Positions 1 through 44,351 of a stretch of 44,351 nucleotides of DNA are shown one piece after another. The DNA is from Reyranella sp. (lineage in GTDB: Bacteria; Pseudomonadota; Alphaproteobacteria; Reyranellales; Reyranellaceae): positions 1-44,351 of the forward strand of contig JAIETA010000127.1 in assembly GCA_019745575.1 (NCBI GenBank). The letters run 5' to 3'. The stretch's first letter is position 1. Every line of letters begins with the position of its first letter. The notes under the pieces are model-generated. The model saw only the letters and a program-made list of their open reading frames with translations. It made no database searches and was not told the DNA's origin. Made by a program: the position numbers and the translations under genes.

Positions 1-10
1 TGATCGACAT
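1..10 (-). CDS. start of a gene leaving the window (partial)
   Basis: Only the first three codons (Met-Ser-Ile) are inside the window, so the product cannot be named. The start is supported by a near-perfect Shine-Dalgarno GGAGGA on the minus strand (complement of 15-20), four bases before the ATG at 10-8. A strong promoter at 172-201 and a hairpin at 65-89 lie upstream on the same strand, so the gene has a leader of about 150 nt and is probably well expressed. Confidence 0.55.
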
Positions 11-64
11 CTCGTCCTCCGTTTGCGGTCCCGCCGCGGCCCGGAGGCCCTTTCCAGAAACACA

Positions 65-89
65 GAAGCCGCCGGGATGCGGCGGCTTC
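65..89 (-). terminator. leader hairpin, possible attenuator
   Basis: A perfect 10-bp inverted repeat (arms 65-74 and 80-89, 5-nt loop) lies between the minus-strand promoter and the left-edge gene. Read on the minus strand, the stem is followed by TGTGTTTCT, which is T-rich but not a clean T run. Its position between promoter and ribosome-binding site fits a leader attenuator or an mRNA-stabilising hairpin. A short open frame upstream (ATG at 165-163, stop at 117-115) could be a leader peptide, but it has no Shine-Dalgarno and only one Trp codon, so I do not annotate it. Confidence 0.4.
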
Positions 90-171
90 GTTGAGTCATG
101 ACCCTTCGCGCCGCCTATGTCAGGGGCGTAAAATACCAAGCGTTCTGGAGCAGGGTCGTGCGCATGGGCAT

Positions 172-201
172 CTTATAGGCGGCGCGGCACCCCGCTGTCA
201 A
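172..201 (-). promoter_or_regulatory. sigma-70 type promoter for the left-edge gene
   Basis: On the minus strand a consensus TTGACA (complement of 196-201) is followed by CTATAAG. The spacing is 17 bp if CTATAA (178-173) is the -10 box and 18 bp if TATAAG (177-172) is. The expected start of transcription is near 165. The promoter points away from vapBC. The match to consensus is unusually good for a GC-rich genome. Confidence 0.7.
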
Positions 202-234
202 TCGCGTTTGCCAGCCAATGTCTGGACATCAAAG

Positions 235-258
235 CATCAAATGATTTATGATTTGATG
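235..258. promoter_or_regulatory. inverted repeat, probable VapB operator
   Basis: CATCAAAT at 235-242 and ATTTGATG at 251-258 form perfect 8-bp arms around an 8-bp AT-rich spacer, ending one base before the vapB ATG. VapB-type ribbon-helix-helix antitoxins usually bind such palindromes over their own promoter. The site is far more AT-rich than its surroundings. The operator role is inferred from position and symmetry. Confidence 0.6.
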
Positions 259-259
259 T

Positions 260-508
260 ATGCGAACGACCCTGACTCTCGACCCCGATGTTGCCGCGCG
301 TCTGAAGCGCCTTCGCCAGCGCCGCGATGCTGGCCTCAAGGAAGTCGTGAACGACGTCCTTCGGGAGGGCTTGCGCTCTCTGGAGGAAAAGCCTCGCACC
401 CGCCGCAAGGCCTGGACGAAACCGCTCGATCTGGGTGAATCGCTGATCGGTCCCCTCGACAATGTCGCCGAAGCACTCGCAATCGCCGAAGGCGAAGCGT
501 TCCGGTGA
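260..508 (+). CDS. vapB: ribbon-helix-helix antitoxin of a VapBC-type pair
   Basis: This 82-residue protein begins with a beta strand (RTTLTLD) followed by two helices, the pattern of a ribbon-helix-helix DNA-binding domain of the DUF2191/VapB type at residues 1-40. The C-terminal half, rich in Pro, Leu, Ala and Glu, would be the toxin-binding tail. Family knowledge says it neutralises the PIN ribonuclease encoded next to it and represses the shared promoter. It overlaps the toxin gene by 4 bp (GTGA at 505-508), so the two are translationally coupled. An inverted repeat at 235-258 abuts its start codon and is the likely operator. Confidence 0.85.
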   Translation: MRTTLTLDPDVAARLKRLRQRRDAGLKEVVNDVLREGLRSLEEKPRTRRKAWTKPLDLGESLIGPLDNVAEALAIAEGEAFR

Positions 509-945
509 TCCTCGTCGACGCCAACATCCTGATCTATGCCACCAATCGACAAAGCGCGGCCCATGCCGAGGCTCGTGCCTGGCTCGAAGAGCGGCTGAAC
601 GACTCGGGCCGAGTCGGCCTGCCATGGATGTGTCTGTTGGCATTCCTGCGCCTTGCGACCAATCCACGGGTCATGACGCGACCCGCAAGCATGGTTGCTG
701 CGCGGGCACAAGTTCGCGCGTGGCTCGACTGCGATCAGGTCTGGGTACCGGCACCGGGCGAACGCCACGTCGAAATCCTGGACGACTTGCTGGCCTTGCC
801 AGGCATCCACGGCAATCTCGTCATGGACGCGCATCTTGCGGCGCTGGCGATCGAGCACGGTTTGCAGGTCTGCTCGACCGATTCGGACTTCGCACGTTTT
901 CCCGGTGCGAGGTGGGTCAACCCGCTGGCGGCAACGGCCAACTGA
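505..945 (+). CDS. vapC: PIN-domain ribonuclease toxin of a VapBC-type pair
   Basis: The 146-residue product is a whole PIN domain, the usual VapC size. The N-terminal strand ends in Asp5 (ILVDANI), and the C-terminal half carries Asp108 (VMDAH) and Asp126/Asp128 (TDSDF), which in this family bind Mg2+ for RNA cleavage. The mid-protein acidic residue usually seen near position 46 appears to be Ala46 (LLAFLRL); I recall related plant-associated toxins with the same motif, but this needs an alignment. Translation starts at a GTG overlapping the vapB stop codon. The gene converges on the DapA-like gene with only 3 bp between the stops. Confidence 0.88.
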   Translation: MILVDANILIYATNRQSAAHAEARAWLEERLNDSGRVGLPWMCLLAFLRLATNPRVMTRPASMVAARAQVRAWLDCDQVWVPAPGERHVEILDDLLALPGIHGNLVMDAHLAALAIEHGLQVCSTDSDFARFPGARWVNPLAATAN

Positions 946-948
946 GCC

Positions 949-1890
949 CTACTCCGCCGCGACCGCCATAGCCTGCTTGAGGCCGGGCATGGTGAAGCCG
1001 AGCTTGTCGAGCTTGGCGATCATGTCCAGGCCGGTCTTCTCGTCGGTCTCGACCAGCGGCGGGCGGACCGGATGCCAGTGCGCGTCGCTGCCGTAGTGGG
1101 CGATGACGTACTTCAGCGCCGGGATCATGACATAGCCCTGCATGACGCCGCGGACCTCGTTGATCCAGGCCTGCAGCTTCTCGCCTTCCGGCGTCGCGTG
1201 CTTCCTGTAGGTCTCGGCGATCTTGCCGGGATTGATATTGGCCGTGGCGCTGATGCAGCCCGCGCCGCCTGCCTTGACGTTCTCGATCAGGGGCTTCTCG
1301 TTGCCCGAGAAGACGTCGAAGCCGTCCCTGGCAAAGGCCTCGATCATGCTCCGGGTGTGCGACCAGTCGTCGGACGAATCCTTCATGCCGGCGATCTGCT
1401 TCGGGTAGGCCTTCATCAGCCGCTCGACCAGCTTGTGCGTGATCGGCACCGCCGACACCGGCGGGATGTGATAGAGATAGACGCGCAGCCGCTCGTCGCC
1501 GACGCGCTGCACGACCTCCGAGAAGAAGCGGAACAGCCCCTCCTCCGGCACGCCCTTGTAGTAGAAGGGCGGCAGCATCAACACGCCGCCGACGCCGAGC
1601 CTGGTCGCATGCGCGCTCACCTTGGCCGCTTCCGTGATCGAGCAGGCGCCGGTGCCGGGCATCATGCGCGCCACCGGCACGCCGGCGGCGACCGCGGCGT
1701 CGAGCAGGCCCATGCGCTCCTCGGCCGACATCGAGTTGGCCTCCGAGTTGGTGCCGAACACCGCGAGGCCGCAGTCCTGGCTCAGCAGCCACTTGCAGTG
1801 GGCAATGAAGCGGCCGACGTCCGGCGACAGATCGCGCTTGAACGGGGTGACGACCGGCGAAAGAACGCCTTTGATCCGCTGAGCGGCCAT
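949..1890 (-). CDS. dihydrodipicolinate synthase (DapA) family aldolase or dehydratase
   Basis: The 313-residue protein is a class I aldolase of the DapA/NAL superfamily, a TIM barrel forming a Schiff base with a 2-oxo acid. The catalytic lysine is Lys170 (AGMKDSS) and the proton-relay tyrosine is Tyr140 (YLYHIPP). The usual GTTGE substrate loop is altered to GTNSE at 46-50, arguing against lysine-pathway DapA and for a catabolic member such as a 2-keto-3-deoxy sugar acid enzyme. I start at the ATG at 1890 because GGGAG lies 10 bases upstream; the frame stays open farther upstream but without a ribosome site. It is divergent from an FAH-family gene 59 bp away, a frequent partner in sugar-acid or aromatic breakdown. 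The substrate is not determinable. Confidence 0.85.
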   Translation of the reverse strand: MAAQRIKGVLSPVVTPFKRDLSPDVGRFIAHCKWLLSQDCGLAVFGTNSEANSMSAEERMGLLDAAVAAGVPVARMMPGTGACSITEAAKVSAHATRLGVGGVLMLPPFYYKGVPEEGLFRFFSEVVQRVGDERLRVYLYHIPPVSAVPITHKLVERLMKAYPKQIAGMKDSSDDWSHTRSMIEAFARDGFDVFSGNEKPLIENVKAGGAGCISATANINPGKIAETYRKHATPEGEKLQAWINEVRGVMQGYVMIPALKYVIAHYGSDAHWHPVRPPLVETDEKTGLDMIAKLDKLGFTMPGLKQAMAVAAE

Positions 1891-1949
1891 GATCTTATTT
1901 CTCCCGGGAATGGCGCGCCTTTTCTGCAACGAAGCGCCGGAGACGTCCA

Positions 1950-3089
1950 GTGCCAGGTTCCGCAAGCGACATTCTTCCCGAGGACGGCACCGCCGGCACC
2001 CTGGTCGGCCGGATCTGGCGCAAAGGCAAGCCCGGCGGGCCGAGCGTGGTCGCCATCCGGCCCGACGGCGTGTTCGACATCACCACGGCGGTCCCCACGA
2101 CGGCCGATCTCTGCAACGCCCCCGATCCGGTGGCGCTTGCCCGGACGACGCGTGGCGAACGGCTGGGGGCGCTCGCCGACCTCGTGGGCGACCTCCTGGC
2201 GCCGATCGACCTGCAGGCCATCAAGGCGGCCGGCGTCACCTTCGCCGTCAGCCTGCTGGAGCGGCTGATCGAGGAGCACGCCAAGGGCGACCCGGCCCGC
2301 GCCGAGACGGTGCGGGGCGAACTGAACGCCATCATCGGCGCCGACGTCAGCACCATCCGGCCAGGCTCGGCCGAGGCCGAGGCGCTGAAGAAGTCGCTGA
2401 TGGCGCGCGGCGCCTGGTCGCCCTACCTCGAGGTCGGTATCGGTCCCTACGCCGAGATCTTCACCAAGGCGCCGCCGATGGCCGCCGTCGGTTACGGCGC
2501 CGAGATCGGCATCCGCCCCGACTCGGACTGGAACAACCCCGAGCCCGAAGTGACGCTGATCGCCAATGCCAGGGGCGCGATCGTGGGCGCCACGCTCGGC
2601 AACGACGTCAACCTGCGCGACATCGAAGGCCGCAGCGCCCTGCTGCTCGGCATCGCCAAGGACACTAACGGCTCCTGCGCGATCGGCCCGTTCATCCGCC
2701 TGTTCGACGACACCTTCGGCCTCGACGACGTGCGCCGCGCCAGGGTCGAGCTCGAAGTGACCGGCCCCGACCAGTTCCGCCTGCGCGGCGCCAACGACCT
2801 GTCCAGGATCAGCCGCGACCCGGCCGAACTGGTGGCCCAGGCGATGGGCGCCAACCACCAGTACCCCGACGGCATGGCGCTGATGACGGGCACACTGTTT
2901 GCGCCGACCGAGCCGCGCACCAAGGGCGGCACGGGCTTTACGCACATGGTGGGCGACCTCGTCTCCATCCGCTCGCCCAAGCTCGGCACCCTCACCAACA
3001 GGGTGAACCACTGCGACAGGATTCCGCCCTGGACGTTCGGAACGTCGGCCCTGATGCGCAACCTGGCGGCGCGCGGACTGTTGCGATGA
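1950..3089 (+). CDS. fumarylacetoacetate hydrolase (FAH) family protein
   Basis: This 379-residue protein has an FAH C-terminal domain from about residue 155. The expected divalent-metal ligands are Glu198, Glu200 (PEPEV) and Asp219 (GNDVN), and Lys237 precedes the family's G-P-F motif (IGPFI). FAH-fold enzymes hydrolyse acylpyruvates or dehydrate 2-keto-3-deoxy sugar acids; the long N-terminal part and the WNNPEPE motif resemble the latter group, but that is inference. GTG at 1950 is preceded by GGAG with 7 bases of spacing. The stop overlaps the amidase start (ATGA at 3086-3089), so the two are probably co-transcribed. With the divergent DapA-like gene it may form a small catabolic module. 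Confidence 0.82.
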   Translation: MPGSASDILPEDGTAGTLVGRIWRKGKPGGPSVVAIRPDGVFDITTAVPTTADLCNAPDPVALARTTRGERLGALADLVGDLLAPIDLQAIKAAGVTFAVSLLERLIEEHAKGDPARAETVRGELNAIIGADVSTIRPGSAEAEALKKSLMARGAWSPYLEVGIGPYAEIFTKAPPMAAVGYGAEIGIRPDSDWNNPEPEVTLIANARGAIVGATLGNDVNLRDIEGRSALLLGIAKDTNGSCAIGPFIRLFDDTFGLDDVRRARVELEVTGPDQFRLRGANDLSRISRDPAELVAQAMGANHQYPDGMALMTGTLFAPTEPRTKGGTGFTHMVGDLVSIRSPKLGTLTNRVNHCDRIPPWTFGTSALMRNLAARGLLR

Positions 3090-4507
3090 CCGACCTCACG
3101 CGCCTGCCCGCCGCGGTGCTGCGCGAGCAGATCGCCGCCCGGAAGGTTTCGCCGGTCGAACTCATGGAAGCGGTGCTGGCGCGCGCCGACAGGCTGCAGC
3201 CGATACTGAACTGCTTCATCACGCTCGTGCCGGAGCTGGCGCTCGAGGCGGCGCGGCGCGCCGAGCAGGCGGTGATGGCGGGCGACCCGCTCGGCCTGCT
3301 GCACGGCATTCCCTTCGCCGCCAAGGACCTCGTGAACACCGCCGGCGTGCGCACCACCTTCGGTTCGCTGCTGCACGAACACAACGTGCCGACGGAAGAC
3401 GCCGTGGCGGCGGCGCGGGTCAAGGCGGCAGGCGCGATCCTGTTCGGCAAGACCACGACCCCGGAATTCGGCCACAAGGCGCTGACCGACGCGCCACTGT
3501 TCGGCCGCACGCGCAATGCTTTTAGCGCCGCCCGCACCTCGGGCGGCTCAAGCGGCGGGGCCGCCGTCGCGGTGGCGGCGGGCATCGGGCCGATCGGCAT
3601 CGCCACCGACGGCGGCGGCTCGACCCGCATTCCTGCCGCGGCCAACGGCGTGGTCGGGCTAAAACAGAGCAACGGCGTCATCCCGCACAGCCAGGTGGCC
3701 GACCTGTTCGGCAACTACACCTATGTAACGCCGATGACGCGCACGGTGATGGACACAGCGCTGATGCTGCAGGCGATGGCGGGGCCGCATCCCTCGGATC
3801 CGTGGTCGATCGGCATCGCGCCGCAGGACTACCTGGCCGCCGCCCGGGCCGAGGGCGACCTTGCGGGCCGACGCGTGCTCTACAGCGCCACGCTGGGCAA
3901 CACGGCGGTGTCGGCCGACGTGCGCGACGCCTTCGAGCGGGCGCTGGGCAGGCTGCGCGAGCTCGGCGCCGAACTGGTCGAGCTCGACGAGGCCCTGCCC
4001 GACATGGAGCCGGTTTGGAAAATCACCAACCACACGACCTGGAAGGCGCGCTTCGACGACATGATCCGCCGCGACGGCAACCGCATGACGCCATCGCTGG
4101 TGCGCCAGGTGGCGATGGCGGCCGACTGGTCGGGCGCCGACTACCAGCGCGCGCAGTTCCAGCGCAGCGACCTCTTCCGCATGGTGCAGCGCTGGTTCGA
4201 ACGCGCCGACTATCTGGTGACGCCGACCATCTCGCGCACCGCGCTGCCGATCGAGCAGGACCTGTTCGACCCGATCGAGATCGACGGCGCCGTGGCGGGC
4301 GAGCTCCGGCGCAACTGGTTCCCCTACACCATGCCCTTCAACATCACCGGCCATCCGGCGATCACCGTCGGCTGCGGCTTCGGCGGCGACGGCCTGCCGG
4401 TCGGCCTGCAGATCGTCGGCCGCTTCCGCGACGAGGCCTCGATCCTGCGCGCCGCCGCGCTCTATGAGGCATCCGAGGACTGGCTGTCGCGCTGGCCAGA
4501 CTTGTGA
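3086..4507 (+). CDS. amidase signature family hydrolase
   Basis: The 473-residue protein is a complete amidase-signature enzyme. The Lys/cis-Ser/Ser triad is visible as Lys80 (FAAKD), Ser155 in GGSSGG and the nucleophile Ser179 in DGGGSTRIPAA; the 24-residue spacing between the serines equals that in characterised members. It should hydrolyse a carboxamide to acid plus ammonia in the cytoplasm. GatA is unlikely because gatB and gatC are not adjacent and the sequence is not GatA-like. The gene starts inside the FAH stop codon (ATGA) and ends 10 bp before the next gene, so it lies mid-operon. The substrate cannot be read from the sequence. Confidence 0.88.
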   Translation: MTDLTRLPAAVLREQIAARKVSPVELMEAVLARADRLQPILNCFITLVPELALEAARRAEQAVMAGDPLGLLHGIPFAAKDLVNTAGVRTTFGSLLHEHNVPTEDAVAAARVKAAGAILFGKTTTPEFGHKALTDAPLFGRTRNAFSAARTSGGSSGGAAVAVAAGIGPIGIATDGGGSTRIPAAANGVVGLKQSNGVIPHSQVADLFGNYTYVTPMTRTVMDTALMLQAMAGPHPSDPWSIGIAPQDYLAAARAEGDLAGRRVLYSATLGNTAVSADVRDAFERALGRLRELGAELVELDEALPDMEPVWKITNHTTWKARFDDMIRRDGNRMTPSLVRQVAMAADWSGADYQRAQFQRSDLFRMVQRWFERADYLVTPTISRTALPIEQDLFDPIEIDGAVAGELRRNWFPYTMPFNITGHPAITVGCGFGGDGLPVGLQIVGRFRDEASILRAAALYEASEDWLSRWPDL

Positions 4508-4517
4508 TGAGAGGGCT

Positions 4518-5216
4518 GTGAGCCGGCCGCCGCCCCTGACCGCCCAGGAGATCCAGGCCCGCGTGCTGCATCGCGACGGGCTGATCCTGGTGATCGACAA
4601 GCCGGCCGGGCTCGCCGTCCATGCCGGGCCGAGCCGCGCGCCCAACCTGGAAGAGTGCTTCGACGCTCTGCGCTTCGGCCTGCCGCGCCCGCCGGCCCTC
4701 GCCCACCGGCTCGACGCCGACACCTCGGGCGTGCTGGTGCTGGGCCGGCACCCGAAGGCGCTGGCCAAGCTCGGGCGGCTCTTCTCCGGCCACACGACCG
4801 AGAAAACCTACTGGGCGGTGGTGCAAGGCGCGCCGCCCGCCGACGAGGGCGTGTTCGACAAGCCGTTGCTCAAGATCAACAGCAAGACCGGCTGGACGGT
4901 GAAGGTGTCCGGCAAGGGTCAGACCGCCGTGACGCGCTACCGGACGCTCGGCCGCGCACCTGGAATGACCTGGCTGGAACTGAAGCCGGAGACCGGGCGC
5001 ACGCACCAGATCCGCGTCCATTGCGCCGATGCCGGCTGTCCGGTAATCGGCGACCGCTTTTACGGTCGCGCCAACTCCGGCCGGCAGCTGCATCTGCATT
5101 CGCGCGCCATCGTGCTGGCGCTGTCGAAGAACAAGCCGCCTGTCGTCGTCAGCGCGCCGCCCCCGCCGCACATGATCGACGCGCTCATGGCGTGTGGCTT
5201 CAATCCCGCGACCTGA
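4518..5216 (+). CDS. RluA-family pseudouridine synthase
   Basis: This 232-residue protein isomerises uridine to pseudouridine in RNA. The catalytic aspartate is Asp66 in the family motif AHRLDADTSG, and the motif GRTHQIRVH follows in the C-terminal half. There is no N-terminal S4 domain, so it is nearer to the short RluA/TruC-like group than to RluC/RluD; the RNA target is unknown. I prefer the GTG at 4518, ten bases after the amidase stop, with GAGAGG just upstream. The frame could begin at 4464, but that would overlap the amidase by 44 bp. It converges on the next gene, overlapping by 17 bp (5200-5216). Confidence 0.85.
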   Translation: MSRPPPLTAQEIQARVLHRDGLILVIDKPAGLAVHAGPSRAPNLEECFDALRFGLPRPPALAHRLDADTSGVLVLGRHPKALAKLGRLFSGHTTEKTYWAVVQGAPPADEGVFDKPLLKINSKTGWTVKVSGKGQTAVTRYRTLGRAPGMTWLELKPETGRTHQIRVHCADAGCPVIGDRFYGRANSGRQLHLHSRAIVLALSKNKPPVVVSAPPPPHMIDALMACGFNPAT

Positions 5217-5862
5217 CCCAGATCCGAAGCTTGTCGCCGGCCTCGAAACCCGCCGCGAGAGCGGCCTCCAGCTCGGCGCCGGATTCGTAGCCGACCACCG
5301 GCAACCGCGGAAAGGTCCGGGCGGATTGCAACATCAGCGAGCGCCACACCGCGGGTCCGTCGGCCGCCTGCGCGATCACGTTGGACAAGCCGACGACCCC
5401 CTCGGCACGATAAAGCATGCCGCCTGCCACGACCTCGAAGCCGCGATGGCCCGTGAACATCGCGAAGTCGGCATCGTCGAACGGCAGTCCAGCCGCACCG
5501 CTGGTTTGGCGCTGCCAGACGATGTCCGACGGCGGGCCGGCCGCCGGCATCGTGCCCTGGATCCAGCGCGCCTCGAACAGCAGATCGAAGCCGCGGCGCG
5601 ACAGATCGAGGGTGCCGAAACTGTCCTTCGCCGACCAGCGGCCGGGCAGGTTAGACTTCACCAGGATGTCGATCGTGTCCTGCTGTTCGGCCACCGCCGC
5701 CGCGTCGGACGCCAGCGTCACGAGGTTGGGATAGAAGCGCGGCACCGGCTGGGCGTTGACCCAGGCATGCGGCAGGAAGCGACCGGGATGGCCCGCGGCG
5801 CGGCAGACCGCGTCGCACCAGCGCGCGTTGTTGCGGGCCGCCGGGAGGGCAAAATCCTTCAG
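5200..5862 (-). CDS. uncharacterised protein, possibly GNAT-like, with apparent CTG start
   Basis: The protein-like frame begins right after the ABC permease and gives a product of about 220 residues. No ATG, GTG or TTG lies near the N-terminus, and the first such codon downstream (GTG, about 49 residues in) would remove conserved-looking sequence (AARNNARWCDAVCRA). The best candidate is CTG at 5862-5860, overlapping the permease stop as CTGA, with GAGGAAG seven bases upstream. The C-terminal motif VVGYESGAELEAALAAGF resembles GNAT N-acetyltransferase folds, but I see no clear acetyl-CoA loop. It is the last gene of the NEW3/ABC operon, so its role may be linked to that transporter. Confidence 0.65.
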   Translation of the reverse strand: MKDFALPAARNNARWCDAVCRAAGHPGRFLPHAWVNAQPVPRFYPNLVTLASDAAAVAEQQDTIDILVKSNLPGRWSAKDSFGTLDLSRRGFDLLFEARWIQGTMPAAGPPSDIVWQRQTSGAAGLPFDDADFAMFTGHRGFEVVAGGMLYRAEGVVGLSNVIAQAADGPAVWRSLMLQSARTFPRLPVVGYESGAELEAALAAGFEAGDKLRIWVRSRD

Positions 5863-6827
5863 GCGCGCACTTCCTCGCGCTGGAAGATCACGTAGGCCGC
5901 GGCGAACACCACGATCATGCCGGCGATCAGGCCGGTGATCTGCGGCCAGATCAGCAACAGGCTCTGGTCGAACGGCAGCGGCGCGCCGGGGATGACGCCG
6001 CGCATCTGCGCCGGCAGCAGGCTGCCGAACGTGCGCGTCTCGGGGTTGAGCAGGCCGAGCACGGCCTCGCTGAACAGGGTTCCCGGCGAGAGCCGCAACA
6101 GCGCGAAGCCCATCTGCTCGACGGCGAGGAATTCCTCGGCGCTGCGGATCTGCGAGGGCGCGAAGCCCAGCGTGATCGCCTCGGCGATCATCGGCCACAG
6201 CAGGAAGAAGAACAACCACAACCCGAGCGCGCAGAGCGCCGAGGTGGCGGCCGAACGGAAGATCACCGAGAACAGCAGCGAGACCGCCAGCCATACGCCG
6301 CCATAGGCGATCGCCGCCATCAGAAAGCAGGCCGCGCGCGCCACTTCGACGCCGCGCGGCGGCAGGCCGAGCAGCAGCAGGCCGGCACCGAACACGATCA
6401 GCCACAGCGCGGTCAGCGTGACGGCCAGCGTGGCGAGGCCGCCCAGGAACTTCCCGAGCAGCAGGGCGTCGCGGTAGATCGGCTGCGACAGCACGCGCGA
6501 CAGCGTGCGGCGGCTGAACTCGCTGTTCACCGAATCGAAACCCAGGCCGATCGCCATCAGCGGGATGATGAAGTTGAGGGCCAAGGCGAAGGAAATGGGC
6601 ATGCGCTCCGGCGCCAGCGTGAAGATGCGCAGAAACAGGAAAGGGTCGGCGGCGGACACGGTGCGCAGTTCCTGCAGAGAGGAGGCGACGGGAAAGGCGC
6701 CGAAGGCGATCACGAACAGCAGCAGCACCGTCATGCGGGCGCTCGACAGGTGATCGGCGAACTCCTTCATGAACACCGGGCCGAGGCCGGTGAAGGGCGA
6801 GCCCTGGCGTGCCTTGCTACGCGGCAT
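5859..6827 (-). CDS. ABC-2 type transporter permease
   Basis: This 322-residue integral membrane protein is the permease partner of the ATPase encoded immediately upstream. Hydrophobic segments can be seen near residues 30-50, 75-95, 125-160, 170-195, 200-230 and 295-315, and the motif [17 protein letters not shown] after the second segment is typical of ABC-2 permeases. A soluble loop (about 235-285) separates the last two helices, as in the NatB/gliding-type subgroup. The start ATG at 6827 overlaps the end of the ATPase gene by 11 bp, and the stop overlaps the CTG start of the following gene, indicating strict co-translation. The substrate is unknown. Confidence 0.85.
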
Positions 6828-7755
6828 GGCGCGCCTCCTGGAAGTAGCGCGTGTAGACCTCTTCCAGGCTGGGCTGCAGGTCGGCCAGCCGGGTGAGCGA
6901 GCCGCCGGAAGACACGATGCGCTGCGCCACGGCGGCGCGCACGTCGCGGTCGGCAACCACCCGCCACGTCCCCTCGCCTCCCGCCACCACGGTCTGCACG
7001 CCTTCGACGCCCTGCAAGGCGCCGGCGATGTCGATGCCGGAGGCCTCGACCAGAAGCGGATGGCCGGCCCCCAGCACCTGGTTGGCCAGCTCGACCACGG
7101 TCCCCATCAGCGCGATCCTGCCGTGGTTGAACAACGCCACCCGGTCGCAGACGCTCTGCACGCGGTCGAGCAGGTGCGACGACAGCAGTACCGCCACGCC
7201 CGCCTTCTTGAGGCCGCGGATCATCTCCAGCAGCTCGTGGGTGGCATGCGGGTCGAGGCCGGAGGTCGGCTCGTCGAGGATCGCCACCTCGGCCTTCTTC
7301 ATGACGATCTCCGCGATACCGAGGCGCTGACGCATGCCGCGCGAGAAAGTGGAGACCCGCTTGTCGAGCACGTCGGCGAGCTGGACGTTTTCCATGGCGT
7401 CGCTGATCCGCTTCTCGGCGTCGCGGCGCGGGATGGCGAGCAGGCGGGCGGTGTAGCGCAGGTTCTCGCGCGCCGTCAAATGGTCGTAGAAGCCCACGGC
7501 GTCGGGCAGATAACCCACGCGGCGCTTGACCTCGAGCGGCTGGCGCACCGGATCGAAGCCCAGCACGTCGACCGTGCCGCCGCTCGACTCGGTAAGGCCG
7601 AGCAGCATCAGGATGGTCGTCGTCTTGCCCGCCCCGTTCGGCCCCAGCAGGCCGAAGATCTCGCCGCGACGAACGTCGAGGTCGATGGCGTCCACGGCGC
7701 GGGCTGCGCCGTAGAGCTTCGACAGCCCGCGGATCTTGATGACGTCGTCGCTCAT
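6817..7755 (-). CDS. ABC transporter ATP-binding protein
   Basis: The 312-residue ATPase has Walker A GPNGAGKT at 38-45, an ABC signature FSRGMRQRL near 138-146 in place of LSGGQ, Walker [13 protein letters not shown] at 157-168 and a switch histidine in SSHLLD. The C-terminal 90 residues form the extra domain common in ABC-2 exporters. It should power the permease encoded downstream. I start at the ATG at 7755 ([10 protein letters not shown]), 11 bp after the stop of the NEW3 gene; an upstream in-frame extension would overlap that gene. No strong Shine-Dalgarno is visible, in line with coupling to the preceding gene. Confidence 0.9.
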
Positions 7756-7765
7756 CGCCGGCCGT

Positions 7766-8935
7766 CTACCGCCGACCGAAGCGCGCGACCGCACCCAGCA
7801 GCACCAGCAGCGCCACCGCGATGATGCCGATGCCGACCACGCCCCACAGCGTCGAGGTCGTGACGGTGATGCGGAAGTCCGCCGCGCTCGACTCGCCGCG
7901 GGCGGTGGCGCGGAACGAGGCCACGTAGTCGCCGGCGATCGCCTTGTCCGACGGCGTCACCACGACCTGCACGTCCTTCTTCTCGTTGGGCGCCAGCGCC
8001 GCGAGGCTCTTGGGATTGAACTCGACCTTCCAGTTGGTCGGTGCCGAGCCCGTCATCTCGATGTCGTCGACCGCGGCGGTGCCGTCGTTGGAGAGCTGCA
8101 GCGTGTAGGTCGAGCTCTTGCCGACCTCGGCCTCGCCCGAGAGGCGCCCGTCCTTGGTCGACAGCGCCAGCCGGCCCTGGCCGCTGACCTGCAGGGTGAC
8201 GCGCAGCTCGGCCGTCGCGCCCTCGGACGCGACCTTGACCAGCACCGGGTAGTCGCCCGCCTTGACGTCGCGCGGCGGCGTCACCTTGAGCTTGATGTCC
8301 TTGGTCTGTCCCGCCTCGATCGGAATCGAGCTGATCTCGTTGGAGCCGAAGCCCTCGGTGAAGGTGGTCTGGAAGTTGGCCGGGCCCTGCGCCGACAGCG
8401 CCACGGTGAGGTCCTTGCCGCTGTCGTTGCCGACGGTCACCGTGTATTCGAACGACGAGCGCGGCGTGCCGCGCAGCGACGGCAGCCGCGACTTCATGCT
8501 GAGCTTGGCCGGCGCCTCGGTGCCCACCGTGAGGGCAAGCGGCAACTCGGCCGACTGAAGCCGCGCTCCCTTGGCGCTCAGCACGACCTGTTGCGTGCCG
8601 GGCCTCGCGTCCTTCGGCACTTCGACGCGAAGCTGCAGGCTGACGCTCTCGTTCTGGCCGGGCATCGCCGACGCCACGGGCTGGCCGCCGCCCAGGATGT
8701 CGATCTTCCAGCCCGCCGGCACGCCGGACAGCGACAAGGCCATCGCCTCCGGCGCCAGGCCGGAATTCTGCAGCTTGACGCGGATGGTCGTGATCTCGCC
8801 CGCCCGCACGGTCTGGGCCGGGTAGTCGGTCAGCAGGAACAGTCCCTGCATGACCGCCGGCTGCGACTGGGCGGTGGCCGGCGACGCGCCGGCGGCGCTG
8901 GCGAGAAGAACAAGCAAGGCGATCAGACGGCGCAT
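7766..8935 (-). CDS. exported NEW3-domain protein with C-terminal membrane anchor
   Basis: The 389-residue product has an N-terminal signal peptide (hydrophobic core [13 protein letters not shown], cleavage likely after ATAQ near 23). Repeated beta-rich Ig-like modules of the NPCBM-associated NEW3 type follow at about 30-135, 145-245 and 255-355, each with a pattern like GxxxxxxVxVxNxG and PxGW. A C-terminal transmembrane helix (about 363-385) ends in Arg-rich residues. The protein is thus predicted to sit outside the cytoplasmic membrane, anchored at its C-terminus. NEW3 proteins are often encoded directly before an ABC-2 ATPase and permease, as here, so it is probably an accessory part of the transporter. 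The ligand is unknown. Confidence 0.8.
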
Positions 8936-8960
8936 CGTGGGTGTCCTCGGAAGATCGGAG

Positions 8961-9575
8961 TCAGGCGGCGGCGCTGGGACGCGCCTTCATGCGGCCGAAC
9001 CAGGCCGTGAGATTCTTGCAGTCGGGGCTGAGCGGCTGGCCGACATTGCCCATGAAGTCGACAAAGGCGAACAGGAAGATGTCGGCCATCGTCAGCTTGT
9101 TGCCGGCCACGAAAGGCTTGCCGCCCATCAGCCCGTCGAGCCAGACGAGCTTGTCGCGCGCCGCGGCCTTGAGTTCGTCGGCGGCCTGCGGGATGCAGCG
9201 GATGCGGTTCTGGAAGAGCTTCAGCCCCTCGGCGTAGCGAAAGCCGTTGGCCGCCGGCTCGACGATGTTGAGGTCGATGCGGCGGACCCACATGCGCGTC
9301 TTGGCGCGCTCCTCGGGCGTGTCGCCGATCAGCGAGGGCGTGTCCTTCTTGATCTCGTCGACGTACTCGCAGATCGCGGTGATCTCGGCCAGGACGCTGC
9401 CGTCGTCCAGTTCCAGCGCCGGCAATTGGCCCGCGGGGTTGACCTTGAGGTAGGGCTCGCGCCGGTTCTCGCCGCCGCGCAGGTCGACATCGAGCTTGGG
9501 CACGTCGAAGCCCTTCTCGGCCATGAACATGCGGACCATCCGCGGATTGGGGCCGACCGAATTGTAGAACTTCAT
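8961..9575 (-). CDS. glutathione S-transferase family protein
   Basis: The 204-residue protein has the usual two-domain GST layout: a thioredoxin-like N-terminal domain (1-80) with the cis-proline motif GQLPALELDDG and the glutathione-binding acidic motif (LAEITAICEYVDE), then an all-helical C-terminal domain with NKLTMADIFLFAF. Ser6 lies at the position where many bacterial GSTs have the catalytic Ser or Cys. It would conjugate or reduce electrophiles using glutathione in the cytosol. It follows the alcohol dehydrogenase gene by 26 bp on the same strand, with an AGGGAGGA-like ribosome site before its ATG, so it may belong to the IclR-headed operon. Confidence 0.85.
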   Translation of the reverse strand: MKFYNSVGPNPRMVRMFMAEKGFDVPKLDVDLRGGENRREPYLKVNPAGQLPALELDDGSVLAEITAICEYVDEIKKDTPSLIGDTPEERAKTRMWVRRIDLNIVEPAANGFRYAEGLKLFQNRIRCIPQAADELKAAARDKLVWLDGLMGGKPFVAGNKLTMADIFLFAFVDFMGNVGQPLSPDCKNLTAWFGRMKARPSAAA

Positions 9576-9601
9576 CTTTTTCCTCCCTTAAGGCCCCGAT
9601 C

Positions 9602-10621
9602 TTACCGCCAGGGCTCGACCAGGATTTTGGTGTGCTGTTCCGGATTGGCCAGCGCCTCGAAGGCTCCCTTTACACCATCCAGCCCGACCTTGGACGTGAT
9701 CAGCGCGCCCGCGTCGACCTCGCCTTCGGCCAGCAGGCGGAGCGCCCGGGCGAACTCTTCCGGCGTGTAGCCCAGGACGAACTGCAGGTTCAATTCCTTG
9801 AAGATGGCGAACATCGGCTCGATCGTGTCGGGCTCCATGCAGACGCCGGCCACCACGATGCGGGCGTCGCGCGGCGCCTTCTCGAAGACCTGCTGCAGCA
9901 GGCCCGGCACGCCGACGCATTCGAAGATCGCCACGCGCTTGCCCGGCGCCAGCCGGGCGTAAGGCGACTCCCGGGCCGGATCGACCACCACATCGGCGCC
10001 CATCCTGGCCGCAAGCTCGCGCCGCGTGGGCGAGAAATCGGCCGCCACGATCGGCCGGATGCCTTTTAGCCGCAGCGCGGCGATCACCGCGAGGCCGACC
10101 GGGCCGCAACCCACGACCAGCGGCGCCTCTTCGCCACCGAGCGCGCCCTTCTCGACCGCGTGCACGCCCACCGCCAGCGGTTCGGTGAGCGCCGCGTGGT
10201 CGGTCGGCAGGCCGTTCGGCACTTCCAGCATCAAGGGCGCCGACAGCAGCATCTGCTCGGCATAGCCGCCGACATAGGCGTTCGAGTAGCCCATGCCCTT
10301 GGGTCCGTCGGCCTCGATCATCATCGGCATGGCGCACACGCGCGCGCCCGGCTTTAGCGTGCGCGCCGTGTCCGGGCCGTAGTCGAGCACCTCGCAGCAG
10401 AACTCGTGGCCGAACACGATGTCGCGCGACAGGTCCATCGGCACGCGGCCCGGTGTACGCCTGGCGACCGCCACCATGCGATGGGCATGCTTGGCGGCAT
10501 GCAGGTCGGAGCCGCAGATGCCGCAGGCCAGCGTCTTCACCAGGACCTGGCCCGGCCGCGGTACCGGTGCCGGCAGGGTGTCGACGACGATGTCGCCGCC
10601 GCGGAAGATCGCCGCCCTCAT
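9602..10621 (-). CDS. zinc-dependent alcohol dehydrogenase (MDR family)
   Basis: The 339-residue protein is a medium-chain dehydrogenase/reductase. Catalytic zinc ligands appear as Cys36 (GICGSDLH) and His72-Glu73 (FGHEF), and the NAD(P)-binding Rossmann motif is VVGCGPVGLAVI. The loop that normally carries four cysteines for a structural zinc is replaced by a stretch with no such cluster, so only one zinc is expected. It should oxidise an alcohol or polyol with NAD(P). Its start overlaps the stop of the alpha/beta hydrolase gene (ATGA at 10618-10621), and it lies in a run with IclR, M24 and hydrolase genes that looks like one catabolic operon. Confidence 0.87.
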   Translation of the reverse strand: MRAAIFRGGDIVVDTLPAPVPRPGQVLVKTLACGICGSDLHAAKHAHRMVAVARRTPGRVPMDLSRDIVFGHEFCCEVLDYGPDTARTLKPGARVCAMPMMIEADGPKGMGYSNAYVGGYAEQMLLSAPLMLEVPNGLPTDHAALTEPLAVGVHAVEKGALGGEEAPLVVGCGPVGLAVIAALRLKGIRPIVAADFSPTRRELAARMGADVVVDPARESPYARLAPGKRVAIFECVGVPGLLQQVFEKAPRDARIVVAGVCMEPDTIEPMFAIFKELNLQFVLGYTPEEFARALRLLAEGEVDAGALITSKVGLDGVKGAFEALANPEQHTKILVEPWR

Positions 10622-11514
10622 GCGATGAATTCCTTCGTCGTCTGGACGAAATCCGTCAACCGGTCGTGGTGCACCCAGTGGCCGGCATTGTCGAACTCGA
10701 CCACCTTGGCGTTCCGGAAATGCCGCAGCCGGCCGTCCTTCTGCGGATTGGAAGCCCAGCTTTCCTTGCCGTAGACCAGCAGCGTCGGGCAGGCGATCTC
10801 GGTCCAGAGCTTTTCGATGTCCTCGTAGCTCATGTCGTAGGGCGCCCAGGCGCGGACATAGTTGTCGAACTTCCAGCTATAGGTGCCGTCCTCGTTCTGG
10901 TTGACGCCCTGCTGCGTGAGATGGCGCGCCTGCTCGGCCGAGAGGTGCTTGTTCTCCTCCTGCATGCGCCTGAAGGCGTCTTCGATGGTCGGATACTTGC
11001 GCGCGCCGCGGCCCGACAGCTTGCGCTGTTCGTCGACCCAGTCGCGCATGCGCTGGGCCATCGTCTTCTGGCCGCGCTCGGCGATCATCTTGGGCGACGG
11101 CCCCAGCCCTTCGATGGCCACCAGCTTGCGCACCATCTCGGGATAGATGCCGGCGTAGCGCAGGCAGATGTTGCCGCCCAGCGAATGCGCCACGATCGTC
11201 ACCGGCGCCAGCGCCTGCTGGTGGATGAGCTGGGCCAGGTCGTAGATGTAGGCCGCCATCGAATAGTTGCCGTCGGGCGACCACTGGCTGTCGCCGTGCC
11301 CGCGCAGGTCTGGACAGATCACATGCCAGTCCTGGCGCAGCGCCTGGGCGACCCAGTCCCAGTTACGGCAATGGTCGCGCCCGCCATGCACCAGCAGCAG
11401 CGGCGGCGCCTCGGGATTGCCCCAGTCGACGTAATGGAGACGCAGACGCTGAGAGAAAAAGACCCGGGAAGTGGGCCCCGGCATGCCGTTCAGAGTGCTC
11501 ATGCACTCTAACAT
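10618..11514 (-). CDS. alpha/beta hydrolase
   Basis: This 298-residue protein shows the alpha/beta-hydrolase order: oxyanion motif LLVHGG near 41-45, the nucleophile elbow AHSLGG with Ser111, and the catalytic histidine His279 in NAGHWVHHD. The lid region (about 140-215) is long and charged. It could act on an ester, lactone, amide or C-C bond; the family is too broad to choose. The ATG at 11514 is 6 bp after the M24 gene's stop; a second ATG four codons in (11502) is an equally possible start. It is coupled to the downstream dehydrogenase by an ATGA overlap. Confidence 0.83.
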   Translation of the reverse strand: MLECMSTLNGMPGPTSRVFFSQRLRLHYVDWGNPEAPPLLLVHGGRDHCRNWDWVAQALRQDWHVICPDLRGHGDSQWSPDGNYSMAAYIYDLAQLIHQQALAPVTIVAHSLGGNICLRYAGIYPEMVRKLVAIEGLGPSPKMIAERGQKTMAQRMRDWVDEQRKLSGRGARKYPTIEDAFRRMQEENKHLSAEQARHLTQQGVNQNEDGTYSWKFDNYVRAWAPYDMSYEDIEKLWTEIACPTLLVYGKESWASNPQKDGRLRHFRNAKVVEFDNAGHWVHHDRLTDFVQTTKEFIA

Positions 11515-11520
11515 ACCGGA

Positions 11521-12732
11521 TCAGGACACCGTGCAGGAAGCGATGTCCTTGGGTGGCCCCGGCAACCTCGACACTTCCTTTCCGACCAGGACGACGTCGG
11601 CGCAGCGAAAGCCGCCGACTCCAGGCACGTAGAGCCCAGGTTCGATGGCGTAGAGTTCGCCCGCTTCGAGCGGGCGGCCGTTGAAAGGCACGTCCTCGGG
11701 AAAATCGTGCTGCACGACGCCGATGCCGTGGCCACTGCGGTGCAGCAGATGCTCGCTGAAGCCCGCCGCGTCGATCACAGCGCGGGCGGCCGCGTCGATG
11801 GCCGACACCGGCCGGTCGGCGGTAGCGGCATCGATTCCCGCCTCTTGCGCCGCCACGGCACACTCGTGCAACGCCCGCCGGCGTCCATCCGGCCGCCCGA
11901 TCTGCCAGGTTCGCGCCAGCTCCATCACCATACCATTGAGGCGCGTCACCAGAGTGCTGATGGCGACGCCATCGGCCTCGACCCGGCGGCCGCAGTCGGC
12001 GCCGTCGCCGTGCGGCGAGGCGGAGGCCGGGCCGCTGACGGTGTGCGCCTTGACCAGCGAGAAATTCGCCGCCGGAAAGCGCCGCTCTGCTTCCTCGTGC
12101 AGCCGCGCCGCTACGGCGAGGTCGGCCTGCCGCACGGAACGGCCCGGGCGCAGGACGTCGCGGTAATGCGGCATCACCGTGGCAGAGAGTTCGGCAAGCG
12201 CCGCCACCGTCGCAATCTCCTCGCGATGCTTGATCCATCGGGCCGGCCGCAGTGCCGCATTGACGTTCACCAGCTCGAGCCCGGGCAGCCGTGCCTTGGC
12301 ATCGGCCAGAAGGCCGCTCACGGCGTCGCAGCCGATCCGCGCCTTGGCGAGGCCTCGGGCGGCCAGCGTGTCGGCCACGATTTCGCGCCACGCCGTCGCC
12401 GGCCGCGCGCCGGGACGCAGATGCGGCGTCTCCGAATAGAAGATCAGGCGATCCACCCACAGCGTGCCGCGCCGGCGTTCGGCATCGAAGAGATGTCGGC
12501 CCTGATCGGCAACGATGGCGAAGGAGTCTCCCGACGTCGGCAGCACGGCGAGGAACGGCCGCTCGAACGACAGGTCGGTCATGTCGTGGTTGGAGACGAA
12601 GGAAAAGAAGTCGGCGCCGCTGAAGGCGAGCGCATCGACGCCGCTGGCGCGCATGACCATGCGCAACCGCGCGTGCCGGTGATCCCGCACGGCACTCGAC
12701 AGGCGATCGATAGCGAATTGCCTGGCCGTCAT
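11521..12732 (-). CDS. M24-fold (aminopeptidase P/creatinase-like) protein lacking the metal ligands
   Basis: The 403-residue protein has a creatinase N-terminal domain (1-165) and a pita-bread M24 domain (170-385). Canonical M24 metallopeptidases use Asp, Asp, His, Glu, Glu. By motif spacing these positions here are Thr260, Glu271 (MELARTW), His335 (GHGIG), Glu364 (IEPGLY) and Ala378 (FRCADVVLV), so three of five ligands are changed and a dinuclear metal site is unlikely. Metal-free members such as creatinase and ectoine hydrolase cleave amidine or amide bonds in small molecules, a better guess than peptidase. The start overlaps the iclR stop (ATGA), placing it directly under that regulator's transcript. 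Confidence 0.8.
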   Translation of the reverse strand: MTARQFAIDRLSSAVRDHRHARLRMVMRASGVDALAFSGADFFSFVSNHDMTDLSFERPFLAVLPTSGDSFAIVADQGRHLFDAERRRGTLWVDRLIFYSETPHLRPGARPATAWREIVADTLAARGLAKARIGCDAVSGLLADAKARLPGLELVNVNAALRPARWIKHREEIATVAALAELSATVMPHYRDVLRPGRSVRQADLAVAARLHEEAERRFPAANFSLVKAHTVSGPASASPHGDGADCGRRVEADGVAISTLVTRLNGMVMELARTWQIGRPDGRRRALHECAVAAQEAGIDAATADRPVSAIDAAARAVIDAAGFSEHLLHRSGHGIGVVQHDFPEDVPFNGRPLEAGELYAIEPGLYVPGVGGFRCADVVLVGKEVSRLPGPPKDIASCTVS

Positions 12733-13535
12733 CCCGGCAGCGCCGCTTCGATGGCCGAGGCCGCGGCGCGCAGCTCGGGCAGCAGCCGGGTCATCGCCAC
12801 CTCCGGCGAGGTGCGCTGCAGGCTGGTGCTGAGATTGAGCGCGGCGACCGGCCGGCCACCGGCGCGCCCACGCAGCGGCACGGAGAGGCCCGCAATTCCG
12901 TCATCCATTACGCCGCTCAAGTAACAGAAGCCGTCGCGGCGGGCGGCCGCGACAAGGCCGCGGATGTCGGCCTCCTCGAACGGCGTGCGCTCGGTGTAGC
13001 GCCGACGCGGCCACTGCTTCAGGAAGTCCGCAAGCTGAGTGGGCTCTAGCGCACCCAGCAGGATCAATCCCATCGACGAGGTGTGCGCCGGAATGCGCGC
13101 ACCGGGATCCAGCCGGAGATGCAGGGCACGCGAAGACAGAGCCCGCACGACGTAGACGACATCCGGCAGATCGAGCACGCCGATCGACACCGTCTCGTTC
13201 AGCCGCTCGGCCAGCCGCTTGGCGACAGGCTCGCCGACGCCGAACAACGGCTGCGTCGACAGCCAGGTGAAACCAAGCTCGAGGACCCGCGGCGTCAGCG
13301 CGTAGCGTTTGCCGTCGTAGCTCGCATAGCCGAGCTGCTGCAGTGTCATCAGCAACCTGCGCGCGCCGGCACGTGTCAACCCCGCCGCCGCGGCGGCCTC
13401 GGCCGAGGTAAGTGCCGCACGGCCCGAGCCGAAGGCGCGGAGAAGGGCCAGGCCGCGGGCGAACGACTGCACTGCGACTCGCTCCTTCTTCTCGACCTTT
13501 CGGGGATCGCCTTTCACCACTCGATGCCACTCCAT
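12729..13535 (-). CDS. IclR family transcriptional regulator
   Basis: From the ATG at 13535 the protein has 268 residues: an N-terminal winged helix (about 20-80, with VQSFARGLALLRAFG leading into the helix-turn-helix) and a C-terminal IclR effector domain (about 95-265, with VRALSSRALHLRLDPG and SLSVPLRG-type motifs). IclR proteins sense small carboxylic or aromatic acids and usually control neighbouring catabolic genes. The frame is open far upstream, but that stretch reads like noise. GTG codons at 13517 and near 13478 are alternative starts. It is divergent from the binding-protein gene at 13674 and leads the M24-hydrolase-dehydrogenase run, so it may regulate both sides. Confidence 0.85.
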   Translation of the reverse strand: MEWHRVVKGDPRKVEKKERVAVQSFARGLALLRAFGSGRAALTSAEAAAAAGLTRAGARRLLMTLQQLGYASYDGKRYALTPRVLELGFTWLSTQPLFGVGEPVAKRLAERLNETVSIGVLDLPDVVYVVRALSSRALHLRLDPGARIPAHTSSMGLILLGALEPTQLADFLKQWPRRRYTERTPFEEADIRGLVAAARRDGFCYLSGVMDDGIAGLSVPLRGRAGGRPVAALNLSTSLQRTSPEVAMTRLLPELRAAASAIEAALPG

Positions 13536-13673
13536 GTAGCGACGCCATGCAAGCACCGCGTAACGTCGCATGTTCCCACAGCGCACAATGCGTGCGCACT
13601 GCGCACCCTCTCTTTCTTGACCCATCCGATGGAACGGCCGCAGTCTGACGCTCCATCTTCGGAGCTTCGAGCG

Positions 13674-14648
13674 ATGAATCTCACGCGACGTCTCTGTCTG
13701 GCCGCAGGTTTCGGATTGCCCCTGCTCGGCCGCTCCACCCAGGCGCAAACATTCGGCGATGGCCGGCCGATCCGCTGGGTGGTTCCCTTCCCGCCTGGCG
13801 GCCAGACCGATTCCACGGCGCGCATTGTCGCTCAAGGTCTCGCCCGATTGCTGCCGGCAACCATCGTGGTCGAGAACCGCGGCGGCGGTCAGGGCACGGT
13901 TGGCAGCAACCAGGTGCGCCAGTCAGCGCCCGACGGACATACGCTGCTGTGCAGCGCCAGCATCTTCGTGATGGGCCGTCACATCCTGAAGAGCACGCCC
14001 TACGATCCCCAGACCGACTTCCAGCCGGTCGCCCGCATCGGCGAAGCGCCGCTGGTCGTGCTGGCGGCCAACAGCGTGCCGGCCAACACCCTAAGTGAAC
14101 TCGTGACGGCCGCGAGACGCGAGCCACAGCGCTATTCGTTCGCGCTGTCCTCGCTCGGCGCCGCGGGACACCTCGCCACCATCGAGTTCAATCGGCTGGC
14201 CGGCATCGACATCAGCATGGTGCCCTATCGCGGCGCGGCGGCCGCCTTGAACGATATCGCCGGCAACAACGTGCAGCTCTTCATCGATGCCGGCGTGGCC
14301 GCCCTCCAGCAGGTTCGCGCCGGCCGCATGAAGGTGCTGGCGATCGCCACGGCAACCCGCAGCCCGCTGGCGCCGGACGTTCCCACCGCCGCCGAGTCCG
14401 GCCTTCCCGGCTTCGAGTTCAAGAGCTGGTACGGCGTCTGGGCGCCGCCGCAGATTCCGCCGGCCGTTCTGGACAGGCTGGCAGACGGGCTTCAGCGCAC
14501 CGTGGCGGACGAAGAGGTGCGCCGCCAGCTCCTCGCGCTGGGGACCGTGCCCGCCTTCGAGGGCCCGAAGGCCTTCGCCGACTTCATTTCCCGCGACGTC
14601 GAACGCAATGTTGCCCTGCTGCGCGCCGTGAATTTCCAGCCGGAATAG
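13674..14648 (+). CDS. Bug/TctC-type periplasmic substrate-binding protein
   Basis: The 324-residue protein is a Bug-family (tripartite tricarboxylate transporter) solute receptor. A signal peptide covers residues 1-25, with a twin-arginine-like start (TRRLCLAAG) and likely cleavage after AQA. The mature protein carries family motifs (VPFPPGGQTD, VENRGGGQGTVG, PYRGAAAALNDI). Membrane subunits TctA and TctB are not in the window, as is common for orphan Bug proteins. ATG at 13674 has GGAG nine bases upstream. The Rieske oxygenase starts 44 bp downstream, so the receptor may bind the compound that enzyme attacks; that link is inference from proximity. Confidence 0.88.
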   Translation: MNLTRRLCLAAGFGLPLLGRSTQAQTFGDGRPIRWVVPFPPGGQTDSTARIVAQGLARLLPATIVVENRGGGQGTVGSNQVRQSAPDGHTLLCSASIFVMGRHILKSTPYDPQTDFQPVARIGEAPLVVLAANSVPANTLSELVTAARREPQRYSFALSSLGAAGHLATIEFNRLAGIDISMVPYRGAAAALNDIAGNNVQLFIDAGVAALQQVRAGRMKVLAIATATRSPLAPDVPTAAESGLPGFEFKSWYGVWAPPQIPPAVLDRLADGLQRTVADEEVRRQLLALGTVPAFEGPKAFADFISRDVERNVALLRAVNFQPE

Positions 14649-14692
14649 TCCGGGGACTTCCGCCCCGCGCCGGTTTGCGCCACTGTCGGGGC

Positions 14693-16024
14693 ATGATGAG
14701 CCCCGAGCAGAACGAACTGATCACCCGGATCGGGCTGGGCACCAGGTGCGGCGCCCTGATGCGGCACTACTGGCATCCGGTGGCGTTGGCCGACGAGTTG
14801 CCGGCGGAGCGGCCCGCCAAGGCGGTCCGCGTCCTCGGCCAGGATTTCGTGCTGTTCCGCGACGAGCGCGGCCGGCACGGGTTGCTCGACCGCGATTGCC
14901 CGCACCGCGGCGCCGATCTCGCCTTCGGCCGCCTGGAAGACGGCGGGCTGCGCTGCCTGTTCCACGGCTGGCTGTTCGACGTCGACGGCAAATGCCTGGA
15001 AACGCCGGCCGAGCCCGAGGGCTCCGTGCTGTGCCAGCGCGTGCGCCAGAAGAGCTATCCGGTCGTGGTGAAGAACGGCATCGTCTTCGCCTATCTCGGT
15101 GACAGCGAGGCGCCCGCCTTCCCCGACTTCGACTGCTTCCTCGCGCCCGGTACGCACGCCTTCGCCTTCAAGGGCCTGATCGACTGCAACTGGCTGCAAG
15201 CGCTCGAGGTCGGCATCGATCCCGCGCACGCCTCCTACCTGCACCGCTTCTACGAGGACGAGGACACCGGCGGTGCCTACGGCAAGCAGTTCCGCGCCGC
15301 TTCCGCCGACTCGGACATCCCGATGACGCGCCTGCTGCGCGAGTTCACCCGGCCGAAGCTCGACGTCGAGGCGACCGACTATGGCCTGCGCCTGTTCGCC
15401 CTGCGTCGGCTCAACGAACGCCACACTCATGTGCGCGTCACCAACCTCGTCTTCCCCTATGCCTTCGTCATCCCGATGAGCGCCGAGATGACGATCACCC
15501 AGTGGCACGTGCCGATCGACGACACGAGCTGCTACTGGTACGCGATCTTCACCAGTTTCGGCGCGCCGGTCGACCACACCGCGATGCGCGAGCAGCGCCT
15601 GAAACTCTACGAGCTGCCCGACTACCGGCCGCGACTCGGCCGCCGCAATGCGTGGGGCTACAGCGTCGCGGAGCAGAAGAGCCAGACCTTCACCGGCATG
15701 GGCTTCGACATCAACGTCCACGACCAGTGGGCGATCGAGAGCCAGGGCCGCATCCAGGATCGCACTCGCGAGCACCTCGGCACCACCGACAAGGCGATCG
15801 TGGCCTACCGCCGCCTGCTTCTGTCGGCCATCGGCCAGGTGGCCAACGGCGAAAAGCCACCGATGTGGCTCGATCCCGCGCGGGCCGCCGCGATCCGCGG
15901 CCCGGTCGCCATCGACGGCATGGGGCCAACCGAGGGCTGGGAGAGCTACTGGAAGGACGTCGACGCGCGCCGCCGCAGCGGTTCCAGCTGGGCTGCCAGT
16001 ACCGTCCCGCCCCTCGTGGCCTGA
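14693..16024 (+). CDS. Rieske non-haem iron oxygenase, phthalate-dioxygenase-like alpha subunit
   Basis: This 443-residue protein has an N-terminal Rieske domain with [2Fe-2S] ligands Cys69, His71, Cys88 and His91 (DCPHRG and CLFHGW). The C-terminal catalytic domain has mononuclear iron ligands His179 and His184 with bridging Asp176 (IDPAHASYLHR). The layout matches single-component alpha-only oxygenases of the phthalate/vanillate/carbazole type that hydroxylate or demethylate aromatic or amine substrates using a separate reductase, which is not encoded nearby. ATG at 14693 is followed by a second ATG; either may start. A glutamine-synthetase-like gene begins 8 bp after its stop, a pairing known from aniline-type pathways. 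Confidence 0.88.
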   Translation: MMSPEQNELITRIGLGTRCGALMRHYWHPVALADELPAERPAKAVRVLGQDFVLFRDERGRHGLLDRDCPHRGADLAFGRLEDGGLRCLFHGWLFDVDGKCLETPAEPEGSVLCQRVRQKSYPVVVKNGIVFAYLGDSEAPAFPDFDCFLAPGTHAFAFKGLIDCNWLQALEVGIDPAHASYLHRFYEDEDTGGAYGKQFRAASADSDIPMTRLLREFTRPKLDVEATDYGLRLFALRRLNERHTHVRVTNLVFPYAFVIPMSAEMTITQWHVPIDDTSCYWYAIFTSFGAPVDHTAMREQRLKLYELPDYRPRLGRRNAWGYSVAEQKSQTFTGMGFDINVHDQWAIESQGRIQDRTREHLGTTDKAIVAYRRLLLSAIGQVANGEKPPMWLDPARAAAIRGPVAIDGMGPTEGWESYWKDVDARRRSGSSWAASTVPPLVA

Positions 16025-16032
16025 CGCACCGC

Positions 16033-17463
16033 ATGCATCTCGCCGAAAAAGCCGGCCTGTGGACGGCCGACCGCCAGACCGCCGCGCGCGAGGCCGAGCG
16101 TCGCATCCAGGCAGGCGAACTCACCGTCGTGCGCCTGTCTTTCGCCGACCAGCACGGCATCCTGCGCGGCAAGACCCTGGTTGCGGGCGAAGTCGCCGCC
16201 GCAATGAAGAACGGCATCGGCTTCACCACCACCATGCTGCTGAAGGACACGTCGCACCGCACGGTGTTTCCGGTATGGACGGCCGGCGGCGGCTTCGGGA
16301 TGAAGGAACTCGAGGGCGCAGCCGACGTGATGATGCTGCCCGATCCCGCGACCTTCCGCGTGCTGCCGTGGGCACCGCATACCGGCTGGATGCTGTGCGA
16401 TATCCTGTTCGCCGACGGCCGCCCGATGCCGCTCAGCACGCGCCACGTTCTGCGCCAGAGCCTCGCCGCGCTGGCTGACCAGGGCTACGACCTGGTGACG
16501 GGACTGGAAGTCGAATTCCATCTGTTCAAGCTCGAGAAGAACCATCTGGCGTCCGACGATGCCGGCCAGCCCGGCGAGCCGCCCGACGTCTCGCTGCTCA
16601 ACCAGGGCTACCAGTACCTGACCGAGCTGCGGCACGACGAGATGGACCCGATCCTGGAAATCCTGCGCAGCAACATCGTCGATCTCGTCCTGCCGCTGCG
16701 CTCCATCGAAGTCGAATTCGGACCGAGCCAGGTCGAGTTCACCTTCCGCACCGCACCCGGCCTCGACTCGGCCGACACGATGATGCTGTTCCGCAGCGCC
16801 GTGAAGCAGGTCGCCCAGCGCCACGGCCACCACGCCACCTTCATGTGCCGGCCCAAGCTGCCCAGCGTCATGTCGAGCGGCTGGCACCTCCATCAATCGC
16901 TAAGGGACCGCAAGAGCCACGCCAACGCCTTCATGGATCCGGTCGAGCCGCTGTCGGCGACCGGACGGCACTATATGGCGGGGCTGCTCGCCCACGCGCG
17001 GGCGGCGGCGGCGTTCAGCACGCCCACGCTCAACGGCTACAAGCGTTACCGCCCCTTCTCGCTCGCCCCCGACCGCGCCATCTGGGGACGCGACAACCGT
17101 GGCGTCATGGTCCGCGTCCTGGGCGGTCCGGGCGACCCTGCCACGCACCTCGAGAACCGGGTCGGCGAACCGGCCGCCAATCCCTACCTTTATATGGCGA
17201 GCCAGGTCGTCGCCGGGCTCGACGGCATCGAGCGCAAACTCGACCCCGGCCCGTCCGCCGACACACCCTACGAAGCCAAGGCGCCGTTGCTGCCGCGCTC
17301 GCTCGGCGAGGCGCTCGACGCCCTGCGCGGCGACACCGTGCTGCGCGCCGGTCTCGGTGACTTCTTCGTCGACTACTATCTCAAGCTGAAGCAAGCCGAG
17401 ATCGATCGCTTCCAGTCGGAGGTCAGCGACTGGGAGCAGCGCGAGTATTTCTCGCTTTTCTGA
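16033..17463 (+). CDS. glutamine synthetase family protein, probable gamma-glutamylamide ligase
   Basis: The 476-residue protein has the GS beta-grasp domain (25-125) and catalytic domain. Active-site residues are in place: Glu159/Glu161 (GLEVEF), Glu228 and Glu235 (EVEFGPSQVEF), His285 (SSGWHLHQSL), the Arg-rich YKRYRPF loop and ENRVGEP. The usual NGMHVHQS is changed to SGWHLHQS, and the adenylylation tyrosine region of GlnA is absent. It is therefore more likely a GlnA-like enzyme that ligates glutamate to an amine (as PuuA, GlnT or AtdA1/TadQ do) than the housekeeping synthetase. It follows the Rieske gene by 8 bp and precedes a LysE exporter. The amine substrate is not known. Confidence 0.85.
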   Translation: MHLAEKAGLWTADRQTAAREAERRIQAGELTVVRLSFADQHGILRGKTLVAGEVAAAMKNGIGFTTTMLLKDTSHRTVFPVWTAGGGFGMKELEGAADVMMLPDPATFRVLPWAPHTGWMLCDILFADGRPMPLSTRHVLRQSLAALADQGYDLVTGLEVEFHLFKLEKNHLASDDAGQPGEPPDVSLLNQGYQYLTELRHDEMDPILEILRSNIVDLVLPLRSIEVEFGPSQVEFTFRTAPGLDSADTMMLFRSAVKQVAQRHGHHATFMCRPKLPSVMSSGWHLHQSLRDRKSHANAFMDPVEPLSATGRHYMAGLLAHARAAAAFSTPTLNGYKRYRPFSLAPDRAIWGRDNRGVMVRVLGGPGDPATHLENRVGEPAANPYLYMASQVVAGLDGIERKLDPGPSADTPYEAKAPLLPRSLGEALDALRGDTVLRAGLGDFFVDYYLKLKQAEIDRFQSEVSDWEQREYFSLF

Positions 17464-17476
17464 GAGGAGCGCGTCC

Positions 17477-18088
17477 GTGAGCATCGAATTTTTGATCACG
17501 TCCCTGATCGTCGTCGCCTCACCCGGGACCGGTGCCCTCTACACGGTGGCGGCGGGTCTCTCGCGCGGGTCGCAGGCCAGCGTCGTGGCGGCGTTCGGCT
17601 GCACGCTGGGCTGCGTTCCGCACATGGCCGCGGCGATCCTGGGCCTCGCGGCGCTGCTGCACGCCAGCGCACTCGCCTTCGAGACGGTCAAGTATCTCGG
17701 TGTCGCCTATCTCCTCTACATGGCATGGAACACGCTGCGTCAGCGCGGCGCGCTCAGCCTCCAGGAAGAGACCGGCGCGCGTACCTGGGTCCAGGTCACC
17801 GTCGAGGCCGTCCTGATCAACATCCTCAATCCGAAGCTATCGATCTTCTTCCTGGCGTTCCTGCCGCAGTTCGTGAGCGCCGACGAGCCCCATCCGCTGC
17901 CGCACATGCTGACGCTGAGCGGCGTCTTCATGCTGATGACGTTCGTCGTCTTCGCCGGCTACGGCCTGTTCGCCGCGTCGGTCCGCGACCACGTGATCAC
18001 GCGCCCGCGGGTGATGACCTGGATGCGCCGCACCTTCGCCGGCGCCTTCGCCTTGCTGGGCGCCCGGCTGGCGCTCACCGAACGCTAG
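17477..18088 (+). CDS. LysE/RhtB family exporter
   Basis: The 203-residue membrane protein belongs to the LysE superfamily of amino-acid and derivative exporters. It starts with the characteristic SPGTGALYTVAAGLSRG motif after the first helix and has six hydrophobic segments (about 5-25, 40-65, 68-88, 110-135, 145-168, 180-200), with NPKLSIFFLAFLPQF in the fourth. GTG at 17477 has AGAGGAG upstream and lies 13 bp after the ligase gene, so it is probably in the same operon. Export of an amino acid or a toxic amine intermediate would fit that setting; this is inference. Confidence 0.87.
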   Translation: MSIEFLITSLIVVASPGTGALYTVAAGLSRGSQASVVAAFGCTLGCVPHMAAAILGLAALLHASALAFETVKYLGVAYLLYMAWNTLRQRGALSLQEETGARTWVQVTVEAVLINILNPKLSIFFLAFLPQFVSADEPHPLPHMLTLSGVFMLMTFVVFAGYGLFAASVRDHVITRPRVMTWMRRTFAGAFALLGARLALTER

Positions 18089-18096
18089 AGGGTCGC

Positions 18097-18411
18097 ATGA
18101 CCGTCATCGCCGTCGTGACCACGGTGGGCAACCGCAAGGAGGCTCGCCGGTTGGCGCGCGCGCTGGTCGAGGCGAGGCTCGCTGCCTGCGCGCATGTCTC
18201 GCGCATCGAGAGCGTCTATTCCTGGAAGGGCGCCATCGAGCAGGGCAAGGAGTATCGCGTGCTCTTCAAGACCATCGAGGAGCACTATCCGGCCGTCGAG
18301 CGGGCGATCCGCGAACTGCATGCCTACGAACTGCCCGCCATTCACGCCTTCGCCATGACACACATCTCGCCGGACTACGCCGCCTGGATCGAGGAGAATG
18401 TCGGGGTCTGA
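18097..18411 (+). CDS. cutA: CutA1 divalent-ion tolerance protein
   Basis: The 104-residue protein matches CutA1 throughout: VTTVGNRKEARRLARALVE, RLAACAHVSRIESVYSWKG, EYRVLFKT and HAYELPAIHAF, ending with YAAWIEENV. CutA1 is a trimeric, ferredoxin-like PII-related protein tied to copper/divalent metal tolerance and found in the cytoplasm. The ATG at 18097 follows AGAGGG by four bases and lies 8 bp after the LysE stop, so it is the last gene of the Rieske operon by position, although its role there is unclear. It converges on the cupin gene with 14 bp between. Confidence 0.93.
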   Translation: MTVIAVVTTVGNRKEARRLARALVEARLAACAHVSRIESVYSWKGAIEQGKEYRVLFKTIEEHYPAVERAIRELHAYELPAIHAFAMTHISPDYAAWIEENVGV

Positions 18412-18425
18412 GCGGCGGTCAGCGT

Positions 18426-18824
18426 TCAGCGCGGCCGGTGCTGCGTGCCCTCGCCCGCGGTGATGAACAGCGCCGTCGCTCGCTCCTGCACGTCGGCCGT
18501 GTGCCAGATGCCCGGCGGATTGATCGCGTACTGGCCGGCGCCGAGGCGCACGCTCGTCACCGTGCCGTCGGCCTGTTGCTGATGCAAGGTGATCGTGCCC
18601 GCCGTACACAGCACGACTTCGGCGCCGACGGGATGCATCTCCCAATGGCGCCACGAGGCATCGAAGGTATGAAGGCTGACCAGCCGCCCCTCGCGGCCAT
18701 CGGCGTGGTGGCGTGCGGCGTAGGCCTCATACCAGGCGGGATTGCCGGTGAAGTGTGGCTCGACTTCTGCGGTCGCGCCGAGGCCGAGATGGATCGGACG
18801 AGACGCGATGTCGACGGCGCTCAT
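18426..18824 (-). CDS. cupin domain protein
   Basis: This 132-residue protein has a single cupin barrel. The first motif is degenerate (HWEMHPVGAEVVLCTAG), and the second is clear (GAGQYAINPPGIWHTADV), with His63/Glu69-type and His106-type metal candidates. Such proteins may bind or isomerise a small molecule or act as dioxygenases; nothing here fixes the function. I start at the ATG at 18824 because AAGGGAG lies seven bases upstream. A TTG in frame at 18860 would overlap the VOC gene and is less likely. It follows the VOC gene by 32 bp and is probably co-transcribed with it. Confidence 0.75.
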   Translation of the reverse strand: MSAVDIASRPIHLGLGATAEVEPHFTGNPAWYEAYAARHHADGREGRLVSLHTFDASWRHWEMHPVGAEVVLCTAGTITLHQQQADGTVTSVRLGAGQYAINPPGIWHTADVQERATALFITAGEGTQHRPR

Positions 18825-18856
18825 GCGAAACTCCCTTGTTGGCTGGATAGCGACGG

Positions 18857-19324
18857 TCAAGGCTTCCCCGACTCCAGCATCTTCGTCCAGCGCTTCTGCA
18901 TCTCGGCCGGATCGACCTGCTCCCGGGGCTGCGACAACGACCAGCGGTAGCCGAAAGGACAGGCCACCATGCCCATACGTTCGCCATAGAATTGGTCCTC
19001 GACCGGACGCACCACCGTGGCGCCGGCCTTGACCGCCCGCGCGACCGCCGCGTCGGTGTCGGCTACCCGGATGTAGAAGGCGACCGGCGAACCGCCGACC
19101 GACGTTGGGCTCTTGGCGCCGAAGTCGGGGTATTCATCGTTCAGCATGACAACGCTGTCGCCGATCCGGATCTCGGCATGGCCGATCCGGCCGGAGGGTT
19201 CGGCGAGGCGGAATATCTCCGCCGCCCCGAAGGCCTTCGTATAGAAGGCGATCGCCGCTTTGGCGTCGTGGACGGTCATGTGGGGCCGCACGGTCTGGCC
19301 ATCGTCGATCTGCTTTGCGGTCAT
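18857..19324 (-). CDS. VOC/glyoxalase superfamily protein (PhnB-like)
   Basis: The 155-residue product has two beta-alpha-beta-beta-beta modules of the vicinal-oxygen-chelate fold (about 10-65 and 75-135). PhnB-like features are VHDAKAAIAFYTKAFGA at the start, VMLNDEYPDFG in the middle and EDQFYGERMGMVACPFGYRWSL near the end. Family members bind small molecules or metals and are often annotated as glyoxalase/bleomycin-resistance proteins. It is divergent from a TetR gene, and the 45-bp gap holds a perfect palindrome (19347-19361), so the TetR protein very likely controls it. Confidence 0.83.
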   Translation of the reverse strand: MTAKQIDDGQTVRPHMTVHDAKAAIAFYTKAFGAAEIFRLAEPSGRIGHAEIRIGDSVVMLNDEYPDFGAKSPTSVGGSPVAFYIRVADTDAAVARAVKAGATVVRPVEDQFYGERMGMVACPFGYRWSLSQPREQVDPAEMQKRWTKMLESGKP

Positions 19325-19346
19325 GGCATCACCTGTGTTATATTAC

Positions 19347-19361
19347 GTTACGTACCGTAAC
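19347..19361. promoter_or_regulatory. TetR-type operator palindrome
   Basis: GTTACG, three bases (TAC), then CGTAAC form a perfect inverted repeat midway between the divergent VOC and TetR genes. Symmetry continues partly outward into TTA/TAA. It lies in an AT-rich pocket with TATATTAC-like -10 elements, so a bound repressor would block both promoters. Operator function is inferred from position and symmetry. Confidence 0.65.
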
Positions 19362-19369
19362 ATAAATAA

Positions 19370-19963
19370 ATGCCCCGTCAATCCCCCTCGCCACCACCCA
19401 CGCGCGGCCGGCCGCGCGATCCGCGCACCCGGGCCGCCATCCTGGCCGCGGCCCGCGCGCTGCTCGAGCGTGGCGGCCTCACGGCCGTCACCATCGAGGC
19501 GATCGCCCAGAAAGCCGGCGTCAGCCGACCCACGATCTACCGCTACTGGACCAATGCGCCGGCGGTGGCCATGGCGGCGTTCCTCGACACGACGGGCGCG
19601 CCCGCCGCCGCCAAGGCGGCGCGCACGCCGCTTGCGGCGCTACGCGCCCAGCTCTACGCCGTGGCCGACGCCTTCGCCGCCCCCGCCGGCCGCAGCGTCG
19701 CCGCCATGGTGGCCGCCGCGCAGTCGGAGACCGAGCTCGCCAAGGCCTTCCGCAACGAATTCATCGCGCGCAATCGCGACGCCACCCGGCTGCTTCTGGA
19801 GCGTTGCATCGCCGACCGACTGGTCGCACCGCCGGCCGACATGGATCTCGTTCTCGACCTGATCTTCGGCCCGCTCTTCTACCGCCTGCTGATGGGCCAT
19901 GCGCCGATCACCCGCGGCTTCGTCGACCGGCTGATCGACACCGTCATCCCCGCATCCGCCTGA
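19370..19963 (+). CDS. TetR family transcriptional regulator
   Basis: The 197-residue protein has an N-terminal TetR helix-turn-helix (about 18-65; RAAILAAARALLERGG, VTIEAIAQKAGVSRPTIYRYW) and a helical ligand-binding domain with a C-terminal segment (LVLDLIFGPLFYRLLMGHAPI) typical of the TetR_C_11-like subgroup. ATG at 19370 has no Shine-Dalgarno and lies close behind the operator, so the transcript may be nearly leaderless. The final 20 bp overlap the end of the convergent nitronate monooxygenase gene. It probably represses itself and the VOC-cupin pair through the palindrome at 19347-19361. Confidence 0.88.
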   Translation: MPRQSPSPPPTRGRPRDPRTRAAILAAARALLERGGLTAVTIEAIAQKAGVSRPTIYRYWTNAPAVAMAAFLDTTGAPAAAKAARTPLAALRAQLYAVADAFAAPAGRSVAAMVAAAQSETELAKAFRNEFIARNRDATRLLLERCIADRLVAPPADMDLVLDLIFGPLFYRLLMGHAPITRGFVDRLIDTVIPASA

Positions 19964-21017
19964 GGACGGCATCGGTTTCAGCCACCAGCTTCGCGATCAC
20001 GCTGGCCGCCGGCATCTCCCGCGCGAACTTCGGCGCCTGTCCGCTCCACAGTGGCGTGAAGTCGGTCGAGCCCTTTGCCTCGGCCGGACCGCGCAAAGGC
20101 TGCGTCGCTTCGGCGGCGTGCGGAAAGGCCGGAGCGTCGGCACTCATGGGTCCGACCTCACGGACGATGCGATTGACGATGCCGCGCGCCGGGCGACCGG
20201 TGAACACATTGGTCAGCACAGTGCTGTTGTCATTGGCCTGCTTCAGGGCGGCGCGATGCAGCGGCGCCGTCTTGGCCTCCGGCGTCAGCATGAACGCCGT
20301 CCCGATCTGCGCACCAGCGGCACCCAGCGCCAAGGCGGCCGCAATGCCGCGGCCGTCGCCGATACCGCCGGCCGCAATCACCGGGACTTTCACAGCATCC
20401 ACCACCTGCGGCACCAGGGCCATCGTGCCGGGCTGGCGCAGGATGTCGTCGACCAGGAACATGCCGCGATGGCCGCCCGCCTCGTAGCCCTGGGCGATCA
20501 CCGCATCGGCGCCCTCGCCCTCCAGCCAGCGCGCCTCCTCGGCCGTCGTCGCCGAACTCAGGATCACGATCTTCGCCGCCTTCAGGCGCTTCATCAGGGC
20601 GGGGTCAGGCAAGCCGAAATGGAAACTCGCCACCTTGGGCATGAATTCCAGCAGGAGATCGCACATCGACGCGTCGAAAGCGGCGCGCGATGCGCCCTTG
20701 GCATCAGGCGCAACGCCGAGTTCGCCATAGTACGGTGCGAGCCTCTGCCGCCAGCGCGCATCGCGCGTGGCGTCCGCCACCGGCGACTTATGAACGAAGA
20801 AGTTGACGTTGAACGGCCGGCCGGTCCCCTGCCTCACCATCTGAATCTCCTGCCGCGTACCCTCCGGTGTCAGCATGGCGCCGGCGATGCCGCCCAGGGC
20901 GCCTGCCTCAGAAGCCGCGATCGCCATCTGCGGCGAGGTCACGCCGGCCATCGGCGCCTGCAGGAGGGGATGCTCTATTCCGAAGAGATCGAGCAGACGA
21001 CGGTCTTGCCACTTCAT
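19944..21017 (-). CDS. nitronate monooxygenase / NPD family flavoprotein
   Basis: The 357-residue protein is an FMN-dependent TIM-barrel enzyme of the NMO class I family. Motifs are LLQAPMAGVTSPQMAIAASEAG at the start, FNVNFFVH, the phosphate-binding GYEAGGHRG with the conserved His, and AAGGIGDGRGIAAALALGAAG. It would oxidise alkyl nitronates, detoxifying nitroalkanes or propionate-3-nitronate. I choose the ATG at 21017 because AGGAG lies eight bases upstream; the frame extends to 21068 without support. It is divergent from a LysR gene whose start region carries a palindrome, so regulation by that LysR protein is likely. Confidence 0.87.
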   Translation of the reverse strand: MKWQDRRLLDLFGIEHPLLQAPMAGVTSPQMAIAASEAGALGGIAGAMLTPEGTRQEIQMVRQGTGRPFNVNFFVHKSPVADATRDARWRQRLAPYYGELGVAPDAKGASRAAFDASMCDLLLEFMPKVASFHFGLPDPALMKRLKAAKIVILSSATTAEEARWLEGEGADAVIAQGYEAGGHRGMFLVDDILRQPGTMALVPQVVDAVKVPVIAAGGIGDGRGIAAALALGAAGAQIGTAFMLTPEAKTAPLHRAALKQANDNSTVLTNVFTGRPARGIVNRIVREVGPMSADAPAFPHAAEATQPLRGPAEAKGSTDFTPLWSGQAPKFAREMPAASVIAKLVAETDAVLRRMRG

Positions 21018-21093
21018 GTGAGCCACTCCTGAAAGACGTGGAGTGCACCTTAGCGTGCCGTTTATCATCTCAAATAGCGATTTATATTAGTCG

Positions 21094-21107
21094 TTAGCAT
21101 CTGCTAA
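21094..21107. promoter_or_regulatory. palindrome in the LysR/nitronate monooxygenase divergent promoter
   Basis: TTAGCA and TGCTAA, separated by TC, make a perfect 6-bp inverted repeat that ends four bases before the LysR start codon. It lies in the 94-bp AT-rich divergent region. LysR proteins recognise T-N11/12-A palindromes, and this site fits; so close to the start it would act in autorepression. Inferred. Confidence 0.55.
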
Positions 21108-21111
21108 TCTA

Positions 21112-21996
21112 ATGGCTATGGACGCCAAGGATCTCGCCACCTTCGAAGCCGTCGCCCGACTGGGCGGCATGGGCCGCGCCGCGCACGAACTGAACACCGT
21201 GCAATCCAATGTGACCCAGCGCGTGCGCCGGCTGGAAGAGGCGCTGGGCGTTTGCCTGTTCGAGCGCAGCCGCGCCGGCACCAAGCTGACGCGGGCCGGC
21301 GAGCGGTTGATGCCCTATGCGGGACGGGTCGGCGCCCTGCTTGCGGAAGCAGGCCGCGCCGCGCGCGACGACGGCGCGCCGCGCGGTACGCTCACCATCG
21401 GCTCCCTGGAGACCACGGTGGCGCTACGACTATCACCCGTGCTCGCTACCTACGCGCGGACCCATCCCGATGTCGATCTCGTCCTACGCACCGGCACCAC
21501 CGCCGAACTGATCGAACGCGTGCTCGATCGCGAACTGGAGGGCGCCTTCGTCTGCGGCCCGGTCGTCCACCCCCTTCTGATCGCCGCATCCGTATTCGAA
21601 GAGGAGCTGGCACTGCTGAGTGCTCCGTCCCAGCGCTCGGTCGCTTCGCTGCTGGTCCGCCCCGACCTCCGCCTCGTCATCCTGCGCGCCGGTTGCTCCT
21701 ACCGCCAGCGCCTGGAAGAAGTGCTGGCGCGCCGCGGCATCGTCGGCCTGCGTCGTCTGGAGTTCGGTACGCTTGAGGCGATCCTGGGCGCGGTCGCCGC
21801 CGATCTCGGCGTCACCCTGCTGCCGCACGCCCTGATCGGTCCCGCCTGGCGTGGCGGGCGCATAAGAGCGCACCGACTACCCAAGGCGGAAGCGCGCGTG
21901 CAAACCGTCTTCGTGCACCGCCGCGACATGCTATGCTCCAGTGCCCTGACAGCATTCCAGAAGCACGTCGTGAAACGGAAAGCCGAACTCGGATGA
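21112..21996 (+). CDS. LysR family transcriptional regulator
   Basis: The 294-residue protein has the N-terminal LysR winged helix (residues 5-65: LATFEAVARLGGMGRAAHELNTVQSNVTQRVRRLEEALG) and a two-lobed periplasmic-binding-like effector domain (95-290). The strand-helix pattern GTLTIGSLETTVALRLSPVL opens the effector domain. Two ATGs (21112 and 21118) are possible starts. It is divergent from the nitronate monooxygenase gene and is its likely regulator. Its stop overlaps the start of a tiny lipoprotein gene (ATGA at 21993-21996). Confidence 0.9.
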   Translation: MAMDAKDLATFEAVARLGGMGRAAHELNTVQSNVTQRVRRLEEALGVCLFERSRAGTKLTRAGERLMPYAGRVGALLAEAGRAARDDGAPRGTLTIGSLETTVALRLSPVLATYARTHPDVDLVLRTGTTAELIERVLDRELEGAFVCGPVVHPLLIAASVFEEELALLSAPSQRSVASLLVRPDLRLVILRAGCSYRQRLEEVLARRGIVGLRRLEFGTLEAILGAVAADLGVTLLPHALIGPAWRGGRIRAHRLPKAEARVQTVFVHRRDMLCSSALTAFQKHVVKRKAELG

Positions 21997-22097
21997 CACT
22001 GAAACTACTCCTGATCGCGCTGTTGCTGATGCCGCTTGCGGCCTGCGGCGACCCGAAGCCTTGTCCCTGGGATTGCACGCGCATGCGCGGGAACTGA
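21993..22097 (+). CDS. 34-residue lipoprotein, unknown function
   Basis: A short frame starts in the LysR stop codon (ATGA) and encodes a lipoprotein signal peptide MTLKLLLIALLLMPLAAC with a lipobox LAAC (Cys18 would be lipidated). The mature tail is only 17 residues: GDPKPCPWDCTRMRGN with two more cysteines after Cys18 (Cys24 and Cys28). It is too short for any enzyme and I do not recognise it. The sharp signal-peptide pattern and the coupling to LysR make it more than a chance frame. It resembles entericidin-sized envelope peptides in scale only. Confidence 0.55.
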   Translation: MTLKLLLIALLLMPLAACGDPKPCPWDCTRMRGN

Positions 22098-22108
22098 CGC
22101 AGCGTCAG
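22094..22108. other. short palindrome after the small lipoprotein gene
   Basis: CTGACGC and GCGTCAG, separated by one base, form a perfect inverted repeat overlapping the lipoprotein stop codon. As RNA it would fold as a 5-bp stem with a 5-nt loop. No T run follows, so it is a poor terminator; it could be an operator for the amidase gene 58 bp downstream. Confidence 0.3.
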
Positions 22109-22166
22109 CCTACTTGCCAACGGACTGCTTCTCCCGGACGCTGTGGCGACCCAAGGAGAAGCATTC

Positions 22167-23573
22167 ATGGACCTCTGGCAGCTCGACGCGACCGACCTGG
22201 CGCGTCTCATCCGCACCGGCCAGGCCTCGGCCCGCGAGGCGGTCGACTCGGTGCTGGCCCGCCTGCACAAGGTCAATCCGGCGATCAACGCCGTGGTGCG
22301 CGTGCTCGAGGAGGATGCGAGGACCCAGGCCGCGACGGCCGACGCCGCCCGCGCCCGCGGCCATGCGCTACCGCCCCTGCATGGCGTACCGGTGACCACC
22401 AAGATCAATGTCGACCAGGCCGGGCTGCCGACCGACAACGGCGTGGTGCCGCTAAAAGACTTTGTCGCCACGGAAGACAGTCCGGTTGTTGCCAACCTGA
22501 AGCATGCCGGCGCCATCATCGTCGGCCGCACCAACGCGCCCGCCTTCTCCATGCGCATCTTCACCGACAACGCGCTGCACGGCCGCACGCTCAACCCGCG
22601 CGACCCCGCGGTGACGCCGGGCGGCTCGAGCGGCGGCGCGGGCGCGGCGGTCGCCACCGGCATCGGCCCGATCGCGCATGGCAACGACATCGGTGGCTCG
22701 GTGCGCATCCCCGCCTATTGCAACGGCGTGGTCGGCCTGCGCACGGGCTTTGCCCGCATCCCGTCGTTCAACCCGACCGCCGCCGCCACGGGACGCCCGA
22801 TCGGCGCGGTCCTGATGGCGGTGCAGGGCCCGCACACGCGCACGGTGCGCGACGCGCGCCTTGCGCTCGAGGTCATGGCGCGCGGCGACCGCCGCGACTG
22901 GCGCTGGAACGACGTACCGATGCAGGGACCGCCACCGGCGCGGCCGATCAAGGTGGCGATCGTACCCGAGGTTCCGGGAGGTTTTAGCCACCCCGCGCAG
23001 GTGTCGGCGGTGCGTCAGGCCGGCAAGCATCTGCAGGCCGCGGGCTACGTCGTCGAGGAGATGCTGCCGCCCGACATCGAGCGCGGCGTCCAGCTCTGGC
23101 ACGAGATCTGTGTCACCGATGTGCTGGGCGGCCTGTGGCCGACGATGCAGAAGATGGGCGACCCCGACGGCATCGCCGCCATGAGGGGCTGGCTCGACAT
23201 CCACAAGCCGGTCGACCTCGCGACCTATGTCGCGGCCCTCACCGAGCGCGAAAGCCTGCTGTTCCGCTGGATGACTTTCATGCAGCAATGGCCGCTGGTG
23301 ATCCTGCCCACGCTGTCCGACCTGCCGCCCAAGCAGGTGGCCGATATCACCCGCGACGGCCAGGCGACGGTGCTGGAAGCGATGCGCCCTGCCCTGCTCG
23401 CCCCGCTGCTCGGCCTGCCCGGACTTGCCGTCCCGGTCGGCAGCCACGGCAGGCTGCGTACCGGCGTCCAGATCATGGCCATGCGCAACCGCGAGGATCT
23501 CTGCCTCGACGCCGGCGAGGTCATCGAAGCGGCCGAGGGCGTCGTGATGCCGATCGATGCGGCGAAGAGCTGA
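22167..23573 (+). CDS. amidase signature family hydrolase (second copy in window)
   Basis: The 468-residue protein is a complete amidase-signature enzyme with triad Lys79 (VPVTTKIN), Ser154 in GGSSGG and Ser178 in NDIGGSVRIPAYCNG. It differs strongly from the amidase at 3086-4507 outside these motifs, so the two are not recent duplicates. GGAG eight bases upstream supports the ATG at 22167; a GTG at 22143 in the same frame lacks one. The next gene (core-MetE-like) starts 10 bp after its stop, so the two are likely co-transcribed. The amide substrate is unknown. Confidence 0.87.
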   Translation: MDLWQLDATDLARLIRTGQASAREAVDSVLARLHKVNPAINAVVRVLEEDARTQAATADAARARGHALPPLHGVPVTTKINVDQAGLPTDNGVVPLKDFVATEDSPVVANLKHAGAIIVGRTNAPAFSMRIFTDNALHGRTLNPRDPAVTPGGSSGGAGAAVATGIGPIAHGNDIGGSVRIPAYCNGVVGLRTGFARIPSFNPTAAATGRPIGAVLMAVQGPHTRTVRDARLALEVMARGDRRDWRWNDVPMQGPPPARPIKVAIVPEVPGGFSHPAQVSAVRQAGKHLQAAGYVVEEMLPPDIERGVQLWHEICVTDVLGGLWPTMQKMGDPDGIAAMRGWLDIHKPVDLATYVAALTERESLLFRWMTFMQQWPLVILPTLSDLPPKQVADITRDGQATVLEAMRPALLAPLLGLPGLAVPVGSHGRLRTGVQIMAMRNREDLCLDAGEVIEAAEGVVMPIDAAKS

Positions 23574-23583
23574 GGTCCGCCCC

Positions 23584-24618
23584 ATGACCGAAGCCCTGTT
23601 GCAGACCACCGTCGTCGGCTCCTACCCGCAGCCCGACTGGCTGGTGAATCGCGAGATGCTGTCGAAGGTCGTGCCGCGCACGCGCCTCCGGGAGATCTGG
23701 CGCGTGGCCGAGCCCTACCTGCAGCAGGCGCAGGACGACGCCACGCTGCTTGCCATCCGCGACATGGAGCGGGCCGGCATCGACATCATCACCGACGGCG
23801 AGATGCGCCGCGAAAGCTACTCCAACCACTTCGCAACCGCGCTTGAAGGCATCGATCAGGATAGTCCCGGCTACGTGACGACACGGTCGGGCCAGAAGAC
23901 GCCGGTACCGCGTGTCGTCGGCAGGATCCGCCGCACACGGCCGGTCGAGGTGCGCGACATGCAGTTCCTGCGGGCCAACACCGACCGACCGGCCAAGATC
24001 ACCCTGCCCGGCCCCTTCACGATGGGTCAGCAGGTCAAGGACGAGTTCTATCGGGACGCCGAAGCGATGTGCATGGACTACGCCGCGGCGGTGAACGAGG
24101 AGGCGCACGATCTGGTGAAGGCCGGCGCCGACGTGATCCAGCTCGACGAGCCGTGGCTGCGCAACAACCCCGAAGAAGCAAGTCGCTACGCCGTAAAAGT
24201 GATCAACCGGGCGCTAAAAGGCATCGCCGTGCCGACGGTGCTTCATCTCTGCTTCGGCTATGCCGCCGTGGTGCCCGGCCTCAGCAAGCCCTCGGGCTAC
24301 ACCTTCCTGCCGCAGCTCGCCGACACGATCGCCCAGCAGATCTCCATCGAATCGGCCCAGCCCAGGATCGACCTTGGCGTGCTGAAGGACCTTGCGCCCA
24401 AGAAGGTCATGCTGGGCGTCATCGACCTCAACGATCCCGAGATCGAAGCGCCACAGAAGATCGCCGAACGCATCCGCGCCGGCCTGAAGTATATGTCGCC
24501 CGAAAAGCTGCTGCCGGCACCCGACTGCGGCATGAAGTACCTGCCCCGCGCGACCGCCTTCGGAAAGCTGCAAGCGCTGGCGGCAGGTACGGCGATCGTG
24601 CGCCAGGAACTCGGCTAG
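23584..24618 (+). CDS. core-MetE-like (cobalamin-independent methionine synthase C-terminal domain) protein
   Basis: This 344-residue protein corresponds to the catalytic half of MetE only; the folate-binding N-terminal barrel is missing. Zinc ligands of MetE are recognisable: His221 and Cys223 (VLHLCFG), Glu256 (ISIESAQ) and Cys315 (PAPDCGMKYLPR). The start VVGSYPQP also matches. Such short proteins in archaea and bacteria transfer methyl groups from unusual donors, or demethylate substrates, rather than from methyl-folate triglutamate. It starts 10 bp after an amidase stop. Its TAG stop shares the palindrome CTAG with the opposite-strand stop of the PepSY-like gene. The methyl donor is unknown. 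Confidence 0.83.
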   Translation: MTEALLQTTVVGSYPQPDWLVNREMLSKVVPRTRLREIWRVAEPYLQQAQDDATLLAIRDMERAGIDIITDGEMRRESYSNHFATALEGIDQDSPGYVTTRSGQKTPVPRVVGRIRRTRPVEVRDMQFLRANTDRPAKITLPGPFTMGQQVKDEFYRDAEAMCMDYAAAVNEEAHDLVKAGADVIQLDEPWLRNNPEEASRYAVKVINRALKGIAVPTVLHLCFGYAAVVPGLSKPSGYTFLPQLADTIAQQISIESAQPRIDLGVLKDLAPKKVMLGVIDLNDPEIEAPQKIAERIRAGLKYMSPEKLLPAPDCGMKYLPRATAFGKLQALAAGTAIVRQELG

Positions 24619-24860
24619 CGGGCGATCGCGCGGCCGTCGGGATAGCTCGTGACCGACTTCTCGACATTGCCCCGCGTGGCCTTGCCGACCCAGTTCCCGT
24701 CGGGCCCTCGGCGCAGGTCGTGGATGTTCTTGTAACCCAGCGCCTGCAGCCGCGCCTTGGTGTCGGCGCTTCCCGTCGGATAGGCCGGATTGGGCTTCGT
24801 CTGCGCCGACGCGGCATTCGCCGCGCAAACCAGTGCGAGCGCCAGGGTGATCGACCTCAT
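24615..24860 (-). CDS. small exported PepSY-like protein
   Basis: The 81-residue product has a signal peptide (MRSITLALALVCAANAASAQ, cleavage likely after residue 19 or 20) and a mature domain of about 60 residues. The pattern KARLQALGYKNIHDLRR-GPDGNWVGKATRG-VEKSVTSYPDG resembles small periplasmic PepSY/YpeB-like domains (one helix followed by a beta sheet). Such domains often inhibit peptidases or bind other envelope proteins. Its ATG overlaps the amidohydrolase stop codon (ATGA at 24857-24860), showing translational coupling. Function is unknown. Confidence 0.68.
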   Translation of the reverse strand: MRSITLALALVCAANAASAQTKPNPAYPTGSADTKARLQALGYKNIHDLRRGPDGNWVGKATRGNVEKSVTSYPDGRAIAR

Positions 24861-26575
24861 GACGCCAGCTTGCCCTTGAGCACCGTGCCGGCATAGGCGC
24901 CGGTCGCCTCGCCATTCTCGAACGCCACGGCGCCGTTCACCAGCGTGGCCCTGATGCCCTCGGCCTTCTGCACCAGGCGACGGGCACCGCCCGGCAGGTC
25001 CTTTTCCACGGTCGGCAGGCAGGGCCGGATGCCGTTTTCCTCGAACAGCACGAGATCGGCGCGATAGCCTTCGCGCACCAGACCGCGGTCGTCGAGTTCC
25101 CAGGCTTTGGCATTGTCGTGGGTCAGTTTCCTGACCGCCTGTTCCAGCGTGAAGGCGCCGCGCTTGCGCACCCAGTAGCTGAGCAGGTGCGTCTGCAGCG
25201 AGGAGCCCATTTCCTGCGCGACGTGAGCGCCCGAATCGGAGAAGGTCGCCAGCGTGCGCGGATGTCTCAGGATGCCCAGAACGTCGTCGGGCGATTCGTT
25301 GACGATGGGCTGGATATAGACCTGGTTCTCGTCGGCCAGCGACAGGTCGATCATGACCTCGACCGGATGCCGGCCGCTGGCGCGCGCGAGGTCGGCGACG
25401 GTCGGGTCCTCCCAGTCGACGCCCTTCATGGCAAACAGGTTGTTGTAGTCGGGCTTGCGCGGATCGGTGGTGGCCGCGCCGCCGCCCTGCACCGCCTTGT
25501 CGCGCGGCTTCATGCCGGCCTCGGCGGCCACCAACTCGCGCCGCACGGCGGGATCGGCCAGCCGACGCTTCTGCTCGTCGATCGGCAGATCGCGGATCTT
25601 GCGCCACGCCGGCAACACGTCGAACGGCAGGTAGGACTTCAGCGAAAAGATAGCGTTGATCGACCGCGTCGTGCCCTGGCCGTACATGCGGCCGCCGGCG
25701 GCCACCGTGTCGTCGATGTATTGGGTCTGGTAGTTCCAGCCGGTCGGGTCGTCGCCCTGCTTGGTCGCCAGCACGCCGAACATGATCGGCCGCCTGTAGG
25801 CCAGCGCCACCTCGCGCAGCCGCGCCAGAAAGGCGCGATGAAGCGCGCCGCTGCCGATGTCGGGACCAACCTGGAAGATGCCGGCGTCGAGTTCCGCCAT
25901 CGCCGCCACGATACGGTCGATCTCCTGCCATTCGGCGATGCGACTCGCCACGGGCGCGTTGTCGGGCGTGACATGGGTCGAGGCGCGCGAGCTCGAGAAG
26001 CCCATCGCGCCGGCCCTTAGCGCCTCCTGCACGGCGGCGGCCATGCGGGCCATATCGTCTTCGGTGGCGGATTCCGACAAGGCACGGCGGCCCATGACAT
26101 ACATGCGCAGCGCCGAATGGCCGATATACATGCCGTAGTTGATCGCCTTGGGCAGGCGCTCGACGGTGGCGAGATATTCCGGAAAAGTCTCCCAGGTCCA
26201 ATCGATGCCGGCGGCCATCGCCGCGGTCGGGATGTCTTCGACCGCCGAGAGGCAGCGCGCGTACCAATCGCGGTCCTCCGGCTTGCAGGGCGCCAGCGCA
26301 AAGCCGCAGTTGCTCATGATCACCGAGGTGACGCCGTGCCAGCACGAGCAGCTGCCGAGCGGATCCCAGGCGACCTGGGCATCCATGTGCGTGTGCCCGT
26401 CGATGAAGCCCGGTGAGACGATCAGGCCGTCAGCGTCGATGGCACGGGCCGCAGGAGACGTGACGCGACCGACCTCGACAATCCTGCCATCGGCGATCCC
26501 GACATCGGCCGTGAAGCGGTCTTTGCCCGAGCCGTCGACGACCGTACCGCCGCGGATGACGAGGTCGAGGGCCAT
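24857..26575 (-). CDS. amidohydrolase, N-acyl-D-amino-acid deacylase-like
   Basis: The 572-residue protein is a large amidohydrolase with the N-terminal beta sandwich (1-55), the metal motif HTHMD (His61, His63), SNCG with Cys90 (a zinc ligand in D-aminoacylases) and the catalytic Asp447 in FSDSGAH. The two histidines that ligate the second metal in characterised D-aminoacylases are not obvious; the expected region reads FQVGPDIGSG and MFGVLATKQG. It may therefore be mononuclear or act on something other than acyl-D-amino acids. Start and stop are both coupled: TGATG with the SnoaL-like gene before it and ATGA with the PepSY-like gene after it. Confidence 0.8.
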   Translation of the reverse strand: MALDLVIRGGTVVDGSGKDRFTADVGIADGRIVEVGRVTSPAARAIDADGLIVSPGFIDGHTHMDAQVAWDPLGSCSCWHGVTSVIMSNCGFALAPCKPEDRDWYARCLSAVEDIPTAAMAAGIDWTWETFPEYLATVERLPKAINYGMYIGHSALRMYVMGRRALSESATEDDMARMAAAVQEALRAGAMGFSSSRASTHVTPDNAPVASRIAEWQEIDRIVAAMAELDAGIFQVGPDIGSGALHRAFLARLREVALAYRRPIMFGVLATKQGDDPTGWNYQTQYIDDTVAAGGRMYGQGTTRSINAIFSLKSYLPFDVLPAWRKIRDLPIDEQKRRLADPAVRRELVAAEAGMKPRDKAVQGGGAATTDPRKPDYNNLFAMKGVDWEDPTVADLARASGRHPVEVMIDLSLADENQVYIQPIVNESPDDVLGILRHPRTLATFSDSGAHVAQEMGSSLQTHLLSYWVRKRGAFTLEQAVRKLTHDNAKAWELDDRGLVREGYRADLVLFEENGIRPCLPTVEKDLPGGARRLVQKAEGIRATLVNGAVAFENGEATGAYAGTVLKGKLAS

Positions 26576-26985
26576 CAGAGCCGGTCCTTCTGTTCGACGA
26601 TCTTCCAGTAGGTGTCCTTGGCCGCGATCTTGCCGCCGCGGAAGGTGTAGATATCGCAGCCCTGGTAGTTGAGGTCCTCGCCGTCGGCGCCCTTGCCCTT
26701 CACGGTCCAGACCGAGATCGCGCGGTTGCCGGCGTAAATGTACTCCTTGTGGTCCCAGCGCATGTCGGGAATCACCTTGAAGCGGGCGGTGAGCGTCTTG
26801 CGGATCGCCTCCTTGCCCTTGAGCGTGCGGCCGACCGGCTCGGGCCCGCGCGCCAGCCAGAAGGTGGCATCGTCGGTGAAGCAGTCGACGATGCGCTCGA
26901 CGTCGCGGCTGTTGAAGGCCGCCGAGATCGACTTCATGAGTTCAGGTGTGGCGATGTCGGGGTTTGCGGCTGTGATGTCCGGCAT
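26575..26985 (-). CDS. SnoaL/NTF2-like small protein
   Basis: The 136-residue protein has the cone-shaped alpha+beta NTF2 fold pattern: helix ELMKSISAAFNSRDVERIVDCFTDDATFWLARG, then alternating strands ending with NYQGCDIYTFRGGKIAAKDTYWKI. Members are small-molecule isomerases, hydrolases or simple binders. ATG at 26985 is preceded by GGGAGG seven bases away, so the open frame farther upstream (to 27042) is not used. It heads the minus-strand group with the amidohydrolase and is divergent from the GMC oxidoreductase gene, sharing a 119-bp promoter region. Confidence 0.8.
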   Translation of the reverse strand: MPDITAANPDIATPELMKSISAAFNSRDVERIVDCFTDDATFWLARGPEPVGRTLKGKEAIRKTLTARFKVIPDMRWDHKEYIYAGNRAISVWTVKGKGADGEDLNYQGCDIYTFRGGKIAAKDTYWKIVEQKDRL

Positions 26986-27104
26986 ACGAAACCTCCCGCG
27001 CGGCTGGTTCGAAACGATTGCAGGCTTGCCCGGCCGCGGCAAGGCCGGTCGCCCTTTTCCGACGCAGGCGTGCTAGCGTGACGCCAACAAACGGGGGAAA
27101 CGCG

Positions 27105-28808
27105 GTGTACGACTACATCATCGTGGGCGGCGGCTCGGCCGGCTCGGTCATGGCCAACCGGCTGTCGGCCCGCAGCGCCACCAAGGTGCTGCTGTGCGAG
27201 GCGGGCCAGGACACGCCGCCGGGCCAGGAGCCCAGGGAGATCGCCGACTCCTATTCCGGCACGGCCTATTTCGATCCGCGTTTCCACTGGACCGAGCTGA
27301 AGGTCCACACCCAGGTGGTGAGCCACAACAACCCGCAGGAGAACCGGCCACCGCTGCGCAAGTACGAGCAGGCCCGCGTGCTGGGCGGTGGCTCGTCGAT
27401 CAACGGCCAGATGGCCAACCGCGGCGCGCCCACCGACTACGACGAGTGGGTGTCGCGCGGCGCCGCCGGCTGGGGCTGGAGCGATGTGCTGCCCTACTTC
27501 AAGAAGGTCGAGCGCGATCTCGACTTCGACGGGCCGCTGCACGGCAAGGACGGCCGCATTCCGGTGCGGCGCATTCCGCGCGAACACTGGGCGGGCCACG
27601 CCCGCGCCGTCGGCGAGGCATTCGAGGCGAAGGGCTATAAATTCCTGCCCGACCAGAACGGCGAGTTCGTCGACGGCTACTTCCCGGTCACCCATTCCAA
27701 CGCCGAGGAGCGGCGGGTGTCGGCCGCCATGGGCTACCTCGACGCCGAGACGCGCAAGCGCCCCAACCTCACGATCTCGACCGATACCCAGGTCAAGTCG
27801 TTGCTGTTCGAGGGCACGCGCTGCGTCGGCGTGACGGCAGTGATCGGCGGCCAGGAGCGGGAGTTCCGCGGCCGCGAGATCATCCTGTCGAGCGGCGCCA
27901 TCCACTCGCCCGCCCATCTGATGCGGGCCGGCATCGGACCGGTCGGCCAGCTCAGCGACCTCGGCATTCCCGTGATCTCCGCCCTGCCCGGCGTCGGCCA
28001 GCGGCTGATGGACCACCCGTCGATCGCGCTGTCCTCGTTCATCCGTCGCAGCGCGCGGCTGCGCGAGCACACACGCCGCCACATCCATGTCGGGCTGCGC
28101 TACTCGTCCAACCTGCCCGGCGTACCGAGGGGTGACATGTTCGTGGCCGTCGTCAGCAAGTCGGCCTGGCACGCCGTGGGCGAGCAGATCGCCTCGCTGC
28201 TCACCTTCATCAACAAGACCTACTCCGAGACCGGCCAGGTGAAGCTCGCCTCGCGCGACTGGCGGAGCGAGCCGGTGGTCGAGTTCAACCTGCTGTCCGA
28301 CAAGCGCGACCTCGACCGGCTGATGAGCGGTTTCAAGCTGATGGCCGCCGTCCAGATGACCGAGGCGCTGCGCAAGGTGACCGACATCCCCTTCCCCGCC
28401 TCCTACAGCGACAAGGTGCGCCAGATCGGCGTGGTCAATGCCAAGAACAAGTGGCTGACCCGGGCGGTCGCCACCCTGCTCGACGGGCCGCAGGCGCTGC
28501 GCCGCTACATGATCGAGCGCTTCGTGGTCGAGGGCTTCACCTTCGAGCAGGTGATGGGCGACGACGAGGCGCTGGAAGCCTTCGTGCGCAAGGCCGCGAT
28601 CGGCGTGTGGCATGCCTCCTGCACCTGCCGCATGGGCCGCGACGACGATCCGATGGCGGTGGTCGACACGCAGGGCCGCGTGCGCGGCGTCCAGGGCCTG
28701 CGCGTGGTTGACGCCTCGGTGTTCCCGGTCGTGCCTTGCGCCAACACGAACTTTCCCACCCTGATGACGGCGGAGAAGATCGCCGACACCATGACAAAGG
28801 CGAGTTAG
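27105..28808 (+). CDS. GMC family FAD-dependent oxidoreductase
   Basis: The 567-residue protein is a glucose-methanol-choline oxidoreductase. The FAD-binding motif GGGSAGSVMANRLS is at 8-21, GMC signature 1 (ARVLGGGSSINGQMANRG) near 88-105, signature 2 (SSGAIHSPAHLMRAGIG) near 266-282, catalytic His503 (WHASCTCRMG) and the C-terminal Asn pair in NTNFP (547/549). It would oxidise an alcohol to an aldehyde or ketone, passing electrons to oxygen, a quinone or a cytochrome. GTG at 27105 follows GGGGGAAA; the frame is open upstream but without support. It lies 17 bp before the second MetE-like gene, starting a three-gene plus-strand run. Confidence 0.9.
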   Translation: MYDYIIVGGGSAGSVMANRLSARSATKVLLCEAGQDTPPGQEPREIADSYSGTAYFDPRFHWTELKVHTQVVSHNNPQENRPPLRKYEQARVLGGGSSINGQMANRGAPTDYDEWVSRGAAGWGWSDVLPYFKKVERDLDFDGPLHGKDGRIPVRRIPREHWAGHARAVGEAFEAKGYKFLPDQNGEFVDGYFPVTHSNAEERRVSAAMGYLDAETRKRPNLTISTDTQVKSLLFEGTRCVGVTAVIGGQEREFRGREIILSSGAIHSPAHLMRAGIGPVGQLSDLGIPVISALPGVGQRLMDHPSIALSSFIRRSARLREHTRRHIHVGLRYSSNLPGVPRGDMFVAVVSKSAWHAVGEQIASLLTFINKTYSETGQVKLASRDWRSEPVVEFNLLSDKRDLDRLMSGFKLMAAVQMTEALRKVTDIPFPASYSDKVRQIGVVNAKNKWLTRAVATLLDGPQALRRYMIERFVVEGFTFEQVMGDDEALEAFVRKAAIGVWHASCTCRMGRDDDPMAVVDTQGRVRGVQGLRVVDASVFPVVPCANTNFPTLMTAEKIADTMTKAS

Positions 28809-28825
28809 ATGACGGGGGTGGCCCG

Positions 28826-29869
28826 ATGACCGGCAACGACCGCCTGCACCTGATCGGCTCGATCCCGCTCGACAATAGCGAGCAGGTCTTCCGCACGCTC
28901 GCGGCCGAGCTCGGCCCGTTCCTCAGCCGCATGCCCGACGGCGAGACCGGCGAGCGGTCGCGCTGGGTCTACTTCCAGCGCCAGATGCTGCTCGACCATC
29001 CGGCGATGGAGATCGATCCCACGGTGCCGCCCTACAAGTTCGTCCAGTGGGACGGCAAACTGGTGCGCGAGGTCGAGCAGGTGCGCTTCAAGCCCGGCGT
29101 CGACCCGGCCGCCGTGGTCTTCGAGACCGGCTACGACAAGGCGGCACTTGCGTCATGGGAGGTCTTCAGGCGTCTGCGCGGCGCCGGCGCGATCCCGGCC
29201 GGCATGCGCTTCCAGGTCTGCCTGCCGACGCCGCAGGCCAGCGGTTACCTCTATGTCAGCGGCCCGGCGCGCGAGACCTACTTCGCCGTCTACGAGCGGG
29301 CGCTCAAGACGGCGCTCGCCAACATCGTGGCCGCCGTCCCGCCCGGCGATCTCTGCATCCAATGGGACGTCTGTCAGGAAGTGCTGGCCTTCGAGAACTA
29401 CTTCAAGGACCGTCCACCGCACTACAAGACCCAGATCTTCGACATGCTCGGCCGTCTGGGCGACGCCGTGCCGGCCGGCGTCGAGATGGGCTACCACCTC
29501 TGCTACGGCTCGCCGCGCGACGAACATCTTGTCCAGCCCGCGGATGCCGCGATCCTGGTCGAGATGATGAACGGCATCGCCGCCGCCACCCGGCGGCGCA
29601 TCGACTTTCTGCACATTCCCGTGCCCAAGGGGCGCACCGACGAGGCCTACTACGCGCCCCTGAAGGCGTGGCGGCGGCCAACGGGAGCCCGGCTCTATCT
29701 CGGGCTGCTGCACTACGACGACGATACCGGCGACAAGGCACGCATCGCCGTGGCGCGGCGGTTCGCGGACGACTTCGGCCTGTCGGCCGAATGCGGCTGG
29801 GGCCGCACTGAACCCGGGCGCCTGCCCGGGCTGCTGAAAGGTCATCGAGTGGCGGCGGAGATGTTGTGA
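28826..29869 (+). CDS. MetE/UROD-superfamily protein with conserved zinc ligands
   Basis: The 347-residue protein is a distant relative of the C-terminal domain of cobalamin-independent methionine synthase. His224 and Cys226 (GYHLCYGSPRDEH) and Cys323 (SAECGWGRTEP) sit where MetE has its zinc-binding His, Cys and Cys. The start HLIGSIPLDN also resembles the family's GSxP strand. It is very different from the core-MetE-like protein at 23584-24618. Many such proteins are annotated hypothetical; a zinc-dependent methyl transfer or demethylation is plausible but unproven. It sits between a GMC oxidoreductase and a D-2-hydroxyacid dehydrogenase and overlaps the latter's start. Confidence 0.72.
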   Translation: MTGNDRLHLIGSIPLDNSEQVFRTLAAELGPFLSRMPDGETGERSRWVYFQRQMLLDHPAMEIDPTVPPYKFVQWDGKLVREVEQVRFKPGVDPAAVVFETGYDKAALASWEVFRRLRGAGAIPAGMRFQVCLPTPQASGYLYVSGPARETYFAVYERALKTALANIVAAVPPGDLCIQWDVCQEVLAFENYFKDRPPHYKTQIFDMLGRLGDAVPAGVEMGYHLCYGSPRDEHLVQPADAAILVEMMNGIAAATRRRIDFLHIPVPKGRTDEAYYAPLKAWRRPTGARLYLGLLHYDDDTGDKARIAVARRFADDFGLSAECGWGRTEPGRLPGLLKGHRVAAEML

Positions 29870-30828
29870 TGGTCGAACGTGTTCTCGTGGTGGGTCCAAA
29901 GGATTGCCTGGCGATGGTCGACGAGATCGCGCCCAAGGGCTTCGAGGTGGTGAAGGCGCTGCACAATTCGCCCGAGCAGAAGGCCGCGCTGCCCGGCACC
30001 CACTACTTCGTGGGCTTCATCCAGCAGTACGTGACCGAGCAACTCTACAAGGATGCGCCGCACCTCAAGCTGGTGCAGATGCTGAGCGCCGGCTACGACC
30101 GGGCCGATCTGGCCGCCGCCGCCAAGAGCAAGGTACCGCGCTGCGCCAACGGTGGCGCCAACTCCGTCGCCGTCTCGGAGCACGCGCTGCTGCTGATGCT
30201 GGCAGTCTCGCGCCGGCTCATCACCCAGCACGCCAACGTGACGGCCGGCCGCTGGCACGGCAACGCCCCGCCCACCGTCCACGAGGTGCGCAACAAGGTG
30301 CTGGGCATCGTCGGCCTCGGCACCATCGGCAAGAAGGTGGCGCGGCTGGCGCTCGCCTTCGGCATGATCGTGCACTACTACGACATCGCCCGCCTGAAGG
30401 AAGACGAGGAAGACGCGCTCGGCGTGCGTTTCCGGCTGCTGCCGGAGATCCTGCGCGGCAGCGACATCCTCTCGCTGCACGTGCCGCTGAACGACTCGAC
30501 ACGCCATCTGATCGGCGCCGCCGAGCTCGCCGTGATGAAGAAGTCGGCGATCATCGTGAACACCTCGCGCGGCCCGGTGATCGACGAGAAGGCGATGACC
30601 GCGGCGCTGTCGGCCGGCCGGCTGTTCGGCGCCGGTCTCGACGTGTTCGACGAGGAGCCGACGCCGGCCGACAATCCGCTGCTGAAGCTCGATAATGTCG
30701 TGCTGACCGCCCATCTCGCCGGACCGACCTACGAGAGCAACGTCACCCGCCTGCGCAACGGCTTCGACAACGTCCAGCGCGTGGCGCGCGGCGAGCCCGC
30801 CCTATGGGTGGTGCCCGAACTGGCCTGA
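29869..30828 (+). CDS. D-2-hydroxyacid dehydrogenase
   Basis: The 319-residue protein has the two-domain fold of NAD-dependent D-2-hydroxyacid dehydrogenases: NAD-binding GLGTIG near 143-148, catalytic Arg in NTSRGPVID, Glu in DVFDEEP and His in LTAHLAGPT. It interconverts a 2-hydroxy and a 2-oxo acid. ATG at 29869 shares its first base with the stop of the preceding gene (TGATG); GTG at 29866 (GTGA overlap) is an equally valid start. Being last of the GMC, MetE-like and dehydrogenase run, it may handle a glycerate- or glycolate-like product of that pathway. Confidence 0.87.
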   Translation: MVERVLVVGPKDCLAMVDEIAPKGFEVVKALHNSPEQKAALPGTHYFVGFIQQYVTEQLYKDAPHLKLVQMLSAGYDRADLAAAAKSKVPRCANGGANSVAVSEHALLLMLAVSRRLITQHANVTAGRWHGNAPPTVHEVRNKVLGIVGLGTIGKKVARLALAFGMIVHYYDIARLKEDEEDALGVRFRLLPEILRGSDILSLHVPLNDSTRHLIGAAELAVMKKSAIIVNTSRGPVIDEKAMTAALSAGRLFGAGLDVFDEEPTPADNPLLKLDNVVLTAHLAGPTYESNVTRLRNGFDNVQRVARGEPALWVVPELA

Positions 30829-30838
30829 GTGCCTCCCG

Positions 30839-32092
30839 CTACGTCTCGAGCGGCGCCCGATTGGTCTCGGCCAGTCGCAGGACGGCAAGAAAGGACACCG
30901 CCGCCGCGGCCATGATCATGAAAGCGGGGCTAAAGCTGTTGCCGGTGCGATCGACCAGCCATGCCGCCACGGCAGGGCTCAGCCCGCCGACGATGCCAAG
31001 CGTGACATTGTAGCCCAGCGCGATGGCCGTACAGCGCACCGCCAGCGGCGCCGCCTCGACCAGGGTCGTGGGCAGCACGCCGATATAGCCGCCGAGGACC
31101 ACGACGAAGCCCAGTTGGCCCAGCAGGACGAGGCCGGGCGTGCCATGGTGCATCAGCCAGAAGAACGGCAGCGCGCCCGCCACGCCCAGCACCGTGGCCG
31201 CCAGCAGAACCGGGCGGCGGCCAACCCGGTCCGACAACCAGCCCATCGCCACCATCACCGGCAGCAGCACGATCATGCTGAGGGTGTTGATTTCCAGCGC
31301 CACCGCGGGCGCCACACCGTCGACCAGTTGCAGCCAGCTCACGATGTAGACGAACATCAGGTAGAAGCCGACCGAGTTGAACACGGCGAGAGCCGCCAGA
31401 CGGACCAGCAGCGGCGCGTGGTGGCGCAGCGTCTCGACGACCGGCGAGCGTTCGGTCAACCGTACTTTTGGAGCCTCGCCGGCCTGCCGTCGCAGCACGA
31501 ATCCCGCCAGGCCGACGACAAGGCCGAGCAGGAACGGAATCCGCCAGCCCCACGCCTCCAGCGCCTCGGACGACATCACCGAGGCAAGCGCCGCGGCCGT
31601 CGCCGAGCCAAGCAGGATGCCGCCCACCGCGCCGCAGCAGGCGATCGCCCCGATGACGCCGCGCCGGTTCGGCGGCGCCCGTTCGACCATGAAGACGATG
31701 GAGGTGGTGTATTCCCCGCCGACCGACAGGCCCTGGAGCATGCGCAGCACCGTGAGCAGGATCGGCGCCGCCACGCCCAGCACCTGATACCCCGGCAGGA
31801 CTCCCACCAGGAAGGTCGGCACCGCCATCGCCACGACCGAAATAGTGAGCGCCGTCCGCCGGCCAAGCCTGTCGCCGATATGGCCGATCAGCGCGCCCCC
31901 GACAGGCCGCATCAGAAATCCCACGGCGAAGATTCCGAACGCCGCCAGAACCTGCGCCACCGGATCCTCGCTGGGGAAGAAGGCGCGCCCGATGGCGGCG
32001 GCGAAGTAGCCGTAGACCGCGAAATCGTACCATTCCAGCACATTGCCGATGGCGCCGGCGGCGATCATGCGCCGTGTACTTCCAAATAGCAC
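30839..32092 (-). CDS. MFS transporter, metabolite:H+ symporter type
   Basis: The 417-residue protein has twelve hydrophobic segments and MFS signatures of the MHS (ProP/ShiA/KgtP) subgroup: GNVLEWYDFAVYGYFA in helix 1, GALIGHIGDRLGRRTAL in loop 2-3, LRMLQGLSVGGEYTTSIVFMVERAP in helix 4 and LSDRVGRRPVL in loop 8-9. It should import a carboxylate or betaine-like solute with protons. GTG at 32092 has GGGGAG six bases upstream. It lies 48 bp downstream of fdsD on the same strand and may be transcribed with the formate dehydrogenase genes, although a formate role is not implied by the family. Confidence 0.88.
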   Translation of the reverse strand: MLFGSTRRMIAAGAIGNVLEWYDFAVYGYFAAAIGRAFFPSEDPVAQVLAAFGIFAVGFLMRPVGGALIGHIGDRLGRRTALTISVVAMAVPTFLVGVLPGYQVLGVAAPILLTVLRMLQGLSVGGEYTTSIVFMVERAPPNRRGVIGAIACCGAVGGILLGSATAAALASVMSSEALEAWGWRIPFLLGLVVGLAGFVLRRQAGEAPKVRLTERSPVVETLRHHAPLLVRLAALAVFNSVGFYLMFVYIVSWLQLVDGVAPAVALEINTLSMIVLLPVMVAMGWLSDRVGRRPVLLAATVLGVAGALPFFWLMHHGTPGLVLLGQLGFVVVLGGYIGVLPTTLVEAAPLAVRCTAIALGYNVTLGIVGGLSPAVAAWLVDRTGNSFSPAFMIMAAAAVSFLAVLRLAETNRAPLET

Positions 32093-32140
32093 CGCTGCTC
32101 CCCTGCTGCGGTCGCACCGTAACGACCAGGCAGGCCTGGT

Positions 32141-32374
32141 TCAAACGCGGACGGACAGCAATTGCGCCTCCCGAAGGCGTCCGACCGCGTCGCGCACCGG
32201 ACCGTCGAGGCCCGCGCCGCCGCCAGCGAGGTGGGTGGCGATCTCAGCCCGCATGCGGGGCTCCCAGAACTTGTTCAGGTGGTCGGCAATCGCCGCCGCC
32301 GGGTCCCTGCCACGCTGGGCGGCGAAGAAACGCCCGATCTGGTTGGCCATCCTCACCAGCTTGGCAATCTCCAT
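32141..32374 (-). CDS. fdsD: formate dehydrogenase delta subunit
   Basis: The 77-residue protein fits FdsD: MEIAKLVRMANQIGRFFAAQ followed by a conserved HLNKFWEPRMRAEI segment. FdsD is a small helical subunit or assembly factor needed for activity of the soluble NAD-dependent molybdenum formate dehydrogenase. Its ATG lies 6 bp after the fdsA stop, with GGAG inside the fdsA end. In Cupriavidus and Rhodobacter the accessory gene fdsC lies between fdsA and fdsD; here it does not. Confidence 0.88.
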   Translation of the reverse strand: MEIAKLVRMANQIGRFFAAQRGRDPAAAIADHLNKFWEPRMRAEIATHLAGGGAGLDGPVRDAVGRLREAQLLSVRV

Positions 32375-32380
32375 AGGCCG

Positions 32381-35221
32381 CTACTCCGCCGCCGTCTTCT
32401 CGATGCGGCGACTGGCACGGGCGTGCTCGCCGTAGTCGCGCTGCCAGTCGCTCGGACCGTTCGACGGCGTCGCCTGGACGGCCGTCACCTTGTACTCCGG
32501 GCAATTCGTCGCCCAGTCGGAGTAGTCGCTGGTGACGACGTTGGCCTGCGTCTCGGGGTGATGGAAGGTCGTGTAGACGACGCCCGGCGCCACCCGCTCC
32601 GTCACGCGGGCCCGCAGCGTCGTGGCGCCGGTACGGCTGTCCAGCCTGATCCAATCGCCATCGCGCACGCCGCGCTGCTCGGCGTCATGCGGGTGGATTT
32701 CGAGAACGTCCGCGTCGTGCCAAATCACGTTGGCGGTGCGCCGCGTCTGGGCGCCGACATTGTACTGGCTGAGGATGCGACCGGTCGTCAGCAGCAACGG
32801 GAAGCGCGGGCCGACTTTCTCGTCCGTCGGCACGTACTCGGTGATGATAAAGTTGCCCTTGCCGCGGAGGAAGGCGTCGGCGTGCATTACCGGCGTACCG
32901 ACCGGCGCCTGGGCGTTGCACGGCCACTGGACCGATCCCACCCGGTCGAGCAGCTCGTACGAAACGCCGGCGAAGGTCGGCGTCAGCCGGGCGATCTCGT
33001 CCATTACTTCGGAGGGATGGCCGTAGGACATGTCGAAGCCCATCGCGTGCGCGATGGCCAGCGTGATCTCCCAGTCGGCCATGCCGTTGCGCGGCGCCAT
33101 CACGCGGCGTACCCGGTTGATGCGGCGCTCGGCGTTGGTGAAGGTGCCGTCCTTCTCGAGGAAGGTCGAGCCGGGCAGGAAGACGTGGGCGTAGGTCGAT
33201 GTCTCGTTCAGGAACAGATCCTGCACGACCACACACTCCATCGCCGCCAGTGCCGCCGCGACATGGTGCGTGTTCGGGTCCGACTGCAGGATGTCCTCGC
33301 CCTGCACGTAGAGGCCCTTGAAGCTGCCGTCGAGGGCGGCGTCGAACATGTTGCCGATGCGCAGGCCGGGCTCGGCGTCGAGCGGACGGCCCCACGACGC
33401 CTCGAACGTCGAGCGCACGCCGTCGTCGGAGACGTGGCGATAGCCCGAGAATTCGTGGGGAAACGAGCCCATGTCGCAGGAACCCTGGACATTGTTCTGG
33501 CCACGCAGCGGGTTCACGCCGACACCCGGCCGCCCGATGTTGCCCGTCGCCATCGCAAGGTTGGCGATGGCCATCACCGCGGTCGATCCCTGGCTGTGTT
33601 CGGTGACGCCGAGGCCATAGTAGATGGCGCCGTTGCCGCCGGTGGCGAACAGCCGGGCGGCGCCGCGGATCGCTTCGGGTGGTACGCCGGCCAGCGGACC
33701 GACCGTCTCCGGACTGTTCTGCGACTCCGACACGAAGGCCGCCCAGTACTCGAACGCCTGCAGGTCGCAGCGCTCGCGGACGAATGCCTGGTTCACCAGC
33801 CCTTCGGTCACGATCGTATGGGCAAGCGCATTGAGGATCGCCGCATTGGTGCCCGGCCGCAGCGCGAGATGGAAGGCCGCCTCGACGTGCGGCGTGCGCA
33901 CCAGGTCGATCCGACGAGGGTCGATCACGATCAGCTTCGCGCCCTGGCGCAACCGCTTCTTCAGGCGCGAGGCAAAGACGGGATGGGCGTCCGTCGGATT
34001 GGCGCCGATCACGATCACCACATCGGCGTGCTCGACCGAGTCGAAGTCCTGGGTTCCCGCCGACGCGCCGAAGGTCGACTTCAGGCCGTAGCCGGTCGGC
34101 GAATGACAGACGCGGGCGCAGGTGTCGATGTTGTTGTTGCCGAAGCCGGCGCGCACGAGTTTCTGGACGAGGTAGGTCTCCTCGTTGGTGCAGCGCGACG
34201 AGGTGATGCCGCCGATCGAGCGGCGGCCGTGCTTTTCCTGGAGGCGCTTGAATTCCGACGCCACCCGGCCGATCGCCTCGTCCCAGCTCACCTCGCGCCA
34301 TGGCTGGTCGATGCGTTCCCGTACCAGCGGCTTCAGGATGCGCTCGCGGTGGTTGGCATAGCCCCAGGCGAAGCGGCCTTTTACGCAGGAGTGCCCGTGG
34401 TTGGCCTTGCCCTCCTTGGACGGCACCATGCGCACCAGCTCGTCACCCCTCATCTCGGCCTTGAAATTGCAGCCGACGCCGCAGTAGGCGCACGTCGTCA
34501 CCACCGAGTGCTCCGGCACGCCGGTCTCGATGACGGTCTTTTCCATGAGGGTCGCCGTCGGGCAGGCTTGCACGCAGGCGCCGCAGGACACGCACTCCGA
34601 GTCGATGAACTTCTCAGCCATGCCGGCCGAGACAGCCGAGTCGAAACCGCGGCCCTGAATGGTGAGCGCGAACGTGCCCTGCACCTCCTCGCAGGCGCGC
34701 ACGCAGCGCGAACAGACGATGCACTTTGACGGATCGAAGGTGAAGTAAGGATTGGACTCGTCCTTGGCGGCGTCGAGGTGGTTCTCGCCCTTGTAGCCGT
34801 AGCGCACCTCGCGCAGGCCGACGGCGCCCGCCATGTCCTGCAGCTCGCAATCACCGTTGGCGGCGCAGGTCAGGCAATCGAGCGGGTGGTCGGAGATGTA
34901 GAGCTCCATCACGCCGCGGCGCAGGCGCTTCAGACGCTCGGTCTGGGTCGACACGACCATGCCTTCCGCCACCGGCGTCGTGCAGGAGGCGGGCGTGCCC
35001 GGACGCCCGGCGATCTCGACCAGACACAGCCGGCAGGAGCCGAACGCCGCCAGCGAATCGGTGGCGCAGAGTTTAGGCACCTGGATGCCCGCGGTCATGG
35101 CGGCGCGCATGATCGAGCTGCCGGCGGGCACGGTCACGCGGTTGCCGTCGACAGTCAGGCCGACGGCTTCTGCCGACGGACTGGCGGGGGTTCCGTAGTC
35201 GAGCTCGGGCACCAACGGCAT
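32381..35221 (-). CDS. fdsA: NAD-dependent formate dehydrogenase alpha (molybdenum) subunit
   Basis: This 946-residue catalytic subunit oxidises formate to CO2 at a bis-MGD molybdenum centre. In order it has an N-terminal [2Fe-2S] domain (Cys52, Cys63, Cys66, Cys80), a His-Cys3 cluster (His112, Cys116, Cys119, Cys125), two ferredoxin [4Fe-4S] motifs (Cys167-177 and Cys210-220), the MGD-domain [4Fe-4S] (Cys244, Cys247, Cys251, Cys279) and the molybdenum ligand Cys372 (ARVCHSPTGYGL). The metal ligand is cysteine, not selenocysteine. All clusters are intact. GAGGAT seven bases upstream supports the ATG at 35221, which is 13 bp after the fdsB stop. Confidence 0.95.
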   Translation of the reverse strand: MPLVPELDYGTPASPSAEAVGLTVDGNRVTVPAGSSIMRAAMTAGIQVPKLCATDSLAAFGSCRLCLVEIAGRPGTPASCTTPVAEGMVVSTQTERLKRLRRGVMELYISDHPLDCLTCAANGDCELQDMAGAVGLREVRYGYKGENHLDAAKDESNPYFTFDPSKCIVCSRCVRACEEVQGTFALTIQGRGFDSAVSAGMAEKFIDSECVSCGACVQACPTATLMEKTVIETGVPEHSVVTTCAYCGVGCNFKAEMRGDELVRMVPSKEGKANHGHSCVKGRFAWGYANHRERILKPLVRERIDQPWREVSWDEAIGRVASEFKRLQEKHGRRSIGGITSSRCTNEETYLVQKLVRAGFGNNNIDTCARVCHSPTGYGLKSTFGASAGTQDFDSVEHADVVIVIGANPTDAHPVFASRLKKRLRQGAKLIVIDPRRIDLVRTPHVEAAFHLALRPGTNAAILNALAHTIVTEGLVNQAFVRERCDLQAFEYWAAFVSESQNSPETVGPLAGVPPEAIRGAARLFATGGNGAIYYGLGVTEHSQGSTAVMAIANLAMATGNIGRPGVGVNPLRGQNNVQGSCDMGSFPHEFSGYRHVSDDGVRSTFEASWGRPLDAEPGLRIGNMFDAALDGSFKGLYVQGEDILQSDPNTHHVAAALAAMECVVVQDLFLNETSTYAHVFLPGSTFLEKDGTFTNAERRINRVRRVMAPRNGMADWEITLAIAHAMGFDMSYGHPSEVMDEIARLTPTFAGVSYELLDRVGSVQWPCNAQAPVGTPVMHADAFLRGKGNFIITEYVPTDEKVGPRFPLLLTTGRILSQYNVGAQTRRTANVIWHDADVLEIHPHDAEQRGVRDGDWIRLDSRTGATTLRARVTERVAPGVVYTTFHHPETQANVVTSDYSDWATNCPEYKVTAVQATPSNGPSDWQRDYGEHARASRRIEKTAAE

Positions 35222-35234
35222 GGCCGGATCCTCG

Positions 35235-36767
35235 CTAGGCCACCGTCGCCGGCAGCCGCCGGCGGCGGAAGTCCTCGGGAAAATGCCGGATCGCACTCAT
35301 CACCGGAAAGGGCGTAAATCCTCCCAGGGCGCACAGCGACCCGTCGCGGAGAGTCTGACAGAGATCCTCGATCAGCGCGAGGTTGGCGTCGCGGTTTTCG
35401 CCGGCCAGGATGCGGTCGACCGTCTCCTTGCCGCGGACGGCCCCGATGCGGCAGGGCGTGCACTTGCCGCACGATTCGATGCCGCAGAACTCCAGGGCGA
35501 AGCGCGCCTGGTGGGCCATGTCGACGGTATCGTCGAACACCACGACGCCGCCATGGCCGACCAGCCCGTCGCGCGCCGCAAACGCCTCGTAGTCGAACGG
35601 CGTGTCGAACAGCGCCGGCGGAAAGTAGGCGCCGAGCGGGCCGCCGACCTGCACGGCGCGGACCGGCCGGCCGCTGGCCGTGCCGCCGCCCACCGTCTCC
35701 ACGAGCTTGCCCAGCGTCAGCCCGAACGGCGCCTCGAACAGGCCGCCGTGACGGACGTTGCCGGCGAGCTGGATCGGCATCGTGCCACGCGAGCGGCCCG
35801 TGCCGAGCGCGGCGTAGGCTGCCGCGCCATCGGCCAGAATCGCCGGCACGGTGGCCAGCGTGACCAGGTTGTTGACCACCGTCGGGCGGCCGAACAATCC
35901 GCGATGCGCCGGCAGCGGCGGCTTGGCACGCACCTGCCCGCGCCGGCCTTCGATACTTTCCAGCAGCGCCGTCTCCTCGCCGCAGACATAGGCCCCTGCC
36001 CCGACCCGCACTTCGAGGCCGAAGCCGTCAAGGACGCCGGCGTGCCGCGCCGTGGCGATGGCCCGCTCCATGGCGAGGATGGCATCGGGATACTCGGAGC
36101 GGATGTAGAGATAGCCCATGGCCGCCCCGACGGCGTAGCCCGCGATCGTCATGCCCTCGATCACGGCGAACGGATCGCCTTCCATCAGCATGCGGTCGGC
36201 GTAGGTTCCCGAGTCGCCTTCGTCGGCGTTGCACACGATGTATTTCGTGCCGGCCGGCGTGTCGGCCGCAGTCTGCCATTTGACGCCGGCCGGAAAGCCC
36301 GCACCGCCGCGACCGCGCAGGCCCGATGCCGTCACCTCGGCGACCGTGCCGGCCGGCCCCAGCTCGCGGGCGCGCGCCAGACCGCGATAGCCGCCGTGGG
36401 CGCGGTAGTCGTCCAGAGACTGCGGATCGACGATGCCGCAGCGCGCAAACGTGACGCGCGTCTGGCGCTTCAGGAAGGGAATCTCCTCCGGCCGCCCGAG
36501 TCGCAAGGCATGCGGCTTGCCCTCGAGCAGGCCGGCATCGAGCAGCCCCGCGACGTCGGCAGCCGCCACCGGTCCGTAGGCGATGCGCCCGTCGGCCGTC
36601 TCGACCTCGACCATCGGTTCCAGCCAGAACAACCCGCGCGATCCGGTGCGGACGATCGCCGCCGCCAGGCCACGCCGCTCGATGCCCGCCTGCAGCGCGG
36701 CAGCGACACGGTCGGCGCCGACCGCCCGGGCCGCGGCGTCGCCGGGAACAAGGATCCGCGTCGTCAC
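35235..36767 (-). CDS. fdsB: NAD-dependent formate dehydrogenase beta (diaphorase) subunit
   Basis: The 510-residue FMN- and NAD-binding subunit resembles NuoF. A thioredoxin-like ferredoxin domain (1-110, cluster cysteines largely lost) precedes the FMN loop GRGGAGFPAGVKW, the NAD loop GAGAYVCGEETALLESIEG and a C-terminal [4Fe-4S] motif ESCGKCTPCRIG with a further Cys in LCALGG. It passes electrons from FdsA to NAD+. The start overlaps the fdsG stop (ATGA at 36764-36767). Together with FdsG and FdsA it forms the soluble cytoplasmic FDH complex. Confidence 0.94.
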   Translation of the reverse strand: MTTRILVPGDAAARAVGADRVAAALQAGIERRGLAAAIVRTGSRGLFWLEPMVEVETADGRIAYGPVAAADVAGLLDAGLLEGKPHALRLGRPEEIPFLKRQTRVTFARCGIVDPQSLDDYRAHGGYRGLARARELGPAGTVAEVTASGLRGRGGAGFPAGVKWQTAADTPAGTKYIVCNADEGDSGTYADRMLMEGDPFAVIEGMTIAGYAVGAAMGYLYIRSEYPDAILAMERAIATARHAGVLDGFGLEVRVGAGAYVCGEETALLESIEGRRGQVRAKPPLPAHRGLFGRPTVVNNLVTLATVPAILADGAAAYAALGTGRSRGTMPIQLAGNVRHGGLFEAPFGLTLGKLVETVGGGTASGRPVRAVQVGGPLGAYFPPALFDTPFDYEAFAARDGLVGHGGVVVFDDTVDMAHQARFALEFCGIESCGKCTPCRIGAVRGKETVDRILAGENRDANLALIEDLCQTLRDGSLCALGGFTPFPVMSAIRHFPEDFRRRRLPATVA

Positions 36768-37264
36768 GGCTCCACCTCGCGGACGATGTCGTCGAGCGTC
36801 GCACGGTCAAGGCGGCCGATCGGCTGGCCGTCGAGCATCGCCGCCGGGGCGCAGGCGCACAGACCCAGGCAGTAAGTGGCCTCCACGGTGAGACGACCGT
36901 CGGCGGTCGTGCCGTCCCAGCCGATCGCGAAGCGATCGAGCAGCTGCCGTGCCAGCACCTCGCCGCCCATCGACTGGCAGGCCTCGGCGCGACACAGTTT
37001 CAGGACATGCCGGCCGGCCGGCGCCCGCCGGAAGTCGCGGTAGAAGCCCACGACGCCGTGCACCTCGGCCCTGGTCAGGTTGAGCGCCTCGGCCACCGCC
37101 ACCACCGCCTCGGCGGAAACGCAGCCGAACGCCGTCTGAAGGTCGTGCAGGATGGGCAGCAAAGGTCCCGGCCGGCCAATGTGCCGGCCAATGATCGCAC
37201 TGCCCTCGGCTTCGCTCCACGCCGCCACGGCAACCCCGCTTCGCGCGGCGGATCCTAAGCCCAT
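36764..37264 (-). CDS. fdsG: NAD-dependent formate dehydrogenase gamma ([2Fe-2S]) subunit
   Basis: The protein (up to 166 residues) is NuoE-like, with a helical bundle (PGPLLPILHDLQTAFGCVSAEAV) and a thioredoxin-like [2Fe-2S] domain with cysteines in CRAEAC and CLGLCAC. It works with FdsB in the diaphorase module. The ATG at 37264 lacks a Shine-Dalgarno; a GTG at 37228 (12 codons in) has AAGCGGGG upstream and gives a length nearer to known FdsG proteins. It is the first gene of the fdsGBAD operon and is divergent from the MarC gene, with the promoter region at 37265-37406. Confidence 0.9.
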   Translation of the reverse strand: MGLGSAARSGVAVAAWSEAEGSAIIGRHIGRPGPLLPILHDLQTAFGCVSAEAVVAVAEALNLTRAEVHGVVGFYRDFRRAPAGRHVLKLCRAEACQSMGGEVLARQLLDRFAIGWDGTTADGRLTVEATYCLGLCACAPAAMLDGQPIGRLDRATLDDIVREVEP

Positions 37265-37406
37265 CCGAGCCGGCGGCCGCCGCGCCGCATCGACCCTATC
37301 AAGGTGGGACGGATTGCGGCTCAGTTCAAGCCGCGCGCTTCCCCTTGGGTGCAGCGCCGGGTATCACGGCAGCGAAAGAACAGTCCGACAGGAAGGACGG
37401 GTTTCC

Positions 37407-38036
37407 GTGGGCCTCACGTTTCCGAACACCTTCTTCTACGAGTTCGTCACTCTGTTCACCGTGCTCTGCCCGCCGGCGACGATCCCGATCTTCCTGGCAG
37501 TCACCGCAGGCTTGGATCAACGCCAGGCGCTATTGGTCGCCTGTTACGCTTCGAGCGCCGCCTTCCTGGTCTTGCTGTTCTTCATCGTCGCCGGCCAGAA
37601 TCTGCTCGTGGCGCTGAATATCCCCATGGAGTCGTTCCAGATGGCGGGCTCGATCGTCCTGCTGCTGTTTGGCCTGAAAATGGTGCTAGGCACCGTGATC
37701 GAAGAGGCCGAGGAAGTTCCCGAAGGCACCACGCTGATGCAGCGCTCGATCTACCCGCTGGCCATGCCCGGCATCGCCGGCGCCGGCGCCATGCTGACGG
37801 TGGTCCAGCTGACCGACAACAACGGCCGCACGGTCGCCGAGCAGGCCGCCACCACCGGCGTCCTGGCCGTCTGTCTGGCGATCTTCTTCGTTCTGTTCGC
37901 TCTGTCGCGGCTGATCTTCCGGCTGATCGGACTGGCCGGCATCGAGATCGTCAGCCGAGTGTTCGGCCTGATCCTGGCGAGCATCGCCGTGACCAACATG
38001 ATCGTGGCCATAAAACTCAGCTTCGGGTTGGGCTGA
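37407..38036 (+). CDS. MarC family integral membrane protein
   Basis: The 209-residue protein has six hydrophobic segments in two triplets (about 8-28, 40-62, 68-90 and 112-135, 145-165, 180-203) and MarC features: FVTLFTVLCPPATIPIFLAVTAG in helix 1, FQMAGSIVLLLFGLKMVLG in helix 3 and YPLAMPGIAGAGAMLTVVQL opening the second half. MarC proteins are of unsettled function, despite the old multiple-antibiotic-resistance name. GTG at 37407 follows AGGAAGGAC. The SGNH gene begins 4 bp after the stop, suggesting co-transcription. Confidence 0.87.
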   Translation: MGLTFPNTFFYEFVTLFTVLCPPATIPIFLAVTAGLDQRQALLVACYASSAAFLVLLFFIVAGQNLLVALNIPMESFQMAGSIVLLLFGLKMVLGTVIEEAEEVPEGTTLMQRSIYPLAMPGIAGAGAMLTVVQLTDNNGRTVAEQAATTGVLAVCLAIFFVLFALSRLIFRLIGLAGIEIVSRVFGLILASIAVTNMIVAIKLSFGLG

Positions 38037-38040
38037 TCCG

Positions 38041-39060
38041 GTGCGCCGCCGCGGTGTGCTCCACCGAGCGGCCGTTGCCGCCCTGCTGGTCGCCGTGTCG
38101 GTGGCCGCCGGTCTCGCCGTGCTCGAAGGGCTGACCCGCCTGCTCTTCCCGGCGTTCGATCCCTCGGGACAGATCGTTTTCGATCACGCCGCAGGGCCGC
38201 TGATGCTGGCCCGCCCCGGCAGCGCGGTGCGCCAGGCCAAGAACACCGGCGACTTCGACGTCGCCGTCGCCATCAACCGGCACGGCCTGCGCGATGCGAA
38301 GGACATCGCACGGGCCACCGCGGACGACCTCGCCGTGGTCGGCGATTCGTTCGCCTGGGGCTGGGGCGTCGAGGCCACGGAACGGTTCTCCGACCAGCTC
38401 GAGCGCCTGACCGGCCGCACCACCTACAACCTCGCCACGCCGGCTGATCTCGATGGCTACGGGGCCCTGCTCGACTATGCGAAGTCGCTGGGCGCCCGCA
38501 TCGGCCAGGTCGTCGTCGCGGTCTGCCTCGAAAACGACCTGCACCTCTACGGCACGGATGCCCCCTCCGACGACGATGTCGGGCGACCTTCGTGGAAGGG
38601 CTGGCTGACCGGCCACTCGGCCGCCTACCGCCTCCTGACGACGGTCGCCCACCAGACGCCGTGGCTGAAGACGCTGGCCGTGCACGCCGGCGCGATCGTT
38701 CCCAACCTGAAGGGCATTTCCCGCAACAGCTACGCCGCCGACGTCATCGACTCCTCGGCCGACCGGCTGGCGGCGATCGGCCGCCAGTATCGCCTGCTCG
38801 TGGTCCTCATCCCCTCGCGCGCCCTGTGGGTCGGCGACAACCGCGCGGTCGAGGACCGCGTGCATGCAGCCTTTGCCGCCGCCCTGGCGCAACGCGGTGT
38901 GAGGGTTCTCGACCTGCGCCCGCTCTTCGAGGCCGGCGGAACGCCGCTTGCCTTCCACTTCGCCAACGACGGACACTGGAACGCCCGCGGCCATCGCCTG
39001 GCAGCGGAGGCGGTCGCCCGCTGCCTGACGCAGCCTGCCGGCAACGAGGCCTGCCGCTAG
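38041..39060 (+). CDS. membrane-anchored SGNH-hydrolase-like protein
   Basis: The 339-residue protein starts with an Arg-rich stretch and one hydrophobic helix (about 11-29), so it is probably anchored with its domain outside the cytoplasm. The catalytic pattern is that of an SGNH/AlgX-type hydrolase: Ser103 in VVGDSFAWGWGV (block I) and Asp310-x-His312 in NDGHWNARGH (block V). Such proteins add or remove acetyl groups on envelope polysaccharides or lipids. It starts at GTG, 4 bp after the MarC stop. The stop at 39060 faces the stop of the CMD-like gene 8 bp away. The substrate is unknown. Confidence 0.78.
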   Translation: MRRRGVLHRAAVAALLVAVSVAAGLAVLEGLTRLLFPAFDPSGQIVFDHAAGPLMLARPGSAVRQAKNTGDFDVAVAINRHGLRDAKDIARATADDLAVVGDSFAWGWGVEATERFSDQLERLTGRTTYNLATPADLDGYGALLDYAKSLGARIGQVVVAVCLENDLHLYGTDAPSDDDVGRPSWKGWLTGHSAAYRLLTTVAHQTPWLKTLAVHAGAIVPNLKGISRNSYAADVIDSSADRLAAIGRQYRLLVVLIPSRALWVGDNRAVEDRVHAAFAAALAQRGVRVLDLRPLFEAGGTPLAFHFANDGHWNARGHRLAAEAVARCLTQPAGNEACR

Positions 39061-39068
39061 AACGCACG

Positions 39069-39614
39069 TCAATGATCGCTGACGCCGCCTTCGAGCGCGG
39101 CGTGCGTCGTCGCCGTCATGGGCGCGATGCCGAAGGCGCGGTGCAGGCGGCCCAGCATGATGAAGGCGCCGATCACCAGCCCGAGTTCCACGATCTCCTC
39201 GGGCGTGAAGAGGCTGCCGAGTTCGGCCATGAACGAATCGTCGATCGTCTCGTGCCCGGCGGCCAGCCTGACGGCGAAGTCGACGGCGCCCGCCTCGCGC
39301 GGCGACATCGCGCGCCGGCCGTCGAGTTTGGGCAGCAGGTCGTCGTAGAGACCGGGAGCCCGATCCTCGGGCTCTCGCGCCGTCAGTCAACGCTGGCAGT
39401 CGTTCAGACCGGCGATCCTGAGCCGCACCAACTCCTTCAGGGCGAACGGCAGGACGCCGCCGTACTTGAGCGGGCGATAGAAGTCGAGGAAGCGGCCGAA
39501 CGCCTGCGGACTGTGGCCGTAGGTGGCGAACATCTCGTCGCCGGTGCGGCGGTGAAGTTCGCGCAGCCCGTCGTGGGCGATCGCGGCGGTCGGCAGCAGC
39601 GGCAGTCTCGCCAT
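39069..39614 (-). CDS. CMD/AhpD-like protein with in-frame TGA at the CXXC motif: candidate selenoprotein (or freshly broken gene)
   Basis: Read through one TGA (39389-39387), this frame gives 181 residues of a carboxymuconolactone decarboxylase/AhpD-like protein. The first part has ELVRLRIAGLNDCQR (Glu61, Cys73); the second has IDDSFMAELGSLFTPEEIVELGLVIGAF. In AhpD the proton-relay Glu lies 12 residues before the first cysteine of CXXC, the same spacing as Glu61-Cys73. Residue 76, where the second redox cysteine belongs, is the TGA, giving Cys-Gln-Arg-Sec. No other stop or frameshift occurs over 181 codons, and a perfect hairpin follows the TGA by 12 nt (39356-39374). AhpD-like selenoproteins are known. 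A TGC/TGT-to-TGA mutation or a sequencing error would look the same. ATG at 39614 is my start; GTG or ATG codons up to 39641 are possible. Confidence 0.72.
39356..39374 (-). promoter_or_regulatory. candidate bacterial SECIS hairpin
   Basis: On the minus strand, GAGCCCGA, loop GGA, then TCGGGCTC form a perfect 8-bp stem; opening the last A-U pair gives a 5-nt AGGAU loop. The stem begins 12 nt after the in-frame TGA, and the apical loop begins 20 nt after it, starting with G. Bacterial SECIS elements lie just downstream of UGA inside the coding region, with a G in the first loop positions and a UGA-to-loop distance of about this size. GC-rich DNA also makes hairpins by chance, so this is supporting rather than decisive evidence. 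Confidence 0.45.
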
Positions 39615-39699
39615 GACGCGACTGCACCACAGCGACACCAAGGGGTCAACGCGAGGTGGCGGCGCGCCGTCGCCGCTGGCCGTCGAAAGCGGGAGATAA

Positions 39700-39792
39700 T
39701 GGCGGAGAGGAAGGGATTCGAACCCTCGATAGGGGTTTACCCCCTATAACGGTTTAGCAAACCGCCGCCTTCGACCGCTCGGCCACCTCTCC
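39700..39792 (-). tRNA. tRNA-Ser (anticodon GCU)
   Basis: The minus strand folds as a class II tRNA. The acceptor stem GGAGAGG (39792-39786) pairs with CCTCTCC (39710-39704). The anticodon loop has GCT at 39758-39756 within GGTTTGCTAAACC. A long variable arm has paired ATAGGGG and CCCCTAT, and the T loop is GGTTCGAATCC. Discriminator G39703 is followed by an encoded CCA (39702-39700). The long variable arm and anticodon identify a serine tRNA reading AGC/AGU. A consensus promoter lies 50 bp upstream (39842-39870). Confidence 0.95.
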
Positions 39793-39841
39793 GCGGCCCG
39801 CTAAAGCCCCGGCGGTCGATATCCACGACGGATGCGCGGCG

Positions 39842-39870
39842 GTTCTAGCGGCGGCATCCCGGGGTGTCAA
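39842..39870 (-). promoter_or_regulatory. promoter of tRNA-Ser
   Basis: On the minus strand TTGACA (complement of 39865-39870) and TAGAAC (complement of 39842-39847) are separated by exactly 17 bp, an excellent sigma-70 promoter. It fires toward the tRNA, whose 5' end is at 39792, and possibly on into the CMD/AhpD-like gene behind it. Confidence 0.75.
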
Positions 39871-39939
39871 ACCGCAGGGCAGTTTCGCAAGGCTTTTCAG
39901 CCTCTTGGCGCCATCGCCCGGCGCATGCGACGGTGCCGC

Positions 39940-41103
39940 ATGACATCCTCGGCCTCGATCGACATGCTGCAGCGCCTGGTGGCGTTCGACACAACCTCGC
40001 GCAACTCCAACCTCGACCTGATCCGCTTCATCCAGGCCTATCTCGATGGGCACGGCGTCGCCAGCACCCTGGTGCCCAACGACGAGGGCACCAAGGCCAA
40101 CCTGTTCGCCTCGATCGGACCCGAGCGCGAAGGCGGCATCGTGCTGTCGGGTCACACCGACGTCGTGCCGGTCGACGGCCAGGCCTGGGTGAGCGACCCC
40201 TGGACGCTCACCGAGAAACCCGACGGCAATCTCTACGGCCGCGGCACCTGCGACATGAAGGGCTTCATCGCCGCCTGCCTCGCCCACGTGCCGGCACTGA
40301 AGACGGCAAAGCTGAAGGTGCCGATGCACTTCGCCTTCAGCTACGACGAGGAGATCGGCTGCCTCGGCGCCCACTCGCTGGCCGAGCGGCTGGTCGGCTC
40401 GGTGCCGCGGCCGCAGGCGGTGATCGTGGGCGAGCCCACCATGATGGGCGTGGTCAACGCGCAGAACGCCGGCGGCGGCATCATCACCACCTTCACCGGC
40501 GTCGAGGCGCATTCCTCGATGACCCATCTCGGCGTCAGCGCCATCCATTTCGCCGGCGACTTCATCCACTGGCTGAACGAGCTGCAGGTCGAGCTGGCGC
40601 AAAGGAAGCGCACCGACATCGACACCGTGCCCGGCCACACCACCATCAACGTCGGCATCGTGAGCGGCGGCACCGCCGGCAACATCCTGGCCCGCGAATG
40701 CACGCTCAACTGGGGCTATCGCACCTTGCCCGGCGACGATGCCTGGGAAGTCCAGCGCCGTGCCGAGAAGTACGTGGCCGAGCTGCTGCTGCCCCGGATG
40801 AAGGCCAGGCATCCCGACGCCGACATCTCCATCCGGCGCCGCTCCTTCGTACCTGGGCTGAAACCAGAGGAGAACGAGGCGGCGGCGACGCTCGCCCTGC
40901 AATGGACCGGCGGCAACCGCACCTACGCCGTGCCCTACGGCACCGAGGCCGGCATCTTCCGCGGCCACGGCATCCCGACCGTCATCTGCGGCCCCGGCGA
41001 CATTTCCCAGGCGCATCAGCCCAACGAGTTCGTCGCCCGCTCCCAGATGGATGCCTGCGACACCTTCATCGCCCGCATGATCGGCTGGGCCGAGCGCCAG
41101 TAG
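39940..41103 (+). CDS. argE: acetylornithine deacetylase (M20 family)
   Basis: The 387-residue protein is an M20 metallohydrolase. Metal and catalytic residues are His72 and Asp74 (SGHTDVVP), the bridging Asp105 (GTCDMKG), Glu137-Glu138 (YDEEIG), the acidic ligand in VGEPT and the C-terminal His in QAHQPNEF. The middle lid/dimerisation domain (about 180-295) is present. Overall layout and the SGHTDVVPVDGQAW block match ArgE, which releases ornithine from N-acetylornithine in arginine synthesis; a related acyl-amino-acid deacylase cannot be excluded. ATG at 39940 is preferred; an ATG at 39925 is possible. It is divergent from tRNA-Ser and is followed by a 311-bp gap. Confidence 0.87.
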   Translation: MTSSASIDMLQRLVAFDTTSRNSNLDLIRFIQAYLDGHGVASTLVPNDEGTKANLFASIGPEREGGIVLSGHTDVVPVDGQAWVSDPWTLTEKPDGNLYGRGTCDMKGFIAACLAHVPALKTAKLKVPMHFAFSYDEEIGCLGAHSLAERLVGSVPRPQAVIVGEPTMMGVVNAQNAGGGIITTFTGVEAHSSMTHLGVSAIHFAGDFIHWLNELQVELAQRKRTDIDTVPGHTTINVGIVSGGTAGNILARECTLNWGYRTLPGDDAWEVQRRAEKYVAELLLPRMKARHPDADISIRRRSFVPGLKPEENEAAATLALQWTGGNRTYAVPYGTEAGIFRGHGIPTVICGPGDISQAHQPNEFVARSQMDACDTFIARMIGWAERQ

Positions 41104-41115
41104 CGGGCAGACATC

Positions 41116-41166
41116 CCGTGTTCCGATCCCGGCCGTGTTCCGATCCAGGCCGTGTTCCGATCCTGG
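41116..41166. repeat. three tandem 17-bp repeats
   Basis: CCGTGTTCCGATCCNGG occurs three times back to back (41116-41132, 41133-41149, 41150-41166). The copies are identical except at position 15, which is C, A and T in turn. The array starts 12 bp after the argE stop. It is non-coding as far as I can see. It looks like slippage-generated tandem DNA; a protein-binding role is possible but unsupported. The remaining gap to 41415 holds a hairpin, an AT-rich stretch and a palindrome, listed separately. Confidence 0.9.
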
Positions 41167-41230
41167 GTCGATGGGCGACACAATCCGCCCCTGTCAACGC
41201 CTTGATCCGCCTCGCTTAACCGCCAGTCAG

Positions 41231-41251
41231 GCCGGACTCGGCGAGTCCGGC
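41231..41251. terminator. GC-rich hairpin downstream of argE
   Basis: GCCGGACTC, loop GGC, then GAGTCCGGC make a perfect 9-bp stem. It lies 127 bp after the argE stop and is followed by TCCCTCGGACATTTGG, with no true T run, so termination would be weak or factor-assisted. It could also be a binding site. Confidence 0.4.
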
Positions 41252-41368
41252 TCCCTCGGACATTTGGCCCCGCCGCCTTTCATTTCCTATCAAAGAATAC
41301 CCGGCACGTAAGAATCTAGCAGCCGTCGTGGTCGTCACTCGTTAACATCCTATAGAACGCCTATCGAC

Positions 41369-41384
41369 GCGTCAAGCTTGACGC
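41369..41384. promoter_or_regulatory. perfect 16-bp palindrome upstream of the FMN dehydrogenase gene
   Basis: GCGTCAAGCTTGACGC is its own reverse complement and lies 30 bp before the start codon of the gene at 41415. A TATAGA-like -10 box (41351-41356) sits just upstream, so the site would overlap the early transcribed region. Position and perfect symmetry suggest a dimeric regulator's operator; no regulator gene is adjacent. Confidence 0.5.
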
Positions 41385-41414
41385 CAGCCACGCCGTGCCT
41401 CCCGATCTCTCGCC

Positions 41415-42632
41415 ATGAAAAGTCCGCCCTTCGCCCGCCGCCGCGCCAGCCGCCGGCGGTTCCTGAAGTACCTCGCCGCCAGTCCACTCGCTGCCACCGG
41501 CGAGGCCGCCTGGGCGCAGGCGGCCGGCGCGCCGGACAAGACGATCGCCGCGCCGGGCGAGGCGCTCAACGTGTTCGACTTCGAGCCGGCGATGCAGAAG
41601 GCGGTACCGCCGGCGCACTTCGCCTACATGGCGACCGGCAGCGACGGCGAAGCGACGCTGCGCGCCAACCGCGAAGGCTTCCAGAAGTTCCAGCTCCGGC
41701 CGCGCCGCCTGATCGATGTGACCTCGCCCGACCTCGGTATGGAACTATTCGGTCGTCGCTATGCCAGCCCGATCGCGATCGCCCCAACCGGCTCGAACCG
41801 CGCGTTCCACGAGGACGGCGAACTCGCCGTCGCCCGCGCCGCGCGCGCCGGCGACCACCTGCAGATGCTGTCGACCGTGGCAACCGCCTCGATCGAGGAG
41901 GCGATCGCGGCGCGCGGCCAGCCGCTGTGGTTCCAGCTCTATCCGACCAACAAGTGGGAGCTCGGCGAGGCGATGGCCCGGCGCGCCGAGAAAGCCGGCG
42001 TGGAGACCATCGTGGTGACGGTCGACGTGCTGGCGCGGCAGAACTGGGAGACGCTGGCACGTGCCTGGCGCGCCGATCCCCGTTCCTGCGCCTCGTGCCA
42101 CGGCCTGGGATTGAAGAGCTTCGTCGAACGTAAGCCCAATTTCAGCGGCCTCGACGTTTCCAGCATCACCAGCACCGGCGCCACCAACCTCACCTGGGAT
42201 TTCCTGAAGCGCCTGCGCGACATGGTGAAGACGCGGATCGTCGTAAAGGGACTGCTGACGCCCGAGGACGCGCTGCTCGCCGTCGACAATGGACTCGACG
42301 GCATCGTGGTGTCGAACCACGGCGGCCGCGCCGAGGACAACGGCGTCTCGACCATCGAGGTGCTGCCCGAGATCCTCGAGGTGGTCGACGGCCGCGTGCC
42401 CGTGCTGGTCGACTCGGGGTTCCGCCGCGGTACCGACATCGTGAAGGCGCTGGCCATGGGCGCGCGCGGCGTCTGCATCGGCCGGCCCTACCTGTGGGGG
42501 CTGGGTGCCTTCGGCCAGGCCGGCGCCGAGCGCGTGCTCGGCCTGCTGATGCAGGAGACCCGCGCCGCCATGATGCAGATGGGCGCGCCTTCACTGAAAC
42601 AACTCACGCCGACCATGGTGAAACGGGCATAA
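41415..42632 (+). CDS. Tat-exported FMN-dependent alpha-hydroxy-acid dehydrogenase with CXXCH motif
   Basis: The 405-residue protein begins with a consensus twin-arginine signal (SRRRFLKYLAASPLAA, residues 12-27, with AWAQA cleavage near 36). The rest is the FMN TIM barrel of lactate/glycolate/mandelate dehydrogenases: IAIAPTGSN, WFQLYPT, VTVD, Lys278 (VVKG), catalytic His302 and Arg305 (SNHGGR) and DSGFRRGTDIVKALAMGA. After TVD the usual PxxGxRxxDxRN is replaced by a segment containing CASCH (Cys225-His229), a haem-c attachment motif. If used, it could carry electrons from FMN to a periplasmic acceptor. I have a faint recollection of similar motifs in related proteins, which should be checked. 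A palindrome lies upstream, and a membrane protein gene follows 7 bp later. Confidence 0.85.
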   Translation: MKSPPFARRRASRRRFLKYLAASPLAATGEAAWAQAAGAPDKTIAAPGEALNVFDFEPAMQKAVPPAHFAYMATGSDGEATLRANREGFQKFQLRPRRLIDVTSPDLGMELFGRRYASPIAIAPTGSNRAFHEDGELAVARAARAGDHLQMLSTVATASIEEAIAARGQPLWFQLYPTNKWELGEAMARRAEKAGVETIVVTVDVLARQNWETLARAWRADPRSCASCHGLGLKSFVERKPNFSGLDVSSITSTGATNLTWDFLKRLRDMVKTRIVVKGLLTPEDALLAVDNGLDGIVVSNHGGRAEDNGVSTIEVLPEILEVVDGRVPVLVDSGFRRGTDIVKALAMGARGVCIGRPYLWGLGAFGQAGAERVLGLLMQETRAAMMQMGAPSLKQLTPTMVKRA

Positions 42633-42639
42633 TGCCGGC

Positions 42640-43122
42640 ATGGCGATAGAGCTTCTCACCGTCTTCCACACCACGATCAGCCTGGTGGCCATCGCCGCCG
42701 GCCTCGTCGTCGTGTGGGGCATGCTGGGGGCGCAGCGGATGACGGGCCTCACCGCCCTGTTCCTGGCGACGACGCTGGCCACCAGCGCGACGGGGTTCCT
42801 CTTCCCCTTCACGCGGTTCGGGCTGGGCCACGGCATCGGCCTGCTGTCGCTGGTCGTGCTGGTGCCCACCCTGCTGGCGCTCTACCGCTTCCGCCTGAGC
42901 AGACCATGGCGCTGGATCTACGTCGTGGGCGCCGTCGCCGTCTTGTGGCTCAACGTCGTCGTCGGCATCGCCCAGCTGTTCGGCCGGGTGGCGTTCCTGC
43001 GCGCGCTGGCGCCGCGACAATCCGAGCCGCCGTTCCTGATCGCCCAGCTCACCGTCCTGGCGCTCTTCATCCTGCTGGGCGCGCTCGCGGTGCGCCGTTT
43101 CCGCCCCGTCGCGCCGGCCTAA
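42640..43122 (+). CDS. small integral membrane protein, unknown function
   Basis: The 160-residue protein has five hydrophobic segments (about 5-28, 38-57, 65-85, 92-113 and 133-152) and a basic C-terminus (VRRFRPVAPA), with little soluble sequence. I do not recognise a named family. ATG at 42640 comes 7 bp after the stop of the Tat-exported dehydrogenase, so it may be a membrane partner of that enzyme, for instance an anchor or electron acceptor, but no haem-binding histidine pair is evident. Its stop overlaps that of the convergent DUF3574 gene by 4 bp. Confidence 0.75.
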   Translation: MAIELLTVFHTTISLVAIAAGLVVVWGMLGAQRMTGLTALFLATTLATSATGFLFPFTRFGLGHGIGLLSLVVLVPTLLALYRFRLSRPWRWIYVVGAVAVLWLNVVVGIAQLFGRVAFLRALAPRQSEPPFLIAQLTVLALFILLGALAVRRFRPVAPA

Positions 43123-43544
43123 GACCCGGCGCAGAGCGCCTGTTCGGTGCGGAACACGGCGTGCTGGCCGAAGCGCTGGTTGTAGGCCGCGACGATCTCG
43201 CGGACCTTCTCGTGGTGCGCCGGCGCGTCGAACACCACGACGATCAACAGCTTGGTCCGCTCGCGCCCGTCCTGGTTCGCCACGGCGCGGGACTGGCCGG
43301 CCACGTTGATCACGCTGAGGCCGTCGGGAAAGCGCGGCGTCACGACCTCGGCCACGAACGCCGCCCACTCCGCCTCGCTCACCTCGCCACCCGGTTTGTC
43401 GCGTCCGAAGTAGAGATTGACCTCGACCGCCGGCTTGAGCGGCGCGGTACAGGCGGGAGCCGATGGCGGCGACTGCGCGCTGGATTGCGAGCCGGCGGCC
43501 AGGCCGCCCAGCGCCAGAAGAAAGAAGAAAGCGAGTTTCGTCAT
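43119..43544 (-). CDS. exported DUF3574 protein
   Basis: The 141-residue product has a signal peptide (MTKLAFFFLLALGGLAAGSQ) and a single domain with DUF3574 hallmarks: VNLYFGRDKPGGEVSEAEWAAFVAEVVTPRFPDGLSV, a middle VANQDGRERTKLLIVV and a C-terminal REIVAAYNQRFGQHAVFRTEQALC. The function of this periplasmic domain is unknown. ATGs at 43559 and 43544 are both usable; I choose the second because it gives a compact signal peptide. It converges on the membrane-protein gene, sharing 4 bp. Confidence 0.82.
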   Translation of the reverse strand: MTKLAFFFLLALGGLAAGSQSSAQSPPSAPACTAPLKPAVEVNLYFGRDKPGGEVSEAEWAAFVAEVVTPRFPDGLSVINVAGQSRAVANQDGRERTKLLIVVVFDAPAHHEKVREIVAAYNQRFGQHAVFRTEQALCAGS

Positions 43545-43596
43545 TGCACCAGATTTCATGGCCTGAAACGCGCCACTCCAGTGGCACACTCCCCAA

Positions 43597-44223
43597 CTAG
43601 TTCAGATACGGCACCGCCATGCCCTTGGTCACGGCGGGTCGGGCGTTGACGATGTCGTACCAGCGCTTGACGTTGGGAAAGTCGGCGAGGTTCACGGTGT
43701 GCCACTCGTGGCGTGCCGCCCAGGGGAAGATCGACATGTCGGCAATGGTGTAGTCGGCGCCGACCACGAAGGCGTTCGCGGCGAGCTGCTTGTCGAGCAC
43801 GCCGTAGAGGCGCTTGGCCTCGTCGACATAGCGCTTGATGCCGTACTCGACCTTGGACGGTGCGGCGCGCAGGAAATGATGCGCCTGGCCCAGCATCGGA
43901 CCGAAGCCGCCCATCTGCCACATCAGCCATTGCAGCGTGTCGTAGCGGCGGGCGCCGTCGGCCGGCAGGAACTTTTTCGTCTTCTCCGCCAGGTAGATCA
44001 GGATCGCGCCCGACTCGAAGACGCTGAGCGGCTTGCCGCCCGGCCCGTCGGGATCGACGATGGCGGGGATGCGGTTGTTGGGGCTGATCGCCAGGAACTC
44101 GGCCTTGAACTGTTCGCCCTTGGAGATGTCGACCTTGTGGACGCTGTAGGGCAGCCCGCATTCTTCGAGCATGATGGAGACCTTGCGGCCGTTGGGCGTG
44201 CCCCAGGTGTGAAGTTCGATCAT
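43597..44223 (-). CDS. yfcG: YfcG-like glutathione S-transferase (disulfide-bond reductase type)
   Basis: The 208-residue protein closely follows the YfcG/Ure2p-like GST pattern: TPNGRKVSIMLEECGLPY with the key Thr/Asn at the glutathione thiol, EFLAISPNNRIPAIVD, FESGAILIYLAEKT, TLQWLMWQMGGFGPMLGQAHHF and the C-terminal ADYTIADMSIFPW. YfcG-type proteins reduce disulfides with glutathione and lack a classic catalytic cysteine or serine. ATG at 44223 starts the frame; the next gene upstream on this strand ends at 44266, so the two may be co-transcribed. It is unlike the GST at 8961-9575. Confidence 0.85.
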   Translation of the reverse strand: MIELHTWGTPNGRKVSIMLEECGLPYSVHKVDISKGEQFKAEFLAISPNNRIPAIVDPDGPGGKPLSVFESGAILIYLAEKTKKFLPADGARRYDTLQWLMWQMGGFGPMLGQAHHFLRAAPSKVEYGIKRYVDEAKRLYGVLDKQLAANAFVVGADYTIADMSIFPWAARHEWHTVNLADFPNVKRWYDIVNARPAVTKGMAVPYLN

Positions 44224-44265
44224 CCCGACAATTCCCCGTTCATTGCAAAAGAGTTCAGCCGCCGT

Positions 44266-44351
44266 TCAGGCGAAGTCGCTGTCGTTGTTGCCGTCGTCGA
44301 AGCCCGCGGTGTCGTAATCCTCGGCAGGCTGCGGCGGCTCGGCGGACGCCT
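44266..44351 (-). CDS. C-terminal end of a protein with an acidic, low-complexity tail (partial)
   Basis: The minus-strand frame open at the window edge encodes 27 or so residues rich in Asp, Asn, Glu and Pro (PPQPAEDYDTAGFDDGNNDSDFA) before a TGA at 44268-44266. The rest lies outside the window, so no family can be given. Clean codon use and the stop 42 bp before the YfcG-like gene suggest a real gene end. Such acidic tails are common in small bacterial envelope or stress proteins. Confidence 0.45.
   Translation of the reverse strand, partial: ASAEPPQPAEDYDTAGFDDGNNDSDFA

What the first reader, a model, noticed from the sequence alone, without database searches (positions are those of the whole stretch)
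39069..39614. Candidate CXXU selenoprotein of the CMD/AhpD-like family
The sequence shows a full-length CMD/AhpD-like frame with one in-frame TGA, in the codon where the second cysteine of CXXC should be (Cys73-Gln-Arg-TGA76). The proton-relay Glu61 lies 12 residues before Cys73, matching AhpD (Glu118-Cys130). The frame is intact for about 105 codons past the TGA, and the downstream part is clearly the same family. A random nonsense change has little reason to fall on the redox cysteine. AhpD-like selenoproteins are an established group; this particular protein subfamily with CQRU may not be described. The position corresponding to the AhpD histidine (four residues after the second Cys) is Arg80.
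Basis: partly seen in the sequence, partly recalled or inferred. Interest (0 to 1): 0.93.

Follow-up and report, generated by a model that had tools for sequence, protein, structure and literature searches.

The report
Selenocysteine-dependent AhpD-like redox enzyme
This bacterial gene has a UGA codon exactly where related proteins have an active-site cysteine, followed by a conserved RNA hairpin, so the UGA is predicted to be read as selenocysteine, giving a likely antioxidant enzyme of the AhpD kind: a new branch of a selenoprotein type known since 2005.

Summary
Window 39069-39614 (minus) is a 181-codon AhpD/CMD-like frame with one internal stop, TGA at codon 76, in Cys73-Gln-Arg-TGA. The selenocysteine reading is strongly supported. 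The same bin carries tRNA-Sec(UCA), selA and selB; selD was not found in this 90.7% complete MAG, but 7 of 7 relatives checked have it. All eight clade members found at DNA level (52-80% identity) have TGA there. Across 106 distinct homologous genes examined, the column is TGA (61), Cys (43) or Phe (2 paralogues outside the clade that lack both redox residues). A hairpin with a G-initial 3-nt loop 20 nt after the UGA meets published bSECIS rules in 8 of 8, keeps 60 of 64 pairs and covaries at 4 of 8. Pseudogene and sequencing error are effectively excluded. Selenium insertion, the reaction (likely AhpD-type thiol/selenol peroxidase) and the substrate remain inferred. CxxU AhpD-like and CMD-like selenoproteins have been known since 2005; new here is a clade with no Cys member found, Arg at both relay-His positions, and no curated model that names the window protein. 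New member of a known kind.

The parts
39069..39614 (-). AhpD/CMD-like gene, 181 residues with codon 76 read as Sec, terminal stop TGA
   Evidence: homologues
39387..39389 (-). in-frame TGA, codon 76, predicted Sec codon (Cys133 position of AhpD)
   Evidence: TGA in 8 of 8 clade members; TGA or Cys in 104 of 106 distinct genes
39356..39374 (-). bSECIS-like hairpin, 8 bp with loop GGA, loop begins 20 nt after the UGA; MFE -13.4 kcal/mol
   Evidence: rules in PMC13188914
39396..39398 (-). Cys73, first residue of CxxU (Cys130 position of AhpD)
   Evidence: invariant in the 44-row alignment
39432..39434 (-). Glu61, position of the AhpD proton-relay Glu118
   Evidence: invariant in 8 of 8 clade members; at least 90% in 44 rows
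39375..39377 (-). Arg80, at the AhpD His137 position
   Evidence: invariant in 8 of 8 clade members

Best explanation
The gene at 39069-39614 (minus strand) carries a UGA at codon 76, present in all eight clade members found at DNA level, that is predicted to be read as selenocysteine and would form a Cys73-x-Arg-Sec76 redox pair in a likely AhpD-type thiol/selenol peroxidase. Shown by sequence or computation: the frame, the TGA at the redox-Cys column, the covarying hairpin that fits the bSECIS rules, tRNA-Sec, selA and selB in the same bin, and an AhpD-like predicted fold (pLDDT 93, modelled with Cys in place of Sec). Inferred: SelB bound to the hairpin would deliver Sec-tRNA-Sec to the ribosome. 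Sec76, at the position of AhpD Cys133, would attack the peroxide as a selenolate, be oxidised to selenenic acid, and be resolved by Cys73 as a selenenylsulfide that a cellular thiol donor reduces. Glu61 would relay the proton, with Arg75 and Arg80 at the two His positions of the AhpD relay lowering the selenol pKa. The electron donor and the physiological substrate are unknown.
For: (1) The column is TGA in 61, Cys in 43 and Phe in 2 of 106 distinct genes; the two Phe genes have Asp at position 73 and lie next to a TGA paralogue. Within the aligned stretch the only other TGA is one at query position 174 of L099. (2) 8 of 8 clade members have TGA. In the protein database, 7 proteins end exactly at CxR and 9 are C-terminal parts that begin after the stop. 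(3) Hairpin: 93.8% of 64 cells paired against 27-53% when slid by 1 to 3 columns; 4 of 8 pairs changed on both sides; covariation score reached by 0 of 500 shuffles. A strong hairpin (at least 6 bp, score at least 16) sits at the site in 52 of 61 TGA genes against 6 of 43 Cys genes. (4) tRNA-Sec(UCA) 73 bits, selA 551 bits, selB 446 bits on contig C285, beside a formate dehydrogenase alpha gene with TGA at codon 202. tRNA-Sec in 4 of 4 genomes of L059-L062 by Rfam and ARAGORN; selD in 7 of 7 relatives searched. (5) Fold: pLDDT 93.2; best PDB match by E-value D. radiodurans AhpD 6k40, TM 0.74. (6) Tree: the clade is one group (SH-aLRT 99) of 8 Sec and 3 Trp rows with no Cys.
Against: selD not found in the bin above the cut-off; of the two weak hits one is a 328-aa frame after a NusB-like frame (read as ThiL from memory), the other lies in a 779-aa open frame and was not examined. 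Contig and sel cluster are joined only by binning. Genomes of L110-L112 were not searched for sel genes. The synonymous-codon control is weak gene by gene: 6 of 5000 draws match the window, but 400, 763 and 549 of 5000 for L110, L111 and L062; only 14 of 61 TGA genes reach p 0.05, though 0 of 43 Cys genes do. Two of five pair measures are not exceptional (23 and 140 of 500 shuffles reach them). Three database proteins of the clade show Trp at the site (P0002, P0023, P0024); read here as TGA translated by code 4, but their DNA could not be seen. No conserved gene neighbours support a function. Peroxidase activity rests on homology, and both His of the AhpD relay are Arg here. No promoter-like match.
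Confidence: 0.84

Rival explanations
1. Selenoprotein as above, but the CxRU pair is a general disulfide reductase or AhpC-reducing adaptor, or a reductive dehalogenase like Bmp8, rather than a peroxidase.
For: AhpD itself serves as adaptor to AhpC (PMC3141380 passages). The debrominase Bmp8 is among the structural matches (6ohj, TM 0.66). No neighbour points to peroxide.
Against: Glu61 and the CxxC-type spacing of peroxidatic AhpD are kept; the best fold matches are AhpD/peroxidase-related proteins. No dehalogenation gene was among the 20 neighbouring frames scanned.
Confidence: 0.3
2. A pseudogene: the TGA is a nonsense mutation in a former CxxC gene.
For: One in-frame stop; Cys homologues at about 30-40% identity exist.
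Against: Same TGA in 8 of 8 clade members, protein-like substitution pattern on both sides of it in the five compared, covarying hairpin, no Cys member of the clade found.
Confidence: 0.01
3. Two separate genes, or TGA read as tryptophan by another code or near-cognate read-through.
For: Three database proteins have W at this site.
Against: TGA also ends this frame (codon 182); tRNA-Sec and selAB are present; the column is the redox Cys; proteins closely similar to the W ones (P0006, P0008, P0009) end at the site.
Confidence: 0.02
4. Sequencing or assembly error at 39387-39389.
For: Reads not available.
Against: The same codon in other genome assemblies, L059-L062 and L110-L112.
Confidence: 0.005

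Closest known systems
AhpD-like CxxU selenoproteins (TIGR01926 / COG2128 group; Sargasso Sea 2005 and GOS 2008)
   Same: AhpD-like protein with Sec as the last residue of CxxU (PMC1088965, PMC2398784, PMC13188914; passages seen)
   Different: The window protein scores 23.2 bits against the 81.8 cut-off of TIGR01926. Motif CxRU with Arg80. Whether the published sets contain members of this clade was not testable, as their sequences are not in the passages seen.
CMD-like (PF02627) CxxU selenoprotein
   Same: Domain and Sec position
   Different: PF02627 score is below its cut-off (20.4 against 23)
NCBIfam NF053654 YciW-related (seleno)protein, NF041238 CFYUT, NF041047 GSU3128 family
   Same: AhpD-related families named (seleno)protein
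   Different: Window protein 19 bits against 310 for NF053654 and 10.7 against 175 for NF041238; no listed hit to NF041047. The other seven clade members also hit NF053654 (8 of 8, best E 8.5e-11), but their bit scores were not shown.
Mycobacterium tuberculosis AhpD (1gu9), D. radiodurans AhpD (6k40), PA0269 (2o4d)
   Same: Fold (6k40 TM 0.74; PA0269 0.57), Glu plus CxxC active site
   Different: Cys not Sec; His132 and His137 of M. tuberculosis AhpD are Arg75 and Arg80 here; M. tuberculosis AhpD itself matches the model poorly (TM 0.47, E 2.1)
Bmp8 debrominase (6ohj)
   Same: Fold match (TM 0.66)
   Different: 14% identity; acts on bromopyrroles by its title; no such context seen here

Membership tests
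Bacterial selenoprotein gene | In-frame UGA at a position that is Cys in homologues | tested here: met
   61 TGA, 43 Cys, 2 Phe (redox-dead paralogues outside the clade) of 106 distinct genes
Bacterial selenoprotein gene | bSECIS: loop 3-9 nt, stem 4-16 bp, G in first two loop positions, 16-37 nt from UGA, MFE at most -7.5 | tested here: met
   8 of 8 clade members: loop 3 nt starting with G, 6-8 bp, 20 nt, -10.1 to -13.4 kcal/mol (rules)
Bacterial selenoprotein gene | selA, selB, selC in the genome | tested here: met
Bacterial selenoprotein gene | selD in the genome | tested here: inconclusive
   Not found in the 90.7% complete bin; present in 7 of 7 relatives chosen, 3 of them listed as same genus
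Bacterial selenoprotein gene | Se physically incorporated | not testable with these tools
   needs 75Se or mass spectrometry
AhpD-like family | Helical AhpD/CMD fold | tested here: met
   predicted model and PDB matches
AhpD-like family | Glu 12 residues before CxxC(U) | tested here: met
   Glu61, Cys73, codon 76
AhpD-like family | His four residues after the second Cys (His137; described as invariant in the proteins of PMC3141380) | tested here: not met
   Arg80 in 8 of 8; Arg also in CRSCMAIR Cys homologues
TIGR01926 peroxidase-related / AhpD-like selenoprotein | Score over the curated cut-off | tested here: not met
   23.2 against 81.8 bits
NF053654 YciW-related (seleno)protein | Score over the curated cut-off | tested here: not met
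   19 against 310 bits
AhpD peroxidase | Peroxide reduction | not tested

The most novel reading that the evidence does not exclude
A Sec-obligate branch of the AhpD fold (no Cys form found), shared by alphaproteobacterial and Rokubacteriota genomes with a patchy spread that suggests lateral transfer, in which two arginines replace the relay histidines and stabilise a selenolate: a selenoperoxidase, or reductive dehalogenase, chemistry distinct from AhpD, and one tip of a large unlisted radiation of CxxU AhpD-like selenoproteins in Rokubacteriota.
Probability: 0.25. Interest if true: 0.6.

Novelty: new member of a known kind. Interest (0 to 1): 0.42.

Why it matters
Gene callers cut such genes at the Sec codon, so the database entries of this clade are truncated or misread. 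A clade with no known Cys form is also hard for homology-based selenoprotein finders: the deep-Sep authors state that their method may miss selenoproteins lacking Cys homologues (PMC12013277 passages). The 8-member alignment and covarying hairpin give a ready model for annotation, and the TGA-bearing AhpD-like genes of Rokubacteriota are a good place to study how Sec and Cys exchange.

Tried and rejected
Pseudogene, sequencing error, stop-plus-second-gene and alternative code were each weighed and rejected (see rivals). The clade was not found in viral contigs. Operon clues: Pfam scans of 20 neighbouring frames around six of the eight loci showed no shared neighbour (L110 and L112 not scanned); ARAGORN found one tRNA, the tRNA-Ser upstream, in the window and none in seven relatives' loci, so that neighbour is not conserved. 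Rfam found no SECIS at the site (only the tRNA reached its gathering score). The synonymous-codon test is weaker than the covariation test and is reported as such. A fixed-register pair count over all 61 TGA genes gives only 62% pairing (32-54% slid), because other groups use another register (loop at +18, +19 or +21); over 30 loci of the Rokubacteriota search it is 84% (34-48% slid). My first tally missed two paralogues: in L086 and L092 the script scored a neighbouring TGA gene above the gene the search had matched; the check found those matched genes to have Asp and Phe at positions 73 and 76, and the counts now include them. I considered naming the host genus from memory (Reyranella; one literature search gave nothing relevant) and left it out as untested.

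Full report
OBSERVATION. The minus-strand frame 39614-39069 reads MARLPLLP...CQR-TGA-LTAR...GVSDH-TGA: 181 codons with one internal stop, TGA at codon 76 (39389-39387). Pfam CMD covers residues 36-78 at E 5e-4, under its cut-off; NCBIfam gives sub-threshold hits to TIGR01926 (residues 19-165, across the TGA), the AhpD core domain and two (seleno)protein models. The 105 open codons after the TGA would occur by chance about 11% of the time at this base composition, so the frame length alone proves little.

MACHINERY. The window is contig C355 of a 4.9 Mb, 364-contig MAG (90.7% complete). Contig C285 (19.6 kb) of the same bin holds tRNA-Sec (Rfam 73 bits; ARAGORN anticodon TCA), selB (446 bits) and selA (551 bits), together with fdhD, fdhE and the three subunits of a formate dehydrogenase-N; its alpha subunit has an in-frame TGA at codon 202 and, read through, matches TIGR01553 at 1445 bits. 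selD was not found: the better of two weak hits is a 328-aa frame after a NusB-like frame, which I read as ThiL (recalled, not scanned); the other was not examined. In 7 of 7 relatives that I chose, three of them listed as the window's genus, selD is over the cut-off, so its absence here is most simply missing sequence. tRNA-Sec is over the cut-off in 4 of 4 genomes that carry L059-L062 and is confirmed by ARAGORN; the genomes of L110-L112 were not searched.

HOMOLOGUES. One scan of a collection of one genome for each of 84,980 species, by two peptide patterns, returned four loci at 52-80% identity, all with TGA at codon 76. Searches of 65 congeneric genomes, 385 of the class and 95 of the Rokubacteriota locus's phylum gave the rest of the clade: the window, L059, L060 (the same contig place as L139, hence congeneric with the window), L061 (= L109), L062, L110, L111, L112. 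It is rare and patchy: 2 of 65 congeneric genomes, 1 of 385 drawn from the class (the window's own), 4 of 95 in that phylum, 1 of 15 in the order of L062. Submitter labels of L059 (Acidobacteriaceae) and L060 (Asaia bogorensis) disagree and were not checked.

Over the loci kept (loci are given only for best matches; 123 extracted with the window, 104 distinct, none under the score limit of 80), the column aligned to codon 76 is TGA in 61 and Cys in 43, Cys73 is Cys in all, and the only other TGA within the aligned stretch is at query position 174 of L099. A re-check of every frame in these loci added two genes that this extraction had passed over, in L086 and L092: each stands beside a TGA paralogue and has Asp at 73 and Phe at 76. 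So of 106 distinct genes 61 are TGA, 43 Cys and 2 have lost both redox residues; none of the latter two kinds is in the clade. In the 107 matches, 95 hold a TGA and 12 hold no stop; the TGA position was verified only for the 30 loci fetched there. That search used a Sec-based profile, so it is not a fair sample of all CMD genes.

Protein databases show the same from the other side. Of 116 proteins carry the motif region: 95 have Cys, 7 end exactly at CxR, 3 have Trp (P0002, P0023, P0024); 11 lack it, of which 9 are C-terminal parts starting after the stop and 2 diverge before it. One search scored only the 7999 candidates sharing most words. The nearest full-length Cys proteins (CRSCMAIR type) are about 30-40% identical and fall outside the clade. 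The three Trp proteins are JGI predictions on contigs of about 1 kb; closely similar proteins P0006, P0008 and P0009 stop at the site, so I infer TGA read by code 4, unverified.

SECIS. In the window the 19 nt GAGCCCGA-GGA-TCGGGCTC start 12 nt after the TGA; the loop starts 20 nt after it. The published bSECIS rules (3-9 nt loop, 4-16 bp stem, G in the first two loop positions, 16-37 nt spacing, MFE at most -7.5; PMC13188914 passages) are met by 8 of 8 clade members, with MFE -10.1 to -13.4 kcal/mol. On the gapless alignment of the eight, 60 of 64 cells pair (93.8%; 27-53% when slid by 1-3 columns), 4 of 8 pairs have changes on both sides, and the covariation score is reached by 0 of 500 shuffles. 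Two weaker measures: the number of pairs with both-side changes was reached by 23 of 500 and further pair types by 140 of 500. The encoded residues change with it (EDR, SAK, SSG in window, L061, L062), so the RNA helix rather than the peptide is kept. A strong hairpin is present at the site in 52 of 61 TGA genes and 6 of 43 Cys genes; at ten other offsets (30-300 nt) it is present in 3-18 of 60 or 61 and 1-12 of 43. The synonymous-codon test is significant for the window (6 of 5000) but not for every member; 14 of 61 TGA genes and 0 of 43 Cys genes reach 0.05.

FOLD AND TREE. A 44-row alignment (a chosen part of the set) leaves only Cys73 and position 76 invariant. AlphaFold2 (Cys in place of Sec) gives pLDDT 93.2, pTM 0.86, helices only. 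Foldseek against the PDB: D. radiodurans AhpD 6k40 (TM 0.74), peroxidase-related 2prr and 2oyo, 3c1l, PA0269, and the debrominase Bmp8. A quick ML tree of 141 rows (the 104 loci and 37 of the 116 database proteins) with the Sec/Cys column masked puts the clade together (SH-aLRT 99; 8 Sec, 3 Trp, no Cys) and needs 6 Sec/Cys changes by parsimony, of which well-supported branches force only 2 or 3; many deep branches are long and unsure.

MECHANISM. For M. tuberculosis AhpD, Glu118, Cys130, His132, Cys133 and His137 with a water form a proton relay, a mechanism described as supported by mutagenesis and kinetics (PMC3141380 passages). Mapped here: Glu61, Cys73, Arg75, Sec76, Arg80. The likely cycle is selenolate attack on a peroxide by Sec76, resolution by Cys73, and reduction by an unknown thiol donor. 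The role of the two arginines is my inference. No neighbour supports a particular substrate.

KNOWN OR NEW. AhpD-like (27 sequences, COG2128) and CMD-domain (4) selenoproteins with CxxU were reported in 2005 (PMC1088965), again in 2008 as AhpD-like 1 and 2 (PMC2398784), and are listed in a 2026 review with TIGR01926, PF02627, NF041047 and NF041238 (PMC13188914); passages seen. Literature searches on selenoprotein or selenocysteine with AhpD, AhpD-like, carboxymuconolactone decarboxylase, NCBIfam, model names and Rokubacteria (listings) did not show this clade, in an open-access library; that is not proof of absence. So it is a new member, with some variant features, of a known kind.

Noticed in passing
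G000 contig C285 (L050) 248-13436: Compact Sec gene cluster: fdhD, selC, selB, selA, fdhE and formate dehydrogenase-N gamma, beta and alpha genes, with TGA at codon 202 of the alpha gene, a second predicted selenoprotein gene of the bin.
   Followed up: yes
L113-L138 and further matches: Rokubacteriota genomes carry many AhpD-like genes with a TGA: 95 of 107 matches, up to four TGA-bearing matches per genome, with motifs such as CATU, CFTU, CHYU, CRYU; several Sec groups on the tree.
   Followed up: partly
among L010-L036, L150, L156, L157 (window's genus): Two other AhpD-like TGA groups in congeneric genomes: CPFU-(I/V/M)DIN (18 distinct loci) and CYYU-IPTH (5), with their own hairpins (loop at +18/+19 in 17 of the 18, +21 in the CYYU group). 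One search found neither in the window's bin.
   Followed up: partly
L086 953-2034 and L092 947-2034: Adjacent AhpD-like pairs about 150 bases apart: a CSYU gene with TGA, then a paralogue with Asp and Phe in place of both redox residues; possibly an active and an inactive partner.
   Followed up: partly
P0002, P0023, P0024; P0006, P0008, P0009; P0114: Database artefacts at the Sec codon: Trp at the site, proteins truncated there, and one (P0114) with a second Pfam domain (PF03972) joined to the clade's N-terminal part.
   Followed up: partly
L104 (G063:C2:114596-115540): selD of the Rokubacteriota genome has one in-frame TGA, possibly a Sec-containing SelD.
   Followed up: no
window 39700-39792 (-): tRNA-Ser(GCT) just upstream; its complement also resembles Rfam RF04351 below the gathering score.
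   Followed up: no
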